From Neorhizobium tomejilense (GTDB taxonomy: Bacteria > Pseudomonadota > Alphaproteobacteria > Rhizobiales > Rhizobiaceae), in contig PVBG01000016.1 in the NCBI GenBank assembly GCA_002968845.1, positions 62,001 through 126,000 of the forward strand: DNA of 64,000 bases, written 5' to 3'. Of this stretch, positions 1 through 64,000 are shown in pieces (within the stretch, counting starts at the first letter, position 1; each line of letters opens with the position of its first letter). Under the pieces are notes generated by a model, which saw only the letters and a program-made list of their open reading frames with translations, was not told the DNA's origin and did not search any database. Both the position numbers and the translations under genes were made by a program.

Positions 1-162
1 CCATTTACCGATCCGCACTTTCTGGCCGATCTCAAAAAAGCTGATAGGGCTTACAAATACGCTGTCCGCGTCCAGGATTGCCGCAACAGCCTTCTCCGAC
101 AGCCGCTCATCGCCGGTCAATGACCAGGCCCAGGCATGGGTATCGAGCAATATCGCGCTCAA
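1..162 (-). CDS. PIN-domain toxin (VapC type), C-terminal part beyond window
   Basis: The first 54 codons of a PIN-domain ribonuclease toxin are visible; the rest lies outside the window. The start ILLDTHAWAWSL carries the first conserved acidic residue of PIN domains, and PISFFEIG matches the usual second acidic block. The proposed start is a TTG at 162-160, which overlaps the TGA of the upstream antitoxin (161-159), the tight coupling normal for toxin-antitoxin operons. VapC-family proteins are Mg-dependent RNases held inactive by the partner antitoxin. The family call is good; the target RNA cannot be known from sequence. The TTG start is inferred from the overlap, since no ATG is available near the conserved N-terminus. 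Confidence 0.85.
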   Translation of the reverse strand, partial: MSAILLDTHAWAWSLTGDERLSEKAVAAILDADSVFVSPISFFEIGQKVRIGKW

Positions 163-389
163 ACCTTGCCTTCCCAAAGATCGAGTTCATCTTCGGCCAT
201 GGGTTCGAAGAAGTCGGGGCCGCCATCGACTTTGCCCTTCAGCAAACCGATGGTGAAGCTGCTCTGCGGAACTGCAACGATCCTCGCGACCGGGATTTTC
301 CCCTTTGCAATCACCACTTCTTCGCCAGTTTTCGCCAGCTCGATAAGTTTCGACAGATTGGTCTTGGCTGCATGGACTGTGAACTGCAT
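159..389 (-). CDS. Phd/YefM-type antitoxin of the PIN toxin
   Basis: This 76-residue protein reads MQFTVHAAKTNLSKLIELAK and continues with EEVVIAKGKIPVARIV, the typical Phd/YefM (prevent-host-death) DNA-binding fold. The acidic C-terminal tail (FFEPMAEDELDLWEG) is the part expected to wrap the toxin. The ATG at 389-387 is preceded by a good ribosome binding site (AAGGGAG, then 4 nt). A longer reading from 455 would cross the operator and lacks a binding site, so it was not used. The downstream toxin gene overlaps it. Phd-type antitoxins neutralise their toxin and repress their own promoter, which fits the inverted repeat at 401-424. Confidence 0.88.
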   Translation of the reverse strand: MQFTVHAAKTNLSKLIELAKTGEEVVIAKGKIPVARIVAVPQSSFTIGLLKGKVDGGPDFFEPMAEDELDLWEGKV

Positions 390-400
390 GGGAACTCCCT

Positions 401-424
401 TAGCTAACTTGACTAAGATAGCTA
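401..424 (-). promoter_or_regulatory. Probable autoregulatory operator of the antitoxin-toxin operon
   Basis: A symmetric element of the form TAGCTA-n-CTT-nnnn-AAG-n-TAGCTA lies 12 bases upstream of the antitoxin start codon. The symmetry is read directly. Phd/YefM antitoxins usually bind such palindromes over their own promoter; that assignment is inference. Confidence 0.6.
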
Positions 425-490
425 TTTCGTCTTGTAAAATCCAGTCGTGCCGCATTGGGAATATCTACTGCGCGGGACAAATGGCGGTGA

Positions 491-1387
491 TTACGGCACC
501 ACCCGCTCCCGCCGGCTCATCACCAAGACCATGACCAGCAAGGCGACGATCACCAGGTCGCGCCAGACGATCGGTCCGTAGCCGCTCCAGAGCGTTTCGG
601 CAAAGCCGATGACGGCGGCGCCAGCGGCGGCACGCAGGGGATTGGAATGACCTCCGGCCGCGGCGATCAGCACAACCTTCAGGCCGAACAGCAGGCCGGC
701 GCCAAAATCCATCGTGCCGTAGTGGGAGGTCGCGAGCACACCGCAGATCGAGGCATAGAGCGCTGCCGCCGCGTAGGCCGTGACGAAAACCCGCGCGGAA
801 TTGGTCCCGGAGAGTTCAGCCGCCAGCGAATCGTCGGAGACCGCCCGCCACACGCGGCCCCAATGGGTGCACGCCAGTACCAGATAACCCGCCCCGATGA
901 TCGCCAGCATCACGGCAACGTTGGCGAGCTGGATCAGCGTCAGCGTCACCGGAAAGCCGTCTGCGTGCCAGAAGATGACCGCGTCGTTGAGGAACGGCGG
1001 CAGCCACAGTTCGCGGGTATCGGCGGCGATCCGGGCGCCTTCCATGAGCACCATCAGCGCGCCGAGCGAGGCGACGATCACCGCATTCGGCGAGATCTTT
1101 GCAAGCGGCCGCATGACCACCTGCCCGATCGTTACCCCCGCCCCGATGCCGCCGGCGATCCCGGCCGCGGCGCCCAGTCCCAATGCGGCCGGCAGGATCA
1201 GCCAGAGCCGGTTCCAGCCGAAATGGGCGAAGAGCAGGTAGAGATGCCCGGAAAAGGCGAAGATCGCGCCATAGGTGATGTCGGCGCGCTTCGTTACAGC
1301 AAAGGCGATCGCATATCCGAAGGCAAGCGTCGCGTAGAGCGCCGCCAGCGGAACCGCGTTCGCCAGTTGCTGCAAGAGATAGGCCAT
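491..1387 (-). CDS. Branched-chain amino-acid type ABC transporter permease (LivH-like)
   Basis: A very hydrophobic protein of 298 residues with about eight membrane segments. It carries the LivH-family features GAIFAFSGHLYLLFA near residue 45, VIVASLGALMVL around residue 110 and the late cytoplasmic loop GLKVVLIAAAGG that contacts the ATPase. LivH permeases form the inner-membrane channel of importers for branched-chain amino acids, urea or short amides. I chose ATG 1387 (GGAG 6 nt upstream); the longer frame from 1414 starts inside the operator at 1413-1442. No partner permease, ATPase or binding protein lies next to it in this window, so the substrate is unknown. It is divergent from the CGNR regulator gene, which may control it. 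Confidence 0.82.
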   Translation of the reverse strand: MAYLLQQLANAVPLAALYATLAFGYAIAFAVTKRADITYGAIFAFSGHLYLLFAHFGWNRLWLILPAALGLGAAAGIAGGIGAGVTIGQVVMRPLAKISPNAVIVASLGALMVLMEGARIAADTRELWLPPFLNDAVIFWHADGFPVTLTLIQLANVAVMLAIIGAGYLVLACTHWGRVWRAVSDDSLAAELSGTNSARVFVTAYAAAALYASICGVLATSHYGTMDFGAGLLFGLKVVLIAAAGGHSNPLRAAAGAAVIGFAETLWSGYGPIVWRDLVIVALLVMVLVMSRRERVVP

Positions 1388-1412
1388 GGGCACTCCGATA
1401 GCGGCGATGAAC

Positions 1413-1445
1413 ATAACTGGTCAATCGCATTTTACCAGTTATAAT
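1413..1445. promoter_or_regulatory. Divergent promoter/operator between livH-like gene and CGNR regulator
   Basis: Two perfect 9-base arms, ATAACTGGT (1413-1421) and ACCAGTTAT (1434-1442), are separated by 12 bases, so their centres are 21 bp apart (two helical turns). A perfect TATAAT at 1440-1445 overlaps the right arm and TGGTCA (1418-1423) sits 16 nt upstream. Transcription would begin at about the ATG at 1451, giving a leaderless message. An operator bound by the CGNR protein is inference. Confidence 0.65.
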
Positions 1446-1450
1446 ATCGC

Positions 1451-1999
1451 ATGAACTTCTCCTGGACCCCGCATCGTTTTGCCGGTGGCGCACTGGCGCT
1501 GGATGTCGCTAACAGCGTCATCCTGCGCTTCGATCCCGAGCGCAGCATCGACCGCTTCGCCGAGCCGCAGCAGATGCACGTCTTTCCGAAAGCAGCCGAA
1601 AAATTCTCGGCCGAGCGGGCGCTGTTCGGGGATCTCGCGCCTGTCCAGGCTAAGAACCACACGCCGTTCCTCACGCTGCGCGAAGCGATAGACCGCTATT
1701 TTCGCGCCCGTGTTCGTGGCGACGACGCGCAGGCATTGCTTGCCGATTTCCTCGAAGCGACTGCGGCCATTCTGCGCCGTGCCGAGAGGAATTCGCTGGA
1801 GGCGGCGACCGCCCATTCGGCGCTCAGGCTGCTTGCCGAGGAAGAGATTTCGCGGATGAAGATCTGCGGCAGCTGCGGTTGGCTGTTCCTCGACCGCAGC
1901 CGTAACCGCAGCCGTACCTGGTGCGACATGGCGGTGTGTGGCAACCGCGTCAAAGCCAGCCGCCATTATCATCGGAGGAAAAAGGAGGCCGCGTCATGA
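1451..1999 (+). CDS. CGNR zinc-finger / ABATE-domain putative transcriptional regulator
   Basis: A protein of 182 residues. The C-terminal part reads KICGSCGWLFLDRSRNRSR and continues WCDMAVCGNRVKASRHYHRR, the CGNR zinc-finger signature with four cysteines spaced C-x2-C and C-x4-C followed by a basic helix. The N-terminal 120 residues match the companion ABATE (stress-induced transcription regulator) domain in pattern. Such proteins are thought to be DNA-binding regulators. It is divergent from the LivH-like permease gene across a 21-bp-phased inverted repeat and overlaps the next gene by ATGA. No ribosome binding site precedes the ATG; the TATAAT only 5 nt upstream suggests a leaderless mRNA. 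The ligand is unknown. Confidence 0.88.
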   Translation: MNFSWTPHRFAGGALALDVANSVILRFDPERSIDRFAEPQQMHVFPKAAEKFSAERALFGDLAPVQAKNHTPFLTLREAIDRYFRARVRGDDAQALLADFLEATAAILRRAERNSLEAATAHSALRLLAEEEISRMKICGSCGWLFLDRSRNRSRTWCDMAVCGNRVKASRHYHRRKKEAAS

Positions 2000-2496
2000 T
2001 GCGTCGATTTATGGTTCTCAGCCTTGCAGCCCTCGCCCTTGCCGCCTGCCAGCGCGAGGCGGAAAAGCTGGTCGAGGTGAGCGGGCATATCTTCGTGTTC
2101 AACTACCGGGTCGCCAGCGCCACCTACCTCGTGACGCTCAACAAGACCGGGCCGATACCCGAGGGAACCGTGGCAATCGCCAAGTTCGACGACCCCGCCG
2201 GCGGCGATCCGATCGTCATCAGTGAGAAAATCTTCCCCGCCTGGAACAAGATCACCCTGCAGAGCCCCAATGTCCGCTGCGTGCGCAAGGACAAGCCCTA
2301 TTCCGTGGATATCCGGCTGGTGGATTCGGGCGGCCGGACGCTGCAGGAATTGAAGACCCAGCTCATCTCCGACGTCGACCAGTCGGTGCTTCCCAGCAAG
2401 CCGCTGGTGCTCGGAGCCGGCTACGAGCGGAACCCGGAAGTCTTCAAGCCGGATGGCACGGTGGACTACGGGCGGGACAACGACTGCCCGGCCTGA
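1996..2496 (+). CDS. Putative lipoprotein of unknown function
   Basis: A 166-residue protein beginning MMRRFMVLSLAALALAACQ, a lipoprotein signal peptide with lipobox LAAC and Cys17 as the lipidated residue. The mature part is hydrophilic, probably beta-rich, with two further cysteines near VRCVRKDKPY and the C-terminal DNDCPA, which could pair as a disulphide. The start ATG overlaps the TGA of the CGNR gene (ATGATG) and has an AAAGGAGG binding site at 1981-1988, so the two genes are translationally coupled. A longer frame from 1921 was rejected because it lacks these signals. I do not recognise the family; operon membership suggests an envelope role under the CGNR regulator. Confidence 0.8.
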   Translation: MMRRFMVLSLAALALAACQREAEKLVEVSGHIFVFNYRVASATYLVTLNKTGPIPEGTVAIAKFDDPAGGDPIVISEKIFPAWNKITLQSPNVRCVRKDKPYSVDIRLVDSGGRTLQELKTQLISDVDQSVLPSKPLVLGAGYERNPEVFKPDGTVDYGRDNDCPA

Positions 2497-2528
2497 AGCG
2501 GTAGACGCCAGCCGAATATCCCAGAACG

Positions 2529-2555
2529 AAAAAACCGGGGCCAAAACCCCGGTTT
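2529..2555 (-). terminator. Rho-independent terminator of ndk
   Basis: An 8-bp stem AACCGGGG/CCCCGGTT with loop CCAAAA is followed on the minus strand by a run of six T residues. It sits just beyond the ndk stop and also separates ndk from the convergent lipoprotein gene. Confidence 0.85.
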
Positions 2556-2587
2556 CATCAATTTCTTCCGACGAGACGGGGCTTAAA

Positions 2588-3010
2588 TCAGCCGACGATC
2601 TCGGTTTCGGAGAACCAGTAGGCGATTTCCTGGGCGGCGGTTTCCGGAGCGTCGGAACCGTGAACCGAGTTCTCGCCGATCGAGAGCGCGAAGGTCTTGC
2701 GGATGGTGCCTTCGTCGGCGTTTGCCGGGTTGGTGGCGCCCATGATCTCGCGGTTCTTCAGGATGGCGTTTTCGCCTTCCAGAACCTGGACGATGGTCGG
2801 GCCGGAGGTCATGCCTTCAACCAGTTCGCCGAAGAACGGACGTTCCTTGTGAACGGCGTAGAAGCCTTCTGCCTCGCGCTTGCTCATCCAGACGCGCTTG
2901 GAAGCGATGACGCGCAGGCCATTGTCTTCAAACACCTTGGTGATGGCGCCCGTGAGGTTACGCTTGGTGGCATCCGGCTTGATCATCGAAAACGTGCGTT
3001 CAATCGCCAT
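2588..3010 (-). CDS. ndk: Nucleoside diphosphate kinase
   Basis: A full-length 140-residue NDP kinase, which transfers phosphate from ATP to NDPs and dNDPs through a phosphohistidine in the cytosol. The N-terminus [21 protein letters not shown], the central block [16 protein letters not shown] and the active-site block NSVHGSD with the catalytic histidine are all present, and the length is normal for bacterial Ndk. It is monocistronic, with its own terminator downstream and about 96 bases to the upstream GST gene. Confidence 0.97.
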
Positions 3011-3106
3011 TGTTCTATCCTTCGTTTCCTGTGGCCCCCTGACTAGGGGGAAAGTGGGCGGTCTTTACCCGCCCCTTTCGCTGGAAACAAGGGGGTTCGG
3101 GCAATT

Positions 3107-3796
3107 TCACGCCGCTGTCACACTGCGTCCGACGCCATTATGCAGGTCGAGGCAGCGCTCGAACCACAACCCCACCGGGTCGTCATCGGAAAACACCTTG
3201 GTGCCGGCGGTGATGCGCATCCACTGCAGCGCGCCGAACAGGATGTAGTCGACGAAAAGCGGGCCGTCGCCGCCGATGAAGTCGTGATATTTCAGGGCGT
3301 GGCGGATCGGCTCCAGCTTCGGCGAGAAACCGTCGATCTCCGCCTGGCGGCTCGCTTCCATCTCTTCGAGCGTCCTGCCGAGCCGAGCCTCACGGCTGGC
3401 GCGGAAATAGACCTGGTCCGTCTCCCCGAGCATGTCGTGAATGTTCTTGACCGCAATCTTGGTGATCGCGGTATGCACCACCATCTGGGAAAAACCCTCG
3501 ACGAAACGGGCGAGCGCCTTGCCGGCCGGGCCGCCGAACAGCGTCGGCCGGTCCGGATAGGTCTCCTCCAGATAAAGCGCGATCTCGAAACTGTCGCGGA
3601 TCAGCTCGTTGCCGTCCCGAAGGATCGGCACCGTCTTCGAAAACCCGCCTTCGAGGCTGGGGATCTCGGTAAACGGCGTCGGTTTCTCGATGAAATCCAG
3701 GCCCTTGTGGGCGAGCGCCTGCACGACTTTCCAGCAATGGGGCGAAAATGGGCGGCTCTCGTCGGCGCCGCAGAGCGAGTAGAGAATACGGGTCAC
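3107..3796 (-). CDS. Glutathione S-transferase family protein
   Basis: A 229-residue protein with the two-domain GST layout. The N-terminal thioredoxin-like domain runs to about residue 80 (VTRILYSLCGADESRPFSPH, then TVPILRDGNELIRDSFEIALYLEE, where the PIL and DS motifs bind glutathione). An all-helical C-terminal domain with FVDYILFGALQWMR follows. I place the start at GTG 3796 because AGGAG lies 7 nt upstream; the frame runs on to 3859 without such a signal. The substrate cannot be told from sequence; a role in detoxification or thiol chemistry is family knowledge. Confidence 0.9.
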   Translation of the reverse strand: MTRILYSLCGADESRPFSPHCWKVVQALAHKGLDFIEKPTPFTEIPSLEGGFSKTVPILRDGNELIRDSFEIALYLEETYPDRPTLFGGPAGKALARFVEGFSQMVVHTAITKIAVKNIHDMLGETDQVYFRASREARLGRTLEEMEASRQAEIDGFSPKLEPIRHALKYHDFIGGDGPLFVDYILFGALQWMRITAGTKVFSDDDPVGLWFERCLDLHNGVGRSVTAA

Positions 3797-4002
3797 AGCA
3801 GGCTCCTGATCTGAACGTTCGGCCGGCGATATTGAAAGCAAATTCTCGTTTGAATCCAATCAGGAAATTTCATGGGTCGCAGTCGATCGACCATTTCGAC
3901 GATCCCTTAACCGTAACCACGGGCAATCCGGCCCGTTTTAGCAAATGTTAAAACCGGTCCCGCATGGCTTGTCGCACGATCGAACAATTGTGAGGACGAG
4001 AC

Positions 4003-5037
4003 ATGGCGGGCGAAGCGAGCAGAACGGGACAGGATCGCGGCCTGCAGGCTGTCATCCAGCTCATGGCGAAGCTGGACGTGAGCGGCCTGCCGCGCAACTA
4101 CGAGCTCTTCCACGAAGCGCTGCTGGGCGGCGACCCCGCCCTTTCGCGCGAAGTTCTGGCGCTTTCCGCCGGGCCTTCCCAGACGGTGCTCGACGAGATG
4201 GGGCTACGCCATCAACTCTCGGCTTTCGTGGCACTCATGCCCGCCAGGGGCCGCGATCAGGAAATAAAGCTGCTGCTGGAACTCCGGGACAAGATGGCAA
4301 GCGGCGTCACCCAAAAGAAGGGTTTCAGCCGGGTTCTGGAAACCGTCGCCCGCAGCCTGCGCCAGGACAGCACGGCGGGGCCTGAGGATATTTTGGCCGA
4401 GATCGAATATCTGAGCGTCTCGCTGTCCGATGCCGTAGTCGCCGAAACCGAACTGGAAGCCATTCTTCGCGCCGGTGCCGATCGTCTCGTCAAGGCCGAA
4501 CGCGAGGCGTCCGTTGCCCGCTCGGTGACGCTGCGCGACCGGCTGACCTCGCTGCCGAACCATGCGGCGCTCGCCGAAAGGCTGGAGGCACTCTACGGGG
4601 TCGATGCCGACAGCCGCGATACCGCCCTCTTCCTGGTGACGGTTACCGACCTGCCGCATTTCGCCCGCACCTACGGCGATCCCGCCGTCAACCGGATCAT
4701 CAAGAAGGCCGCCTCTATCTTCCGCAAGGCAATCAAGAAGAACGATTTCCTGGCGCGCATCGGCAAGGGTGATTTTGCTTTCGTCTTCCGCGACGTCAGC
4801 CGCGACAGCGTGCAGCCGATCGCCGAGCGACTGATCGCCTCGATCACCGACAATCTCGTCTTCGCCGCCTCCGATGGCACGAGCGGGATCGGTCTTTCGG
4901 TCGGCGCGGCTCTCACCGCGGACGCTTTTTCACCGCAGGAACTCCGCCTCCAGGCCGGCACGGCGCTCGAAACGGCCAAGGCCAATCCGCGAATGATCGT
5001 CGCGCTTCACGGCGAGGCACCGAAACGGTCATCCTGA
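4003..5037 (+). CDS. GGDEF-fold protein with degenerate active site
   Basis: A 344-residue soluble protein. The N-terminal half (about 1-165) is helical without a recognised sensor domain. The C-terminal half is a GGDEF fold: RDRLTSLPNHAAL at 178-190 corresponds to the conserved entry motif and SVGAA near residue 305 to the late conserved strand. The catalytic loop, however, reads GKGDF at 254-258 in place of GG(D/E)EF, so both the second glycine and the acidic metal ligands are altered. Diguanylate cyclase activity is therefore unlikely; it may bind GTP or c-di-GMP, or act as a scaffold. Single gene, followed by a strong hairpin at 5065-5090. Confidence 0.85.
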   Translation: MAGEASRTGQDRGLQAVIQLMAKLDVSGLPRNYELFHEALLGGDPALSREVLALSAGPSQTVLDEMGLRHQLSAFVALMPARGRDQEIKLLLELRDKMASGVTQKKGFSRVLETVARSLRQDSTAGPEDILAEIEYLSVSLSDAVVAETELEAILRAGADRLVKAEREASVARSVTLRDRLTSLPNHAALAERLEALYGVDADSRDTALFLVTVTDLPHFARTYGDPAVNRIIKKAASIFRKAIKKNDFLARIGKGDFAFVFRDVSRDSVQPIAERLIASITDNLVFAASDGTSGIGLSVGAALTADAFSPQELRLQAGTALETAKANPRMIVALHGEAPKRSS

Positions 5038-5064
5038 GACGGCCAGGATTTTATCCAAAACAGA

Positions 5065-5090
5065 AGAGGCCGCGGTTTCCCGCGGCCTCT
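5065..5090. terminator. Strong hairpin between convergent genes
   Basis: An 11-bp perfect stem, AGAGGCCGCGG/CCGCGGCCTCT with loop TTTC, lies between the GGDEF gene and the convergent gene at 5169-5888. There is no long T run on either side, so termination is likely but not certain. It could serve both strands. Confidence 0.65.
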
Positions 5091-5168
5091 ATTCGGCGGA
5101 TGAAGATCGGTGGCCGATAGCGATACGTCCGACGGCCACCCTCCTGTCCTGCCAGCAGGCCAGCGGAA

Positions 5169-5888
5169 TTATGCCGGCACGAACTGGTTCTGCTGCGTGA
5201 ACCGAACGGAGACATCCGTGACACCGGCAAAGTTCACCTCGTAGGCCGCCGAAGACGTCGCGGTGTCGATCACCTGTCCCTGAACGAAAGAGCCGGCGAG
5301 GATGTAATATTTCGGCTTCGGCGTGAACTGGTACAGGAGGCCGGGCTCCAGCTGGACCGCGATCGTCGGCTTGTCGGCCATGGCGATGCCGACACTCAGG
5401 TAGACGCTCTTGCTGGCCTGCACGGGCACGGTCGGAATGGTGCCGTCGGCCTGGGCGAGGATAAGGCCTTTCGTAGAGTCGGATGTCCCCTCCGGAAAAC
5501 CGGGGGCGCCATAGGGGAACGGCCCCTGATAGGTCACCGGCACGTAGTTCTGATTGTTGATCATGACGCTGACCGAGCTCGCCGTCTGAAAGGAGCGCGG
5601 GGAGCTGGGCGAGCCCTGTTCCTGGATGTAGCCCACCGTCACGGAATAATCGATCGTCCAGTTGAAGGACGATGTGCTCGGATTGTCGGGGGTACCCGCA
5701 GCGGCGCCGCCGACCATCCAGGCCAGCGACAGGGGGTCGACCGACGGCCCGATAATCTTCGGGATCGTCTGGAACAGGGCAAACTGCTGCCATTTCGCGT
5801 TTTCGTTGAGAACCGTGAGGCTGTAGGGCTGGCCGGCGGCCTGGCCGCTGAAGGCTTTGATCGCGTTCGGCCCCATGAAAATTGTCAT
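5169..5888 (-). CDS. Unrecognised 239-residue, probably beta-rich protein
   Basis: ATG 5888 is preceded by GAGGAGAGG, a strong ribosome binding site, so the 239-residue form is preferred to the longer frame from 5939. There is no signal peptide, no membrane segment and no cysteine. The sequence is rich in S, T, V, Y, Q and P with alternating hydrophobic residues (for example SFNWTIDYSVTVGYIQEQ and YQFTPKPKYYILAGSFVQ), which suggests a beta-sandwich. WQQFALFQTIPKI near residue 33 and LLYQFTPKPKYY near 190 are the most distinctive blocks. I do not recognise the family. It is divergent from a Crp/FNR-type regulator across an AT-rich 219-base region, so that regulator is a candidate controller. 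Confidence 0.75.
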   Translation of the reverse strand: MTIFMGPNAIKAFSGQAAGQPYSLTVLNENAKWQQFALFQTIPKIIGPSVDPLSLAWMVGGAAAGTPDNPSTSSFNWTIDYSVTVGYIQEQGSPSSPRSFQTASSVSVMINNQNYVPVTYQGPFPYGAPGFPEGTSDSTKGLILAQADGTIPTVPVQASKSVYLSVGIAMADKPTIAVQLEPGLLYQFTPKPKYYILAGSFVQGQVIDTATSSAAYEVNFAGVTDVSVRFTQQNQFVPA

Positions 5889-6107
5889 AATACCTCTCCT
5901 CTTTCGGGTTGCCGCGACCACACCATGCGGTGACGGCATCTGTGCTCACGGCACCGGCTTCCGCGGAGCATCATTTGCACGAACACAACCTAGGATATTT
6001 AAATCTGAAAATATGTCACACAGGTAACAACCCTGGTTTGCATTTTTGCTAAATATCAACCCTACAGACGGCAGCCATGCTTTCGATTTCAGGGTGGATA
6101 CGGGCAG

Positions 6108-6821
6108 ATGAAAACAATGAAAAACATGAAGATTTCAGACGAGATAAGAAAAACAGAGCTATTCAGCACTGCTGATGACGATGTAATCTCAACGTTCGCA
6201 AATAAAATAAACATATACTCATATAGAGATCGGCAAACACTATTTTTTAATGGAGATCCTTGCGATACACTTTATATTATACTGTCTGGCGGCATTTATC
6301 TTTATTTTATATCCGAGGAAGGCAATGAAGTAATTTTTTCCGAACTTCAACCGGGGGACGCAGTCGGCGAGATCGAGTTCGCCCTCAACTACCGGCATTC
6401 CTCGAACGCAGTGATATGCGGGGCGACGCGGCTGCTCGAAATCGACCGGAAAACCTTCAACGAACTCTCGGCGATCCCGCAGGTGTCTTCATACCTGATG
6501 CGGACGATCGCCCGAAAGCTCCACCGCACCATCATGTTTGCGGAGGGAATGGCGCTTTACCCGCTGGAGATTCGCCTTGCGCGCCTGCTGCTCAATCTCG
6601 GCGCCTCCCACGGGCGGTCGACCAGCGACGGCATCCTCATCGAAAAACCGATATCCCAGAGCCGCATGGGCCAGCTCATCAATGCCAGCCGGCCGCGCAT
6701 CAACGCCCAGCTCCAGGCCTGGAAAAGCGAACGGCTGATCGGCGTGCGGCAGCACCGCATCGTCATTTTCAACAAGAGATCGCTGCAGATCATCTCGCGC
6801 CATTCAGACCCGGCAGCCTGA
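6108..6821 (+). CDS. Crp/FNR-family transcriptional regulator, mosaic base composition
   Basis: A 237-residue regulator with an N-terminal cyclic-nucleotide-binding-type beta-roll (about 20-130; DRQTLFFNGDPCDTLYIILSGG is its typical core, GDAVGEIEFAL the phosphate-cassette region). A dimer helix and a C-terminal Crp-type winged helix (PISQSRMGQLINASRPRI near 190) follow. The N-terminal cysteine cluster of FNR is absent, so an iron-sulphur oxygen sensor is unlikely. The first 80 codons are AT-rich, with ATA, AAA, TTT and AGA codons (39 G/C in 120 bases at 6181-6300). From about 6350 the composition returns to the local norm (73 G/C in 120 at 6361-6480). The frame is intact across the break. 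Several in-frame ATGs (6108, 6117, 6126) make the exact start uncertain. Confidence 0.85.
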   Translation: MKTMKNMKISDEIRKTELFSTADDDVISTFANKINIYSYRDRQTLFFNGDPCDTLYIILSGGIYLYFISEEGNEVIFSELQPGDAVGEIEFALNYRHSSNAVICGATRLLEIDRKTFNELSAIPQVSSYLMRTIARKLHRTIMFAEGMALYPLEIRLARLLLNLGASHGRSTSDGILIEKPISQSRMGQLINASRPRINAQLQAWKSERLIGVRQHRIVIFNKRSLQIISRHSDPAA

Positions 6822-6888
6822 ATGACACGGATGCTTGCGAGCGCCGGACCGGTGTGGCGATGCCCGGCGCCCGGCCGGATCCGGCGGC

Positions 6889-7773
6889 TTACGGGCAGCC
6901 GTTCTTGACGATGGCGATCAGGTCAGCGGTATCCTGGGTGAAACTCGGCCCGTAGACGCCGTCCGGCGCGCCGCTGGAGACGACGCTGACCGCCTTATGG
7001 ACGTTGTTGGCGGTCACGAACCAAGCCCCGCCGCTTGCGCCACCTCCATACATGGGATGCGGGCCGGCTTCGTAGGCGGTGCCGGCCTGCACGGCGATGC
7101 GGGCCGTTTCCCGATACATGTATTCGCCGCCATCGAGCCTTCCGGGATAACCGGTAATCGTGACATCGTCGCCGGCCCCAGCCCCGGCGATGCCGAGTTC
7201 ATACTTGCCGACGGCGGACGCCTGGGTGGTGCGCATCACCGAATAGTCGAACTGCGACCGCGCCATGCTCGGCGGGTTGCCCGACACCTCGGTCCAGCGC
7301 AACAGCACTGCCACCCGGTCGATTTGGTAGAGAGTTCCACCACCGCCCGCATAACCTTGATAAAAGCGGATATTGGTGGCCTGGTTGCCGTTGCCCCAGG
7401 CGGAATGGGCGGCACCCATGACGATCCGGTCGTCCGCGACAAACTGAGCGCTGGCCTCGTAATCGATGCCGCCGAGCGTAAACAGCAGCTTGCCTCCGAA
7501 CTTATAGGGCGCTTCATTGATCGGCGCGCGCTCCGCCTCGGTATCCTTGAGGCCGCGCCGTTGTTCGGAGAGACCACCCTCGCCCCGGCCAAGTGTCTCC
7601 CCAAATGGAATCGCGTTGGCGATCCGCTCCGCAGTCCAGTAGCCGCCGTCGGCGCCCGCCAACATGGCACCGCCAGGGCTCCAGCAGGTAAACTCCACCG
7701 CCCCGGCGCTGAGCGGCGTCATCAGTGCGGATGCCGACAGCAGCATCGACCACGTCAATCTCGTTACTCTCAT
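6889..7773 (-). CDS. Exported trypsin-like serine protease
   Basis: A 294-residue protein with a signal peptide (MRVTRLTWSMLLSASALMTP, cleavage probably after LSAGA near residue 25). The chymotrypsin-type triad is visible in order: VMGAAHSAW supplies His, FDYSVMR Asp and GGGASGGAWF Ser. Putative disulphide cysteines are C30 (FTCWSP) and the C-terminal NGCP. It is probably a periplasmic or secreted S1/V8-like endopeptidase; the substrate is unknown. The start at 7773 has GGGAGA upstream, and a 17-bp perfect palindrome lies at 7788-7804. It is divergent from the ABC-F gene. The longer frame up to 8301 only reads through the opposite gene. Confidence 0.87.
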   Translation of the reverse strand: MRVTRLTWSMLLSASALMTPLSAGAVEFTCWSPGGAMLAGADGGYWTAERIANAIPFGETLGRGEGGLSEQRRGLKDTEAERAPINEAPYKFGGKLLFTLGGIDYEASAQFVADDRIVMGAAHSAWGNGNQATNIRFYQGYAGGGGTLYQIDRVAVLLRWTEVSGNPPSMARSQFDYSVMRTTQASAVGKYELGIAGAGAGDDVTITGYPGRLDGGEYMYRETARIAVQAGTAYEAGPHPMYGGGASGGAWFVTANNVHKAVSVVSSGAPDGVYGPSFTQDTADLIAIVKNGCP

Positions 7774-7787
7774 GACATTTGCTCTCC

Positions 7788-7804
7788 CGATCGAAGTTCG
7801 ATCG
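7788..7804. promoter_or_regulatory. 17-bp perfect palindrome upstream of the protease gene
   Basis: CGATCGAA-G-TTCGATCG lies 15 bases upstream of the protease start, just before its ribosome binding site, in the divergent region shared with the ABC-F gene. It may be an operator or a mRNA hairpin; only the symmetry is certain. Confidence 0.45.
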
Positions 7805-7941
7805 CACCATCGCGACCCGCGGCGGCGCCGCCTCAAAGATCTACCAGAGCGTGTAATTTTCTTCTGTTTCCCTCGGAACAGCGAAATACCGGTCCATCGG
7901 CGCCCTTGCCAACAAACGGTGTTTCGGCCAAAACCGCCGCC

Positions 7942-9825
7942 ATGATCACGATTACCGAACTTTCCGCCCGCATCGCCGGGCGTCTCCTCCTCGACAATGC
8001 CAGCGTGACGCTTCCCGCGGGCACCAAGGCGGGGCTTGTCGGCCGCAACGGCGCCGGCAAATCCACGCTGTTCAAGGTTATCACCGGTGAGCTGGGGTCG
8101 GAGACCGGTTCGGTCTCCTATCCAAAGAGCGCCCGGCTTGGCCAGGTGGCGCAAGAGGCGCCGGGCACCGAGGATTCGCTGATCGAAATCGTGCTTTCCG
8201 CCGACAAGGAGCGCGCTGCACTGCTGGCGGAGGCGGAGACCGCCACCGATCCGCATCGCATCGCCGACATCCAGATGCGGCTCGTCGATATCGATGCGCA
8301 TTCGGCAGAGGCGCGCGCGGCCAGCATTCTCGCCGGTCTCGGCTTCTCCCAGGAAGCCCAGTCGCGTCCCGCCTCGTCGTTTTCCGGCGGCTGGCGGATG
8401 CGCGTGGCGCTCGCCTCCGTCCTGTTTGCCGAGCCCGACCTGCTGCTGCTCGACGAACCGACCAACTATCTCGATCTCGAAGGCACGTTATGGCTGGAGG
8501 ACTATATTCGGCGTTATCCGCATACCGTCATCATCATCAGCCATGACCGCGACCTCCTCAACAACGCGGTCAACGCCATCGTGCATCTCGACCAGAAGAA
8601 GCTGACCTTCTACCGCGGCGGCTACGACCAGTTCGAGCGGCAGAAGGCCGAGGCCGACGAACTGCAGACCAAGGCGAAGGCCAAGAACGAGGCGGCCCGC
8701 AAGCACCTGCAGAGCTTCATCGACCGCTTCAAGGCCAAGGCCACCAAGGCCCGACAGGCGCAGAGCCGCGTCAAGGCGCTGGAGCGCATGGGCACAGTCG
8801 CCGCGGTGATCGAGGACCACGTCCAGCCGATCACCTTTCCCGAGCCGGAAAAGCAGCCCGCCTCGCCGATCGTTGCGATCCAGAACGCCGCCGTCGGTTA
8901 TGAGCCGGGCAAGCCGATCCTCAAGAACATCACGCTGCGCATCGACAACGACGACCGCATCGCCCTGCTCGGCTCGAACGGCAACGGCAAGTCGACCTTC
9001 GCCAAGTTCATCGCCAGTCGCCTCAAGGCGGAAAGCGGCGATATCCGCCTGGCGCCGAGCCTGAAGATCGGCTTCTTCGCCCAGCATCAGCTCGACGATC
9101 TCGTGCCGGCGGATTCGCCCGTTGCCCATGTGCGCCGGCTGATGCCGGATGCGCCAGAGGCCAAGGTTCGCGCCCGCGTGGCGCAGATGGGGCTTGCGAC
9201 GGAAAAGATGGCGACGGCCGCAAAAGACCTGTCGGGCGGCGAAAAGGCGCGCCTGCTGATGGGCCTTGCCGCCTTCCACGCACCGAACCTGCTGATCCTC
9301 GACGAACCGACCAACCATCTCGACATCGACAGCCGCCGTGCGCTGATCGAAGCGCTCAACGACTACGAGGGCGCCGTCATCCTGATCAGCCACGATCGTC
9401 ACCTGATCGAGGCCACCGTCGACCGGCTGTGGCTGGTCAACAACGGCACGGTGTCGAATTTCGAAGGCGACATGGAGGAATACCGCAACCTGATCGTCAG
9501 CTCCGGTAAAAAAAAAGAAGAAAAAGTTGAGCTGACCGAAGATCTCTCCTCCAAGGCGGACCAGCGCAAGGCGAATGCCGAAAAGCGCGCCTCGCTGGCG
9601 CCGCTCAAGAAGAAGATCAACGAAATCGAAGCGGTAACCGCCAAGCTGGAGAAACTGATCAAGGCTCTTGATAAAGAACTTGGCGACCCCGCCCTCTACG
9701 AAAAAACTCCCGCCAAGGCAGCCCAGAAGGCCAAGGAACGCGGAGAAGCGGCCGCAAAGCTCTCGTCCGCCGAAGAGGAATGGCTGATGCTGTCGTCGGA
9801 GTACGAGGAGGCGATGGCGAGCTGA
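7942..9825 (+). CDS. ABC-F family ATPase (duplicated ABC protein without membrane domain)
   Basis: A 627-residue protein with two ABC domains. Domain 1 has Walker A GRNGAGKST, signature SFSGGWRMR and Walker B LLLLDEPTNYLD; domain 2 has GSNGNGKST, DLSGGEKAR and LLILDEPTNHLD. A charged helical linker (KAEADELQTKAKAKNEAARK) joins them and a lysine-rich coiled coil forms the C-terminus. ABC-F proteins act on the ribosome, relieving stalls or antibiotic inhibition, and have no transport domain. The start is ATG 7942, where the Walker-domain homology begins; the frame is open far upstream but that part overlaps the protease gene on the other strand. Which ABC-F subgroup (Uup- or YheS-like) is not certain. 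Confidence 0.93.
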   Translation: MITITELSARIAGRLLLDNASVTLPAGTKAGLVGRNGAGKSTLFKVITGELGSETGSVSYPKSARLGQVAQEAPGTEDSLIEIVLSADKERAALLAEAETATDPHRIADIQMRLVDIDAHSAEARAASILAGLGFSQEAQSRPASSFSGGWRMRVALASVLFAEPDLLLLDEPTNYLDLEGTLWLEDYIRRYPHTVIIISHDRDLLNNAVNAIVHLDQKKLTFYRGGYDQFERQKAEADELQTKAKAKNEAARKHLQSFIDRFKAKATKARQAQSRVKALERMGTVAAVIEDHVQPITFPEPEKQPASPIVAIQNAAVGYEPGKPILKNITLRIDNDDRIALLGSNGNGKSTFAKFIASRLKAESGDIRLAPSLKIGFFAQHQLDDLVPADSPVAHVRRLMPDAPEAKVRARVAQMGLATEKMATAAKDLSGGEKARLLMGLAAFHAPNLLILDEPTNHLDIDSRRALIEALNDYEGAVILISHDRHLIEATVDRLWLVNNGTVSNFEGDMEEYRNLIVSSGKKKEEKVELTEDLSSKADQRKANAEKRASLAPLKKKINEIEAVTAKLEKLIKALDKELGDPALYEKTPAKAAQKAKERGEAAAKLSSAEEEWLMLSSEYEEAMAS

Positions 9826-9950
9826 CCTTGCTCCAGCGGTTGAATACTAACCTCTAGCCGACCAGGCCAGCGATGTCCCCGGCGGTGTGGCGGGGGAAAT
9901 CGCCGAACCCGGCACCCGCAATGCGATTAATCATTAAATTAGGAATGCAT

Positions 9951-9956
9951 TATAAT
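9951..9956 (+). promoter_or_regulatory. Possible -10 element for the Tad-type genes
   Basis: A perfect TATAAT lies 38 bases upstream of the first Tad-type gene in a short AT-rich patch (9926-9958). No convincing -35 was found at 16-18 bases, so this is tentative. Confidence 0.3.
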
Positions 9957-9993
9957 ATCGGCCGATTATTCACAGGGATGATTTTCAGGCCTT

Positions 9994-11352
9994 ATGTCCA
10001 ATCCGCGGCGGCTTCTCGCTCTTTCTGGCCTGCTCGCGGATCGCCGCGGCAATATTGCCATCATGTTCTCCCTGCTGCTCGTCCCGCTGATCACCGCGGT
10101 CGGCGCCAGCCTCGACTACGTGCGGGCCTATAACGCCCGTTCAAAGATGCAGGCCGATCTCGATTCCGCCTTGCTCGGCGCAGTGAAAAGCGTGGGAACA
10201 CTGGACAATGCCGCACTCAAAAAGCGCATCCAGGAGTGGTTTGCTGCCCAGACCGATCTCGGGAGCGGCGGCTACACACTCGAAGAAATCGACATCGACA
10301 CATCGAACAACAAGATCACGGCGACAGCCCGTGCTACAGTGCCCACGACGCTACTCAAGATTGCAGGCATAGATGACGTCGGCGTCGCCACCGCCTCATC
10401 GGTCGAAGGTCCCGGCCGCGCCTATCTCGATGTCCATATCGTACTCGACAAATCCGCTTCGATGCTGCTCGCGGCGACGAGCGCCGGTCAGTCCAGCCTG
10501 ATGTCGTCACCCGCCAACTGCGCCTTTGCGTGCCATACGCCGGAAGGGTCGCCCTTCGCCTACAAGGGCAAGACCTACAGCAACGTCTACGACCTGTCGG
10601 TCGCGATGAACATCAAGCTGCGGGCCGATGTCTCGGTGGACGCCGCGCGCGAAGTTCTGGACCTTATCGACACGGCAGACGCCGCCCATGAGCGCATCCG
10701 GGTCGGCCTCTATACCCTTGGCAAGACCACGACCCAGGTATTGTCGCCCACCTTCTCGACCTCGACGGCCCGGACGAAATTGAACGACAAAACCAGCGGG
10801 ATGACGAGCGCGACGTCCGAAGAGGCGACATATTTCGACTACTCCCTGACGGCCCTCAAGCCCATGATCGGAACGGCCGGAGACGGCGCCACCAAGGATG
10901 CGCCGCTGAAACTGGTGTTGGTTCTGACGGACGGTGTCCAGTCCGAGCGCAACTGGGTGCTGCAAGGCAATTCAGGCATTCGCTCTCCGACGGCAAAGGG
11001 CTCGCTGCAGACCGTCGTCACGCCGATCAATTCCAAATGGTGCAAGCAGGTGAAGGACCTCGACGCCACAATCGGCGTTCTATACACCGAATACCTGCCT
11101 ATGACCTGGGACTGGGGTTACAATGCGACGCTCGGCAAGACCATGAGCAGCAGCGGCTTCAGCTCGATCTGGGGAGGCAGTGTCGCTTCCGGCAAGAGCA
11201 GCAGTACGCGGACAGCCTATATCCCCAAAGCGCTCGAAGAATGCGCAACGAGCGGCGACCTTTTCCTGCAGGCGAACTCGGCCGAGGAAATCGAGGACGG
11301 CCTGTCCTCGCTCTTCAAGCAATATCTCTCCAAGGTAAGGCTGACAAACTAG
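9994..11352 (+). CDS. TadG-like protein with von Willebrand factor A domain
   Basis: A 452-residue protein. The N-terminus DRRGNIAIMFSLLLVPLITA resembles the Tad pilin-like segment (TadE-type hydrophobic helix), followed by a coiled region. A von Willebrand A domain begins near residue 146 (DVHIVLDKSASM, the DxSxS metal site) with LVLVLTDGV as a later strand. Two cysteines in ANCAFACHTPEG may form a disulphide. Such proteins are minor components of Flp/Tad pilus systems, anchored in the inner membrane with a periplasmic A domain. It directly precedes two more Tad-like genes, and its TAG abuts the next ATG. The secretion ATPase and prepilin genes are not in this window. Confidence 0.87.
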   Translation: MSNPRRLLALSGLLADRRGNIAIMFSLLLVPLITAVGASLDYVRAYNARSKMQADLDSALLGAVKSVGTLDNAALKKRIQEWFAAQTDLGSGGYTLEEIDIDTSNNKITATARATVPTTLLKIAGIDDVGVATASSVEGPGRAYLDVHIVLDKSASMLLAATSAGQSSLMSSPANCAFACHTPEGSPFAYKGKTYSNVYDLSVAMNIKLRADVSVDAAREVLDLIDTADAAHERIRVGLYTLGKTTTQVLSPTFSTSTARTKLNDKTSGMTSATSEEATYFDYSLTALKPMIGTAGDGATKDAPLKLVLVLTDGVQSERNWVLQGNSGIRSPTAKGSLQTVVTPINSKWCKQVKDLDATIGVLYTEYLPMTWDWGYNATLGKTMSSSGFSSIWGGSVASGKSSSTRTAYIPKALEECATSGDLFLQANSAEEIEDGLSSLFKQYLSKVRLTN

Positions 11353-11871
11353 ATGACGGCGATGCACCGTTTCAGAGCCCTCCTACGGAACGAGCAGGGA
11401 ACGGCCGCGGTCGAGTTTGCACTGCTCGTCCTGCCATTCTTCGTCTTCCTGTTTTGCATTCTCGATATGGCGCTGATGTTCTTCGTCGACAGCGCGCTCG
11501 ATTCGGCCCTGCATACGGCCGCCCGTTCCGTCCGGGTCGGCAGCGCCCATTCGAACGGCTGGGATCTCGCCACTTTCAAGAGCAATGTCTGCGACGGCAT
11601 GGCGCTCGCGTTCAGCTGCGAAGACGAACTGCTGGTCACGACCACCACGATGTCCGATTTCTCGTCGATGAGCTTCACGTCGCCGGTCAGCGGCGGCGTT
11701 CTCTCCGTAACCGAGAGCTTTTCTCCGGCCGCGTCGGGGGACTACGTGATGATCCAGGCTTTCCTTCCCTGGGACAGCCTGCTGGCCGCGATCGGCGCGG
11801 ACGTCAACACGCTCGCCGATGGCACCTATGTGCTCTCGGCTTCCGTGGTTTTCAGAAATGAACCCTTTTGA
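11353..11871 (+). CDS. TadE-like minor pilin
   Basis: A 172-residue protein with the TadE-like pattern NEQGTAAVEFALLVLPFFVF, in which the Glu after the AAV run begins the membrane helix, then a periplasmic beta-rich domain with two cysteines (NVCDGMALAFSC). TadE-type pseudopilins are processed by a prepilin peptidase and assist Flp pilus assembly. The ATG at 11353 follows the preceding stop codon directly; ATG 11362 is an alternative. It sits in the middle of a three-gene run, so co-transcription is very likely. Confidence 0.87.
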   Translation: MTAMHRFRALLRNEQGTAAVEFALLVLPFFVFLFCILDMALMFFVDSALDSALHTAARSVRVGSAHSNGWDLATFKSNVCDGMALAFSCEDELLVTTTTMSDFSSMSFTSPVSGGVLSVTESFSPAASGDYVMIQAFLPWDSLLAAIGADVNTLADGTYVLSASVVFRNEPF

Positions 11872-11936
11872 GACATCGCACGATGGCACCAAGGCATGAT
11901 CCCGACCACAGGCAAGGGAACCGGCGCGAAAGCAGC

Positions 11937-12473
11937 ATGCGGGCTTTGCTCGCCGACCGCAAAGGCCAGTCTGGCATCGAGTTCACCCTGCTTCTGCCGG
12001 TGATGGCGCTGCTGTTCGCGGGCACCGTCGATCTCGGAGAAGGCCTGATGGTGAAGCGGAAGATCAACCAGATCGCGGAAGTGGCGAGCGACATCGTCTC
12101 CCAGGAAACAAGCTGGAGCAACAGCGAGCTCAATACCCTTCTCCAAGGGACCGCCTCCATTCTCATTCCCTTCGACAGCAGCGTACTCGCAATCCAGGTC
12201 GCCCTCGTAGACTTCGACGCCGCAGGCAACGCGAAGGTCAACTGGTCGTCTGCCTATCAAACGAACGCGCAGGTATCCGGGGATCCGCCCGCCTTCGAAA
12301 TCCCCGCCGATCTGATCGAAAGCAATGTGCAGCTCGTCGTCGTGCAGGTGAATTATGCAATGGCGACGCCTTTCACCTCTCTGTTTTCCGCAGTCACCGG
12401 CTCGGGCGAGTACAGCTTCGTCGGCAAGGCGATCTCCCGCCCACGGGTCGGCGATAAAATCGCCAAGAAGTAG
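11937..12473 (+). CDS. TadE/TadF-like minor pilin
   Basis: With ATG 11937 the protein has 178 residues and begins MRALLADRKGQSGIEFTLLL, which aligns in layout with the N-terminus of the upstream TadE-like protein: a basic start, then Gly-x3-Glu before the membrane helix. The frame is open from a TTG at 11868 that overlaps the previous stop, and ATG 11883 is also possible, so the start is uncertain. The rest is a periplasmic domain without cysteines. Function as a minor pseudopilin of a Tad/Flp system is family inference; the system's motor genes are elsewhere. Confidence 0.8.
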   Translation: MRALLADRKGQSGIEFTLLLPVMALLFAGTVDLGEGLMVKRKINQIAEVASDIVSQETSWSNSELNTLLQGTASILIPFDSSVLAIQVALVDFDAAGNAKVNWSSAYQTNAQVSGDPPAFEIPADLIESNVQLVVVQVNYAMATPFTSLFSAVTGSGEYSFVGKAISRPRVGDKIAKK

Positions 12474-12621
12474 GCCAAGCTGCAATGCGGCAAAAGCTAT
12501 CCTTGCGGCCCGTGTCGCAAGTTGCATTGGGTGGACAACCCATCATAACCAGCCATTAACCATAATCGGCGAATGTGACGTTGCTTCAACTCCTTAGTCA
12601 CTTTTTAGCCGAGTCGCTCCC

Positions 12622-13473
12622 ATGTTTGTCCGCGTCCTTTGTGTCGCCGCCGCCGTCGCGTGCCTTCTTTCTTCCTGCGCCGGTCGCAGCCAGACCGAGA
12701 CCGGCTCGCTTGCCACGTCATTTGCGCCCGCCAAGGGGCTTTCCTCGCCCAAATCGCCCAAAAAGGCGGAGGCGGATTCGCCGGTGGCGCTGACGCCCGT
12801 TGCCTGGGGGCGTTTTAACAAGCCGGGCAGTCTTTCCGGCCGCACCCTCACCGCCTCGTCGCTTTCCGACCTGAAGCTCGCCGACAAGGAGGTCGTGCTG
12901 ACCTTCGACGATGGCCCGATGCCGAAGAAGACGGAGAAGATCCTCTCCATCCTCGACGAATACGACGTCAAGGCGACCTTCCTGATGGTCGGGCAGATGG
13001 CCAAGGCCCATCCGGAAATCGCCCGCAAGGTGGTCAATGCGGGCCACACGATCGGCAGCCATACCTATCGTCATGCCGACCTGCAGAACCTTTCCTTCGA
13101 TGCGGCCGTGGCCGAAATTGAAAAGGGGCGCGATGCGGTGACCAGCGTCACCCATGAGGATGCCGGCTTCTTCCGCTTCCCCTATCTCGCCGACACCAGG
13201 CGCCTGCGCCAGTGGGTCGCCTCAAACAGCATGGTGGTGCTGGACGTCCATGTCGATTCCAAGGATTATTTCGGCGTCTCGCCGGCCGCCGTCGCAACCC
13301 GCACGATGAATTCGCTGCGCGCTCACGGCAAGGGCATCATCCTGCTGCACGACATCCATGCCCGCACGGCCGCCATGCTGCCGGCGCTGCTTACCCAGCT
13401 CAGCGCCGAAGGCTACAAAGTCGTTCGCCTGCGCCACAGCAATTCGTCGATGATGATGGCTTGGCTGAACTGA
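12622..13473 (+). CDS. Polysaccharide deacetylase (NodB-homology) lipoprotein
   Basis: A 283-residue protein with a lipoprotein signal (MFVRVLCVAAAVACLLSSCA; Cys19) and a 65-residue linker, then a carbohydrate esterase family 4 domain. All CE4 motifs are visible: TFDDGP (motif 1), SHTYRH (zinc histidines, motif 2), RFPY (motif 3), VLDVHVDSKDY (motif 4) and LLHDIH (motif 5). These enzymes remove N-acetyl groups from peptidoglycan or other GlcNAc polymers at the cell envelope. Because of its lipid anchor and lack of nod genes nearby, an envelope role is more likely than Nod-factor synthesis. The lipobox fixes the start at 12622. Confidence 0.93.
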   Translation: MFVRVLCVAAAVACLLSSCAGRSQTETGSLATSFAPAKGLSSPKSPKKAEADSPVALTPVAWGRFNKPGSLSGRTLTASSLSDLKLADKEVVLTFDDGPMPKKTEKILSILDEYDVKATFLMVGQMAKAHPEIARKVVNAGHTIGSHTYRHADLQNLSFDAAVAEIEKGRDAVTSVTHEDAGFFRFPYLADTRRLRQWVASNSMVVLDVHVDSKDYFGVSPAAVATRTMNSLRAHGKGIILLHDIHARTAAMLPALLTQLSAEGYKVVRLRHSNSSMMMAWLN

Positions 13474-13491
13474 GGGAAAGAATGCGCGGGG

Positions 13492-13941
13492 TCAGGCCTT
13501 CTTGACCCAGCGCCCCTCTTCCGACTGCTGCCAGTAGGTCAGCGCATGCCCCTCGCCCTTCAGCTTCTTCCACTGGGCGCGGGCGTTGTCGAGCTGGACG
13601 GTATCGTAGCCGTCGAACATGAAGACGATCCGGTCATAGTCGGCGATCGGCGGCGGCTCGGCACCATCCACCAGAAAACGAACCGTCGCACCGTTGCCGT
13701 TTTCGGCAGCGGAGGTCAGCAGCACCGGTTGCGCTTCGGCCATCGGCGAGGCGTCGGTGCCATGCGGCAGAAAACTGTCCTCGCGGAAGGTCCAGAGATG
13801 CGCGTCGAGAAAATCCCGGCGCACATCGCCGTTCGTCTGCACCGCCACCTTCCAGCCACGCTCGACGCTCTTTTCGAGCAGCGCTGGCAGCGCCTCCTCG
13901 AGCTTCGATTCGGTCAGGTGGTAGAACAGGACTTCAGTCAT
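13492..13941 (-). CDS. holC: DNA polymerase III chi subunit
   Basis: A 149-residue protein starting [20 protein letters not shown] with the HolC pattern: an alpha/beta fold, LLEKSVERGWKVAVQ, LWTFREDSFLPHG and VFMFDGYD. Chi links the clamp loader to single-strand-binding protein during replication. The start codon overlaps the pepA stop by one base (TAATG), so it is translationally coupled; pepA-holC adjacency is also seen in gammaproteobacteria. The frame upstream is open within pepA but has no homology to HolC. Confidence 0.94.
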   Translation of the reverse strand: MTEVLFYHLTESKLEEALPALLEKSVERGWKVAVQTNGDVRRDFLDAHLWTFREDSFLPHGTDASPMAEAQPVLLTSAAENGNGATVRFLVDGAEPPPIADYDRIVFMFDGYDTVQLDNARAQWKKLKGEGHALTYWQQSEEGRWVKKA

Positions 13942-15431
13942 TAGCTCTCGTAATGCGCCCGCACGAGTTCGTCCAGCAGCCGGACGCCGTAGCCGGATCC
14001 CCAGGACTGGTTGATCTCGCTCGACGGCGAGTTCATCGCGGTGCCGGCGATATCGAGATGCGCCCAGGGGGTTTCGCCGACAAAGCGCTTCAGCAGTTGC
14101 GCCGCGGTGATCGACCCTGCGTTGCGGCCGCCGGTATTCTTCATGTCGGCGAATTTCGAATCGATCAGCTTGTCGTATTCCTTGCCGAGCGGCATGCGCC
14201 ACAGGCGCTCGCCGGTAACATCGCCGACGCCGGTCAACTGGCCGGCCAGCGTGTCGTCGTTGGAGAACAGGCCCGCCTGCAGATTGCCGAGCGCCACCAG
14301 GATCGCACCGGTCAGGGTGGCGAGATTGATCATGAAACGCGGCTTGAAGCGATCGTTGCAATAGTGAAGCGCATCGGCAAGCACCAGCCGGCCTTCCGCA
14401 TCGGTATTGATGATCTCGATCGTCTGGCCCGACATGGTGGTGACGATGTCGCCCGGTCGCTGGGCGTTGCCGTCCGGCATGTTCTCGACGAGGCCGAGAA
14501 TGCCGATCGCGTTGACTTTGGCCTTGCGGGCGCCAAGCGTATGCATCAGGCCGATCACGGCAGCGGCGCCGCCCATGTCGCCCTTCATGTCTTCCATGCC
14601 GGCACCCGGCTTGATGGAAATGCCGCCGGTATCGAAAACGACGCCCTTGCCGATGAAGGCGACCGGTGCATCCTTCGGCTTGCCGCCCTTCCATTGCATG
14701 ATGGCAAGCCGCGGCGGCCGGACCGAACCCTGCGCCACACCAAGAAGCGCGCCCATACCGAGTTTCTTCATCTCCTTTTCGGTGAGGATTTCCACCTCGA
14801 CGCCGAGCTTCTCCAGTTCCTTGGCCTTGTCGGCGAATTCGACCGGTCCGAGCACGTTCGGCGGCAGGTTGACGAGTTCGCGGGCCAAAAGCACGCCGCC
14901 GGCGATCGCCTCGGATTCGGCGAAAGCCTTCTTGGCGGCCGCAGGCTCGGCGGTGACGATCGTCACCTTCACCGTCTTCGGCGCCTTTTCCTCGTCATCG
15001 CCCTTCTTCGTCTTGTAGGTGTCGAAACTGTAGGCCCGCAGCAGCATGCCGAGCGCGAAGCCGGCCAGTTCGGCAGCGCCGACCGCAAGGCCGGGCACAT
15101 CCGTAAAGATCGCCACCCTGGTCATCGACTTGACTGTGGAAGCGGCAATGCCGCCCGCCTTCAGCCAGTCGTAGGCGGTCAGCGCCTCGGCCTTGCCGAG
15201 GCCGAGCACGACCAGCCGGTCGGCGGGAGACCCCTGAGGCGCGATAATGTCCAGCGTCGACATCGACTTGCCGGAAAACTTCGCGATCTCCGCCGCCCGG
15301 CTCACGATGCCGGCAGGATCGGCATCAGCAGCTCCCGCTGCCGGCCCGTTGCCGGTTAGTTTGAGCTGGATGGCAAGGCCGCCGTCGATCTTGGCGGACT
15401 TGGCGAAGGAGATATCGAATTTCACGGACAT
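13941..15431 (-). CDS. pepA: Cytosol (leucyl) aminopeptidase, M17 family
   Basis: A 496-residue M17 aminopeptidase. The C-terminal catalytic domain holds the two-metal site: [25 protein letters not shown] with the Lys/Asp ligands, then NTDAEGRL as the M17 signature with Asp and Glu ligands and the catalytic Arg, and TLTGAI. The N-terminal domain begins [14 protein letters not shown]. The enzyme frees N-terminal residues from peptides in the cytosol; E. coli PepA also binds DNA. I use ATG 15431 (GGAG 6 nt upstream) and not the frame's first codon at 15470. It is followed by coupled holC. Confidence 0.96.
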
Positions 15432-15662
15432 TGCGACTCCAGGAGGCTTTCGAAAGAACGCGGCGATCATCGCCGTTTCGGCTTGAAGCGCAAGGGCGAG
15501 ATGTCACAACTGCGTCAACCCGGTTGCGGGCTCCCTCTCCGGCGCGTCAAAAAGCCTGATTTCGGGAGGGGACATTCCCTTCTATCGGCAGCCGGCACCT
15601 GTTCAAATCCGACGCGTCTTGCTCTAGGGTCGCGCCGCCCGACGACCAACGGATCATTTCGC

Positions 15663-16454
15663 ATGACATCGCCTTCCCAAACCCTCCCCGAATGGCTTGC
15701 CGCCATGCGACGATTCTTTGCCAGGCCGAAGGGCTGGTTCATCGTGCTGATGGCGCTCTGGTGGGTGCTGCTGGCGGTCTTCTACCTGGTACCCGAGATC
15801 GACCTTGCCGTGGCGCGCGCCTTCTTCGCCCAGGCCGCCTGTGGCGAGGCTATCGAACGAGGCCGGGTCTGCGGCAGTTTTCCCTATGGCACCGAAACCC
15901 TGTTCGTCCTGATCCGGCGCGTTCTCTTCTACCTGCCGGCGCTGGTTGCGATCTATCTCCTCTACCGGCTGATCGCCAACCTGCAGCACCACGGCAAGAC
16001 CTACAGCCCGCGCAAGACGCGGGATTATTCCATCGCCCTGGTTTCCTTCCTGATCGGCCCGTATGTGCTGGTCAACCTGATCCTGAAGCAGGTCTCCAAC
16101 CGGCCCCGCCCCTACGAGACCGACTTTTTCGGCGGCAAGGATGTGTTCACGCCGGCCGGCGATTTCGGCGGCGCCTGCGTCGGCAACTGTTCCTTCATTT
16201 CCGGCGAGGCGGCGGGCGCCGGATGGCTGGCCTGCCTCATCGTTTTGCTGCCGAAACCGCTGCGTCCGGTGCTCGGGCCGCCGCTGATCGCCATCTCGCT
16301 GATCTCGCCGGCGCTCAGGACCTCATTCGGCGGCCATTACTTTTCGGACGTGACGCTCGGCTGGTTGTCGTCGCTGGTGGTCTATGCAGCGGTGGCTGCG
16401 TGTTTCGAAATGTCACAGCGAAGGAGAAAACGGAATTCGCAAACAAATTTGTGA
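15663..16454 (+). CDS. PAP2-family membrane phosphatase
   Basis: A 263-residue integral membrane protein with about six helices and the three PAP2 motifs: KQVSNRPRP (motif 1), CSFISGEAAGAG (motif 2) and RTSFGGHYFSDV (motif 3, with the nucleophile His). In motif 2 the usual PSGH is SGEA, so the general-acid His is replaced by Glu, a variant found in a subgroup of rhizobial PAP2 proteins. It is probably a lipid phosphatase at the periplasmic face (LpxE/LpxF-type or undecaprenyl pyrophosphate); the substrate is unproven. It lies directly upstream of lptF in the same direction, which fits an envelope role. Confidence 0.86.
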   Translation: MTSPSQTLPEWLAAMRRFFARPKGWFIVLMALWWVLLAVFYLVPEIDLAVARAFFAQAACGEAIERGRVCGSFPYGTETLFVLIRRVLFYLPALVAIYLLYRLIANLQHHGKTYSPRKTRDYSIALVSFLIGPYVLVNLILKQVSNRPRPYETDFFGGKDVFTPAGDFGGACVGNCSFISGEAAGAGWLACLIVLLPKPLRPVLGPPLIAISLISPALRTSFGGHYFSDVTLGWLSSLVVYAAVAACFEMSQRRRKRNSQTNL

Positions 16455-16568
16455 CGCAGCCCCTGTCGCAAAGCTGATCTCAATCGCTTAGATAGGCGCG
16501 ACCGTCATCTCGGGGTAACCAGCTGTCACCATTCCCCGGGTGACGTTGTGCAAGGTATCTAGGCCGGA

Positions 16569-17744
16569 ATGAAGCTTCTCGAAGTCTACATATTGCGCCG
16601 GATTTTTCAGATGTTCCTGGTGACGCTCCTGCCGGTGCTCACCATCATCTGGACCATCCAGGTGCTGGGACGCATCAACCTGGTCACCGATACCGGCCAG
16701 TCGATGGGCTCGTTCGCGACTCTTGCGACCTTCATCCTGCCGACCATCATTCCCGTCGTGCTGCCCTTCGCGCTCGTCATCGGTATCACCCAGACGCTGA
16801 CGGCGATGAACAACGATTCGGAACTGCCCGTCATCGACGCGGCCGGCGCGTCGCGCAGCATCATTTATCGGCCCGTGCTGATGCTCGGGCTCGCGCTTAG
16901 TCTCTTCTCGTTCCTGGTGACGAATTTCGTCGAACCGCCGTCTCGCGTCGCGGCCCGCCAGATGGTCGCCGCCGCTTACGCCGACCTGCTCTCCTCGGTC
17001 ATCGAGGAAAAGACCTTCCGCAGCATCGAGCCGGGGCTCTACGTGCAGATCTCGGAGCGCCATTCCGGCCGGGTGCTCAAGGGCCTGTTCGTCGTCGATT
17101 ACCGCGACCCGAATTTCGACCTCATCTATTACGCCCGCGAGGGATCGATCGACGAAAGCGGTACCTCACTCACCATGCGTGACGGCGAGGTCCACCGCAA
17201 ATCCGCCGACGGACGCATCTCGATCATCAAGTTCGTCTCCTACGCCTTCGACCTGTCGGCGATGACGAAGGCGGAAGGCGGTCTGCCGCAATATTCGACC
17301 GACCGCAGCCTCGCTTTCCTTCTGAACCCGGATCCGAACGATCCGGTCTACCAGAAATCGCCGGACGCCTATCGGTCGGAATTGCACAGGCGCTTGTCCG
17401 ACTGGCTTTTCCCGATCACCTTCGCGCTGATCTCGCTGGTCATTGCCGGCAGCACCCGCTCGCACCGGCAGACCCGGGTCCATCCGATGGTGTTTGCGCT
17501 TTTCCTCGCTTTCGGCGTGCGCTGGCTCGGGTTCTCGGCCACCAACATGGTCGAACGCCATCCGCTCTACACCCCGCTCCCCTACGCCGTGCCGATCGTC
17601 TTCTCGCTGATTGCGATCTTCATGCTTGCCACCAACCGGCAGTTCTCGGCGCCACGCTTCATCGCTCGCGGCATGTCGCGCCTGGCCGGCAGCGTGCAGC
17701 GGCGCATACCCGCCTCGCGGACTTCGGGCGGAGGTACAGCATGA
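16569..17744 (+). CDS. lptF: LPS export permease LptF
   Basis: A 391-residue LptF/LptG-family permease: membrane helices near residues 12-35, 50-75 and 100-120, a large periplasmic jellyroll-like domain (130-270), then three helices near the C-terminus. The start MKLLEVYILRRIFQMFLVT is typical. LptF with LptG and the ATPase LptB extracts lipopolysaccharide from the inner membrane. Its stop overlaps the lptG start (ATGA at 17741-17744), and lptD follows, so this is the rhizobial lptF-lptG-lptD order. Confidence 0.96.
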   Translation: MKLLEVYILRRIFQMFLVTLLPVLTIIWTIQVLGRINLVTDTGQSMGSFATLATFILPTIIPVVLPFALVIGITQTLTAMNNDSELPVIDAAGASRSIIYRPVLMLGLALSLFSFLVTNFVEPPSRVAARQMVAAAYADLLSSVIEEKTFRSIEPGLYVQISERHSGRVLKGLFVVDYRDPNFDLIYYAREGSIDESGTSLTMRDGEVHRKSADGRISIIKFVSYAFDLSAMTKAEGGLPQYSTDRSLAFLLNPDPNDPVYQKSPDAYRSELHRRLSDWLFPITFALISLVIAGSTRSHRQTRVHPMVFALFLAFGVRWLGFSATNMVERHPLYTPLPYAVPIVFSLIAIFMLATNRQFSAPRFIARGMSRLAGSVQRRIPASRTSGGGTA

Positions 17745-18829
17745 TCTTCACGACGCTCGGCCGGTATTTCTTCCGTCGTTATGTCATCACCGCACTCTGG
17801 TTCCTGCTCGGCGTGGGCGCCATCATCTTCCTCGCCGACTTCAGCGAGACCAGCCGCCGCATGTCGGGTTTCAGCGGCTACACTGTCTCGACCGGGCTGG
17901 CGATGACTGCCATGCGCGTGCCGCTCATCCTGCAGCAGACCATCCCGACGCTCAGCCTGTTTATCGGCATGACGGTGCTGATCGCACTCAACCGCCGCTA
18001 CGAACTGGTGGTGACGCGTGCCGCCGGCATTTCCGTCTGGCAGTTCATCTCGCCCTTCGTCATCGGAGCGTTTCTGATCGGGCTCGCAACCTTGCTTGTG
18101 ATCAATCCGCTCGCCGCCTGGGGCCAGCGCGAATCCGCTTCCATGGAGGCCAGTTGGCGCGAAGCGAGCAACCGCTCCCGGGCATCCACCTTCATTCCCT
18201 GGATCCGCCAGATCAGCGGCGACGACGACACTGTCATCGGCGCCAAGAGCTATCAGGAGAAGGGAACGCGGCTTATCGACGTGGTGGCTTTCCAGTTCGA
18301 CAAGGACGGTCGCGTGATCATGCGGCAGGACGCTAAGACCGCAAAATTGGAAGATGGTTACTGGCTGCTTAACGACGTTTTGGAAAACCGGCCGGGCGAA
18401 ATTCCGGTGCGTCGCGAGACAGCACAGGTTCGCACCAAGTTGAAGCAGGAATATATCCAAGAGAGCCTGGCGCAGCCTGATACTGTTGCGTTTTTTGATC
18501 TTTCCAGAAAAATCGAGGTCAGCAAATCTTTCGGCATTCCCACAAAGGCGCTCGAGACGCAGTATCACTCGCTGCTCTCCCTGCCGATCCTGCTCGTGGC
18601 AATGACTCTCATTGCTGCAACAGTCTCATTAAAATTCAGTCGGTTCGCCCAGTCCCGGTCCGTGATTCTGGGTGGAATAGTTTCTGGCTTCGTGCTTTAT
18701 GTCGTCACGGTGCTTGTGAAGGCATTCGGAAGCAGCGGGGCAATTCCTCCTTTCGTGGCGGTCTGGATTCCAGTGATCGTCGCGACGGCACTGGGGACGA
18801 CAATTCTGCTTCATCAGGAGGATGGCTAG
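17741..18829 (+). CDS. lptG: LPS export permease LptG
   Basis: A 362-residue partner of LptF with the same six-helix layout and periplasmic domain; MIFTTLGRYFFRRYVITALW begins the first helix and the last helices include SVILGGIVSGFVLYVVTVLVKAFG, shortened here. It forms the heterodimeric channel of the LptB2FG transporter. It overlaps lptF by four bases and shares one base with the GTG start of lptD. The codons in the last third are slightly richer in AT than the neighbours, without breaking the frame. Confidence 0.96.
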   Translation: MIFTTLGRYFFRRYVITALWFLLGVGAIIFLADFSETSRRMSGFSGYTVSTGLAMTAMRVPLILQQTIPTLSLFIGMTVLIALNRRYELVVTRAAGISVWQFISPFVIGAFLIGLATLLVINPLAAWGQRESASMEASWREASNRSRASTFIPWIRQISGDDDTVIGAKSYQEKGTRLIDVVAFQFDKDGRVIMRQDAKTAKLEDGYWLLNDVLENRPGEIPVRRETAQVRTKLKQEYIQESLAQPDTVAFFDLSRKIEVSKSFGIPTKALETQYHSLLSLPILLVAMTLIAATVSLKFSRFAQSRSVILGGIVSGFVLYVVTVLVKAFGSSGAIPPFVAVWIPVIVATALGTTILLHQEDG

Positions 18830-21156
18830 TGGCGGTAAGTAACCGCAAACATATAAGACGGCTCGCCGCCGCCCTGCTGACAGGTGTGTCTGTATGCGTA
18901 TTTGGCGTATCCGCAACGGTTGTGCAGGCTCAGGGTCTGGTGCCTCAGGCAGCGGACGGCGCCAAGATGCTGTTGCGCGCCAATGAGCTCGTCTACAATC
19001 AGGACGCCGAGGTGGTCACCGCGACCGGTGGCGTGCAGATCTATTACAACCGCTACAAGATGGTGGCGCAGCGCGTTCAGTACGATCAGAAGAGCGGCCG
19101 CGTCATGGCGACCGGCAATATCGAGCTGATCGAGCCGGGCGGCAGCCGTGTCTATGCCGAGCAGATGGACGTCACCGACAGCTTCGGCGAGGGTTTCATC
19201 AACGCGCTCCGCGTCGAGACCACCGACAATACCCGCCTTGCCGCCGAGAGCGCCGAGCGCCAGCCTGGCGACCTGATGGTGCTCAACAATACCGTTTACA
19301 CCGCCTGCCTTCCCTGTGCCCAGACGCCGGGCAAGGCCCCACTCTGGCAGGTCAAGGCGCAACGGGTGGTCCGCAATGGCCAGACTCATACGATTCGGCT
19401 TGAAAACGCCCAGTTCGAACTGTTCGGCCTGCCGATCGGTCGCCTGCCTTTTGCAATCGAGGTGCCGGACGAAACGGTCGAGCGCAAGTCGGGCCTTCTC
19501 TTCCCGCAGTACAGCGCAAGCGACAATCTCGGCTTCGGCGTGACGGTACCCTACTATCACGTGTTCTCGCCGAGCATGGATGCGACGCTCAGCCCTACCT
19601 ATTATTCCAATCAGGGGCTGCTGCTTCAGGGCGAGATCCGCAACAAGTTCGAGACAGGCGAACATACGTTCCGCTTCGCCGGGATCCATCAGAACGATCC
19701 GGAAGCCTTCGATCCGAATACCAGCGACCGGGCTGCGGACAACCGCCTCATGGCCGCCTCCAAGGGCGAGTTCAAGATCAATCCGCGCTGGACATTCGGC
19801 TGGAATGTCATGACCCAGAGCGACAACAACTTTTCGCGGACCTACAAGCTGACTGGCGTCGGTGGCGGCACGTTCACCAACGACATCTATCTCACCGGCC
19901 TGGGGACGCGGAACTATTTCGACCTGCACAACTATTATTTCAACATCCAGGACGACACCTATAGCAACACGGCCGAGCAGGAACAGGCGATCGTCTATCC
20001 CTCGCTCGACTATACCTACTACGCGCCGGAACCGATTCTCGGCGGCGAGCTTTCGGTCACCTCCAACATTACCAACCTGTCTCGTCGCGAAGACGACTGG
20101 TACAGGGAAGGCACGACCAATCGTTTCCCGGGTCTTGAAGGCAGCTACAGCCGCCTGACCGTGGAAGCCGAATGGAAGCGTACCTTCAACACACTCGACG
20201 GCCTGCTGCTGACGCCGATCCTCGCCGCCCGCGGCGACGGCATCCGCCATACCGGTTCCGGCACGCCGGGTGCCTATTTCGGCGATATGGAGTCTGAAGG
20301 TGCCAACGGCCGTTACATGCTCACAGCCGGTCTCGAGGCGCGTTATCCGATCCTGCTGACTACCGAAAACAGCAGCCATATCATCGAGCCGATTGCGCAG
20401 ATCTTCGCGCGTCCCGACGAGCAGATGGCCGGCGGATTGCCGAACGAGGATGCCCAGAGCTTCGTCTTCGACGCCACCAGCCTTTTCGAGCGCGACAAGT
20501 TTTCGGGCTTCGACCGAGTCGAAGGCGGCACGCGCGCCAATGTCGGCCTGCGTTATACCGGCACGTTCGCCAACGGCATCGGCGTGCGCAGCATTGTCGG
20601 CCAGTCCTACCATATTGCCGGCCAGAACTCGTTCGCGACCGAGGACCTGGTTCAGGCGGGCGCCAATTCCGGGCTCGAAACGCGCCGGTCCGACTATGTC
20701 GCGATGGCGGCCGTCGATCTGCCGCAGGGTTTCACGATCGGGGCAAACGCCCGCTTCGATGAGAAGACATTCGCGATCAAGCGCACCGATGCCTCGCTTT
20801 CCTACACGACGCCGCGGGTGAGCGGCTCGCTGGTCTACACGCAGGTCGATGCTCAGCCGGAATACGGTTCGGACGACGCGCAAGACGTGCTGAAGCATTC
20901 GATGAGCTTCCGGATCAACGAAAACTGGGCGCTTGCCGGCACGGCGACCTGGGATCTCGCAGACAAGGAACTGGTCCGGCGCGGCATCGGCATCAGCTAT
21001 GCGGACGAGTGCACGATCTTTACGGTTGCCTATACGGACAAGCCGTCGGACACGGCCGCCAACGACTGGACCGTCAGCGCCCGCCTGAGCTTCCGCACGC
21101 TCGGCGATATCAGCGTCGGCTCGACCGAAGGTTTCGATCAGGACTACCGCTACTGA
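18829..21156 (+). CDS. lptD: LPS assembly outer-membrane protein LptD
   Basis: A 775-residue outer-membrane protein. A signal peptide (positions 1 to about 34, ending VVQAQ) leads to the OstA/LptA-like N-terminal domain (LLRANELVYNQDAEVVTATG, then VQIYYNRYKMVAQRVQYDQ) and a long beta-barrel of alternating aromatic strands to residue 775. Cysteines occur in TACLPCAQ and near the end in DECTIF, the pattern of the LptD disulphides. LptD inserts LPS into the outer leaflet together with LptE. The GTG start overlaps the lptG stop. The surA-like gene follows, whose product class helps fold LptD. Confidence 0.96.
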   Translation: MAVSNRKHIRRLAAALLTGVSVCVFGVSATVVQAQGLVPQAADGAKMLLRANELVYNQDAEVVTATGGVQIYYNRYKMVAQRVQYDQKSGRVMATGNIELIEPGGSRVYAEQMDVTDSFGEGFINALRVETTDNTRLAAESAERQPGDLMVLNNTVYTACLPCAQTPGKAPLWQVKAQRVVRNGQTHTIRLENAQFELFGLPIGRLPFAIEVPDETVERKSGLLFPQYSASDNLGFGVTVPYYHVFSPSMDATLSPTYYSNQGLLLQGEIRNKFETGEHTFRFAGIHQNDPEAFDPNTSDRAADNRLMAASKGEFKINPRWTFGWNVMTQSDNNFSRTYKLTGVGGGTFTNDIYLTGLGTRNYFDLHNYYFNIQDDTYSNTAEQEQAIVYPSLDYTYYAPEPILGGELSVTSNITNLSRREDDWYREGTTNRFPGLEGSYSRLTVEAEWKRTFNTLDGLLLTPILAARGDGIRHTGSGTPGAYFGDMESEGANGRYMLTAGLEARYPILLTTENSSHIIEPIAQIFARPDEQMAGGLPNEDAQSFVFDATSLFERDKFSGFDRVEGGTRANVGLRYTGTFANGIGVRSIVGQSYHIAGQNSFATEDLVQAGANSGLETRRSDYVAMAAVDLPQGFTIGANARFDEKTFAIKRTDASLSYTTPRVSGSLVYTQVDAQPEYGSDDAQDVLKHSMSFRINENWALAGTATWDLADKELVRRGIGISYADECTIFTVAYTDKPSDTAANDWTVSARLSFRTLGDISVGSTEGFDQDYRY

Positions 21157-21289
21157 CGTAGCGGCTCGTCCGATCGGCTGACCGTCATCGTTTCGCCGCA
21201 AGAATTGTGCAAGCGGTCGCAAATAGAGTATGAAATGCGAGGCCGGTCGGGCTCAAGTGCCCACCGGGGCGGGAAAAGGGATTGGTATC

Positions 21290-22234
21290 ATGTTCGCAAT
21301 GACCGCAACGCGCAAGCTGGTGCTGGCCGCGGCCGCTTTGGCCGCCTCGGTCGTCATTCAGCCCGCCGCCCAGCAGGCGCAGGCCGCCAGCGAAGTTTCG
21401 GCCGTCGTCAACAGGACGGCGATCACCAGCACCGACGTCGGCCGGCGCGTCGCCTTCCTGCGCCTTCAGCGCCAGAAGGCAGATGCCAAGGCGGCGCGTG
21501 AGGCGCTGGTTGATGAGGCGCTGAAGCGCCAGGAAATTTCCCGCGTGAAGATGTCGGTCAGCACCGAGGACGTCGACAAGGCCTTCGAGCGGTTTGCCGC
21601 CGGCAACAAGCTGAGCGCGGCGCAGATGAGCCAGATCCTCGACAAAGCCGGCGTCGGAGTCGAGCATTTCAAGAGTTACATCGCCGTGCAGATGAGCTGG
21701 CCACGACTGGTCAACGCCCGCTACGGCGGTTCGCGCGGCCGCATGTCGAGCCAGGAACTCGTCACGCGCATGATGGAGAACAAGGAAAAGCCGGTCACGA
21801 CCGAATATTTCCTGCAGCAGGTGATTTTTGTCGTGCCGCCGGCCAAGCGCAACGCCATTCTTGCCAAGCGCCAGAAGGAAGCGAATGCCGCGCGCTCCAA
21901 ATTCCCGGGCTGCGAGCAATCGAAGGATTTCGCCGCGACCATGCTGGACGTGTCGATCCGTGACCTCGGCCGCGTCCTCGCTCCCGAACTGCCGGCCGAT
22001 TGGAAGCCGCTGATCGAGAAGACGACGGATGGCGGCACGACCGGCACCCGCGTCACCGAACGTGGCGTCGAATTCCTGGCCATCTGCAAACAGCGCCAGG
22101 TGTCGGACGACCTCGCGGCGGAAGTCGTCTTCCGGGCCGAGGATCTCGGCAAGGCGAAGAAGGAAGGCGTCGACCCCAACGACAAGAAATATCTCGATGA
22201 CCTGCGCAGCAAGGCCCAGATCGAGTATCGCTAA
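21290..22234 (+). CDS. SurA-like periplasmic chaperone
   Basis: A 314-residue exported protein: signal peptide MFAMTATRKLVLAAAALAAS with cleavage near QAQA (residue 34). A SurA N-terminal helical domain follows (VNRTAITSTDVGRRVAFLRLQ, then REALVDEALKRQEISR), and a C-terminal region resembles a divergent parvulin domain (TEYFLQQVIFVVPPAKR, then DLGRVLAPELP). SurA-type chaperones carry outer-membrane proteins, notably LptD, across the periplasm. Position directly after lptD supports this. The parvulin motif is weak, so isomerase activity is doubtful. ATG 21290 is preferred to the longer frame because it begins the signal peptide; ATG 21299 is an alternative. Confidence 0.88.
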   Translation: MFAMTATRKLVLAAAALAASVVIQPAAQQAQAASEVSAVVNRTAITSTDVGRRVAFLRLQRQKADAKAAREALVDEALKRQEISRVKMSVSTEDVDKAFERFAAGNKLSAAQMSQILDKAGVGVEHFKSYIAVQMSWPRLVNARYGGSRGRMSSQELVTRMMENKEKPVTTEYFLQQVIFVVPPAKRNAILAKRQKEANAARSKFPGCEQSKDFAATMLDVSIRDLGRVLAPELPADWKPLIEKTTDGGTTGTRVTERGVEFLAICKQRQVSDDLAAEVVFRAEDLGKAKKEGVDPNDKKYLDDLRSKAQIEYR

Positions 22235-22277
22235 GAACATCGCTGATCTCGACACTTAAGTCATTTTCGGAGCCGTA

Positions 22278-23294
22278 ATGCCTCTCGACCGTCCGCTTGC
22301 GTTGACCCAGGGCGATCCTGCCGGCATCGGCCCCGATATCACGCTTGTCGCCTGGGCTTCGCGCCAGGCATACGACCTGCCGCCTTTCCTCTTCCTCGGC
22401 GATCCGGCCGTGCTCAAGGCCCGCGCCGTGATGCTCGGCCTCGACGTGCCGATCCGCGAGGCGGATAGCGAAAGCGCGATGTCGATCTTTGGGGACGCCC
22501 TGCCCGTGCTGCCGATCCCGGCCGGCGCGGAAATCGCCGCCGGACAACCGCACGTGGCGACCGCCAAGGGGACCATCCAGGCGATCGAGACCGCCGTTTC
22601 GCTCTCCCTAGAAGGCAAGGCCGCCGGCACCGTCACCAACCCGATCGCCAAATCCGTTCTCTACCAGGCCGGCTTCGGGTTTCCCGGCCACACGGAGTTC
22701 CTCGCCGCCCTCGCCGAGCGCGCCACCGGCAAGAAGATCCTGCCGGTGATGATGCTGGCGGGCCCGAAACTCCGGGCCATCCCGGTGACCATCCATATCC
22801 CGCTGAAAGATGTGCCCGCGGCGCTGAGCGCGGACCTGATCGCCGAGACCTGCCGCATCGCCCATCACGATCTCAAGATCCGCTTCGGCATCGACAAGCC
22901 CCGGCTTGCGGTTGCCGGTCTCAACCCGCATGCGGGTGAGGATGGCGCAATCGGCCGCGAGGACCAGGACGTCATCCATCCGGCGATCTTCAAGCTGCGG
23001 GCCGAGGGCCTGCACGTCTTCGGGCCGCTGCCGGCCGATACGATGTTCCATGACGAGGCGCGTGCCCGTTACGACGTGGCGATCTGCATGTATCACGACC
23101 AGGCGCTGATCCCTGCCAAGGCGCTCGGTTTCGACACCTCCGTCAACGTCACGCTCGGCCTGCCCTTCATCCGCACCTCGCCGGACCACGGCACGGCATT
23201 CGGTATCGCAGGCCAGGGTGTAGCCCGCGAAACCAGCCTCGTCGAGGCGATCAAGCTCGCCGGCAAGCTCGCTCTCACTTCGAAAGCCGCCTGA
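22278..23294 (+). CDS. pdxA: 4-hydroxythreonine-4-phosphate dehydrogenase
   Basis: A 338-residue PdxA, which oxidises 4-phosphohydroxy-threonine in the DXP-dependent pyridoxal phosphate pathway. Typical blocks: [15 protein letters not shown] at the N-terminus, FPGHTEFLA with a metal-binding His, NPHAGEDG and [12 protein letters not shown] with another metal ligand. Its stop shares one base with the rsmA start. The surA-pdxA-rsmA order is widely conserved in proteobacteria. Confidence 0.96.
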
Positions 23295-24127
23295 TGGCCA
23301 CTTTGGACGGCTTGCCGCCGCTGCGGGACGTGATCCAGCGTCACGGGCTCGACGCCAAAAAGGCGCTCGGCCAGAATTTTCTTCTCGATCTCAATCTCAC
23401 CCAGAAGATCGCCCGCAGCGCCGGACCGCTCGGCGATGCGACGGTCTTCGAGGTCGGCCCCGGACCCGGCGGCCTGACACGCGCCATCCTGTCGCTCGGC
23501 GCCAAGAAGGTGATCGCGGTCGAACGGGACAGCCGCTGCCTGCCGGCACTCGCCGAAATCGGCGAGCATTACCCCGGCAGGCTGGAGGTGATCGAAGGCG
23601 ACGCGCTGAAGACCGACTTCGCGGCGCTCGCGCCTGAAGGTCCGGTAAAGATCATCGCCAACCTGCCCTACAATGTCGGCACCCAGCTTCTCATCAACTG
23701 GCTGCTGCCCGCGCCGGACCGATGGCCGCCCTTCTGGGCAAGCCTGACGCTGATGTTCCAGAAGGAAGTCGGCCAAAGGATCGTCGCCGACGAGGACGAC
23801 GACCATTACGGCCGCCTCGGCGTGCTCGCCGGTTGGCGCACCGATGCGCACATGGTCTTCGACGTGCCGCCGCAGGCGTTCTCGCCGCCGCCGAAGGTCA
23901 CCTCGACGGTCGTGCACCTGACGCCCCGGACAAATCCCCTGCCCTGCGACGTCGGCAAACTCGAACGCGTCACCCACGCCGCCTTCGGCCAGCGCCGCAA
24001 GATGCTGCGCCAGAGCGTCAAATCGCTCGGCGGCGAGGCGCTATTGGTGAAAGCCGGCATCGACCCGGCGAGGCGGGCGGAGACACTGTCGGTGGAAGAG
24101 TTTGCCAGGTTGGCGAACTGTTTGTGA
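23294..24127 (+). CDS. rsmA: 16S rRNA (adenine1518/1519-N6) dimethyltransferase
   Basis: A 277-residue KsgA/Rsm[20 protein letters not shown] opens the fold, [16 protein letters not shown] is SAM motif I and NLPYNVGT is the catalytic N-L-P-Y motif. The C-terminal helical domain includes [15 protein letters not shown]. It dimethylates two adenines in helix 45 of 16S rRNA as a late 30S assembly checkpoint. Loss of the homologous enzyme gives kasugamycin resistance in other bacteria. It is coupled to pdxA by a one-base overlap. Confidence 0.97.
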
Positions 24128-24153
24128 GCTGCGATCAAGACTGCTTTCGGCCC

Positions 24154-24196
24154 TTGTCGGAAGAGCCCTTCTCCCTTACGATGTAACAATGTTACA
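24154..24196 (+). promoter_or_regulatory. Candidate leaderless promoter with 15-bp operator-like palindrome
   Basis: TGTAACA-A-TGTTACA (24182-24196) is a perfect palindrome whose centre is the A of the methyltransferase ATG at 24189. TTGTCG (24154-24159) and TACGAT (24177-24182) with 17 bases between them would place transcription start at the ATG itself. Palindromes of this form are typical TetR-family operators, but no TetR gene is in the window. The promoter call is tentative. Confidence 0.5.
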
Positions 24197-24968
24197 ATCA
24201 GTCAGTGCAGCGCCGGCCAATCCGGCCAATTCAGCAAGCCCTCGATTTTTTGAGAGCGTTGGCATCAGAACCGGATCGCGCGTTCTCGATATCGGCTGTG
24301 GGAACGGTGACCTTAGCCGGTTCGTCGCGAGACTGGCCGGGCCGCAGGGCGAGGTTATCGCAGTTGACAGTAGCGAAGCGGCGCTGGCACTGGCACGTGC
24401 CGCAGGCGGTGAACCGGATGCGGCGCCGATCACTTATCGCGCGGCCGAACTGGCGGTTGATCTGCACGATCTCGGTCGCTTTGATGTCATTGTCGGACGC
24501 CGTGTTCTGATGTATCTCCCAGACGCTTCCGCCACGCTCGCTCGGCTGGTCGGACTTGCAAAGCCTGGGGCGATACTGGCTTTTCAGGAACACGCGCGCG
24601 CCAGTCTCCCCTTCGGTCTTGCAGCCCTTCCTCTGCATCGACGTCTTTACGACTGGGTGTGGGACACAGTTGCGGCCGAGGGCGGCGATGTGACACTTGG
24701 TCTGCGCCTCGTTGACCAGATGCGCTTACAGGGGCTTTCGATCACTCAGGCACGCAACGAAGGCGTTCTGATCCAGCCCGGTGAACCTTCGTTCCTTCCG
24801 ACACTCATGCGGATCATGCTGCCACGCTTGATCGAACATGGTGTTGCCTCGGCTGAAGAGGTTCAACCCGATACCCTCGCACAACGGATCGAGGATGAAC
24901 ATCGCGCTGTCGGCGGCACGATCGTCTGGGATCAGGCCTTTCTCGTGGCGGGACTGGTCGCGGGCTAA
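24189..24968 (+). CDS. Class I SAM-dependent methyltransferase
   Basis: A 259-residue protein with the Rossmann-like methyltransferase motifs: SRVLDIGCGNGDLSRF (motif I, SAM binding) near residue 32, VIAVDSSEAAL (motif II acidic residue) and RFDVIVGRRVLMYLPD (motifs III-IV). The substrate is unknown; the layout suggests a small-molecule methyltransferase. ATG 24189 has no ribosome binding site and sits inside a palindrome; the frame continues upstream to 24102 into rsmA but without homology. The gene interrupts the space between rsmA and the fatty-acid block and may be an acquired, repressor-controlled gene. Confidence 0.85.
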   Translation: MLQSVSAAPANPANSASPRFFESVGIRTGSRVLDIGCGNGDLSRFVARLAGPQGEVIAVDSSEAALALARAAGGEPDAAPITYRAAELAVDLHDLGRFDVIVGRRVLMYLPDASATLARLVGLAKPGAILAFQEHARASLPFGLAALPLHRRLYDWVWDTVAAEGGDVTLGLRLVDQMRLQGLSITQARNEGVLIQPGEPSFLPTLMRIMLPRLIEHGVASAEEVQPDTLAQRIEDEHRAVGGTIVWDQAFLVAGLVAG

Positions 24969-25037
24969 CGTGCAATGTCCACAAATGGCGTAACGCAGCC
25001 ACCGCGACCAGAATCCTTCAAATTTAGGACGCGGGGT

Positions 25038-25430
25038 TCAAGCCGGCGACTGCCGCCCGAGATTGTCGAGTTCCGGGAACGGGTAGTATTTGAGGCGGCG
25101 GTCCTGGCAACGGATATCGTCGAGGGTGTAGCCCAAAATCTTTCCGTCGCGCATGGATACGCCATAACGGGCGGGATAATTATACTTCCGTCCAAAGCCG
25201 GAGACGCAGAAGGCGTAGATATTCTTCTCCGGCTTGAGCAGAACGACGCTTGAAATCTGCGCGCCGTAGATATCCCGGTCCCGGAAACCCATGCGATAGG
25301 CAGTTCTCAGCACCTCCCGCTTCACGGAATCCGTCGGCGGTGTCTGCGACGATGCAACGCTTTCAGGCACGGATGTCTGACAACCCGTCAACAGCAATAA
25401 ACTCGCGAATGCCGCAAGCAAAAATTTCAT
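25038..25430 (-). CDS. Small lipoprotein of unknown function
   Basis: A 130-residue protein beginning MKFLLAAFASLLLLTGCQ, with lipobox LTGC and Cys17 lipidated. The mature part contains AYRMGFRDRDIYGAQISSVV and YAFCVSGFGRKYNYPARYG, a compact soluble domain with two more cysteines that could form a disulphide. ATG 25430 has GGGGG about 6 nt upstream. I do not recognise the family; it is a single gene on the minus strand between the methyltransferase gene and gmk. Confidence 0.8.
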   Translation of the reverse strand: MKFLLAAFASLLLLTGCQTSVPESVASSQTPPTDSVKREVLRTAYRMGFRDRDIYGAQISSVVLLKPEKNIYAFCVSGFGRKYNYPARYGVSMRDGKILGYTLDDIRCQDRRLKYYPFPELDNLGRQSPA

Positions 25431-25677
25431 GATCAACCCCCGTCCACCTTTGGTAGATCGGGATAATACAGAACCGGATCAAGCGGTCTACTCACTCCGC
25501 CATCATCGCGCGAAACACTTGGAGCGTGTGGACATGCTGCAACGTCATGACCAAAGAGGTTGCGACCTCCGCTTGTGGCGCAAAGCGGTGCCGTTATCCC
25601 CACATTTGGTGCTCAAATCGCAATACTGGCCGTGAACCGCTAGGATTCCCTGCAACAGGCAACCCGCTGACCAGCCC

Positions 25678-26358
25678 CTAAAGCTCCGGCTCTTCCGTCA
25701 GCAACTCGCTCACAAAATCGAACAGGCCGTGGCGGCGGTCGCGGCGGATGCGTTCGGCGTTGACGATGCAGCTGACATGCCCGAAAGCCTCGTCGAGATC
25801 GTCGTTGACGATGACATAGTCATATTCCCGCCAGTGCTCGATCTCGGCGCGCGAATTCAGGAGCCTGGTGCGGATCACCTCTTCGCTGTCCTCGGCGCGG
25901 CGATGCAGGCGCGACTGCAGTTCGGTCATGGTCGGCGGCAGCACGAAGATCGAGACGACGTCGGCGGCCATCTTTTCCTGCAGCTGGCGGGCGCCCTGCC
26001 AGTCGATGTCGAACAGCATGTCGCGGCCTTCGCTCATCGCCAGTTCCACGGGCTCGCGCGGGGTGCCGTAGAAATTGCCGTGCACCTCGGCCCATTCGAG
26101 CAGGTCGCCGGCGTCGCGCATCTTCTCGAACTGCGGCACGGTGATGAAATGATAGTGCTTGTCGGCGATCTCGCTTGGCCGCTTGGCCCGGGTTGTGACG
26201 CTGATCGAGATTTCGAGGCTGCGATCCGCATCCAGAAGATTGCGGGCGATCGTCGACTTGCCGGCGCCCGACGGCGAGGAAAGAACCAGCATCAGTCCGC
26301 GCCGGGCGATCTTCACGGCCGGGGACGCTTTGCCCTGAGACGATGGGGCCGGGCTCAT
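25678..26358 (-). CDS. gmk: Guanylate kinase
   Basis: A 226-residue guanylate kinase converting GMP to GDP with ATP. P-loop [10 protein letters not shown], the GMP-binding run [12 protein letters not shown] and [26 protein letters not shown] and [12 protein letters not shown] are all present. It is the last gene of the minus-strand mltG-yicC-gmk run, starting 3 bases after the yicC stop; yicC-gmk adjacency is common. Confidence 0.97.
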
Positions 26359-26361
26359 GTC

Positions 26362-27249
26362 TTACTCCAGATTCTGGACCTGTTCGCGGAACTGGTCGAT
26401 GACGACTTTCAAATCGATGCCGGCGGAGGTGACCGCGGCCGAATTGGACTTCGAACAGATAGTATTCGATTCCCGGTTAAATTCCTGTGCAAGGAAATCG
26501 AGCCGGCGACCCACCGGGCCGCCCTTGTCTATAAGCTCGCCCGCGGCCGCCACATGCGCCTTCAGCCGGTCGATCTCTTCGCGCAGATCGGCCTTGGTGG
26601 CAAGCAGGGCCGCTTCCGCATGCAGCCGGTCGCGGTCGAGCGTCGGCGCCTCCTGGAGGAGCGCAGCGAGCTGGAAGGACAGCTTGCGGGCGATCTCTTC
26701 CGGCGTGCGGGAAGGGTCGATTTCGACGACCTGGGCAAGTTCGGCGATGCGGGCGACCTGGCCTTTGAGGACGGCTGCAAGCGCCGTGCCCTCGCCCTCG
26801 CGCATCCGCTGCAGATGCCCGATCGCCTCGTCGAGGCTCGCGAGGATCGCAGTATCGCGGGCTGCGACCGTCTCCTCGTCCTCTTCCGCCTCGCGGATGT
26901 CCACAAGCCCGCGAATGCCCATCAGCGTATCGAGCCTCAGCGGCGAAGGATCAACGAGATCGCCCAGTTCGGCGCGCAGCGCCATCACGGCTGCCAGCGC
27001 ATCGCGGTTCAGCACCGCTTCCACCTTGGTCTCGGCAACGGTGAGGGTCAGGGTCGCCTGCAGATTGCCGCGCGAAAATTTCTCCGAGATCACCCGGCGG
27101 ACGTCCGGCTCCAGCCGTTCGAGACCCGGCGGCAGACGCAGCCTTATATCGAGGCCCTTGCCGTTCACCGAGCGCAGTTCCCATGCATAACGGTTGCGCC
27201 CGCTCGTGCCTTCGCTGCGGGCAAAACCGGTCATGGACTGCAATGTCAT
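26362..27249 (-). CDS. YicC-family endoribonuclease
   Basis: A 295-residue YicC: MTLQSMTGFARSEG at the N-terminus, the SVNGKGLDIRLRLPPGLE block and a C-terminal DUF1732-type domain (HAEAALLATKADLREEIDRL, then NTICSKSNSAAVTSAGIDLK) are typical. E. coli YicC is a ribonuclease acting on the small RNA RyhB; here the RNA target is unknown. Position between mltG and gmk is conserved in alphaproteobacteria. Confidence 0.93.
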   Translation of the reverse strand: MTLQSMTGFARSEGTSGRNRYAWELRSVNGKGLDIRLRLPPGLERLEPDVRRVISEKFSRGNLQATLTLTVAETKVEAVLNRDALAAVMALRAELGDLVDPSPLRLDTLMGIRGLVDIREAEEDEETVAARDTAILASLDEAIGHLQRMREGEGTALAAVLKGQVARIAELAQVVEIDPSRTPEEIARKLSFQLAALLQEAPTLDRDRLHAEAALLATKADLREEIDRLKAHVAAAGELIDKGGPVGRRLDFLAQEFNRESNTICSKSNSAAVTSAGIDLKVVIDQFREQVQNLE

Positions 27250-27281
27250 CGGTGTCTCCAGATCATGCTTTCGGGAAGCGG

Positions 27282-28475
27282 TCAGTTGCTCTTCGGCGGC
27301 TTTTCCGCTTCGTCGCCGTCCGGCTGGCCGTCCACCACTTCCGGGTTGGCGGCGCGCTCGGACTCCATTCTACGCCAACGACGGACGTTGGCATTGTGTT
27401 CCTCGAGCGTCGCGGCGAACACATGCCCGCCGGTGCCGTCGGCCACGAAATAGAGGTCCTTGGTCCGCCAGGGATTGGCTACGGCTTCGAGGGCGGCCCG
27501 GCCGGGATTGGAGATCGGCGTCGGCGGCAGACCCTTGATCTGGTAGGTGTTATAGGGCGTCTGCTTGGCAAGGTCCGACTTGAAGATCGGCCGGTCTGAG
27601 GGTTTTCCCTCGCCGCCGAAGATGCCGTAGACGATCGTCGGGTCCGACTGCAGGCGCATGCCGCGCTGCAGCCGGTTGATGAAGACAGAGGCTACATGGG
27701 CGCGCTCGTCTTCCTTGCCGGTCTCCTTCTCGACAATCGAGGCGAGCACGACGAATTCTTCCCTGGTCTTGATCGGCAGATCCGGGTCGCGACGCTCCCA
27801 GATCTGGTCGACCATCTTCTGCTGCGCAACCCGCATCTGCTGGATGATGTCGGCGCGCTTGCTGCCGCGCGAGAACTTGTAGGTATCGGGCCTCAAGCTT
27901 CCCTCGGCCGGCAGTTCGGACGGCAGGTCGCCTTCGAGCACCGCATCCTCGGCGAGGCGCAGCATCATCTGGCGCACCGTCAGACCCTCCGGCATGACGA
28001 CCGAATAGAGGATCGACTTGCCCGATTCCAGGATACCCATGATGTCCTTCATGGAGGCCCGCGCCTTGATTTCGTATTCGCCCGCCTTCAGCGTCTCGCC
28101 CTTGCGCAGGTAGGTCGCCGTCACGTAGCGGAAGATGCGCGCGTCGGAGATGATGCCGTTGCGTTCGAGATTGGTGGCGATTTCCGCAAGCCCGTTGCCG
28201 GGGCGGACCATGAAATGGGTGTTGGCTTCGAGCGGGCCCGGCTGCTGGAAGGCCGAGATCATGTAGTAGAAGCCGGCAACACCGATCACGCAGAGAACGA
28301 CGACCATGGTCATCAGGAAATTCAGGAAGATGACGACCTGGCTGCGTGCCTTCTTGGAACGACGGGGCGGTTCCGGAACGCGTTCAGGCTTCAAGGCCTC
28401 GTTCGGCGATTTCGGAATAATCGGCCCTCTGCCATTGCCGGGCGGCAATTCACTGACATGATTCGTATCGTTCAA
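27282..28475 (-). CDS. mltG: Endolytic murein transglycosylase
   Basis: A 397-residue MltG: a cytoplasmic proline-rich N-terminus, one membrane helix near residues 48-72 (VVIFLNFLMTMVVVLCVIGV), a LysM-like region and the YceG catalytic domain with ASIVEKETG, whose Glu is the catalytic residue, and LQSDPTIVYG. It cuts nascent glycan strands at the inner membrane. The only start giving the full domain is a TTG at 28475 with a G-rich upstream sequence, so initiation is probably weak. A polar C-terminal extension follows the domain. Confidence 0.93.
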   Translation of the reverse strand: MNDTNHVSELPPGNGRGPIIPKSPNEALKPERVPEPPRRSKKARSQVVIFLNFLMTMVVVLCVIGVAGFYYMISAFQQPGPLEANTHFMVRPGNGLAEIATNLERNGIISDARIFRYVTATYLRKGETLKAGEYEIKARASMKDIMGILESGKSILYSVVMPEGLTVRQMMLRLAEDAVLEGDLPSELPAEGSLRPDTYKFSRGSKRADIIQQMRVAQQKMVDQIWERRDPDLPIKTREEFVVLASIVEKETGKEDERAHVASVFINRLQRGMRLQSDPTIVYGIFGGEGKPSDRPIFKSDLAKQTPYNTYQIKGLPPTPISNPGRAALEAVANPWRTKDLYFVADGTGGHVFAATLEEHNANVRRWRRMESERAANPEVVDGQPDGDEAEKPPKSN

Positions 28476-28624
28476 CCGCGCCCCCCGGGGTTAACGCCCC
28501 CCTACAGACTCAAAGACTTTAGACCTGCTTCTGGCCAACCAATGCGGCGAAAAACAGGTCCAGAAGATGATACGAGCCGAGCCGCGAGTCCAGCCGGCAT
28601 ATGTTTCAGGGCAAGCCCTAAAAA

Positions 28625-29887
28625 TCAGGCTTCGTAGCGGCGCAGCACGAGAGATGCGTTGGTGCCGCCGAAACCGAAGGAGTTCGACAGCGCGATGTTG
28701 ATCTCGCGCTTGCGCGCCTTGTGAGGCACGAGGTCGATCGCCGTCTCGACATCGGGATTGTCGAGGTTGAGCGTCGGCGGCGCGATGTTGTCGCGAATTG
28801 CGAGCGCCGAGAAGATCGCCTCGACCGCACCGGCAGCACCGAGAAGATGGCCGATCGCCGATTTGGTCGACGACATGGAGATCTTCGAGGCGGCGTTGCC
28901 GACCAGGCGCTCGACCGCGCCGAGCTCGATCGTGTCGGCCATGGTCGAGGTGCCGTGGGCGTTGATGTAGTCGACGTCCGACGCCGAAATACCCGCACGC
29001 TTCAGCGCCGCAGTCATGCAGCGAAACGCACCGTCGCCGTCTTCCGAAGGCGCGGTGATGTGGAAGGCGTCGCCGGACATGCCGTAGCCGACCACTTCCG
29101 CATAGATCTTGGCGCCGCGGGCCTTGGCATGTTCCAGCTCTTCCAGAACCACGATGCCGGCGCCCTCGCCCATGACGAAACCGTCGCGGTCGCGGTCATA
29201 GGGGCGCGAGGCCTTCTGCGGATCGTCGTTGTGCTGGGTCGAAAGCGCCTTGCAGGCGGCGAAACCGGCCAGCGAAATGCGGCAGATCGGCGATTCCGCG
29301 CCGCCGGCGACCATCACCTCGGCATCGCCGAAGGCGATCATCCGGGCCGCGTCGCCGATCGCGTGGGCGCCGGTGGAACAGGCCGTGACGACCGCGTGGT
29401 TCGGACCGCGCAGCTTGTGGCGGATCGACACCTGGCCGGAGACGAGATTGATCAGCCGGCCGGGAATGAAGAAGGGCGAGATGCGGCGCGGACCTTTGTC
29501 GCGCAACGTGTAGCCCGCCTCGACAATGCCTTCGAGGCCGCCGATGCCCGAGCCGATCAGCACGCCGGTGGCGATCTGGTCCTCGTCGGTCTTCGGATGC
29601 CAGCCGGCATCTTCGAGCGCCATTTCGGCGGCGGCCACGCCGTAGATGATGAAGGGATCGACCTTGCGCTGTTCCTTCGGCTCCATCCACTGGTCCACGT
29701 TGAACGTGCCATCGGAACCGTCGCCGACAGGAATGCGGCAGGCGATCTTTGCGGGAAGGTCTTCGACCTCGAATTCAGTGACGACGCGGGCGGAGTTCTG
29801 GCCGGCCAGCAAGCGCGACCAGCTGACTTCCGTTCCGCATCCGAGAGGAGATACCATGCCGGTACCGGTGATAACGACCCGTCTCAT
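28625..29887 (-). CDS. fabF: Beta-ketoacyl-ACP synthase II
   Basis: A 420-residue KAS II. The catalytic Cys-His-His triad is visible: VTACSTGAHAIGDA with the nucleophile Cys, NAHGTSTMADTIE and SAIGHLLGAAG with the two His. FGFGGTNASLVLRRY closes the protein. The enzyme condenses malonyl-ACP with the growing acyl-ACP. It follows acpP on the minus strand, with a hairpin at 29948-29971 between them. Confidence 0.97.
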   Translation of the reverse strand: MRRVVITGTGMVSPLGCGTEVSWSRLLAGQNSARVVTEFEVEDLPAKIACRIPVGDGSDGTFNVDQWMEPKEQRKVDPFIIYGVAAAEMALEDAGWHPKTDEDQIATGVLIGSGIGGLEGIVEAGYTLRDKGPRRISPFFIPGRLINLVSGQVSIRHKLRGPNHAVVTACSTGAHAIGDAARMIAFGDAEVMVAGGAESPICRISLAGFAACKALSTQHNDDPQKASRPYDRDRDGFVMGEGAGIVVLEELEHAKARGAKIYAEVVGYGMSGDAFHITAPSEDGDGAFRCMTAALKRAGISASDVDYINAHGTSTMADTIELGAVERLVGNAASKISMSSTKSAIGHLLGAAGAVEAIFSALAIRDNIAPPTLNLDNPDVETAIDLVPHKARKREINIALSNSFGFGGTNASLVLRRYEA

Positions 29888-29947
29888 CGCCAGTGCCCTA
29901 CCCTATAATTTTTTCTCGATTTTCAGGGCCCAAGCCCCAATTGCTGA

Positions 29948-29974
29948 AACGGCCCGAACAAGCGGGCCGTTTTC
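29948..29974 (-). terminator. Hairpin between acpP and fabF, partial terminator
   Basis: A 9-bp stem AACGGCCCG/CGGGCCGTT with loop AACAAG lies between acpP and fabF. On the minus strand it is followed only by TTT-like sequence, so partial termination or mRNA processing that keeps acpP mRNA in excess is a plausible role. Confidence 0.45.
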
Positions 29975-30015
29975 GGGACCTGCCTTGCGGCGTCATCCCC
30001 ACTATGTCGGGTTGA

Positions 30016-30252
30016 TCAGGCCTGGGCCTTCTCGATGAACTTCACAGCGTCGCCGACGGTCAGGATGGAATCGGCAGCGTCGTCAGGGATCTCAACGCCG
30101 AATTCTTCCTCGAAAGCCATGACCAGTTCGACGGTGTCGAGCGAGTCCGCACCGAGATCGTCGATGAAGCTTGCGCCTTCGACGACTTTGTCGGCGTCGA
30201 CGCCGAGGTGGTCAATAACAATTTTCTTAACGCGTTCTGCGATATCGCTCAT
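30016..30252 (-). CDS. acpP: Acyl carrier protein
   Basis: A 78-residue acidic protein: [19 protein letters not shown], then [20 protein letters not shown], where Ser37 of DSL carries the 4'-phosphopantetheine arm. Length and sequence are those of the housekeeping ACP. The frame is open upstream to 30426, but homology begins at this ATG. It lies between fabG and fabF. The 287 bases upstream (30253-30539) should hold its promoter; I could not pick out a convincing one. Confidence 0.97.
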
Positions 30253-30539
30253 GTCGGTTTCCTCGACCTTTGTCTTTATCGAATGCCCGATCGGCATCCG
30301 CACCCTGTTAAAAACCTGCGACCGCCGCTTGTTCAGCGCCGATGCGGGCAAACCCGTTCTCCCCTTTTCAGGTTCCGATCCTATTGCACTCACGCAATAT
30401 GACGGCCTGCATTTCAGGGTGACCATTCACAGTCATGGCCCGCTTAACATGGTTTCCGTGTTCAGCAAAGCCAGAATTTGTTCCATTGCACAGCCGCCAA
30501 CAACCGATTGTAACGTGTTTTCCTGACGGCGGCACTCAA

Positions 30540-31277
30540 TCAGATCATCGCCATGCCGCCGTTGACATGCAGGGTCTGGCCGGTGACGTAGCCAGCCTCG
30601 CTGGAGGCGAGATAAAGGACCGCGGACGCGATGTCCGATCCGGCGCCCATGCGCTTCATCGGAATGGCGCCGAGGATCGCCTCTTTCTGCTTGTCGTTGA
30701 GCTTGCCGGTCATCGCGCTGTCGATGAACCCCGGCGCGACGCAGTTGACCGTCACGTTGCGGGTGGCGATCTCCGCCGCCAGCGATTTGGAAAAACCGAT
30801 CATGCCGGCCTTGGAGGCGCAGTAATTGGTCTGGCCGGGATTGCCGGTGACGCCGACCACGGAGGTGATGTTGATGATGCGGCCGTAACGGCGGCGCATC
30901 ATCGGATGGGTGAGTTCGCGGGTCAGGCGGAAGACCGCCGTGAGATTGACTTCCAGAACCGCATCCCAGTCCTCGTCGCTCATGCGCACGAACAGGCCGT
31001 CCTTGGTGATGCCGGCATTGTTGACGAGGATGTCGACGCCTTCGAGCTCGGCCTCGGCCTTTTCGCCGAGCGCCTTCACTTCGGCGCGGTCCGAGAGGTT
31101 GGCCGGGAAGATCTTGACCCGGTCGCCGAGTTCGGCGGCAAGCGCCTCGAGCTTCTCGACGCGCGTGCCGTGCAGGCCGACTGTGGCGCCCCGGCTGTGC
31201 AGCATCCTGGCGATCTCTTCGCCAAGCCCGCCGGTTGCGCCCGTCACCAATGCCTTGCGGCCGGTCAAATCAAACAT
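30540..31277 (-). CDS. fabG: 3-oxoacyl-ACP reductase
   Basis: A 245-residue short-chain dehydrogenase: TGATGGLGEEIA (NADPH binding), NNAGIT, the catalytic ITSVVG Ser and YCASKAG with Tyr-x3-Lys, and VAPGFIDSAMT. It reduces beta-ketoacyl-ACP. The context fabD-fabG-acpP-fabF makes the FabG call secure. The start ATG at 31277 opens the Rossmann fold; the frame beyond overlaps the spacer to fabD only. Confidence 0.97.
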   Translation of the reverse strand: MFDLTGRKALVTGATGGLGEEIARMLHSRGATVGLHGTRVEKLEALAAELGDRVKIFPANLSDRAEVKALGEKAEAELEGVDILVNNAGITKDGLFVRMSDEDWDAVLEVNLTAVFRLTRELTHPMMRRRYGRIINITSVVGVTGNPGQTNYCASKAGMIGFSKSLAAEIATRNVTVNCVAPGFIDSAMTGKLNDKQKEAILGAIPMKRMGAGSDIASAVLYLASSEAGYVTGQTLHVNGGMAMI

Positions 31278-31305
31278 GATCGTGTTCCTTCGCGTGTCTT
31301 TGGTT

Positions 31306-32274
31306 TCAGCCGAGAACGGCTGTGAGCGCGGCTTCGATATCGGCCGGCGTGTTGACGGCAATGCCGGAGATATTCTTGTCGATGCGGCGGGCAAGGCCGG
31401 TCAGCACTTTTCCCGAGCCGATCTCGTAAAGGGTCGTCACGCCGTTGGCGCCGAACCATTCCACCGTCTCGCGCCAGCGGACCTGGCCGGTGACCTGGGT
31501 GACCAGCAGCTTGGCAATCTCGTCGGCATCATAGACCGGCACGGCGCGTACATTGGCGATAACCGGCACGACCGGATTGTTCTTCGCCACCTTGTCGAGC
31601 GCGTGGCGCATGGCGTCGGCCGCCGGCGCCATCAGGTCGCTGTGGAAGGGTGCGGAGACCGGCAGCATGATGGCGCGCTTGGCGCCCTTTTCGGTCGCAA
31701 GCCCTGCTGCCTTTTCGACCGCTGCCTTGGAGCCGGAGATGACCAGCTGGCCGCCGCCATTGTCGTTGGCGATCTGGCAGATGCCGGCCTCGCGCGCTTC
31801 GGCGCAGATCGCATCGACGTCGCCGTGCTCAAGGCCGATGATCGCCGCCATGGCGCCCTGCCCGACAGGCACCGCAGACTGCATGGCATCGCCGCGGATG
31901 CGCAGCAGGCGTGCGGTATCGGCCAGCGAAAAAGTGCCGGCGGCGCAAAGAGCAGAGTATTCGCCCAGCGAATGGCCGGCGACGAAGGCGACCTTGTCGG
32001 CGAGCTTCAGGCCGCGCGCTTCCATCACCCGGATCGCGGCGACCGAGACGGCCATCAGCGCCGGCTGCGCATTGGCGGTCAGCGTCAGCGTTTCTTCCGG
32101 ACCATTCCACATGATGTCGGAGAGCTTCTGGCCGAGCGCCTCGTCGACTTCATCGAAGACTGCGCGGGCTTCGGGAAAAGCCTCCGCCAGATCCTTGCCC
32201 ATGCCGACAGCCTGGCTGCCCTGGCCGGGGAACGTGAATGCGATGCTCGTTGAAGTGCCGTCTGTTGTGGCCAT
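31306..32274 (-). CDS. fabD: Malonyl-CoA:ACP transacylase
   Basis: A 322-residue acyltransferase: FTFPGQGSQ, the nucleophile elbow GHSLGE with catalytic Ser, and VSAPFHSDLM with catalytic His are visible. It loads malonyl groups onto ACP. ATG 32274 is preceded by GGAAGGAAA. It is the first gene of the minus-strand fatty-acid block and lies 28 bases upstream of fabG. Confidence 0.97.
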   Translation of the reverse strand: MATTDGTSTSIAFTFPGQGSQAVGMGKDLAEAFPEARAVFDEVDEALGQKLSDIMWNGPEETLTLTANAQPALMAVSVAAIRVMEARGLKLADKVAFVAGHSLGEYSALCAAGTFSLADTARLLRIRGDAMQSAVPVGQGAMAAIIGLEHGDVDAICAEAREAGICQIANDNGGGQLVISGSKAAVEKAAGLATEKGAKRAIMLPVSAPFHSDLMAPAADAMRHALDKVAKNNPVVPVIANVRAVPVYDADEIAKLLVTQVTGQVRWRETVEWFGANGVTTLYEIGSGKVLTGLARRIDKNISGIAVNTPADIEAALTAVLG

Positions 32275-32438
32275 GGGATGATTTCCTTCCCTTATGTTTT
32301 GCCCTCTCCATTCACATTCCGGCCCGGAGAGTCAAGGGCGGCGCGGTTTTCGGGGCCTTTTCCGGCCCGTTGTCCCCTTGCGCTTCGTCAAATCGCGCTT
32401 AGAGTGCCGCCGACTTTTTGAGGACGGGATCTGTCGGC

Positions 32439-33485
32439 ATGAAATACAAGAAACTTGGGCGCACGGACCTCTCCGTGTCGGAAATCTGCCTCGGCACGAT
32501 GACCTGGGGCACCCAGAATTCGGAAGCCGAAGCCCATGAACAGATGGACTACGCGTTCGAGAACGGCATCAACTTCTTCGACACCGCCGAACTCTATCCG
32601 ACCACACCGGCCGGCCCCGCCACCTATGGCCGTACCGAGGAATATATCGGCACCTGGCTGAAGAAGAATGCGGCCAAGCGCAAGGACCTCGTCCTCGCCA
32701 CGAAGATCGCCGGCGGCGGTCGTCCGCATATCCGCGACGGACGCGACATCGAATCCGCCACCATCCGCCAGGCCGTGGACGCCAGCCTGACCCGCCTCCA
32801 GACCGACTATATCGACCTCTACCAGATCCACTGGCCGAACCGCGGCACCTTCCATTTCCGCAATTCCTGGACTTTCGACGTCACGCAGCAGGACCGCGAC
32901 AAGGCCGCCGCCGAAATCGCCGAAATCCTCGAAACGCTCGGCGATCTGGTGAAGGAAGGCAAGCTGCGCGCTGTCGGCCTGTCCAACGAAAGCGCCTGGG
33001 GCGCGATGAAATACCTGCGCCTGTCGGAGAAAAAGGCCCTGCCGCGCATCGCCTCGCTGCAGAACGAATACAATCTCCTCTACCGGCATTTCGATCTCGA
33101 CCTCGCCGAGGTCGCCCATCACGAGGATGTCGGGCTGATGGCCTATTCGCCGCTCGCCGCCGGCCTCCTCACCGGCAAGTACCAGAACGGCGCAAGGCCG
33201 GAAGGATCCCGGGCGACGATCAACACGGATCTCGGCGGCCGCCTGACACCCTATCAGGAGCCGGCCGTGAAGGCCTATCTTGAGGTCGCCGAAAAGCACG
33301 GCCTCGACCTCGCCCAGATGGCGCTCGCCTTCTGCCTGTCACGCCCCTTCATGACGTCGATCATCATCGGCGCGACGTCGATGGCCCAGCTGAAACACGA
33401 CATGGCGGCTGCGGACCTGACATTGTCGGACGAGGTGTTCGCGGACATCGCCAGGGTTCATCGGCAGTATCCGATGCCGCTGTAG
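32439..33485 (+). CDS. Aldo/keto reductase
   Basis: A 348-residue AKR of the Tas/YajO type. The tetrad residues are visible: FFDTAELYP supplies Asp and Tyr, LATKIAG Lys and YQIHWPN His. NADPH-binding segments QNEYNLLYR and IIGATSMAQLKHD follow. The frame is open from 32418 but homology starts at MKYKKLGRTDLSVSEICLGT. The substrate is unknown; relatives reduce small aldehydes. It is a single gene, followed by a probable terminator hairpin. Confidence 0.92.
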   Translation: MKYKKLGRTDLSVSEICLGTMTWGTQNSEAEAHEQMDYAFENGINFFDTAELYPTTPAGPATYGRTEEYIGTWLKKNAAKRKDLVLATKIAGGGRPHIRDGRDIESATIRQAVDASLTRLQTDYIDLYQIHWPNRGTFHFRNSWTFDVTQQDRDKAAAEIAEILETLGDLVKEGKLRAVGLSNESAWGAMKYLRLSEKKALPRIASLQNEYNLLYRHFDLDLAEVAHHEDVGLMAYSPLAAGLLTGKYQNGARPEGSRATINTDLGGRLTPYQEPAVKAYLEVAEKHGLDLAQMALAFCLSRPFMTSIIIGATSMAQLKHDMAAADLTLSDEVFADIARVHRQYPMPL

Positions 33486-33516
33486 GCCTCATGACACCCT
33501 AAGATTTCGGCATCGG

Positions 33517-33550
33517 ACCAGAGGGGAGGCGCTTCCTGCCTCTGGTTCGT
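33517..33550 (+). terminator. Probable terminator of the aldo/keto reductase gene
   Basis: An 8-bp stem ACCAGAGG/CCTCTGGT with a 14-base partly structured loop is followed by TCGTTGT. It lies 32 bases after the stop codon. Confidence 0.5.
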
Positions 33551-33669
33551 TGTCGGACACACGCAAAGCGGGATAACAGCTCGTCACGCAGGCCAGAATT
33601 GATACATTTTGCAACCTGTATTTACACTTTGTTTACGCCCTTCCCGCACCGTCCGGCATAATGTTACAG

Positions 33670-33693
33670 GCGATCACATTCGAGGATGATCGC
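33670..33693. promoter_or_regulatory. Inverted repeat upstream of the first RTX-like gene
   Basis: GCGATCA and TGATCGC with a 10-base spacer lie 20 bases before the start codon at 33713. A possible -10, CATAAT, is at 33657-33662. Whether this is an operator is not known. Confidence 0.35.
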
Positions 33694-33712
33694 TCTCGAC
33701 GGGGGAACGTGC

Positions 33713-34933
33713 ATGCTGGGTGCGCTATCATCGGTCAATGCCAGCTATTCGGGCAGTTCGGCGCTGCTGCTCCTCCAGTCCATCTCGGCCAGCCAGACGG
33801 GTAGCGACGGCAAATCCTATACCGCCTCCGCGGGCCTCGCCCTGACCTCCAACCACACCGCCAGCGCCGCGGTCGACCTCCTGATCCGCATCATCATGGA
33901 TGCCCAGGGCAACAGCCAGGTCGAGATCGATGCCGAGGGCGGGACAGCGACGGCCAAAACCGGCGACGGCGACGACACGATCGAGATTCGCGCCGGCGCA
34001 GCATTCGGCGTCTACGGCGGCGGCGACGACGACCGGATCAACATCGTTGCGACCGGCATCCAGATGAGTGAGCTGCCCACTACAGGCCATATCTACGGTG
34101 GCTCGGGCAACGACCACATCGACATCGACAGCAACGGAACCGTACATGGCGTCTATGGCGAGGACGGTGACGACGTTATCGGTATCACCCGTACCGGCAA
34201 TGACCCCGATTCTTGGGGCCGGTTTGGCATCGATATTGTCAATGGCGGTTCGGGTAACGACACGATGCAACTCGAAAGCAGCATGAATGTCGGCCGCATC
34301 TACGGCGACAGGGGCGACGACCTCATCGACATCAAGGCCAACGGGTGGGCTGACGGGATCCGTGGCGGCGACGGCAACGACAGCATCACCGCGCAGGCAA
34401 AAGACGTATCAGTTCTAGATGGAGGCGCCGGCGACGACACGATCGTCGTCAACGCCTCCCATGCGAGCTACATCGATGGCGGCGACGGCAACGATACGAT
34501 CATCGTCACGACGGACAGCTTCCTCAAAAATATTTCGGGCGGCAAGGGCGATGACCATGTCGTGCTCGACAACAGGGGCCGGACCGAGGCCAGCTACTAT
34601 TTCAGCGCCGGCGATGGCCGCGATGTGGTCGCCACCAACGGCCCGCTCGAAATCAGCGGCTTCAGCGAGGACGGCACGCAGCGTCTCGACATGAGCAAGG
34701 CCAGCATCACCATGGATGGCGACACCGTAACGATCGGCTTTGACGGCTCCTCGGACAGCATCACCGTGAAGCTCGGCGGGCGGATGGCCGATGCGGGCAA
34801 CATCCACCTCGTCTACAAGCCGGAAACCCAGTCGCTGCTGATCGCCGACGACCGGTATATTGTCGAGAATTATCCGCCCCAGATGGTCTTCAACGCGCCC
34901 GAAGGTAGTCACGTAGGCTCCTTCCAGCGGTAA
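33713..34933 (+). CDS. RTX-like calcium-binding repeat protein 1
   Basis: A 406-residue acidic protein with no signal peptide. From about residue 85 it carries at least nine GGxGxDxI-type blocks (for example GGGDDDRINI, GGSGNDHIDI, GGDGNDSITA, GGAGDDTIVV, GGKGDDHVVL), spaced at about 18-36 residues where classical RTX has nine. The C-terminal domain (YYFSAGDGRDVVATNGP, then DTVTIGFDGSSDSITVKLGG) is shared with the protein at 35162-36100. Calcium binding and type I secretion are family inference; no secretion genes are in the window. ATG 33713 has GGGGGAA upstream and is preferred to the frame's earlier codon at 33686. Confidence 0.78.
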   Translation: MLGALSSVNASYSGSSALLLLQSISASQTGSDGKSYTASAGLALTSNHTASAAVDLLIRIIMDAQGNSQVEIDAEGGTATAKTGDGDDTIEIRAGAAFGVYGGGDDDRINIVATGIQMSELPTTGHIYGGSGNDHIDIDSNGTVHGVYGEDGDDVIGITRTGNDPDSWGRFGIDIVNGGSGNDTMQLESSMNVGRIYGDRGDDLIDIKANGWADGIRGGDGNDSITAQAKDVSVLDGGAGDDTIVVNASHASYIDGGDGNDTIIVTTDSFLKNISGGKGDDHVVLDNRGRTEASYYFSAGDGRDVVATNGPLEISGFSEDGTQRLDMSKASITMDGDTVTIGFDGSSDSITVKLGGRMADAGNIHLVYKPETQSLLIADDRYIVENYPPQMVFNAPEGSHVGSFQR

Positions 34934-35161
34934 GGCTTCTTCCGCAGGCGCAGGCCGGGCGGCATGACATGGCAACGAATCCTTCGAACTTGATCGAGAG
35001 ATGCCGTGCAACCGCGAAAACAGCCGCTTTTTCTTTACCAAGCGCTTACCGCGCAAAGCGATGCAGCTGTTTTGCAGCCCTCAGCTCCGATAAGCTGTTC
35101 TCAATCAATGTCCGGCATGATGGCGGCATGTGAAAGACGGGACCTGTGGCCTCTGGGCTGC

Positions 35162-36100
35162 ATGCCGGAGGACAGAGCCATCACCAGCATCACCAACACC
35201 TTCTACCGGAACTCCAATGCGGCGAGCTATGCATCGCTGCTGTTTTCCGGTCCGTCCGTTTCGGCAGCCCAGTCATCCGGCAGCGCCCAGGGCTTAGGCC
35301 CGGCCAGCGCGGGCGGCATCGAGCCCGACACGCAGGGACCGGCGCAGCGGGCGCTGGCGCGGATCGTCGAGATCCTGGCACTCGGCAAGGCCGACGACCC
35401 ATCGGAGGTGAATGTCAGCGAAAGCCTCGGCTATATCACCCATGCCTCCGGCAGCGAAGGCGACGATAGCCTGACGATGACCGGCCGCGCCGTCTACAAT
35501 GTCGATAGCGGCGCCGGTGACGATACGTTGAAGATCAAGACCGCCTCGCTCTCCGGCGTCGATGCCGGCGAAGGCACCGACAAGATCGAGGCGAAGGCCG
35601 ATCTGCTGCGTGGCATAGATGGCGGCGCCGGCAAGGACGACATCCAGCTTGCAGGAAAGCTTGCGATGGACGTGTCCGGCGGCAGCGGCGCCGACAGCAT
35701 CCGGATATCGGCCGAAACGATGACCGGCATCGATGGTGGCGATGGCGACGATATCCTCTATCTCGAAGGACGCCGCATCTTTGCGTCCGGTGGCGCCGGC
35801 AACGACACGGTGACCATCCACCAGACCGGCAAACCGGCCGGCAAGGGCGTCGTCGAATACACGTTCGGCAAGAATGGCGGCCAGGACACGATCGCCACCG
35901 ACGGCCCGATCTCGCTGCGGTTCGACGGTTATTTCGAGAAGGATGTCAGCATTTCGATCAAGGACAATGTGCTGACCGCCTCCTTCGAGGGCTCGGACGA
36001 CAAGATCACAGTGACGCTCGACGAGAAGGCGCTGAAGGGCAGCGTCTTGTCCTATGGCTTCGCTTTCGAAAACGGACAGACCGTCCTCAAGATCGGCTGA
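35162..36100 (+). CDS. RTX-like calcium-binding repeat protein 2 (paralogue)
   Basis: From ATG 35162 the protein has 312 residues. Its repeat part is unusually regular: six to seven GGxGxDxIxI-like blocks follow each other every 19-20 residues (SGAGDDTLKI, AGEGTDKIEA, GGAGKDDIQL, GGSGADSIRI, GGDGDDILYL, GGAGNDTVTI). The C-terminal domain (EYTFGKNGGQDTIATDGP, then NVLTASFEGSDDKITVTL) parallels that of the upstream paralogue. The start is uncertain: the frame is open back to 35006, ATG 35162 has no ribosome binding site, and a GGAGG at 35167-35171 is followed only by an ATC at 35179. No signal peptide; secretion by a type I system would be expected. Confidence 0.7.
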   Translation: MPEDRAITSITNTFYRNSNAASYASLLFSGPSVSAAQSSGSAQGLGPASAGGIEPDTQGPAQRALARIVEILALGKADDPSEVNVSESLGYITHASGSEGDDSLTMTGRAVYNVDSGAGDDTLKIKTASLSGVDAGEGTDKIEAKADLLRGIDGGAGKDDIQLAGKLAMDVSGGSGADSIRISAETMTGIDGGDGDDILYLEGRRIFASGGAGNDTVTIHQTGKPAGKGVVEYTFGKNGGQDTIATDGPISLRFDGYFEKDVSISIKDNVLTASFEGSDDKITVTLDEKALKGSVLSYGFAFENGQTVLKIG

Positions 36101-36144
36101 TGCAATCTTCCAAGCAAAAGCATGCCCCCCGGGGACATTATCGG

Positions 36145-36173
36145 GGATATCGCCGGTTCTCCCGGCGATATCC
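36145..36173. terminator. Palindromic hairpin between convergent genes
   Basis: A perfect 12-bp stem GGATATCGCCGG/CCGGCGATATCC with loop TTCTC separates the RTX-like gene from the convergent heme peroxidase gene; flanking TATCG/CGATA extends it with a bulge. Probably a bidirectional terminator. Confidence 0.6.
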
Positions 36174-36192
36174 GATAGTTATGTCCGATAGT

Positions 36193-37812
36193 TCACTCCG
36201 TCGGCGGTGCTGCGGGCTCGACGACGGGCTCGGGGACAGGGATCGGCACCGGCCGGAACGGCGAGGCATCGACCGGCAGGCCCGACAGGCGGATGATGGT
36301 CGGCAGCCCCCATTTGCGGCCGTTGACCTGTTCATCGGCGTTGAGGCCGGGCTTGCCGGCAGCGACCAAGTCCGCCTCGACGCTGTCGAGCAACTCGTCC
36401 TTGTCGGGCGTCCATCCGGGCTCCAGATTGAAGAAGGACAGCGGATCGCCTTTCAGGAGGCCTGCGAACGTCGCCGCGACGATGATCGAGCCGAGCGTTC
36501 CCAGACGATCGCCGGCGCCGCCGACGGTCAGCGTCGAGCCCTCGACCTGGGGATCGAATTCTGCCTCCCGCAGGATGTAGTACCAGAGGGCCTCCCGCTC
36601 ATCCTCGTTGATCTTGATGATCTGGATATCCAGGAGCTTGGCGATTTCGATGGCCGACGGTAGCTGCATCCTGACGCCGCGCACCAGATTGCGGGCCGCA
36701 AGCACGTTGAGGATTCTGGTGTTGTCGCCCGGCTTGTCGGGATCCTCCGGCAGTTCGCGCAGCGCATTCGCCAGCACGCCGTCGAACTTGCGGGCAACCT
36801 GCGGGAATGTCGGCCGCACGGAGGACGACATCCTGAGGAACCAGTCCCACTGGACGACCCGGTCCGGGTGCAGCGCGCGAAACCCTCTGAGGTCCTCGGC
36901 ATTGAACTTGAAGGTCGGCGTGAAGACGCCGACGCCCTTGGCGAAATTCGTCTGGTAGCCGTTGCGGACCAGCGAATGCCCGAACCGGTAGGCGGCGACC
37001 GAAAACTCCAGCGGCATGAACGGATTGTTCTTCCAGTCGTAGACGTCTTCGTAACCGAGCTCCCAGAAGGTGCGCCCGTTGCCGGCGTCGCGATCCTTGC
37101 GAAGCGCCCGCTTGTGGACGGAGGGATCGCAGATGCGAGCCATGTAGTCGTGCCAGATAATCCACTGGTAGAGCCGCCGCAGCGTCTTCCGTGCCGCTTC
37201 AAAGGCCTTCCTGGACGACATGCCTTTCTTGACCGCCGCCTTGACGAGCGTGTTATGGGCCAGAAGGAAGGCCAGGTGCAGCTGGGAGACAATGGCATTT
37301 TCGTCATTGCGCGGATCGCCGATCAGAGCGGTATCCTGGCCTGCGGCGCGCGGCAGATCCTTGAACAACGTACCGGCAATCTCGCCGATCCGAAAACAGC
37401 CCGGCGCAGTCTTGTCGTAGAGATAGGGCTGCGCGTCCGGCCCCTGCCCGTAGATGCAATCGAGATCGAGCCGCGGCGTCCGGAAGTTATGAAGTCGGTT
37501 CGGATCGAGCTCCGCCTCGCTGAGCGGCGTCGTGTCCAGCGTCAGGTCATGGTCGATGAACTGACCGAAATAGACGTAACCGGACGGAAGTTTGGAGTCG
37601 CCCGCAGGCGGCGCCGTCGTATCGACCATCTTGGTCGCGACGAAATTCATGAAATAGGCTTCGAGTGCCGCAGCACTACCTATCCCTGCACCTGTAAAAC
37701 CGGTTGTATCCGGCTCCCAGCCCGGAAGTTCAGGAAACAACCTTCCGAAACCTCCCTGGTAAAATCGAGAACGTGGTGCGGTTACTTCAAAATTCTTCTC
37801 TCCATGATGCAT
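36193..37812 (-). CDS. Animal-type heme peroxidase (peroxidase-cyclooxygenase superfamily)
   Basis: A 539-residue protein with the full active site of the superfamily: YFGQFIDHDLT (81-91) with distal His88 and its Gln and Asp neighbours, GDPRNDEN (165-172) with catalytic Arg168, and EFSVAAYRFGHSLVR with proximal His279. It would use hydrogen peroxide to oxidise halides, phenols or other donors. The C-terminus ends in a proline-rich tail (PVPIPVPEPVVEPAAPPTE). There is no signal peptide. ATG 37812 has a GGAGGGG binding site. Some bacterial members of this superfamily are fused to RTX calcium-binding domains; here two RTX-like genes lie next door on the opposite strand. The physiological donor is unknown. 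Confidence 0.9.
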   Translation of the reverse strand: MHHGEKNFEVTAPRSRFYQGGFGRLFPELPGWEPDTTGFTGAGIGSAAALEAYFMNFVATKMVDTTAPPAGDSKLPSGYVYFGQFIDHDLTLDTTPLSEAELDPNRLHNFRTPRLDLDCIYGQGPDAQPYLYDKTAPGCFRIGEIAGTLFKDLPRAAGQDTALIGDPRNDENAIVSQLHLAFLLAHNTLVKAAVKKGMSSRKAFEAARKTLRRLYQWIIWHDYMARICDPSVHKRALRKDRDAGNGRTFWELGYEDVYDWKNNPFMPLEFSVAAYRFGHSLVRNGYQTNFAKGVGVFTPTFKFNAEDLRGFRALHPDRVVQWDWFLRMSSSVRPTFPQVARKFDGVLANALRELPEDPDKPGDNTRILNVLAARNLVRGVRMQLPSAIEIAKLLDIQIIKINEDEREALWYYILREAEFDPQVEGSTLTVGGAGDRLGTLGSIIVAATFAGLLKGDPLSFFNLEPGWTPDKDELLDSVEADLVAAGKPGLNADEQVNGRKWGLPTIIRLSGLPVDASPFRPVPIPVPEPVVEPAAPPTE

Positions 37813-38216
37813 AACAAATTCCCCTCCACCTTGGTTGAATACCCTCCAGCACTTTTCCCGCGGCGAACTATACTCCGATTACTCGGGTTTTCAACCTGTA
37901 TATCTGTTAACTCTACCTTAAGTATAACTTAGATATCGCTAATTGATTACATTCGATGAACCGCCCTTGCCTTCTCTCCAAAAATCCGTATAAGCGCGCT
38001 GTTCGCAATACCCGGTCTTCTGGCTGGTGGCTGAACGGAGGGCAGGTTTGCCGCAAGGCAAGCCGCAGGGACCATAGGGTCCAAGCCTCCCGTGTCTCCG
38101 CTCTCGACCGTCTCGATACAACACTTTTCTTGCCTCGGGTTTTCCCGTTCAGGAGCAGTCGTTGAGGCTTAGCCGCCGAGGTCCGGGTAGAAAACCGCAA
38201 GAAAAGGCAAAGCTAC
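37813..38216. other. Intergenic region between peroxidase and rpsF
   Basis: This 404-base stretch holds no convincing gene. The left part (37860-37950) is AT-rich and probably contains the peroxidase promoter on the minus strand. The right part is the rpsF leader, with the two hairpins described at 38045-38082. Confidence 0.6.
38045..38082 (+). promoter_or_regulatory. Structured leader upstream of rpsF
   Basis: An 8-bp stem (38045-38052 with 38057-38064, one G-U pair) is capped by a GCAA tetraloop and followed by a second small stem GGACC/GGTCC (38069-38082). It lies about 135 bases before rpsF. It could be part of the rpsF leader RNA; S6:S18 feedback is known for other bacteria but the known binding motif was not recognised here. 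Confidence 0.35.
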
Positions 38217-38696
38217 ATGGCTCTTTACGAACACGTATTCCTTGCCCGGCAGGATATGTCCGCTCAGCAGGTTGATGCCCTCGTCGAACAGTACAAGGGC
38301 GTCATCGAAGCTAACGGCGGCAAAGTCGGGCGCATTGAAAACTGGGGCCTCAAGTCCCTCACCTACCGCATCAACAAGAACCGCAAGGCTCATTACGCCC
38401 TGATGGACATCGATGCACCGGCTCCGGCCGTGCACGAGATGGAACGCCAGATGCGCATCAACGAAGACATTCTTCGCTACATGACGATCGCCGTCGAGAA
38501 GCATGAAGAAGGTCCGTCGGCGATGATGCAGAAGCGCGACCGTGACGACCGCCCGCGCCGTGATGGCGACGACCGTGGTCCGCGCCGCGAATTCGGCGAC
38601 CGTCCGCCGCGCCGCGAAGGCGGCTTCGGCGACCGTCCGGACCGTGGTCCGCGTGAAGGCGGCTTCGAGCGCCGTCCGCGCGAAGACCGTGCGTAA
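38217..38696 (+). CDS. rpsF: 30S ribosomal protein S6
   Basis: A 159-residue S6. The core [20 protein letters not shown] to about residue 100 is typical ([15 protein letters not shown] binds 16S rRNA next to S18). The remaining 55 residues are a low-complexity tail of Arg, Asp, Gly and Pro with repeated [12 protein letters not shown]-like units. E. coli S6 also has a variable tail, but a poly-Glu one. It is the first gene of the rpsF-rpsR-DUF2232-rplI run. Confidence 0.97.
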
Positions 38697-38718
38697 TAGA
38701 GGCTAAGGAGAAAAGACC

Positions 38719-38973
38719 ATGGCTGACGTATCATCATCCTCCTCCCAGGCACGCCGTCCGTTCCATCGCCGCCGCAAGACCTGCCCGTTCTCGGGTGCCA
38801 ATGCGCCGAAGATCGACTACAAGGACGTACGCCTCCTGCAGCGCTACATTTCCGAGCGCGGCAAGATCGTTCCGTCCCGCATCACGGCCGTTTCCCAGAA
38901 GAAGCAGCGCGAACTCGCCCAGGCGATCAAGCGCGCCCGCTTCCTCGGCCTGCTGCCTTACGTCGTAGCGTAA
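38719..38973 (+). CDS. rpsR: 30S ribosomal protein S18
   Basis: An 84-residue S18: [20 protein letters not shown], then [18 protein letters not shown] and [20 protein letters not shown] are conserved. It forms the S6:S18 heterodimer on the 30S platform. It starts 22 bases after rpsF with GCTAAGGAGA as the binding site and is followed by a 12-bp stem hairpin. Confidence 0.98.
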
Positions 38974-38981
38974 TCAGATCC

Positions 38982-39012
38982 TTGACCCGCTGATGAAGAG
39001 TCAGCGGGTCAA
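38982..39012 (+). terminator. Hairpin after rpsR
   Basis: A perfect 12-bp stem TTGACCCGCTGA/TCAGCGGGTCAA with loop TGAAGAG, just after the rpsR stop. The following bases are AATCCC, without a T run, so it may be an attenuating or RNA-stabilising hairpin. Confidence 0.6.
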
Positions 39013-39130
39013 ATCCCTTCCGCGATGGGCGCGGATCGGAATTTCCAAATCCCATGTTGGGGATGAAGTACCTGAGAGATAGATTCAGGTGTGATCCCCT
39101 AACTGCTTCAAAAAGCAGGACAGCGAGACC

Positions 39131-40120
39131 GTGACGAACAAGATACAGACAGTGCTGCCCACCGGCATCCTTGCCGGCATTGCCGCCACCCTGCTCGTGC
39201 TGGGTGCGAATGCGCAGCTGTCGTTTGCGTCCGTGCTCTACGCCGCCTCCTCGCTTCCGATCTTCATCGCCGGCCTCGGCTGGGGCAATCGCGCCGCCGT
39301 CATCGGCATCGTCACCGCCGGTATCCTTGGCGCCATCCTCGTTTCGCCGATGTTTGCGGTCGCCATGGCAGTGTTCACGCTGATCCCGGCGGGCTGGCTG
39401 TCGCATCTCGCCAATCTTGCGCGTCCCGCCTCCGAACTCGGCGGCCCGGACAACCTGATGGCCTGGTATCCGATCTCGGACATCCTCCTGCATCTCTGCG
39501 GCCTGGTGACGATCGCCGTCATCGCTCTCGGGGTCGCAATCGGCTACGGCCCGGAACTCACCGACCGGATGGTCGATGCGATGATCGCGGCTCTGCAGGC
39601 CCAGGAACCTGCCTTCACGCCGGAACCGGCGGGCATGGCGCAGACCAAGTCGCTGCTGGTGCTGATGCTACCGCTCGTCCAGGGCGGCGTCTGGGTAACG
39701 CTGCTGTTTGCCGCCTTCTACATCGCCGTGCGCATCGTGTCGCGCTCCGGCCGGGCCGTTCGTCCGCGCGAGGATATGCCCTCGGCACTCCGAATGAACC
39801 GGCATGCGATCTTCATCTTCCTCGGCGGCATCGTGCTCGCTTTCCTCGGCGGCGTTCCGGCGATGATCGGCGCGACGATCTGCGGCACGTTCGGCGCCGG
39901 CTTCCTGATGGCGGGTTTCGCCTCCTTGCACTTCCGCAGCCTCGGCAAGGACTGGCGCATCCCGGCCCTCGTCCTCTGCTATCTCTCTTCCATGCTTGTC
40001 CTGCCGGCCATCGCGATCCTCATCCTGGGGCTTACCGATACAAGGCGGACGATCGCGCTGACCCCGCTCAAAGCAGGCGCCAGCACCGACAACAAGACTA
40101 CCGAAAACAAGATTGACTGA
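39131..40120 (+). CDS. DUF2232 membrane protein
   Basis: A 329-residue integral membrane protein with about eight helices (for example LPIFIAGLGWGNRAAVIGIV, then GAILVSPMFAVAMAVFTLIP and AIFIFLGGIVLAFLGGVPAM). It matches the DUF2232 family, which regularly lies between rpsR and rplI in rhizobia; members resemble substrate-binding components of ECF-type importers, but no function is established for this one. The start is GTG 39131 with AGGACAGCGAG upstream. Confidence 0.88.
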   Translation: MTNKIQTVLPTGILAGIAATLLVLGANAQLSFASVLYAASSLPIFIAGLGWGNRAAVIGIVTAGILGAILVSPMFAVAMAVFTLIPAGWLSHLANLARPASELGGPDNLMAWYPISDILLHLCGLVTIAVIALGVAIGYGPELTDRMVDAMIAALQAQEPAFTPEPAGMAQTKSLLVLMLPLVQGGVWVTLLFAAFYIAVRIVSRSGRAVRPREDMPSALRMNRHAIFIFLGGIVLAFLGGVPAMIGATICGTFGAGFLMAGFASLHFRSLGKDWRIPALVLCYLSSMLVLPAIAILILGLTDTRRTIALTPLKAGASTDNKTTENKID

Positions 40121-40139
40121 TCGAAAGGAAACCTGAACC

Positions 40140-40715
40140 ATGCAAGTCATTCTGCTTGAACGCGTACCGAAGCTTGGCCAGATGGGCGAAACCGTCAAGG
40201 TCCGCGACGGCTTTGCCCGTAACTACCTTCTGCCGCTCGGCAAGGCTCTCCGCTCCAACGAAGCCAACAAGAAGCGCTTCGAATCCGAGCGCGCCACTCT
40301 CGAAGCCCGCAACCTCGAGCGCAAGGGCGAAGCCCTGAAGGTCGCCGAAGTCCTCGACGGCAAGTCCTTCGTCGTCGTGCGCGCCGCCGGCGAAACCGGC
40401 CAGCTCTACGGCTCCGTCGCTGCCCGTGACATCGTCGACGCGCTGGCTGCCGAAGGCTTCACCATCGGCCGCAACCAGGTCGACCTCAACACGCCGATCA
40501 AGGAAATCGGCCTGCACAAGGTCTCGCTGCACCTGCATGCGGAAGTCGAAGTTTCGGTTGAACTGAACGTTGCCCGCTCCGCTGAAGAAGCCAGCCGCCA
40601 GTCCCAGGGCGAAAGCCTCACCTCGGCCGACGCCATCTACGGCGTCGACGAAGATGCCCTGCGTCCGGAAGACTTCTTCGATCCGGAAGCCGACGGCGCC
40701 GGCGACGACGAATAA
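40140..40715 (+). CDS. rplI: 50S ribosomal protein L9
   Basis: A 191-residue L9: [20 protein letters not shown], then [16 protein letters not shown] is the N-terminal rRNA-binding domain, a long connecting helix follows, and the C-terminal domain ends near residue 150. A 40-residue acidic tail ([14 protein letters not shown]) extends beyond the E. coli form, as in other rhizobia. It is followed by a strong terminator. Confidence 0.97.
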
Positions 40716-40742
40716 GCTTCGTTCCAAAGACTGTTCAAAGAG

Positions 40743-40774
40743 CGCCCGGGCTGACAAGGTCCGGGCGTTTTTTT
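40743..40774 (+). terminator. Rho-independent terminator of the rplI operon
   Basis: A 7-bp GC-rich stem CGCCCGG/CCGGGCG is followed by seven T residues (40768-40774), 28 bases beyond the rplI stop. dnaB therefore needs its own promoter in 40775-40980. Confidence 0.9.
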
Positions 40775-40980
40775 GTCTTTTTCGGGCTATAAAAGAGAGT
40801 GGTCCCCCGAGTCGATTCGCTCCGGGAACACAGTCAAACGGATTTACGGTTTCCGACCGTTTTTCGCTTCGTAGCGCAGTTTTGCCTGTGAACTACTGTG
40901 GGAATCAATATTGCCGTTTCGTGACAGGCCAGACACCTCTAAGGGTACTGCCGGGGTACAGGGACAGAACGGAAAACACC

Positions 40981-42477
40981 ATGAACGACGCAGTACGCAA
41001 GCTCGCCAACATCCAGCCGGCAGAGCCGCATTACCGCGAAGCCCCGAACAATATCGAGGCCGAACAGGCGCTTCTCGGCGCGATCCTGGTCAATAACGAC
41101 GCCTATTACCGCGTCTCCGATTTCCTGAAGCCCGTCCATCTCTACGAGCCGCTGCACCGCAAGATCTTCGAGGTCGCCGGCGACATCATCCGCATGGGCA
41201 AGACCGCCAATCCGGTGACGATCAAGACCTTCCTGCCCGCCGACGACAAGGTCGGCGATCTGACGGTGGCGCAATATCTCGCGCGCCTTGCCTCCGAAGC
41301 CGTGTCGATCATCAACGCAGAAGACTACGGCCGGGCGATCTACGACCTGGCGCTCCGCCGCGCGCTGATCACCATCGGCGAGGACATGGTCAACATCGCC
41401 TTTGACGCGCCGCTCGACATGCCGCCGCAGACGCAGATCGAGGATACCGAACGCCGGCTGTTCGAGCTCGCCGAAAACGGCCGCTACGACGGCGGCTTCC
41501 AGTCGTTCAACGATGCGGTGGCGCTTGCTATCGACATGGCCGGCCAGGCCTTCGAGCGCGACGGCCATCTTTCCGGTGTCTCGACCGGCATCATGTCTCT
41601 CGACAGCAAGATGGGCGGGTTGCAGCGTTCCGACTTGATCGTGCTTGCGGGACGCCCCGGCATGGGCAAGACATCGCTTGCCACCAACATCGCCTATAAC
41701 ATTGCCGCCTCCTACGAACCGGAAGTCCAGCCGGACGGTTCGTTCAAGGCCAAGAACGGCGGCGTCGTCGGCTTCTATTCGCTCGAAATGTCGGCCGAAC
41801 AGCTCGCCACCCGTATCATCTCCGAGCAGACGGAAGTCTCCTCGTCAAAGATCCGCCGCGGTGACATTACCGAGGCGGATTTCGAAAAGCTCGTGGCCTG
41901 CTCCCAGATGATGCAGAAAGTGCCGCTGTTCATCGACCAGACCGGCGGTATCTCGATCGCCCAGCTTTCCGCCCGCGCCCGTCGCCTCAAGCGCCAGCGC
42001 GGCCTCGATTGCCTGGTGGTCGACTATATCCAGCTGATGACCGGCTCGGGCAAATCGGGCGAGAACCGCGTCCAGGAAATCACCCAGATCACAACGGGTC
42101 TGAAGGCGCTCGGCAAGGAGCTGAACGTGCCAATCATCGCGCTGTCGCAGCTCTCGCGCCAAGTGGAAAGCCGCGACGACAAACGCCCGCAGCTCTCCGA
42201 CCTTCGCGAATCGGGCTCGATCGAGCAGGACGCCGACGTGGTGCTCTTCGTGTTTCGCGAGGAATATTATGTGAAGAACATGGAACCCCGCGACATCGCC
42301 GACCCGAAATATCCCGAATGGGAAGTGCTGATGGACAAGGTCAAGGGCACGGCGGACGTGATCATCGCCAAGCAGCGTCACGGACCGACCGGCACAGTCA
42401 AGCTCGCCTTCCAGTCGGAATACACCCGCTTCGCCGATCTGGCCGACCCGAGCTATACGCAATACGAAGAGCATTGA
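40981..42477 (+). CDS. dnaB: Replicative DNA helicase
   Basis: A 498-residue DnaB. The N-terminal DnaG-interaction domain begins PNNIEAEQALLGAIL and the RecA-like domain carries Walker A GRPGMGKTSLA, Walker B LVVDYIQLM, the arginine-finger region and QLSRQVESRDDKRPQLSDL. The helicase unwinds DNA at the fork. ATG 40981 begins the homology; the frame upstream runs into the rplI terminator region. In related genomes alr follows; here a toxin-antitoxin module intervenes. Confidence 0.97.
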   Translation: MNDAVRKLANIQPAEPHYREAPNNIEAEQALLGAILVNNDAYYRVSDFLKPVHLYEPLHRKIFEVAGDIIRMGKTANPVTIKTFLPADDKVGDLTVAQYLARLASEAVSIINAEDYGRAIYDLALRRALITIGEDMVNIAFDAPLDMPPQTQIEDTERRLFELAENGRYDGGFQSFNDAVALAIDMAGQAFERDGHLSGVSTGIMSLDSKMGGLQRSDLIVLAGRPGMGKTSLATNIAYNIAASYEPEVQPDGSFKAKNGGVVGFYSLEMSAEQLATRIISEQTEVSSSKIRRGDITEADFEKLVACSQMMQKVPLFIDQTGGISIAQLSARARRLKRQRGLDCLVVDYIQLMTGSGKSGENRVQEITQITTGLKALGKELNVPIIALSQLSRQVESRDDKRPQLSDLRESGSIEQDADVVLFVFREEYYVKNMEPRDIADPKYPEWEVLMDKVKGTADVIIAKQRHGPTGTVKLAFQSEYTRFADLADPSYTQYEEH

Positions 42478-42487
42478 TCGAGCTAAT

Positions 42488-42533
42488 TTGACAGACCGCC
42501 TTCATGTTGGCATTATCGCCAACATGAAGGCGG
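42488..42533 (+). promoter_or_regulatory. Leaderless promoter and 16-bp operator palindrome of tumE-tumA
   Basis: TTGACA (42488-42493), a 17-base spacer and CATTAT (42511-42516) place the start of transcription at about the ATG at 42524. The arms CCGCCTTCATGTTGGC (42496-42511) and its exact complement (42518-42533) enclose the -10 and cover the start codon. The symmetry and spacing are read directly; binding by TumA is inference. The same stem could act as the dnaB terminator. Confidence 0.7.
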
Positions 42534-42810
42534 AACTGCTTTACCGCTCAAAGAACGTCCTGTCGGATGGGCCATCGTCGAGATGGTCATCTCGAAGCTT
42601 CCGCATCCCGTGGTCGGGAGCCGGCACGACTACAAATATCGCCTGTTCTACGGTTATGAAGGACAGCGGGTTGTCGGCTTCGACAACGAAAGAGGCAAAG
42701 GCGACCACAGACATATCGATGGCCGCGAGGAGAACTACAGCTTCACGACGGTCAATGCCCTGATCCGTGATTTTCTCGCTGACGTCCATTCAAGGAGAGA
42801 GCGCCGATGA
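42524..42810 (+). pseudogene. TumE-family toxin gene with one-base frameshift
   Basis: The reading starts MKAELLYRSKNVLSDG, as in TumE-family (DUF6516) toxins, and should continue AIVEMVISKLPHPVVGSRH and YKYRLFYGYEGQRVVGFDNE, then RGKGDHRHIDGREENYSF. The second part is in another frame from 42571, so one base is missing in the G run at 42569-42571. As read, translation ends at 42763 with an unrelated tail. The downstream stop overlaps the tumA start (ATGA), so the original operon structure is intact. TumE proteins are small RNase-like toxins (HEPN/MNT-like systems have a similar layout, but the sequence fits TumE). Sequencing error or a slippage site are alternatives; the start has no ribosome binding site. 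Confidence 0.8.
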
Positions 42811-43169
42811 CAACCGCAACAATTCGAATTCAGCGGGGCGACGAAACTGCGCTTCAAGACGCCGCAGGAGGCTTTCTCGACGCTTGGAAAACCGGCAAAG
42901 CTCAGGAGCACGTCTTCAGCTTCTCCTCCCCTGAACAGCTCTTTACCGTCCTGACGCCCAAGCGCTGGACATTGATCGAGACGTTGCAGAGCCTTGGCCC
43001 CTCGACCTACCGCGCTTTGGCCACAGCCCTTTCCCGCGATGTGAAGCGGGTGCATGAGGATACGGCCGTCTTGATAGAATGGGGCCTTGTCGAAGTGAAC
43101 GACGATGGTCGCATCCACGTACCCTACGACGTCATCCATGCGGATTTCGACTTGCGCAGCGTTGCCTGA
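42807..43169 (+). CDS. TumA-type antitoxin / HVO_A0114-family regulator
   Basis: A 120-residue winged-helix protein: FSSPEQLFTVLTPKRWTLIE, then QSLGPSTYRALATALSRDVK and RVHEDTAVLIEWGLVEVND form the helix-turn-helix and wing of the HVO_A0114/TumA family. It should bind the upstream palindrome and neutralise TumE. Intact and start-overlapping with the broken toxin frame, with AGGAGAGA as the binding site. It is kept although its toxin is frameshifted. The module sits between dnaB and alr. Confidence 0.85.
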   Translation: MTTATIRIQRGDETALQDAAGGFLDAWKTGKAQEHVFSFSSPEQLFTVLTPKRWTLIETLQSLGPSTYRALATALSRDVKRVHEDTAVLIEWGLVEVNDDGRIHVPYDVIHADFDLRSVA

Positions 43170-43299
43170 ATTCCCGACGGCCTAAAAGATTGTGCAGCGC
43201 GAAAGATTTTGCGGGCGCGGTCTTTTTCCTGCCTTCGAAACCGGTAGGATCGCTGCGACCGTTCTCATGCCTCCCGATCCTCATGCCCTACGAGCCGAC

Positions 43300-44466
43300 A
43301 TGACCGATTTCGACAGCGAGCTTTCCTATCCCGACGATTTCGACATTGCGCCCGTCCGGCTGACGGTCGATCTGGGTGCGCTTGCCGATAATTGGCGGGA
43401 GATGGCGCGGCGTTCGGGAACGGCGCGGGCGGCGGCCGTCGTCAAGGCGGATGCCTATGGACTGGGGCTCGAGGATTGCGGCATCACGCTTTACGAAGCC
43501 GGCGCCCGGGATTTTTTCGTCGCTGTCGCGCGAGAAGGCGTGACGCTGCGCGCCTATGCTCCCGACGCCCGCATCTATGTTCTCTCCGGGATCTGGCCCG
43601 GCCAGGAGGCGATGTTCTTCGAACACGATCTGGTGCCGGTTCTGGCCTCGGAAGAACAGCTCGCCTTCTGGATGTCGGTGACATCGGAATATGGCGACCA
43701 TCCCTGCGCTTTGCAGGTGGATACCGGCTTCAACCGGCTCGGCCTGCCGCTCGAGGATGCGATCGCCTTCGCCGACGATGTGTCGCGGCCGGCAAGCTTC
43801 TCGCCGGTCCTGGTGCTGTCGCATCTCCATAGCGGCGACACGCCCTCCTCGCCCCTCAACCAGAAACAGCTTTCGGCTTTCCGGAAGGTCGCGGAGGCTT
43901 TCGAAGGCATCGAGACGAGCCTTTCGGCTTCCGCCGGGATCTTTCTGGGGCCGGACTATCATTTCGATCTCACCCGCCCCGGCATCGCGCTTTATGGCGG
44001 CGAGGCGGTCGTCGGGGTACCGAACCCGATGAAGCCGGTCGCGAAGGCGGAAGCGCGCATCATCCAGATCCGCGACGGGAAAAAGGGCGAGACGGTAAGT
44101 TACGGCGGCACCTACCAGCTCTCCCGCGACAGCCGGCTGGCGATCGTTTCCGCGGGTTATGCGGACGGCTACAGCCGAGCGCTCTCCGGTTCCGGCGTGC
44201 CGCTGCGCAAGACGGTCGCCCAGGGCGGCTTCGGCTTCGTCGCCGGCCGCAAGGTTCCGGTCATCGGCCGCATCACCATGGACCTGACGATCTTCGACGT
44301 CACCGACATCCCGGCATCGGAAATCCAGGCCGGCGACTATGTCGAGCTGTTCGGTCCGAACATAGCCCTCGACGACGTCGCCCGCGCCGCCGGCACGATC
44401 GGCTACGAACTGCTGACCAGCCTCGGTCTGCGCTATGAACACCGGTATCTTTATCCCGAGGATTGA
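43300..44466 (+). CDS. alr: Alanine racemase
   Basis: A 388-residue PLP enzyme making D-alanine for peptidoglycan. AAVVKADAYGLG holds the PLP lysine near residue 48, QVDTGFNRLGL and SHLHSGD are barrel strands, and SAGYADGYSRALSG holds the catalytic Tyr. The frame is open from 43192; homology starts around VRLTVDLGALADNWR, so ATG 43300 and ATG 43267 are both possible. Neither has a strong binding site. It lies between the two toxin-antitoxin modules. Confidence 0.95.
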   Translation: MTDFDSELSYPDDFDIAPVRLTVDLGALADNWREMARRSGTARAAAVVKADAYGLGLEDCGITLYEAGARDFFVAVAREGVTLRAYAPDARIYVLSGIWPGQEAMFFEHDLVPVLASEEQLAFWMSVTSEYGDHPCALQVDTGFNRLGLPLEDAIAFADDVSRPASFSPVLVLSHLHSGDTPSSPLNQKQLSAFRKVAEAFEGIETSLSASAGIFLGPDYHFDLTRPGIALYGGEAVVGVPNPMKPVAKAEARIIQIRDGKKGETVSYGGTYQLSRDSRLAIVSAGYADGYSRALSGSGVPLRKTVAQGGFGFVAGRKVPVIGRITMDLTIFDVTDIPASEIQAGDYVELFGPNIALDDVARAAGTIGYELLTSLGLRYEHRYLYPED

Positions 44467-44484
44467 TCGGCGCTCGCTTGCCTC

Positions 44485-44515
44485 TTGGAAGCGGAAATCC
44501 CTCGTGCTATACGAG
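44485..44515 (+). promoter_or_regulatory. Promoter and small palindrome of parDE
   Basis: TTGGAA (44485-44490), a 16-base spacer and CTATAC (44507-44512, with an upstream TG) form a plausible promoter. CTCGT (44501-44505) and ACGAG (44511-44515) make a small palindrome over the -10, as expected for an autoregulated antitoxin. AAGGAG precedes the ParD start. Confidence 0.5.
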
Positions 44516-44532
44516 AACAAAAGGAGATCGAA

Positions 44533-44838
44533 ATGACCGAGATCCATCTGAGCGAGAAACAGCGGGCGTTTATCGACGCCCAAGTCGAGGCCGGAGTCTA
44601 CAAGGATGCCAACGAGGTTGTTGCGGCCGGTTTGCGCCAGCTTCAAGAAAAAACGGAAACGCTGAAGCGATTGATCCAGGAAGGGCTGGACGATGTCGAA
44701 GCGGGCCGAGTGATGAATTTTGAAAGCGGCGAGGAATTGACGGCGCACATTCTCAAGATGGCAGAGGAACGGAAGAATGCAAGCGCGCCGTCTCAACGTG
44801 TCCCAACGCGCGCTGACCGATCTTCTGGAAGATTATGA
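44533..44838 (+). CDS. ParD-type antitoxin
   Basis: A 101-residue protein: MTEIHLSEKQRAFIDAQVEA, then GVYKDANEVVAAGLRQLQEK is the ribbon-helix-helix of CopG/ParD antitoxins; the C-terminal half binds the toxin. AAGGAG lies 7 nt upstream. It overlaps the toxin gene by 62 bases, longer than the usual few, so the last 20 residues (rich in Arg, Ser and Ala) are encoded in the same DNA as the toxin N-terminus. The tail may therefore be selected mainly through the toxin. Confidence 0.9.
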   Translation: MTEIHLSEKQRAFIDAQVEAGVYKDANEVVAAGLRQLQEKTETLKRLIQEGLDDVEAGRVMNFESGEELTAHILKMAEERKNASAPSQRVPTRADRSSGRL

Positions 44839-45085
44839 GTATACCTCGCAATTCAATCCGATAGCCGCAAGACGCCTGCTGGACGAGCTCAATGCCAAGA
44901 TGGCCTCGTTAGCGGAACTCGGCCTTACCGGCAGTTCCCGAGAATTCGTTCCTGGATTGCGGGCCTTCCCCTTTCGCGGCAGGTGCATCTATTTCGTGAT
45001 CGACGAAACGACGATGCATGTCCTGCGCGTTCTTCACGGACATCAGGACATTTCTGCCGACAACTTCCCAACCGACGAAACCTGA
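44777..45085 (+). CDS. ParE/RelE-family toxin
   Basis: A 102-residue protein with the ParE/RelE layout: LNVSQRALTDLLEDYEYTSQ, then NPIAARRLLDELNAKMASLA helices and FPFRGRCIYFVIDETTMHVL, with RVLHGHQD as the last strand. ParE members poison gyrase, RelE members cut mRNA; ParD partnership favours ParE. ATG 44777 lies inside parD and has GGAACGGAAGA upstream. The next gene radA starts 7 bases after the stop, so the module is inserted tightly between alr and radA. Confidence 0.9.
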   Translation: MQARRLNVSQRALTDLLEDYEYTSQFNPIAARRLLDELNAKMASLAELGLTGSSREFVPGLRAFPFRGRCIYFVIDETTMHVLRVLHGHQDISADNFPTDET

Positions 45086-45092
45086 ATTCCCC

Positions 45093-46496
45093 ATGGCAAA
45101 ATCCAAAACCCAATTCGTGTGCCAGAACTGCGGCACGGTGCATAACCGCTGGGCCGGCAAGTGTGACGGCTGCGGCGAGTGGAACACCATTATCGAAGAC
45201 GACCAGATGGGCGGCATCGGTGGAGGTCCCGGCAAGGTGCCGAAGAAGGGCCGTGCCGTGGCGCTCACCACGCTGTCCGGCGAGACCGAGGAAGCGCCGC
45301 GCATCTTCACCGGCATTTCCGAACTCGACCGAGCGACCGGCGGCGGTTTCGTGCGCGGTTCGGCGGTGTTGGTCGGCGGCGATCCGGGCATCGGCAAGTC
45401 GACGCTGCTGATGCAGGCGGCCGCAGCCCTCTCCCGCCGCGGCCACCGGATCATCTATGTCTCGGGCGAAGAGGCGGTGGCGCAGGTCAGGCTGCGTGCC
45501 CAGCGGTTGGATGCCGCCGATACCGAGGTGCTGCTCGCGGCCGAAACCAATGTCGAGGACATCCTCGCCACGATCGGCGAAGGCAAGCGCCCCGACCTCG
45601 TGATCATCGATTCGATCCAGACGCTATGGAGCGACACGGCCGATTCGGCGCCGGGCACCGTCACCCAGGTGCGCACCGGCGTGCAGGCGATGATCCGGTT
45701 CGCCAAGCAGACCGGGGCCGCCATGGTCCTCGTCGGCCACGTCACCAAGGAAGGCCAGATCGCCGGCCCGCGCGTCGTCGAGCACATGGTCGATGCGGTC
45801 CTCTATTTCGAAGGCGACCGAGGCCACCACTACCGCATCCTGCGCACCGTCAAGAACCGATTTGGGCCGACCGACGAGATCGGAGTCTTCGAAATGTCCG
45901 ACAAGGGGCTTCGCGAAGTCACCAATCCGTCCGAACTCTTCCTCGGCGAGCGCAACTCGAAATCGCCAGGGGCCGCGGTCTTTGCCGGCATGGAGGGCAC
46001 GCGGCCGGTTCTGGTCGAGGTGCAGGCGCTGGTGGCGCCCACCTCGCTCGGCACGCCGCGGCGCGCGGTGGTCGGCTGGGATTCGTCGCGCCTGTCGATG
46101 ATTCTCGCAGTCCTGGAGGCCCATTGCGGCGTCAAGCTCGGACAGCACGACGTGTATCTCAACGTCGCGGGCGGTTATCGCATTACCGAGCCTGCGGCCG
46201 ACCTCGCGGTCGCGTCCGCACTGGTATCCTCGCTTGCCGGTCTTGCTCTGCCGGCCGATTGCGTCTATTTCGGCGAAATCAGCCTCTCGGGCGCGGTGCG
46301 GCCGGTTTCGCAGACTGCGCAACGCCTTAAGGAAGCTGAGAAACTTGGTTTTGCAGGAGCGATGCTGCCGGCCACGTCCGCGGAGGTGCCGAAGGGCGCG
46401 AACGGACGCTGGGTGACGATCGAGGACCTGCCGGATTTGGTATCCCGCATCGCGGGTTCCGCCGCCAAGCTGAGACAAACGCCGGAAGATGATTGA
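45093..46496 (+). CDS. radA: DNA repair protein RadA
   Basis: A 467-residue RadA (Sms): N-terminal zinc finger CQNCGTVHNRWAGKCDGCGEW, RecA-like core with Walker A GDPGIGKSTLL and Walker B DLVIIDSIQTL, the KNRFG motif, and a C-terminal Lon-type domain (HDVYLNVAGGYRITEPAADL). It promotes branch migration in recombination. ATG 45093 starts the zinc finger; the frame is open upstream into parE. alr-radA-cvpA-purF is a conserved rhizobial order. Confidence 0.96.
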   Translation: MAKSKTQFVCQNCGTVHNRWAGKCDGCGEWNTIIEDDQMGGIGGGPGKVPKKGRAVALTTLSGETEEAPRIFTGISELDRATGGGFVRGSAVLVGGDPGIGKSTLLMQAAAALSRRGHRIIYVSGEEAVAQVRLRAQRLDAADTEVLLAAETNVEDILATIGEGKRPDLVIIDSIQTLWSDTADSAPGTVTQVRTGVQAMIRFAKQTGAAMVLVGHVTKEGQIAGPRVVEHMVDAVLYFEGDRGHHYRILRTVKNRFGPTDEIGVFEMSDKGLREVTNPSELFLGERNSKSPGAAVFAGMEGTRPVLVEVQALVAPTSLGTPRRAVVGWDSSRLSMILAVLEAHCGVKLGQHDVYLNVAGGYRITEPAADLAVASALVSSLAGLALPADCVYFGEISLSGAVRPVSQTAQRLKEAEKLGFAGAMLPATSAEVPKGANGRWVTIEDLPDLVSRIAGSAAKLRQTPEDD

Positions 46497-46552
46497 TCTT
46501 CCGTTAACAAGCCCGCTGATGTATGACGGCTGCGGTAAGGCGGGGCGCCGGG

Positions 46553-46584
46553 CTTGAAGCCGGCAAGTCTTGAAGTCGGCAAGT
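46553..46584 (+). repeat. Two tandem 16-bp repeats before cvpA
   Basis: CTTGAAGCCGGCAAGT is followed directly by CTTGAAGTCGGCAAGT, differing at one base, 16 bases before the cvpA start. A third partial unit may begin at 46585 (CTGGAG). Function unknown; simple tandem duplication is likely. Confidence 0.7.
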
Positions 46585-46600
46585 CTGGAGTAGATCATAT

Positions 46601-47188
46601 ATGCCCATCACGATTTTCGATGGTATCGTCATCGCTGTGACGCTGTTTTCCGCCGTTCTCGCCATGGTTCGCGGTTTTTCGCGAGAGGTGCTGTCGATCG
46701 CAAGCTGGGCTGGCTCAGTCGCCGCCGCCTATTACCTCTACCCCCTGGTTCTGCCCTATGTGAAGCCGCACCTGAGTGACGAGCGCATTGCGATTGCTGC
46801 GTCCGCTGGCGCCATCTTCCTGATCGCGTTGATCATCATCTCGTTCATCACCACCAGGATCGCCGATTTCATCATCGACAGCCGCATCGGCGCGCTCGAC
46901 CGCACGCTGGGTTTCCTGTTCGGCGCCGCCCGCGGCATCCTGCTGCTCGTCGTGGCCGTCGCGTTCTGGAACTGGCTGGTTGCCGCCAATGCCCAGCCGA
47001 CCTGGGTGACGCAGGCGAAATCGAAGCCGTTCCTCGACACGCTCGTCGCCCGCCTCGAAGCCGTGCTGCCCGCCGATATCGAGCCGCAGATCCGCGCCCG
47101 CATCCTCGGCCGCGGAGCAGCGCCAACCGATGGCGCTCCGGCTCAGGATCAGCCGACGGCAGACGACGCGCCTGCGACAAATAATTGA
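46601..47188 (+). CDS. cvpA: CvpA-family membrane protein
   Basis: A 195-residue protein with four membrane helices: ITIFDGIVIAVTLFSAVLAM, a second near SWAGSVAAAYYLYPLVL, a third at AIFLIALIIISFITTRIADF and a fourth at GFLFGAARGILLLVVAVAFW. A polar proline-rich C-terminus follows. CvpA is required for colicin V production in E. coli and is linked to purF; its biochemical role is unknown. It precedes purF here too. Confidence 0.93.
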   Translation: MPITIFDGIVIAVTLFSAVLAMVRGFSREVLSIASWAGSVAAAYYLYPLVLPYVKPHLSDERIAIAASAGAIFLIALIIISFITTRIADFIIDSRIGALDRTLGFLFGAARGILLLVVAVAFWNWLVAANAQPTWVTQAKSKPFLDTLVARLEAVLPADIEPQIRARILGRGAAPTDGAPAQDQPTADDAPATNN

Positions 47189-47267
47189 CGCGATCTTGCG
47201 CTTGATGCAGCGCAAAACGTCACCATTTGTGGTATCATTCGCATTCAAGTGAAAAGCAGGCTGGTTT

Positions 47268-47286
47268 CCGGGGAGGTTCTCCCCGG
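47268..47286 (+). terminator. Hairpin between cvpA and purF
   Basis: CCGGGGA/TCCCCGG with loop GGTTC, followed after a short GC stretch by CCTTTCCATTTTT. It may terminate or attenuate transcription before purF. Confidence 0.45.
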
Positions 47287-47342
47287 CCGGCCTTTCCATT
47301 TTTCCGACAGGGACAGGTTGTCCGCAGGGATAAGGGGCCAAG

Positions 47343-48845
47343 ATGAATCAGGCGGTTTCCGAGACGTTCGCCGAAGACAGCGTCAACGAGTGGGATGGCG
47401 ATACGCTGCATGAAGAATGCGGTGTGTTCGGCATTCTCGGCCATCCCGAGGCTGCGACGCTGACGGCGCTCGGGCTGCACGCCCTGCAGCATCGCGGTCA
47501 GGAAGCGGCCGGCATTGTCTCCTTCGACGGCTTGCGCTTCCATTCGGAACGCCGCATGGGCCTCGTCGGCGACCATTATACCGATCCCGTCACCCTTGCC
47601 CGCCTGCCCGGCAATATCGCGATCGGCCACAACCGCTATTCGACCACCGGCGAAGTGGCGCTGCGCAACGTCCAGCCACTGTTTGCCGAACTCGAAGTCG
47701 GCGGCATCGCGGTTGCCCATAACGGCAACTTCACCAATGGCCTGACCCTGCGCCGGCAGCTGATCGCCGGCGGCGCCATCTGTCAGTCGACCTCCGATAC
47801 CGAAGTCGTCCTGCATCTCATCGCCCGCTCCCGTTATTCGTCGACCGCCGACCGGTTCATCGACGCGATCCGGCAGATGGAAGGCGGCTATTCGATGCTC
47901 GCCGTCACCCGCACCAAGCTGATCGCCGCGCGCGACCCCACCGGCATCCGCCCGCTGGTCATGGGCGAACTCGACGGCAAGCCGATCTTCGCGTCCGAGA
48001 CCTGCGCGCTCGACATCATCGGCGCCAAGTTCGTCCGCGACGTGGAGAACGGCGAAGTCATCATCTGCGAAATCCAGGCGGACGGCTCTATCTCGATCGA
48101 CGCCCGCAAGGCCGGCAACGGCCAGCCGGAACGGCTCTGCCTGTTCGAATACGTCTATTTCGCCCGCCCCGATTCCGTCGTCGGCGGCCGCAGCGTCTAT
48201 GTGGCGCGCAAGAACATGGGCATCAACCTTGCCAAGGAATCGCCCGTCGAAGCCGACGTCGTCGTGCCCGTGCCGGATGGCGGCACGCCGGCTGCTCTCG
48301 GTTACGCCCAGGAAAGCGGCATTCCGTTCGAATACGGCATCATCCGCAACCACTATGTCGGCCGCACCTTCATCGAGCCGACCCAGCAGATCCGCGCCTT
48401 CGGCGTCAAGCTCAAGCATTCCGCCAACCGGGCGATGATCGAGGGCAAGCGGGTCGTGCTGGTCGACGATTCGGTGGTGCGCGGCACGACGTCGCTGAAG
48501 ATCGTCCGGATGATCCGCGATGCCGGCGCCAAGGAAGTGCATCTGCGCGTCGCCAGCCCGATGATCTATCACCCGGATTTCTACGGCATCGACACGCCCG
48601 ACCGCGACAAGCTGCTCGCCAACCAGTACGACAGCCTGGAAGCCATGTGCCAATATATCGGCGCGGATTCGCTGGAATTCCTGTCGATCAACGGCCTTTA
48701 CCGCGCCGTCGGCGGCGAAGACCGCAACAACGCCCGCCCGCAATTCACCGACCATTATTTCACCGGCGACTATCCCACCCGCCTGCTCGACAAGGATGGC
48801 GAGACGATGGGCCGCAAGGTTTCGGTACTGGCCAGCAACGGCTGA
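47343..48845 (+). CDS. purF: Amidophosphoribosyltransferase
   Basis: A 500-residue PurF, the first enzyme of purine synthesis: it makes phosphoribosylamine from PRPP and glutamine. After a 25-residue propeptide, HEECGVFGILG gives the N-terminal nucleophile Cys exposed after cleavage; NRYSTTG and HNGNFTN are glutaminase motifs, and VVLVDDSVVRGTT is the PRPP-binding loop. It follows cvpA with a 154-base spacer. Confidence 0.97.
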   Translation: MNQAVSETFAEDSVNEWDGDTLHEECGVFGILGHPEAATLTALGLHALQHRGQEAAGIVSFDGLRFHSERRMGLVGDHYTDPVTLARLPGNIAIGHNRYSTTGEVALRNVQPLFAELEVGGIAVAHNGNFTNGLTLRRQLIAGGAICQSTSDTEVVLHLIARSRYSSTADRFIDAIRQMEGGYSMLAVTRTKLIAARDPTGIRPLVMGELDGKPIFASETCALDIIGAKFVRDVENGEVIICEIQADGSISIDARKAGNGQPERLCLFEYVYFARPDSVVGGRSVYVARKNMGINLAKESPVEADVVVPVPDGGTPAALGYAQESGIPFEYGIIRNHYVGRTFIEPTQQIRAFGVKLKHSANRAMIEGKRVVLVDDSVVRGTTSLKIVRMIRDAGAKEVHLRVASPMIYHPDFYGIDTPDRDKLLANQYDSLEAMCQYIGADSLEFLSINGLYRAVGGEDRNNARPQFTDHYFTGDYPTRLLDKDGETMGRKVSVLASNG

Positions 48846-48908
48846 GGTGATTGGGTGGCTTTGCAGCACCGCCCTTCGGCAAGTTCCTTCACGCACCCAG
48901 CAAGCTCG

Positions 48909-49082
48909 CCCCCCTCTGCCCTGCCGGGCATCTCCCCCACAGGTGGGGAGATCGGCTGGGAGCCTGCTCACGGCCCTGCATTGAGCGTTACATCCTTCGC
49001 AGCGGTGCTTTTGTAGGCGGGGGATCGTGCCGCTTGTAATCTCCCCACCTGTGGGGGAGATGCCCGGCAGGGCAGAGGGGGG
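48909..49082. repeat. Intergenic inverted-repeat element, copy A (44-bp perfect arms)
   Basis: The left arm (48909-48952) and right arm (49039-49082) are exact reverse complements over 44 bases, separated by 86 bases. Each arm also folds on itself (ATCTCCCC / GGGGAGAT). The arms begin CCCCCCTCTGCCCTGCCGGG, the sequence found again in copies B and C. Similar elements are known as rhizobial intergenic mosaic repeats. No gene is seen in 48846-49294; the part 49083-49294 holds the SDR leader. Confidence 0.85.
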
Positions 49083-49294
49083 CATCCTGGCTCGACGTTT
49101 ATTGGCACGGCTCTCCGAATGACGAAAAGCCTCTCCCACGCGCAAGGACTTGCGCGCACCGGATCGCTGTGACAAGCACAGGGCAACGGGGATCGAGGCC
49201 GGGCTCCTGCAACAAGCAGCTGTCGCCTCCTCCACCAATATCCATCGGCGACTGTAATGACCGTCGCGCGCATTGCATTTGAGGGCGGAAAATC

Positions 49295-50035
49295 ATGAAT
49301 ATCGATCTGAAGGGCAGGATCGCGCTGGTGACCGGCGCATCGCGGGGCATCGGCTATTTCACGGCGCTGGCACTCGCGAAAGCCGGCGCGCATGTGATCG
49401 CCACCGCGCGCACCGTCGGCGGCCTCGAGGATCTTGACGATGCGATCAAGGCGGCCGGCGGCACCGCCACGCTGGTTCCCTTCGACATCACCGACATGGC
49501 GGCGATCGACAAGCTCGGCGCCTCGATCTTCGAGCGCTGGGGCAAGCTCGACATCCTCGTGGCGAACGCCGGCATCCTCGGCGTCATCTCGCCGCTCGGC
49601 CATATCGAGGCGAAGGTGTTCGAGAAGGTAATGCTGACCAACGTCACCGCCACCTGGCGACTGATCCGCTCGGTCGAGCCGCTGCTGACGAAATCCGATG
49701 CCGGCCGCGCGCTGATCCTGTCGTCCGGCGTTGCATCCAAGGCACCGGCGTTCTGGGGCGCCTATTCGATCTCCAAGGCGGCCGTCGAAAACATGGCCCG
49801 CATATGGGCTGCCGAGACCGCCCACACGCCGCTCAAGGTCAACATCGTCAATCCAGGCGCTACCCGCACTGCCATGCGCGCTCAAGCGATGCCCGGCGAA
49901 GACCCGGAAACCCTGCCGCATCCGTCGGAAGTCGCCGAAAAGATCCTCTTCCTCGCCTCCCCCGACCTTCAGGATACCGGCCGCCTGTTCGTCGTGCGCG
50001 ACAACAAGTTCGCGGATTTTCGCGCGCCGGAATAG
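49295..50035 (+). CDS. Short-chain dehydrogenase/reductase
   Basis: A 246-residue SDR: VTGASRGIGYFTALALAKAG (dinucleotide binding), LVANAGILG, the catalytic Ser in ILSSGVASK and AYSISKAAVENM with Tyr-x3-Lys, then NPGATRTAMR. The substrate is unknown. The downstream 73-aa gene starts 28 bases later on the same strand and may be co-transcribed. Confidence 0.93.
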   Translation: MNIDLKGRIALVTGASRGIGYFTALALAKAGAHVIATARTVGGLEDLDDAIKAAGGTATLVPFDITDMAAIDKLGASIFERWGKLDILVANAGILGVISPLGHIEAKVFEKVMLTNVTATWRLIRSVEPLLTKSDAGRALILSSGVASKAPAFWGAYSISKAAVENMARIWAAETAHTPLKVNIVNPGATRTAMRAQAMPGEDPETLPHPSEVAEKILFLASPDLQDTGRLFVVRDNKFADFRAPE

Positions 50036-50062
50036 AGGCACCGCTCGCCGCAAGAAGCCTGG

Positions 50063-50284
50063 ATGATGCAACCGCACCTTACCGACGAGCAAAGAGAGCA
50101 AGCGACGGCGACCGCCAATCTCGTCGCCGCGGCGATGGCCCGCCTTCACCGCGAACATGGGGACGCTGCCGTGATGGAGGCGATGCGATTGATCAGCTCC
50201 GCCATGACCGACGACGCGCGGCGCAGGTCCATCGCCCAGGCCCTGCTCGACAACAGCAACCCGCCGACCGAAAAAGGCCGCTAA
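50063..50284 (+). CDS. Small helical protein of unknown function
   Basis: A 73-residue protein, MMQPHLTDEQREQATATANL, then VAAAMARLHREHGDAAVMEA; probably all-helical and soluble. ATG 50063 or ATG 50066. It follows the SDR gene closely. No family recognised; codon usage and the clear helical pattern support a real gene. Confidence 0.65.
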   Translation: MMQPHLTDEQREQATATANLVAAAMARLHREHGDAAVMEAMRLISSAMTDDARRRSIAQALLDNSNPPTEKGR

Positions 50285-50290
50285 GGCGAC

Positions 50291-50695
50291 CTAGACGTTC
50301 TCCGCCTCCTGATCCAGCGTCTTGGCGCGGCGCTGCAGATTTTCGCTGAGCTTGCGAAGCTGTTTCTCGTCCAGTTTTTCGATGCCGATGAACTCGTTGG
50401 CAGCCTGGCTGGACAGGATCAGCTCGTCGAGCTTCGCCTGGACCGCCTCGCCGTCCCTGTTTTGGGAATTTTGCAGGACGAAGACCATCAGGAAGGTGAT
50501 GATCGTCGTGCCAGTGTTGACCACCAGCTGCCAGGTCTCCGAGAATCCGAAGAACGGTCCGGTGACGCCCCAGATGACGATCAGGACAACGGCCGCAACG
50601 AACGTGACCGGCTTTCCCGACCAGGAGGAGATGGCGCTCGAGAAGATGTCGAAAACGTTGCGATGTCTATCCTGGCTGGCCATTTCGGTATCCAT
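50291..50695 (-). CDS. Low-affinity iron permease-like membrane protein
   Basis: A protein of about 134 residues. FDIFSSAISSWSGKPVTFVA, then VVLIVIWGVTGPFFGFSETW and QLVVNTGTTIITFLMVFVLQ give two membrane helices and the FLMVFVLQNSQNRD motif of the low-affinity Fe/Cu permease family. A cytoplasmic helical tail with LDELILSSQAANEFIGIEKL follows. Iron transport by this family is not well proven in bacteria. Starts at 50722, 50719, 50695 and 50683 are possible. Confidence 0.82.
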   Translation of the reverse strand: MDTEMASQDRHRNVFDIFSSAISSWSGKPVTFVAAVVLIVIWGVTGPFFGFSETWQLVVNTGTTIITFLMVFVLQNSQNRDGEAVQAKLDELILSSQAANEFIGIEKLDEKQLRKLSENLQRRAKTLDQEAENV

Positions 50696-50852
50696 CCGAT
50701 TGCTGGAATGCGTGCCCATCAACGTGCAAAGCGCATGTTTTGATCCCGGCGCCGCCCCCGGGGAGATACCCCATGTTTGAAAATCCGATTTTCTGCTATG
50801 CTGCAGGTCCTGCGATAGGGCGCAGGAACTTCATATTTCGGGGGAATATCTG

Positions 50853-51233
50853 ATGAGAAACATCGCCTTCTATTTCTTCGGCGCGGCTGTGCTCTGTGTC
50901 ACCGTCGGCATGTTCTGGGGCATTCAGATGGCCATCTCCGGCGACCATCTGATGGCGCCGGCGCATGCGCATCTGAACCTGGTCGGCTGGACGACGATGG
51001 GGCTTTTCGGTCTCTACTACACGGTGACCCCGGCGGCGGCCGATTCCGTGCTGTCGAAGGTCCATCTCGGCTTTGCGGTTCTCGGCGTGCTCTGTATCGT
51101 GCCGGGCATCGCGATGGCGGTGTCCTCGGGCGGCGAGGCGCTTGCCGCGATCGGCTCGATCCTCACCGTCGTGTCAATGCTGATCTTTCTGTTCACCGTC
51201 GCCAGAAACGGCATCGGCCGCAAGACGGCGTAA
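50853..51233 (+). CDS. Small four-helix membrane protein with HAHLNLVGW motif
   Basis: A 126-residue protein with four predicted membrane helices (NIAFYFFGAAVLCVTVGMFW, LNLVGWTTMGLFGLYYTVTP, LGFAVLGVLCIVPGIAMAV and ILTVVSMLIFLFTVARN). The motif MAPAHAHLNLVGW resembles the histidine-rich helix of cytochrome oxidase/NO reductase large subunits, but the protein has only one such segment. It may bind heme or be a relic; function unknown. GGGGGAA precedes the ATG. Confidence 0.8.
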   Translation: MRNIAFYFFGAAVLCVTVGMFWGIQMAISGDHLMAPAHAHLNLVGWTTMGLFGLYYTVTPAAADSVLSKVHLGFAVLGVLCIVPGIAMAVSSGGEALAAIGSILTVVSMLIFLFTVARNGIGRKTA

Positions 51234-51408
51234 GGCCAGTTACGGACATCCCGCGCGGGCAAAGCCCACTTGACCAAACGGCCTGCCCGCGCCATAACCA
51301 CCTCCATGAAAACGGCGATTTCCATTTGTGGGATCATTATCCGCTAGCGTTCGCGCTGGCCCGGCCGTTTTCGTCTCTCGAAAAGCCTTGAAGACAAACG
51401 ACCCGGCC

Positions 51409-51455
51409 GGAGCCGGATGCTTTCGTGTCTCCTGAACGCGAAAGCATCCGGCTCC
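51409..51455. repeat. 17-bp perfect inverted repeat upstream of cysS
   Basis: GGAGCCGGATGCTTTCG (51409-51425) and its exact complement (51439-51455) flank a 13-base loop. The gene-free stretch 51234-51556 otherwise holds only the cysS leader and a smaller TTTTCG/CGAAAA stem at 51369-51384. It may be a terminator for the upstream gene or a dispersed rhizobial palindrome. Confidence 0.7.
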
Positions 51456-51556
51456 TAGTTGATAGTGAGAGCGGGATGTCGTCCGAAAACCGCGTACACT
51501 TTCGGCATCCCGCCCAGCCGGATGCTCGCCGTGCGAGACTTTGGGGAGATTTTTCG

Positions 51557-52942
51557 ATGAGCATTTCGCTCAGGTTCTACAATACGCTGACCCGTGAAAA
51601 GACGGCGTTCGCGCCGATCGACCCCCAGAACGTACGCATGTATGTCTGCGGCCCGACGGTCTACGACTACGCCCATATCGGCAATGCCCGACCGGCCATC
51701 GTCTTCGACGTGCTCTTCCGGCTGCTCCGCCATGTCTATGGCGAGGCCCACGTCACCTATGCCCGCAACATCACCGACGTCGACGACAAGATCAACGCGC
51801 GGGCGCTGCGCGACCATCCCGGCCTGCCGCTCAACGAGGCGATCCGCCTCGTCACGGAAAAGACCGAGACGCAGTACCACGAGGACATCGCCCTGCTCGG
51901 CAACCTGGAGCCGACCGTCGAGCCGCGTGCCACCGACACCATTGCCGAGATGATCGAGATCATCGAGAAGCTGATCGGCAACGGCCATGCCTATGTGGCA
52001 AAAGGCGAAGTGCTGTTCGATACCAAGTCGATGGCCGACTACGGCCAGCTTTCCAAACGTCCGCTCGACGAGCAGCAGGCCGGCGCCCGCGTCGCGGTCG
52101 ATGCGCACAAGAAAAACCCGAGCGATTTCGTGCTGTGGAAGCTCTCCTCCCACAACGAACCCGGCTGGGAAAGCCCCTGGGGTCGCGGCCGTCCGGGCTG
52201 GCATATCGAGTGCTCGGCGATGAGCCGGCGTTATCTCGGCGAAGTGTTCGACATCCATGGCGGCGGGCTCGACCTGATCTTCCCGCACCATGAAAACGAG
52301 ATCGCCCAGTCGCGCTGCGCCCACGGCACAGAGGTGATGGCGAATGTCTGGATGCACAACGGCTTCGTGCAGGTCGAAGGCCGCAAGATGTCGAAGTCCG
52401 AGGGCAATTTCATCACCATCTACGATCTGCTCCACACCGAAAAATTCGGCGGCCGCCAGTGGCCGGGCGAGGTGCTGCGGCTTGCCATGCTGATGACGCA
52501 CTACCGCGAGCCGATCGATTTTTCGGTGAAGCGGCTGGAAGAAGCCGAACGCCTTCTCGCCAAGTGGCCAGCGGCGGAAACCTCCGATGCCACGCCCTGC
52601 GATACGGTGATCAACGCGCTTGCCGACGACCTCAACACGGTCGCCGCCGTGCAGGCGCTGCACGCGCTGGCGCAGGAGGCCCACGGCGACCCTGACGCAC
52701 TTGCGGTGTTTGCCGCCAGCGCGGCATTTCTCGGGGTGCTGCCTGAGAAAACCGAGGTCGACGAGGCACTGGCGTCCGCCGTCGATGCCCTGGTCGCCCT
52801 GCGGCTCGAAATGCTGAAGGCGAAAAATTTCGCCGAGGCCGACAAGATCCGCAACGAACTGTCGGACAAGGGTATCCAGCTGAAAGACGGCAAGGACCCG
52901 GCAACCGGTGAGAGGGTGACGACCTGGGAGGTGAAGCGGTAG
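51557..52942 (+). CDS. cysS: Cysteinyl-tRNA synthetase
   Basis: A 461-residue class I synthetase: [18 protein letters not shown] holds the first zinc Cys and the HIGH-like signature, GWHIECSAM the second Cys, [10 protein letters not shown] the zinc His and Glu residues, and KMSKSEGN the KMSKS loop. GGGGAG precedes ATG 51557. The frame upstream to 51425 is not coding. It lies between two repeat elements. Confidence 0.97.
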
Positions 52943-52965
52943 GATGGAGTTGGCGCCCGGAGATA

Positions 52966-53239
52966 CCCCCCTCTGCCCTGCCGGGCATCTCCCCCACAAG
53001 GGGGGAGATCGGCTGGGCGCGCCCGCTTGCCCGGACATTGATCGCCGCCATTGCCGCCCCCGCACCCTAAAACGCCGGCACTCCAATTCGCAGCGGCAAG
53101 TAGGTTTTCCAAATTTTGAAAACCTACTTGCCTCGCAAAAATACCTATCCCAGATTGCGACATCCAATGTGAGCGCGAGCGTTTGCCACAATCCGATCTC
53201 CCCCCTTGTGGGGGAGATGTCCGGCAGGACAGAGGGGGG
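52966..53239. repeat. Intergenic inverted-repeat element, copy B
   Basis: The left arm (52966-53012) and right arm (53193-53239) are reverse complements over 47 bases with two mismatches, the same family as copy A. The 180-base interior carries another palindrome (53095-53132). The element fills almost the whole gap between cysS and the DUF559 gene. Confidence 0.85.
53095..53132. repeat. 15-bp inverted repeat inside copy B
   Basis: GGCAAGTAGGTTTTC (53095-53109) and GAAAACCTACTTGCC (53118-53132) are exact complements with an 8-base AT-rich spacer. The AT-rich sequence contrasts with the surrounding element, which suggests a nested insertion. Confidence 0.7.
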
Positions 53240-53273
53240 TAACCGCGCGCTGCCCGCAGACAAGGAGCATGAC

Positions 53274-53636
53274 ATGCCACATGCCCCAGTCCCGCCGCAA
53301 CGTCGCGCCAACGCCCGGCGCATGCGCAAAGCCTTGACCGATGCCGAACTGAAGCTCTGGAACGAATTGCGCGCCCACCGCCTGATGGGCCTGAGTTTCC
53401 GCCGCCAGGTGCCGATCGCCGGCTATATCGTCGACTTCGCCTGCCCGATGCATCATCTCATTGTTGAGGTCGATGGTTCGCAGCACGGCAACGACGATGA
53501 TCTGCGGTATGATATCGTCAGGACCGAACGTCTAGAGCGAGATGGCTGGACGGTGCTGCGCTTCTGGAACGACGACGTTCTGAAGGACATCGACAATGTC
53601 TGTCTCCATATCCTGAAAATTATTGGGGAGGCCTGA
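53274..53636 (+). CDS. DUF559 endonuclease-like protein
   Basis: A 120-residue protein: ANARRMRKALTDAELKLWNE, then LRAHRLMGLSFRRQVPIAGY, IVDFACPMHHLIVEVDGSQH and RDGWTVLRFWNDDVL match DUF559, a very-short-patch-repair-like PD-(D/E)xK fold; the catalytic-type E and D lie in FACPMHHLIVEVDG. The in vivo role is unknown. ATG 53274 has AAGGAG 7 nt upstream. It starts 2 bases before the GFA genes end-to-end run and directly after repeat copy B. Confidence 0.88.
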   Translation: MPHAPVPPQRRANARRMRKALTDAELKLWNELRAHRLMGLSFRRQVPIAGYIVDFACPMHHLIVEVDGSQHGNDDDLRYDIVRTERLERDGWTVLRFWNDDVLKDIDNVCLHILKIIGEA

Positions 53637-53638
53637 AG

Positions 53639-54136
53639 ATGACCCAGATCCACACCGGCGGGTGCCAGTGCGGGGCGGTACGCTACCGGGCAGAGGGCGA
53701 GATCGGGTTTCCGCATCTGTGCCATTGCCGCATGTGCCAGAAGGCGGCCGGCAATTATTTCATGCCGCTCGGCGGGGTGATGCATGAAAACTTCAAGCTG
53801 ACGCGCGGCGAGCCGGCTTGGTTCCGGTCGTCGGAAACCGTGCGGCGCGGGTTCTGCGAAAAATGCGGCACGCCGCTCTTTTATGACGGGTCGAGCGATC
53901 ATATGAGCATCACGCTCGGTTCGCTCGACGATCCGCAATCGGTGAAGCCGGAGCTGCAGACCAATCTTGCCCATAAGATGTCCTGGTTCGGCGAGCTCGA
54001 TCACCTACAGCACGATAACGCCATGGACATAACCGAGGAACAGGAAAAGACTGTCTCGGCCAGCAGCAACCAGCACCCCGACCACGACACCGAGGTCTGG
54101 CCTCCAGGCAATCGACATGCGGAGGGTCAATCATGA
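53639..54136 (+). CDS. GFA/CENP-V family zinc protein 1
   Basis: A 165-residue member of the glutathione-dependent formaldehyde-activating (Gfa) fold: GGCQCGAVRYR, CHCRMCQKAAGN and GFCEKCGTPLFYDG give the seven-cysteine zinc pattern. Activity on formaldehyde-glutathione is disputed for the family; they may act on small aldehydes or be structural. It starts 2 bases after the DUF559 stop and overlaps the next paralogue by ATGA. Confidence 0.93.
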   Translation: MTQIHTGGCQCGAVRYRAEGEIGFPHLCHCRMCQKAAGNYFMPLGGVMHENFKLTRGEPAWFRSSETVRRGFCEKCGTPLFYDGSSDHMSITLGSLDDPQSVKPELQTNLAHKMSWFGELDHLQHDNAMDITEEQEKTVSASSNQHPDHDTEVWPPGNRHAEGQS

Positions 54137-54641
54137 GCGATACCATCCGAACCGGCGGCTGCCAGTGCGGCGCGATCCGCTTCCGGCTTGAAGGTGAGCC
54201 GTTCGATTCTTCGGTCTGCCATTGCCGAATGTGCCAGAAGGCCTTCGGCGCCTATTATGCGCCGCTGGTGGCGACCGGCGAGGCAAAGCTCACCTGGACG
54301 CGCGGCGAACTGAAATATTTCCAGTCGTCGAACCACGTCCGGCGCGGCTTCTGCGGGGACTGCGGCACGCCGATGACCTACGAGGCGGCGGACGGGATCG
54401 CGATCTCCGCCGGCAGCTTCGACGACCCGACCCTGCTGCCGCCGGTCGTGCAGTTCGGCGTCGAGGGCAAACTTCCCTTCGTCGACCGGCTGTCCGAATT
54501 GCCGGCGCGCCACACGATGGATGATATCGACACCGCCCCCTTCCTGGCCGATATCGTCTCCTATCAGCATCCCGACCACGACACCGAAATCTGGCCGCCG
54601 GAGAGCGGCCCGCCAGAAAACCAGCCACCGGAGAACAAGCG

Positions 54642-54645
<4 letters not shown>
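54133..54645 (+). CDS. GFA/CENP-V family zinc protein 2
   Basis: A 170-residue paralogue with GGCQCGAIRFR, CHCRMCQKAFGAYYAPLV and GFCGDCGTPMTYEA. The proline-rich C-terminus (PPESGPPENQPPENK) is unlike its neighbours. Start and stop overlap the adjacent paralogues by four bases each, so all three are translationally coupled. Confidence 0.93.
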
Positions 54646-56074
<1,429 letters not shown>

Positions 56075-56085
56075 GGAAATAAAGA

Positions 56086-56205
56086 CCCCCTCTGGCCTGC
56101 CGGCCATCTCCCCCACAAGGGGGGCGAAGACTCGCGGCGCTCTCGTGCCTCAATGAGTCGTCGGAGGCGCGGCAGGTTAAGCCCCTCCCCCTTGTGGGGA
56201 GGGGC
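56086..56205. repeat. Intergenic repeat element, copy C (one degenerate, one different arm)
   Basis: The left end (56086-56126) resembles the left arm of copies A and B (CCCCCTCTGGCCTGCCGGCC, then ATCTCCCCCACAAGGGGGG) with several changes. The right end is a different hairpin, GCCCCTCCCC/GGGGAGGGGC with loop CTTGT (56181-56205). It appears to be a mosaic of two repeat types. Confidence 0.7.
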
Positions 56206-56245
56206 CTTGTAAATACGATGCAACACCGCTCCAGGAGGAGCACCC

Positions 56246-57862
56246 ATGACACGCGAACGCATCTATCTCTTCGACACCACGCTGCGCGACGGGCAACAGA
56301 CCCCCGGCGTCGATTTTTCCGTCGAGGACAAGATCGCCATCTCCAACCTGCTGGACGAATTCGGCCTCGATTATGTCGAGGGCGGTTATCCCGGCGCCAA
56401 CCCGACCGACACCGCCTTCTTCTCGCAGAAGCGCACGGTGAAATCGAAATTCGTCGCTTTCGGCATGACCAAGCGAGCCGGTGTTTCCGCCTCGAACGAT
56501 CCGGGGCTGGCCGTCCTGCTGCAGGCGAAAAGCGACGCCACCTGTTTCGTCGCGAAAAGCTGGGACTATCACGTGCGAGTCGCGCTCGGCTGTACGAACG
56601 AGGAGAACCTCGAGGCGATCCGCGACAGCGTCGAGGCTGCCCGCGGCGCGGCCAAGGAAGCGCTGGTAGATTGCGAGCATTTCTTCGACGGCTACAAGGC
56701 CAATCCCGAATATGCGCTTGCCTGCGCCAGGACGGCTTATGAAGCCGGTGCGCGCTGGGTGGTGCTCTGCGACACCAATGGCGGCACCCAGCCGGGCGAA
56801 ATCCGCGCCATCGTCGAGGCGGTGATCGCGTCGGGCATTCCTGGCGCCTCGCTCGGCATCCATGCTCATGACGATACCGGCCAGGCGGTCGCCAATTCGC
56901 TCGCCGCAATCGAGGCGGGCTGTCGGCAGATCCAGGGGACGCTGAACGGCATCGGCGAGCGCTGCGGCAATGCCAATCTGGTGACGATCATCGCGACGCT
57001 TGCCCTGAAGGACGCTTTCGCCACCCGGTTCGAGACGGCGATCGACGCGGAGCGGCTGACCGGGCTCACCCGCCTCAGCCACGCCTTCGACGAGCTCTTG
57101 AACCGGTCACCGAACCACCAGAGCCCTTACGTCGGCGCGTCTGCCTTCGCCACCAAGGCCGGCATCCACGCCTCGGCGCTGCTCAAGGACCCGCGCACCT
57201 ATGAACACGTGACGCCGGAAAGTGTCGGCAACCTGCGCAAGGTGATGGTGTCCGATCAGGGCGGCAAGTCGAACTTCATCAACGCGCTGAAGCGCCGCGG
57301 CATCGAGGTCGGCAAGGACGATCCGAAGCTCGACCAGTTGATCTCGATCGTCAAGGAACGCGAGGCGACCGGATACGCCTATGAAGGCGCCGACGCGAGT
57401 TTCGAGCTGCTCGCCCGCCGCACGCTCGGCACCATTCCGGAGTTCTTCTCCGTCGAAGGTTTTCGGGTGATGGTCGAGCGCCGGTTCGACAGCCACGGCC
57501 GCATCAAGATCGTCTCCGAAGCGGTGGTCAAACTCGTCGTCGACGGGCAGACGCTGATGTCGGTGGCCGAGGGCGACGGCCCGGTCAACGCGCTCGACCG
57601 GGCGCTGCGCAAGGATTTCGGCAAATACCAGCACGAGATCGACGACCTGGTGCTCGCCGACTTCAAGGTGCGTATCCTCAACGGCGGCACAGAGGCGATC
57701 ACCCGCGTGCTGATCGAATCCACCGACGGCGACGGCGTGCGCTGGTGGACGGTCGGCGTCTCGGAAAACATCATCGACGCCTCGTTCCAGGCGCTGATGG
57801 ATTCGGTCATCTACAAGCTGATGAAGAACCGGGAGCTCGCGGGCAAGATCGCGGCGGAGTGA
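56246..57862 (+). CDS. cimA: Citramalate synthase
   Basis: A 538-residue DRE-TIM enzyme: FDTTLRDGQQTPGVDFSVED (metal Asp and catalytic Arg), GGYPGANPTD, LCDTNGGTQPGE and IHAHDDTGQAVAN (metal His-x-His), then a LeuA-type regulatory domain. It joins pyruvate and acetyl-CoA to citramalate for isoleucine synthesis; LeuA homocitrate-type relatives are the main alternative, but YVEGGYPGAN is characteristic of CimA. ATG 56246 has AGGAGGAG upstream. Confidence 0.94.
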   Translation: MTRERIYLFDTTLRDGQQTPGVDFSVEDKIAISNLLDEFGLDYVEGGYPGANPTDTAFFSQKRTVKSKFVAFGMTKRAGVSASNDPGLAVLLQAKSDATCFVAKSWDYHVRVALGCTNEENLEAIRDSVEAARGAAKEALVDCEHFFDGYKANPEYALACARTAYEAGARWVVLCDTNGGTQPGEIRAIVEAVIASGIPGASLGIHAHDDTGQAVANSLAAIEAGCRQIQGTLNGIGERCGNANLVTIIATLALKDAFATRFETAIDAERLTGLTRLSHAFDELLNRSPNHQSPYVGASAFATKAGIHASALLKDPRTYEHVTPESVGNLRKVMVSDQGGKSNFINALKRRGIEVGKDDPKLDQLISIVKEREATGYAYEGADASFELLARRTLGTIPEFFSVEGFRVMVERRFDSHGRIKIVSEAVVKLVVDGQTLMSVAEGDGPVNALDRALRKDFGKYQHEIDDLVLADFKVRILNGGTEAITRVLIESTDGDGVRWWTVGVSENIIDASFQALMDSVIYKLMKNRELAGKIAAE

Positions 57863-57906
57863 GGCTGGAAGGGCGAGGCTGAGGCCGCCTCGCCATGTTC
57901 GAACCT

Positions 57907-58872
57907 TCACCGCCCGGCCATTTCGCGCAGGTCCTGGATGAGGCCGCCGGGACCAGTCTCGGCTGTCGCCGCGACGCCGATTTTGGTCAGCCAGCACCAC
58001 ATGCTGGTGCGATGGAAAAGGGTGTAGAGCCACAGCGCCCGCTCCATATCCGGATGGTCGGTCCGGCCGTAACCGTCAAGGATGGGCCGGTGGCTGCGCG
58101 GGTCCTCGTGCGAGGAGCAGAACAGGGCCTTGGCCAGATCGAAGAGCCTGTCCCCTGCCCGCGCATTGCCGAAATCGATGAGCCCGCTCAGCCGAAGATC
58201 TCCGGCACCGTCGCGCAACGCGAGCACATTGCCCTGATGGAAGTCATCGTGGCAGAGCACGGGGCCGCCGTTTTCGGCCAGGAGATCGAAACTGCCTTCG
58301 GCAAGGCGCTGCAGGTTTCGCCCGAGTTCGGCATCGCCGCCGAGATCGCGAAAACGCCGGAACACGTCTTCGAACGCCGCCGTCATATAGTCCGCATTGG
58401 TCGGACACGGCTTGTCGATCCCGTCGCCACGAATGTAGCCATAGGCTGGCATCGGCACGGCGTGAACCTGCCTCAGCAGCTCTCCCATCTGCCGATAAGC
58501 CTGCGCGATATCCGGTTCGCCCATCCAGTGGCGGAGCGAACGGCCGGGCAACAACGTCAACAGAGCGTAGCGCAACGGCAGGAGGGTGCGTGTTTCGTCG
58601 ACCCTCAACCACCGGGGAACAGGGGGTATCAGCCCTTCCAGCCAGCCGGCCACCAGGTTCTCCTTCTTCGGCAGCCATTCGGGTTCATCCGGATAGATTT
58701 TGAGGACAAGCGAGCTGTGCTCGGCCCGCACGAGATCAATCCTGTAAACCTCGGTACTGCCGCCCTCGAGTCTGCTGAAACCGCTGGCGACAAAACCACG
58801 ATCGAGGTGCCGGACGAGCCGATCAACGGTTTCGCCGTCGAGTTCGAGGGTCGTTCTTCGCTGCGGCGCCAT
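57907..58872 (-). CDS. Aminoglycoside phosphotransferase-like kinase (APH family)
   Basis: A 321-residue protein with the APH/choline-kinase fold. The catalytic loop CHDDFHQGNVL has the H-x-D-x4-N pattern and LIDFGNARAGD carries the metal-binding Asp. The N-lobe Lys lies in SLVLKIYPDEPEW. Members act on antibiotics, choline, homoserine or fructosamine; the substrate is unknown here. ATG 58872 with GGTGG upstream or GTG 58878 could be the start. Confidence 0.85.
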   Translation of the reverse strand: MAPQRRTTLELDGETVDRLVRHLDRGFVASGFSRLEGGSTEVYRIDLVRAEHSSLVLKIYPDEPEWLPKKENLVAGWLEGLIPPVPRWLRVDETRTLLPLRYALLTLLPGRSLRHWMGEPDIAQAYRQMGELLRQVHAVPMPAYGYIRGDGIDKPCPTNADYMTAAFEDVFRRFRDLGGDAELGRNLQRLAEGSFDLLAENGGPVLCHDDFHQGNVLALRDGAGDLRLSGLIDFGNARAGDRLFDLAKALFCSSHEDPRSHRPILDGYGRTDHPDMERALWLYTLFHRTSMWCWLTKIGVAATAETGPGGLIQDLREMAGR

Positions 58873-59015
58873 TTCCACCGTCCGATGATTGCTATATTGG
58901 GTTACCCACTATCGACACTGTTGGAGCGTGGACAACGCGGTTCTCCATAAACCACGCAATCGCAACCTGCGGAAAGCCTGCCCATGACGGCGTCCCCGAA
59001 TTTTCGTACCGAACC

Positions 59016-60038
59016 TTGACCGGCTCCAACCCGCCCTCATCGCTCGAATTGCTTGGCTGGTCCGATTTCTTTGCGGCTCAGGTCGAGCCGGGCGAAGCGG
59101 ATCTCGTACCCCGGCGCGTCGCTTCGGTTCACCGGGCGCGCATCGATGCGATCGACATCAGCGGGCCAGTCGAGATCGAACTTCCGCCCAATAGCAATAC
59201 CGCGGATTTTGCGGTGGGCGACTGGGTTCTTGCCGATCCTCTGACGGGCATGCTGGTGCGCCGTCTCGACCGGAAAACCGTGTTTCAACGGCGTGCGGAA
59301 GGCGGGCACGGCCAGCAGCTTGCCGCGGCCAATGTCGATACGCTGTTCATCGTCACGTCGTGCAATGCCGATTTCAACCCGGGGCGGCTGGAACGCTACC
59401 TGATCATGGCCAACCAGGCCGCGACCAATCCGGTGATCGTGCTGACCAAGGCCGACACGGTCGAAGATGCCGGCCCGTTCGAGCAGCAGGCCAAGGCGCT
59501 GCAGCGTGACCTGCCGGTGGTCGTCCTCAATGCGCGTACAGCGGATGCCGTTGCCTTGCTGAAGCCCTGGTGCGGCGTCGGGCAGACCGTAGCGCTTGTC
59601 GGTTCCTCCGGAGTCGGAAAGTCGACGCTGGTGAACACCCTGGCCGGCCCTCAATCTGACACGATGCAGAAGACCGGAAGCATCCGCGAACGTGATGCAA
59701 AGGGGCGTCACACCACGACGGCACGATCGCTGCACGCGATCGCCGGCGGCGGCTGGGTAATCGATACGCCGGGTATTCGGACGCTTTATGTCAGCGACGT
59801 CACCGACGGCATCGATACGCTGTTTGCCGAAATCACCGATCTGGCGCCAAATTGCCGGTTTCGCGATTGCACCCACGCCCACGAACCGGGCTGCGCCGTG
59901 CAGGCGGCCGTTGCCAAAGGCGAACTTTCCGCCGAGCGCCTGGAACGCTGGCGCAGCCTGCTTGCGGAAAACCGCGACAGGACGCCGGTGATGAGCGGGC
60001 CAAAGGGCAACAAGATCGTCCGCAAGAAGAAATACTGA
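59016..60038 (+). CDS. rsgA: Ribosome small subunit-dependent GTPase A
   Basis: A 340-residue circularly permuted GTPase: an N-terminal OB fold, then VLTKADT (G4), the P-loop GSSGVGKSTLVN, DTPGIR (G3) and a zinc knuckle CRFRDCTHAHEPGC. RsgA helps late 30S maturation. The only start at the homology is a TTG at 59016 without a ribosome binding site; an 11-codon ATG reading at 58984 ends with TGA overlapping this TTG, so coupled translation is possible. The start is therefore uncertain. Confidence 0.92.
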   Translation: MTGSNPPSSLELLGWSDFFAAQVEPGEADLVPRRVASVHRARIDAIDISGPVEIELPPNSNTADFAVGDWVLADPLTGMLVRRLDRKTVFQRRAEGGHGQQLAAANVDTLFIVTSCNADFNPGRLERYLIMANQAATNPVIVLTKADTVEDAGPFEQQAKALQRDLPVVVLNARTADAVALLKPWCGVGQTVALVGSSGVGKSTLVNTLAGPQSDTMQKTGSIRERDAKGRHTTTARSLHAIAGGGWVIDTPGIRTLYVSDVTDGIDTLFAEITDLAPNCRFRDCTHAHEPGCAVQAAVAKGELSAERLERWRSLLAENRDRTPVMSGPKGNKIVRKKKY

Positions 60039-60266
60039 AGGTTTCGCGCGCGAATACCGTCCCAGCAGGAAGTAGCAGGCGGCCCCGAATCCTGTAGCCC
60101 CCATCCGGGCCATTGTATTTCAGGGGCTTTCGTACCATATAGACGGCACATTGAGGCAGCCGCTCGCGGTAATGACGCAGCAGCGCCTGGCAACCAACCC
60201 CCTCACTATTTCATTAATCCAAAGAGGCTTCGGCATTCTGCCGGAGCATCGAGATCGGAGACGTTC

Positions 60267-60425
60267 ATGTCTGATAAAAAAACAAACACCCCGGACCAGC
60301 CTTACCAGCCCATCCCCTTTGCCAAGAAGCATCGCATTTCGGTTGAGGATGCGAAGGCGATCATCGAAAAGCACGGCGCAGACCGGAAGTCGGCCGACAA
60401 GGAAGCACGGCGCGTAGCCGTCTAA
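60267..60425 (+). CDS. Small basic protein of 52 residues
   Basis: ATG 60267 is preceded by GGAG at 6 nt. The protein reads MSDKKTNTPDQPYQPIPFAK, then KHRISVEDAKAIIEKHGADR and ends ADKEARRVAV. The ISVEDAKAIIEKHG run looks like a helix-turn-helix-like or DUF3606-type pair of helices. A lysine-rich, proline-containing N-terminus precedes it. No function known. The unit is short but has good codon usage and its own start signal. The upstream 228 bases (60039-60266) hold no other clear feature. Confidence 0.7.
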   Translation: MSDKKTNTPDQPYQPIPFAKKHRISVEDAKAIIEKHGADRKSADKEARRVAV

Positions 60426-60481
60426 TCCTTCTCGCCTGCAAGACGACTGGAAGAACCGGAGACTGAGGATGCCGCACCCGG

Positions 60482-61171
60482 CTATTGAACCTTCAGTCCC
60501 AGTTCCGCCAGGATATCTCCGGCCTGCTGCCGCGAGATCGTCGCTCCCTTGAACTTCCTGGCGTCGATCAGCTTCAGTCCGCCGAGGTCCGCACCGCGCA
60601 GATCGGCCCCTTCGAACCTGGCATCGACGAGCCCCGTGTCACGCAGGCTGCAGCCGTCGAACACGACGTCGCGAAAATCGCATTTCGACAGATCGGCCAT
60701 GCCGAAATCGACCCGCTCGATCCGGGACTTCCGGAACGACAGTGCGGGAAGTCTCGCCTGCGCCAGGATGGTCTCCTTGAACGACAGGCCAAGCGACGCG
60801 ATCCGCGTCAGGTTGGCACCGGTCAGCTTGCAGCCGACGAACCGGGTGTCGTTCATTTTGGCTTCCAAAAAAGCGGCGTTGTTGAAGTCGCAATTCCGGA
60901 ACTCCACCTCCGCGAGGTTGGCGCCTGTAAAATTGGCGAACGGCCCCCGGCACCCCTCGAACTTCGCCCCTTCCAGGTCCGCGGCCCGCAGATTGACGGT
61001 CGTCATCCTGCAGTTTCGAAATTCCCAGCGCTGAAGATCGAGCCCCGACAGGTCCGCTTCGTCCAGCGTGCACCCCTTCAGGACCACCGTGTTTCCGGTG
61101 GCCGTAAAGCCAAGCACCTCCGCGCGTCCGATCCGTTGTTCGGAAACCTCGATGGGATCCTGCTCCGCCAT
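60482..61171 (-). CDS. Pentapeptide repeat protein
   Basis: A 229-residue protein built from A(D/N)LxG/F pentapeptide repeats from about residue 30 to 205 (for example CTLDEADLSGLDLQRWEFRN, FANFTGANLAEVEFRNCDFN and ADLSKCDFRDVVFDGCSLRD), which form a right-handed quadrilateral beta-helix. A short non-repeat N-terminus with EVSEQRIGRAEVLG and a C-terminal cap with ISRQQAGDILAELGL follow the McbG/Qnr pattern; such proteins can protect gyrase, but this is inference. ATG 61171 has GGAGGCGAGG upstream. Confidence 0.88.
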   Translation of the reverse strand: MAEQDPIEVSEQRIGRAEVLGFTATGNTVVLKGCTLDEADLSGLDLQRWEFRNCRMTTVNLRAADLEGAKFEGCRGPFANFTGANLAEVEFRNCDFNNAAFLEAKMNDTRFVGCKLTGANLTRIASLGLSFKETILAQARLPALSFRKSRIERVDFGMADLSKCDFRDVVFDGCSLRDTGLVDARFEGADLRGADLGGLKLIDARKFKGATISRQQAGDILAELGLKVQ

Positions 61172-61292
61172 GACCCTCGCCTCCGCCGACATTCGTGCGC
61201 GTGATTGATCAGAGATTCGGGCTGGAAACAATCGGCGAGGCGAAACGGTGCGGCACACTCCCCACGATTGGTCGCCTTAAGTGGGGCCCCCC

Positions 61293-62165
61293 TCACACCT
61301 CCTCGAACGACAGCCCCCAATCTTCCTCGCCATACCACTCGCCCTGCTGAGGCGGCCGATGCCAGCGCAGGCTGCGGACCTGATAGCCGCGGCGGGAGCG
61401 GAAGGCTTCCGCCAGCCCCTCGTGACGGCCTGGCGGAGGTGGCTGCTGGCCTTCCGCCCAGACGAAGGAGACCGGCTGCAGGAACCTGGCGCCCAAACCC
61501 GACGCTCGCCGGTCGATCATCAGGAAACCCGCGGAACGGGTAAACCCGCTCCGCCGGCCGTTGTCGATCGCCGGAAAGCCGAGCGGGAAGAGCGTGCGCC
61601 CGGAAACCGCGAGATTGTCGATCCAGGCGGCCGACGGGTGGTCGAGCGCGAAATTGGCGTAGATCACGTCCGCGTCCTCCTTCGGCCATTCTGTCGCGTC
61701 ACCGCGGACGAGTTCGACATTCGCGTAACCCGCCAGGTTCTGCCGTGCCTTGTCCGCGAGAGCCTCGTCATATTCAACGGCGATCACCCGGCCCGACGGC
61801 CCCACCAGCTCGGCGATGATGGCCGTGTAATATCCGGTCCCGGCGCCGAGATGAGCGACGGTCTCTCCTTCGCGGATGCCGAGCGCGTGAAGGGCCCCGG
61901 CATGCAGCGACGGCATGCCGTTGTTGACGCCCCGGCCCGTATCCAGCCCGACCAGCACATCCTGGTAAAGCACCAGCGGGTCGGTGGAGGCGAGCTCCCG
62001 GTAGTTGCGAAAGTCGTTGTAGACCCAGGGCGGCGGGCCAATGAATTGTTCGCGCGGCACCTTCGCGAAGGCCGCGAAAAGGCGGGCGTCCGCACTCACG
62101 CCGGCCTTCGCCAGGATCTGGCGGGCATAGATCTGCCGGTGCAACGGCTGGCTTTCGAAATCCAT
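61293..62165 (-). CDS. Protein-L-isoaspartate methyltransferase-like protein
   Basis: A 290-residue SAM-dependent methyltransferase of the PCMT type: VPREQFIGPPPW, DVLVGLDTGRGVNNGMPSLH, then VAHLGAGTGYYTAIIAELVG (motif I) and VIAVEYDEALADKARQNLAG (motif II). Repair of isoaspartyl residues is the usual role, but residues differ from canonical Pcm and a 100-residue C-terminal extension is present, so another substrate is possible. ATG 62165 has GGAGGAG upstream. It is divergent from rarD. Confidence 0.87.
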   Translation of the reverse strand: MDFESQPLHRQIYARQILAKAGVSADARLFAAFAKVPREQFIGPPPWVYNDFRNYRELASTDPLVLYQDVLVGLDTGRGVNNGMPSLHAGALHALGIREGETVAHLGAGTGYYTAIIAELVGPSGRVIAVEYDEALADKARQNLAGYANVELVRGDATEWPKEDADVIYANFALDHPSAAWIDNLAVSGRTLFPLGFPAIDNGRRSGFTRSAGFLMIDRRASGLGARFLQPVSFVWAEGQQPPPPGRHEGLAEAFRSRRGYQVRSLRWHRPPQQGEWYGEEDWGLSFEEV

Positions 62166-62317
62166 CCAACTCCTCCGTTCTGACAAGGGCTCACTGTCGC
62201 AAGCCAAGCCGACAGAATCGCGACAAACGATAGGTTCTTCAATGAAATGAATTGGTCCGGCTCAACCTATTCGTTTAAACGGGGGATAACCAGAACAACA
62301 TACCGGAAACACCCCAC

Positions 62318-63232
62318 ATGGCCACCGACACCGCCCCGGCGACGACAGTGAAGAACGAAGATACGCCGCGTGGCTTCGCCTTCGGGCTGACGGCTTATTT
62401 CCTCTGGGGCTTCCTGCCGTTCTACCTGAAGGCCGTCGCCCATATTCCTTCGCTCGAAGTGCTGGCGCACCGGGCGATCTGGTCGGTGCCGGTCGCCGGG
62501 ATCGTTCTGTTGATCCTGCGCCGCACCGGAGATCTCAAGGTGGCGGTGCAGAACCCGCGCATGCTGGCGATGGCCTGCCTGACCGCTCTGATCATCATGG
62601 CGAACTGGGGCATCTATGTGTGGGCGGTTGCTGCCGGGCGGGCGCTCGATGCGGCGCTCGGCTATTTCATCAATCCGCTGTTCAGCATTTTCCTGGCGGC
62701 GGTCCTGCTGAAGGAGCGGCTGGCGCCCGTTCAGCTCGCCGCTATCGGTCTTGTGGTGGTGGCGGTGGTAATCCTCACCTATGATGCGGGCGGATTGCCG
62801 TGGGTATCGCTGGCGCTGACCTTCACCTGGGGGTTCTATGCGCTGTTCCGGAAGACCCTGCCGATCGGCCCGAACCAGGGTTTCTTCCTGGAAGTGCTGC
62901 TGATCAGCATTCCCTGCCTGCCCTATGTGATCTGGCTGGAATCGACCGGCCAGGGCCATCTCCTCAATTCGACCGGCTGGGACACGTTCATCCTGATGGC
63001 CGCCGGCATCGTCACCGCCGCGCCGCTGATGATCTACGCCAACGGCGCAAAACTCCTGAAGCTCTCGACCATCGGCATCATGCAGTATATCGCGCCGACG
63101 ATGATCTTCCTGATCGCCGTCTTCGCCTTCCACGAGCCGCTCAGCCCCGTGAAGCTCGGGGCCTTCGTCCTGATCTGGACGGCGCTGGCGATTTATACCT
63201 GGTCGCTTCTCAAGCAAGCGCGCGGCCGATAG
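62318..63232 (+). CDS. rarD: EamA-family transporter RarD
   Basis: A 304-residue protein with ten membrane helices in two EamA-like halves; GFAFGLTAYFLWGFLPFYLK, then WSVPVAGIVLLILR and NWGIYVWAVAAGRALDAALG are typical of RarD. E. coli RarD is linked to chloramphenicol sensitivity; the exported substrate is unknown. It is followed 20 bases later by the cupin gene. Confidence 0.92.
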   Translation: MATDTAPATTVKNEDTPRGFAFGLTAYFLWGFLPFYLKAVAHIPSLEVLAHRAIWSVPVAGIVLLILRRTGDLKVAVQNPRMLAMACLTALIIMANWGIYVWAVAAGRALDAALGYFINPLFSIFLAAVLLKERLAPVQLAAIGLVVVAVVILTYDAGGLPWVSLALTFTWGFYALFRKTLPIGPNQGFFLEVLLISIPCLPYVIWLESTGQGHLLNSTGWDTFILMAAGIVTAAPLMIYANGAKLLKLSTIGIMQYIAPTMIFLIAVFAFHEPLSPVKLGAFVLIWTALAIYTWSLLKQARGR

Positions 63233-63252
63233 GTCTTTCCCGGAGCATTCCC

Positions 63253-63582
63253 ATGAAAATCAGCGATATCCCGTTCGGTACCACCGACTGGAGCGCCATT
63301 CCGAAGACAGAGCACAAGGGCGACACGGGGCTGGCGATCTGGCAGACCTGCCATTTCGGCGGGATCAGGGTGCGGATGGTCGAATATACCCCAGGCTATC
63401 TCGCCGACCACTGGTGCGTCAAAGGCCATATCCTGCTGTGCCTCGAAGGCGAGTTGGCGACCGAACTCGCCGATGGCCGGGTCTTCGTGCTGACGCCCGG
63501 CATGAGTTATCAGGTGGCCGACGATGCCGAGCCCCACCGCTCCTCGACATCCGTCGGCGCGAAACTCTTCATCGTCGACTAG
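63253..63582 (+). CDS. DHCW-motif cupin fold protein
   Basis: A 109-residue single-domain cupin: MKISDIPFGTTDWSAIPKTE, then DHWCVKGHILLCLEGELATE with the DHxC-type motif that gives the family its name, and SYQVADDAEPHRS with a late His. It probably binds one metal ion; the function is unknown. CGGAGCA lies upstream of the ATG. It is probably co-transcribed with rarD and faces the LOG gene. Confidence 0.9.
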   Translation: MKISDIPFGTTDWSAIPKTEHKGDTGLAIWQTCHFGGIRVRMVEYTPGYLADHWCVKGHILLCLEGELATELADGRVFVLTPGMSYQVADDAEPHRSSTSVGAKLFIVD

Positions 63583-63599
63583 GGCTCAAGCGCCGGCGC

Positions 63600-64000
63600 T
63601 CACAGCCTCGAAATCACCGCGCCCTCGCCGCTCGTCGGCGGGCGCTCCTCACCCTGCTCCAGGATCGCCGGAACGATGTCCTCGACGTCGGCGATGACCA
63701 ACGGCTGGACGAGATGCGCGCGGTGGATGAATCCCTGTTCGCGCATGTGGGTGATGAGGTCGAGCATCGGATCCCAGAAACCGCCGATATTGGCGAACAC
63801 CATCGGCTTCTCATGCCGTCCGAGCTGCGCCCAGGTCATGATCTCGACGATCTCCTCCAAGGTGCCGATGCCGCCCGGCAGGGTCACGAAAGCGTCAGCG
63901 CGCTCGAACATCTTGTGCTTGCGCGCATGCATGTCCTCCGTCACAATCAGCTCGTTGAGCTGGCCGAGCGAATGGCGCGTGGCCTCCATGTCGACCAGGA
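63600..64000 (-). CDS. LOG-family Rossmann-fold protein, N-terminus beyond window
   Basis: The last 133 codons of a LOG/TIGR00730 protein are present. MHARKHKMFERADAFVTLPG, then GIGTLEEIVEIMTWAQLGRH holds the PGGIGTLEE motif that binds the phosphoribosyl nucleotide. LOG proteins release cytokinin bases or act as AMP nucleosidases; in plant-associated bacteria cytokinin formation is possible but not shown. The frame runs to the end of the window. Confidence 0.93.
   Translation of the reverse strand, partial: LVDMEATRHSLGQLNELIVTEDMHARKHKMFERADAFVTLPGGIGTLEEIVEIMTWAQLGRHEKPMVFANIGGFWDPMLDLITHMREQGFIHRAHLVQPLVIADVEDIVPAILEQGEERPPTSGEGAVISRL

Follow-up and report, generated by a model that had tools for sequence, protein, structure and literature searches.

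What governs the short interval between a gene for a CGNR zinc-finger regulator and the permease gene that points away from it, and where does the regulator's own mRNA begin? The two genes lie near one end of a 64,000-nucleotide stretch of the Neorhizobium tomejilense genome (hereafter the window, meaning the whole stretch that was analysed), and a palindrome lies between them. The features of the locus are listed below in order of position.

491 to 1387, minus strand: LivH-like permease gene (BPD_transp_2), with its start moved from 1414 to 1387
1393 to 1396, minus strand: Shine-Dalgarno-like GGAG of the permease gene, preceding the ATG at 1387
1410 to 1415, minus strand: -10-like hexamer TATGTT of the divergent permease gene (mostly TATATT or TATAAT in relatives)
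1413 to 1442, no strand: CGNR box, the candidate operator, ATAACTGGT-N12-ACCAGTTAT, with TAAC-N20-GTTA inside
1413 to 1421, no strand: left arm (half-site), overlapping the CGNR -35-like and permease -10-like hexamers
1418 to 1423, plus strand: -35-like hexamer TGGTCA of the CGNR gene (TTGTCA in several more distant genera)
1434 to 1442, no strand: right arm (half-site), overlapping the CGNR -10 hexamer
1440 to 1445, plus strand: -10 hexamer TATAAT of the CGNR gene, 5 nt from the ATG at 1451
1451 to 1999, plus strand: ABATE/CGNR zinc-finger regulator gene, probably leaderless, identified by PF11706 and PF07336 scores and invariant cysteines
1996 to 2496, plus strand: small gene overlapping the CGNR stop codon (ATGA), an arrangement also annotated in S. 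meliloti Ak57

A palindrome between a CGNR gene and a permease gene

The full letters of the palindrome are ATAACTGGT CAATCGCATTTT ACCAGTTAT. An earlier note on this DNA had described two perfect 9-bp arms with centres 21 bp apart, placed over the -35 and -10 of the CGNR gene, and a TATAAT only 5 nt before an ATG that has no ribosome-binding site. All of this was confirmed: the arms are complementary at 9/9 positions (11/12 when extended to 12 bp) at that centre-to-centre distance, they overlap TGGTCA and TATAAT respectively, and no Shine-Dalgarno-like sequence precedes the CGNR ATG in the window. With up to three mismatches allowed, the arm pattern matched once in the window and never in 100 shuffles. 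The 6.56-Mb genome also holds one match at this threshold, which is the site itself with no mismatches, and the reversed control pattern likewise had one genome match. A variable-gap form of the pattern gave one genome match against none for its control; a looser degenerate form gave seven extra genome sites at three mismatches, not above its control. The single genome match, the shuffles and the conservation described below speak against a chance palindrome.

The CGNR gene product has 182 residues and scores 60.8 bits against PF11706 (zf-CGNR; cut-off 24), a family matched by all 31 aligned orthologues at E ≤0.001. C139, C142, C158 and C163-G164-N165-R166, which comprise the four metal-binding cysteines and the CGNR motif, are invariant in 31/31 orthologues. 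The N-terminus is ABATE-like, although its score against PF07336 is a little below the cut-off in the window protein (23.0 vs 24.4 bits), and 28 of the 31 orthologues match this family at E ≤0.001. The protein has zinc-finger and ABATE matches only, with no helix-turn-helix match in Pfam. The best predicted model has a mean pLDDT of 84 (60 to 73 for the remaining four models), and its best fold match is 3h0n (probability 1.00, E 1.4e-3), with a TM of 0.46 that indicates modest agreement. The same entry, Jann_2411 of the ABATE/CGNR family (PF07336 and PF11706), is the sole PDB sequence match to the protein (E up to 1) and appears to share its two-domain layout. No solved relative with DNA was found, as this lone match is described without DNA. 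In the available excerpt of the Jann_2411 paper, the authors regard dimerisation as likely and suggest that the finger might bind nucleic acid or DNA (PMC2954205); that excerpt proposes DNA binding and gives no operator, whereas we propose an operator and rules for its spacing.

The permease scores 75.5 bits against BPD_transp_2 (cut-off 26.8) and 86.7 bits against the NCBIfam LivH equivalog, below the cut-off of 379, and is called LivH-like only. Its start is most likely the ATG at 1387. A start at 1414, which would overlap the left arm, was rejected because that ATG exists in the window's copy alone (1/67 of the loci described below), where a single base both gives the weaker -10 TATGTT and makes the misleading ATG. 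On the other side, the small gene has no Pfam match, its protein starts like a lipoprotein in our reading, and it is probably co-transcribed with the CGNR gene; the ATGA overlap is found in 47/67 loci. The outer part of the window (1 to 455) contains a Phd/YefM-type antitoxin gene at 159 to 455 on the minus strand, followed by an ORF that is cut by the window start and that we take to resemble a PIN-domain toxin.

Conservation and promoters in the Rhizobiaceae

Protein matches were obtained in 83 of the 200 relatives searched, and from these 67 Rhizobiaceae loci were kept (E down to ~2e-22) after leaving out weaker matches (paralogues and remote members), L001 and 14 duplicates (L044-L048 and L053-L061). 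TAAC-N20-GTTA is exact in 66 of the 67 loci and degraded in the other (L077). In each of the 67, a permease homologue points away from the CGNR gene and the motif lies 8 to 10 nt before the CGNR ATG. The earlier note had asked for a comparison beside orthologous CGNR/LivH pairs, where missing arms would speak against it, and the arms were present. Agreement with the 18 arm letters is 15 to 18 in 57 loci and 12 to 14 in 10. The second arm is often imperfect, with symmetry of 9/9 in 22 loci, 8/9 in 26, 7/9 in 10 and 3-6/9 in 9. One locus (L091) retains 9/9 symmetry despite a changed core, CTAACTTGC...GCAAGTTAG, and eight loci have a two-sided change of the outer pair from A-T to C-G. Over the 67 loci, column information is 1.9 to 2.0 bits in TAACT and GTTA and 1.1 to 1.9 bits over most remaining arm positions and the inner AA/TT; the flanks past both -10 positions and the start codon have ~0.1 bit (maximum 0.6). 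We also assembled an overlapping set of 82 loci: S. meliloti Ak57, one Shinella record and the best 80 of 531 named records, which include Rhizobium, Neorhizobium, Ensifer, Shinella and Ciceribacter. All 82 score at least 14/18 arm letters and start with ATG.

The box and its two genes occur together. Gene order in S. meliloti Ak57 matches that of the window, and the box is there too; moaD/moaE and ndk flank its module on either side, and the annotation shows neither a substrate-binding nor an ATPase gene within 3 kb. A close CGNR orthologue is lacking in 7 of 56 same-genus genomes, and the palindrome was found in none of these seven at up to three mismatches. In the 18 orthologue-lacking genomes searched, all permease homologues were remote (21-35% identity, 18/18). 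Judged from sequence, the CGNR gene, permease gene and box travel as a unit. In another family of the order, the CGNR gene at L205 (genome G132) is accompanied by a diverged box and, upstream, by a permease homologue of 34% identity; the module may thus predate the Rhizobiaceae.

Both predicted promoters draw on the arms. TGGTCA lies 16 nt upstream of TATAAT and a promoter scan reports the pair, but such a scan expects 1.0 site of this kind by chance, so the case for the CGNR promoter is carried by conservation. The CGNR -10 position matches TATAAT at 5-6/6 letters in 56/67 loci and at 3-4/6 in 11/67. The permease -10 in the left arm does so at 5-6/6 in 57/67 loci and at 2-4/6 in 10/67, the window's weaker TATGTT (4/6) being among the latter; it is followed by a leader with a Shine-Dalgarno-like word in 52/67. 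As the -10 hexamers lie within the arms, the operator and both promoters would form a single element of ~36 bp, in which polymerase on either promoter should exclude the other.

Leaderless translation of the CGNR gene is strongly suggested by these alignments, because the distance from the -10 position to the ATG is 5, 6 or 7 nt in 20, 41 and 6 of the 67 loci, and because all 82 loci of the overlapping set, with the same 5-7 nt, start with ATG. An mRNA start further upstream, with translation from a leader, is unlikely. The weak -10 position in the 11 loci mentioned above would fit a leader, but Shine-Dalgarno-like words precede the ATG in just 2/67 loci, the -10 keeps its short distance throughout both sets, and conserved residues (W5, H8-R9-F10, G12-G13 and L15-A16-L17-D18) come straight after the ATG. 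Leaderless mRNAs are known in the Rhizobiaceae, since the available part of a study of S. meliloti reports 171 transcription starts on the first base of an AUG, all of them AUG (PMC3616915). In those mRNAs the AUG is at the transcription start, and the AUG of the CGNR gene is likewise at the expected start. The available excerpts of papers on Deinococcus genes with an adjacent -10 (PMC12340547) and on agrobacterial start sites (PMC10469942) make no mention of the window's CGNR gene.

TAAC/GTTA boxes at other CGNR genes

As controls, we took the upstream DNA of CGNR paralogues and of more remote members of the family; L205 alone has a permease homologue within the retrieved sequence. Several control loci carry other palindromes of the same geometry, for example GTAACGGTT-N12-TACCGTTAC (L226). 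A generic palindrome score was too weak for most paralogues (6-7/9 was frequent in shuffles) and was replaced by a fixed TAAC/GTTA spacing test. L254, L280 and L283 had been left out beforehand as repeats; one of 76 loci had no readable ORF, and removal of seven permease-module relatives (L205, L255, L278, L279, L281, L284 and L286) and two duplicates left 66 non-orthologous loci.

Within ~280 nt, TAAC-Nk-GTTA occurs at k=20 in 21 of these loci, at k=21 in 14 and at k=10 in nine. Three loci each have k=11 and k=12, and all other values of k from 4 to 40 have 0 or 1. Any of k=10, 11, 20 or 21 is present in 40/66 loci and none in 26/66. A gap of N20/21 corresponds to two turns of the DNA and one of N10/11 to a single turn. 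The inverted order GTTA-Nk-TAAC and two unrelated control words gave 0 to 6 loci at any k (all 75 loci); the maximum of 6 is GTTA-N13-TAAC, which paired boxes 42 bp apart produce. N20/21 was found in 30/66 loci against a mean of 0.2 and a maximum of 3 in 200 rounds of dinucleotide shuffling. In the 18 kb upstream of CGNR genes N20 occurs 23 times and N21 19 times, compared with 0 and 4 times in 156 kb of neighbouring sequence from the same loci (1.25 and 1.03 per kb vs 0 and 0.03). Since 29 of the 66 loci are those in which the pattern first came to notice, the other 37 are the fairer test. These keep the peaks (10 loci at k=21, seven at k=20 and six at k=10); 13 of them have N20/21 and 20 have at least one of N10/11/20/21. 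One paralogue clade (L190-L192 and L290, from Agrobacterium pusense and relatives) has no recognisable box and may be regulated differently.

Boxes are also often paired. Across 86 loci there are 19 neighbouring pairs of N20/21 boxes, and 12 of the 19 are spaced 40-43 bp, which is four turns. This suggests cooperative binding of two dimers. Pairs ~42 bp apart are seen at L264, L268, L269, L291, L296, L298 and others. The arrangement bears on whether there is an operator at all, or only chance symmetry in the -10 and -35 hexamers of two divergent promoters that overlap. Both -10 positions do lie within the arms and are conserved; however, the conserved AACTGG/AACTTG core and the inner AA lie inside the -10s, TGGTAA agrees with TTGACA at just 3/6 letters by our count, and promoters need neither the paired boxes nor the one-turn versions found in other clades. 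We regard a promoters-only origin as very improbable indeed.

Among 197 plasmid records with a match, two (H1 and H5) have orthologues, and we examined 20 others with non-orthologous CGNR genes, with start positions estimated approximately for L291, L296, L297, L302 and L305. The box is present in 12 of the 20 and the exact pattern is missing in eight. By phylum, it was found in 1/6 Actinomycetota (Streptomyces albidoflavus, two N20), 1/2 Bacillota (Planococcus, two N21) and 1/1 Deinococcota (N21), so evidence for the box outside Pseudomonadota is thin. Three Streptomyces loci (L288, L293 and L294) have TCAC-N11-GTGA, a relative of the one-turn box (e.g. GTCACCTGTCAGAATGGTGAC), in which a GTG start comes right after the final base of the arm; a leaderless GTG gene with a one-turn box is possible there.

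The spacing of the half-sites is inherited with the protein. In a quick tree built from 97 CGNR proteins, in which support is under 80 on 44 of the 94 inner branches, 18 of the 21 N21-box loci fall in a single clade with SH-aLRT support of 99, and the N10 and main N20 groups lie elsewhere. Over 50 rows with a single spacing class, the tree requires nine changes, compared with a shuffled mean of 22.4 and a minimum of 17 (300 rounds). That spacing follows the protein tree is expected if the CGNR protein reads the box.

The element is also tied to CGNR genes when genomes are scanned from the operator side. The strict form TAACYTGTCAA-N12/13-GGTTA, derived partly from the non-orthologous CGNR loci, fails to match the site in the window, among many more, and so tests specificity, not sensitivity. 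Among 249 genomes of the phylum, 33 of which have a CGNR match in the same draw, it gave 15 sites in 14 genomes (reversed pattern, four matches), every one of them 444-676 nt upstream of a same-strand zinc-finger match. A scan of 397 genomes from the order found 22 sites, spread over 21 genomes, against one match for the control; all 22 are at CGNR genes. Ten had already appeared in the first scan and two belong to loci analysed earlier; the other 10 come from genomes new to the analysis, and each lies upstream of a same-strand CGNR gene. The two scans combined thus place 27/27 distinct sites upstream of a CGNR gene.

Other regulator families also have inverted TGGT..ACCA and TAAC..GTTA sites. 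A different regulator, for example GntR/FadR- or TetR-like, might bind the palindrome and control the permease/CGNR pair. We consider this distinctly improbable, given the single exact site in the host genome, the adjacency of all strict-scan sites to CGNR genes and the way spacing tracks the CGNR tree. Moreover, where annotation was seen, the divergent gene varies by locus (alpha/beta-hydrolase, EamA or MFS transporter) and the CGNR gene is the common neighbour. The mirror-image element is very probably a DNA switch bound by CGNR regulators. A broader claim, that CGNR zinc fingers use one operator code across bacterial phyla, seems likely to us: inverted TAACC-like half-sites, set N10/11 or N20/21 apart on one DNA face, often paired four turns apart, with the number of turns inherited with the clade. 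The earlier interpretation is supported by this analysis; it had foreseen neither the permease promoter in the arms nor the same half-site and helical spacing at CGNR genes of other groups.

A proposed autorepressed divergon

The best explanation as a whole, which we hold with considerable confidence, is that the palindrome would be the CGNR protein's own operator in an autorepressed divergon with a leaderless regulator mRNA. From the patterns above we infer binding, dimerisation, repression, a ligand and the 5' end of the CGNR mRNA as follows. A CGNR dimer would set its two C-terminal zinc fingers on a pair of TAACNGG half-sites in inverted orientation, which lie on one face of the helix and are separated by two turns. 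The right arm would provide the -10 of the CGNR gene, whose transcript would include the small downstream gene and begin at or within ~2 nt of the AUG, and hence be leaderless. The left arm would provide the permease -10, giving an mRNA with a short leader and a Shine-Dalgarno sequence. Bound CGNR protein would block both promoters until a ligand of the ABATE domain, perhaps the permease substrate, releases it. A dimer would be suited to half-sites about two turns apart; one-turn boxes would fit only if some clades had a different linker or dimer.

The CGNR protein could instead bind the box and activate the permease gene, as a single dimer between divergent promoters is a known activator layout too. 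We think this quite unlikely, as the half-sites overlap both -10 positions and the CGNR -35, where a bound protein is expected to exclude RNA polymerase. Repression of both genes is also the layout of TetR/MarR-type autorepressor divergons, in which a dimeric repressor sits between its own gene and a divergent target, on a palindrome over both promoters. The proposed CGNR module resembles these, but its protein has no helix-turn-helix Pfam match and its half-sites are two turns (or one) apart.

We found no published CGNR operator in the open-access literature among the matches listed; one group of papers, among the matches listed, appeared by title to concern primers and unrelated sequences. 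In the available part of a Bordetella transcriptome table, a CGNR gene whose locus number is beside modABC is co-induced with modABC and sulfur genes (PMC9976334), which is a hint to a ligand or target.

CGNR proteins are widespread and annotated as putative regulators only, and a recognisable operator offers a way to find the targets of each. If the one code holds, the operators, and hence the target genes, of the family would be predictable from sequence alone. The box allows a zinc-finger DNA-binding fold other than helix-turn-helix to be tested, and lets one study how the family has moved between one-turn and two-turn operators. At the locus itself, an operator merged with two promoters and a leaderless regulator mRNA would be a compact and readily tested switch.
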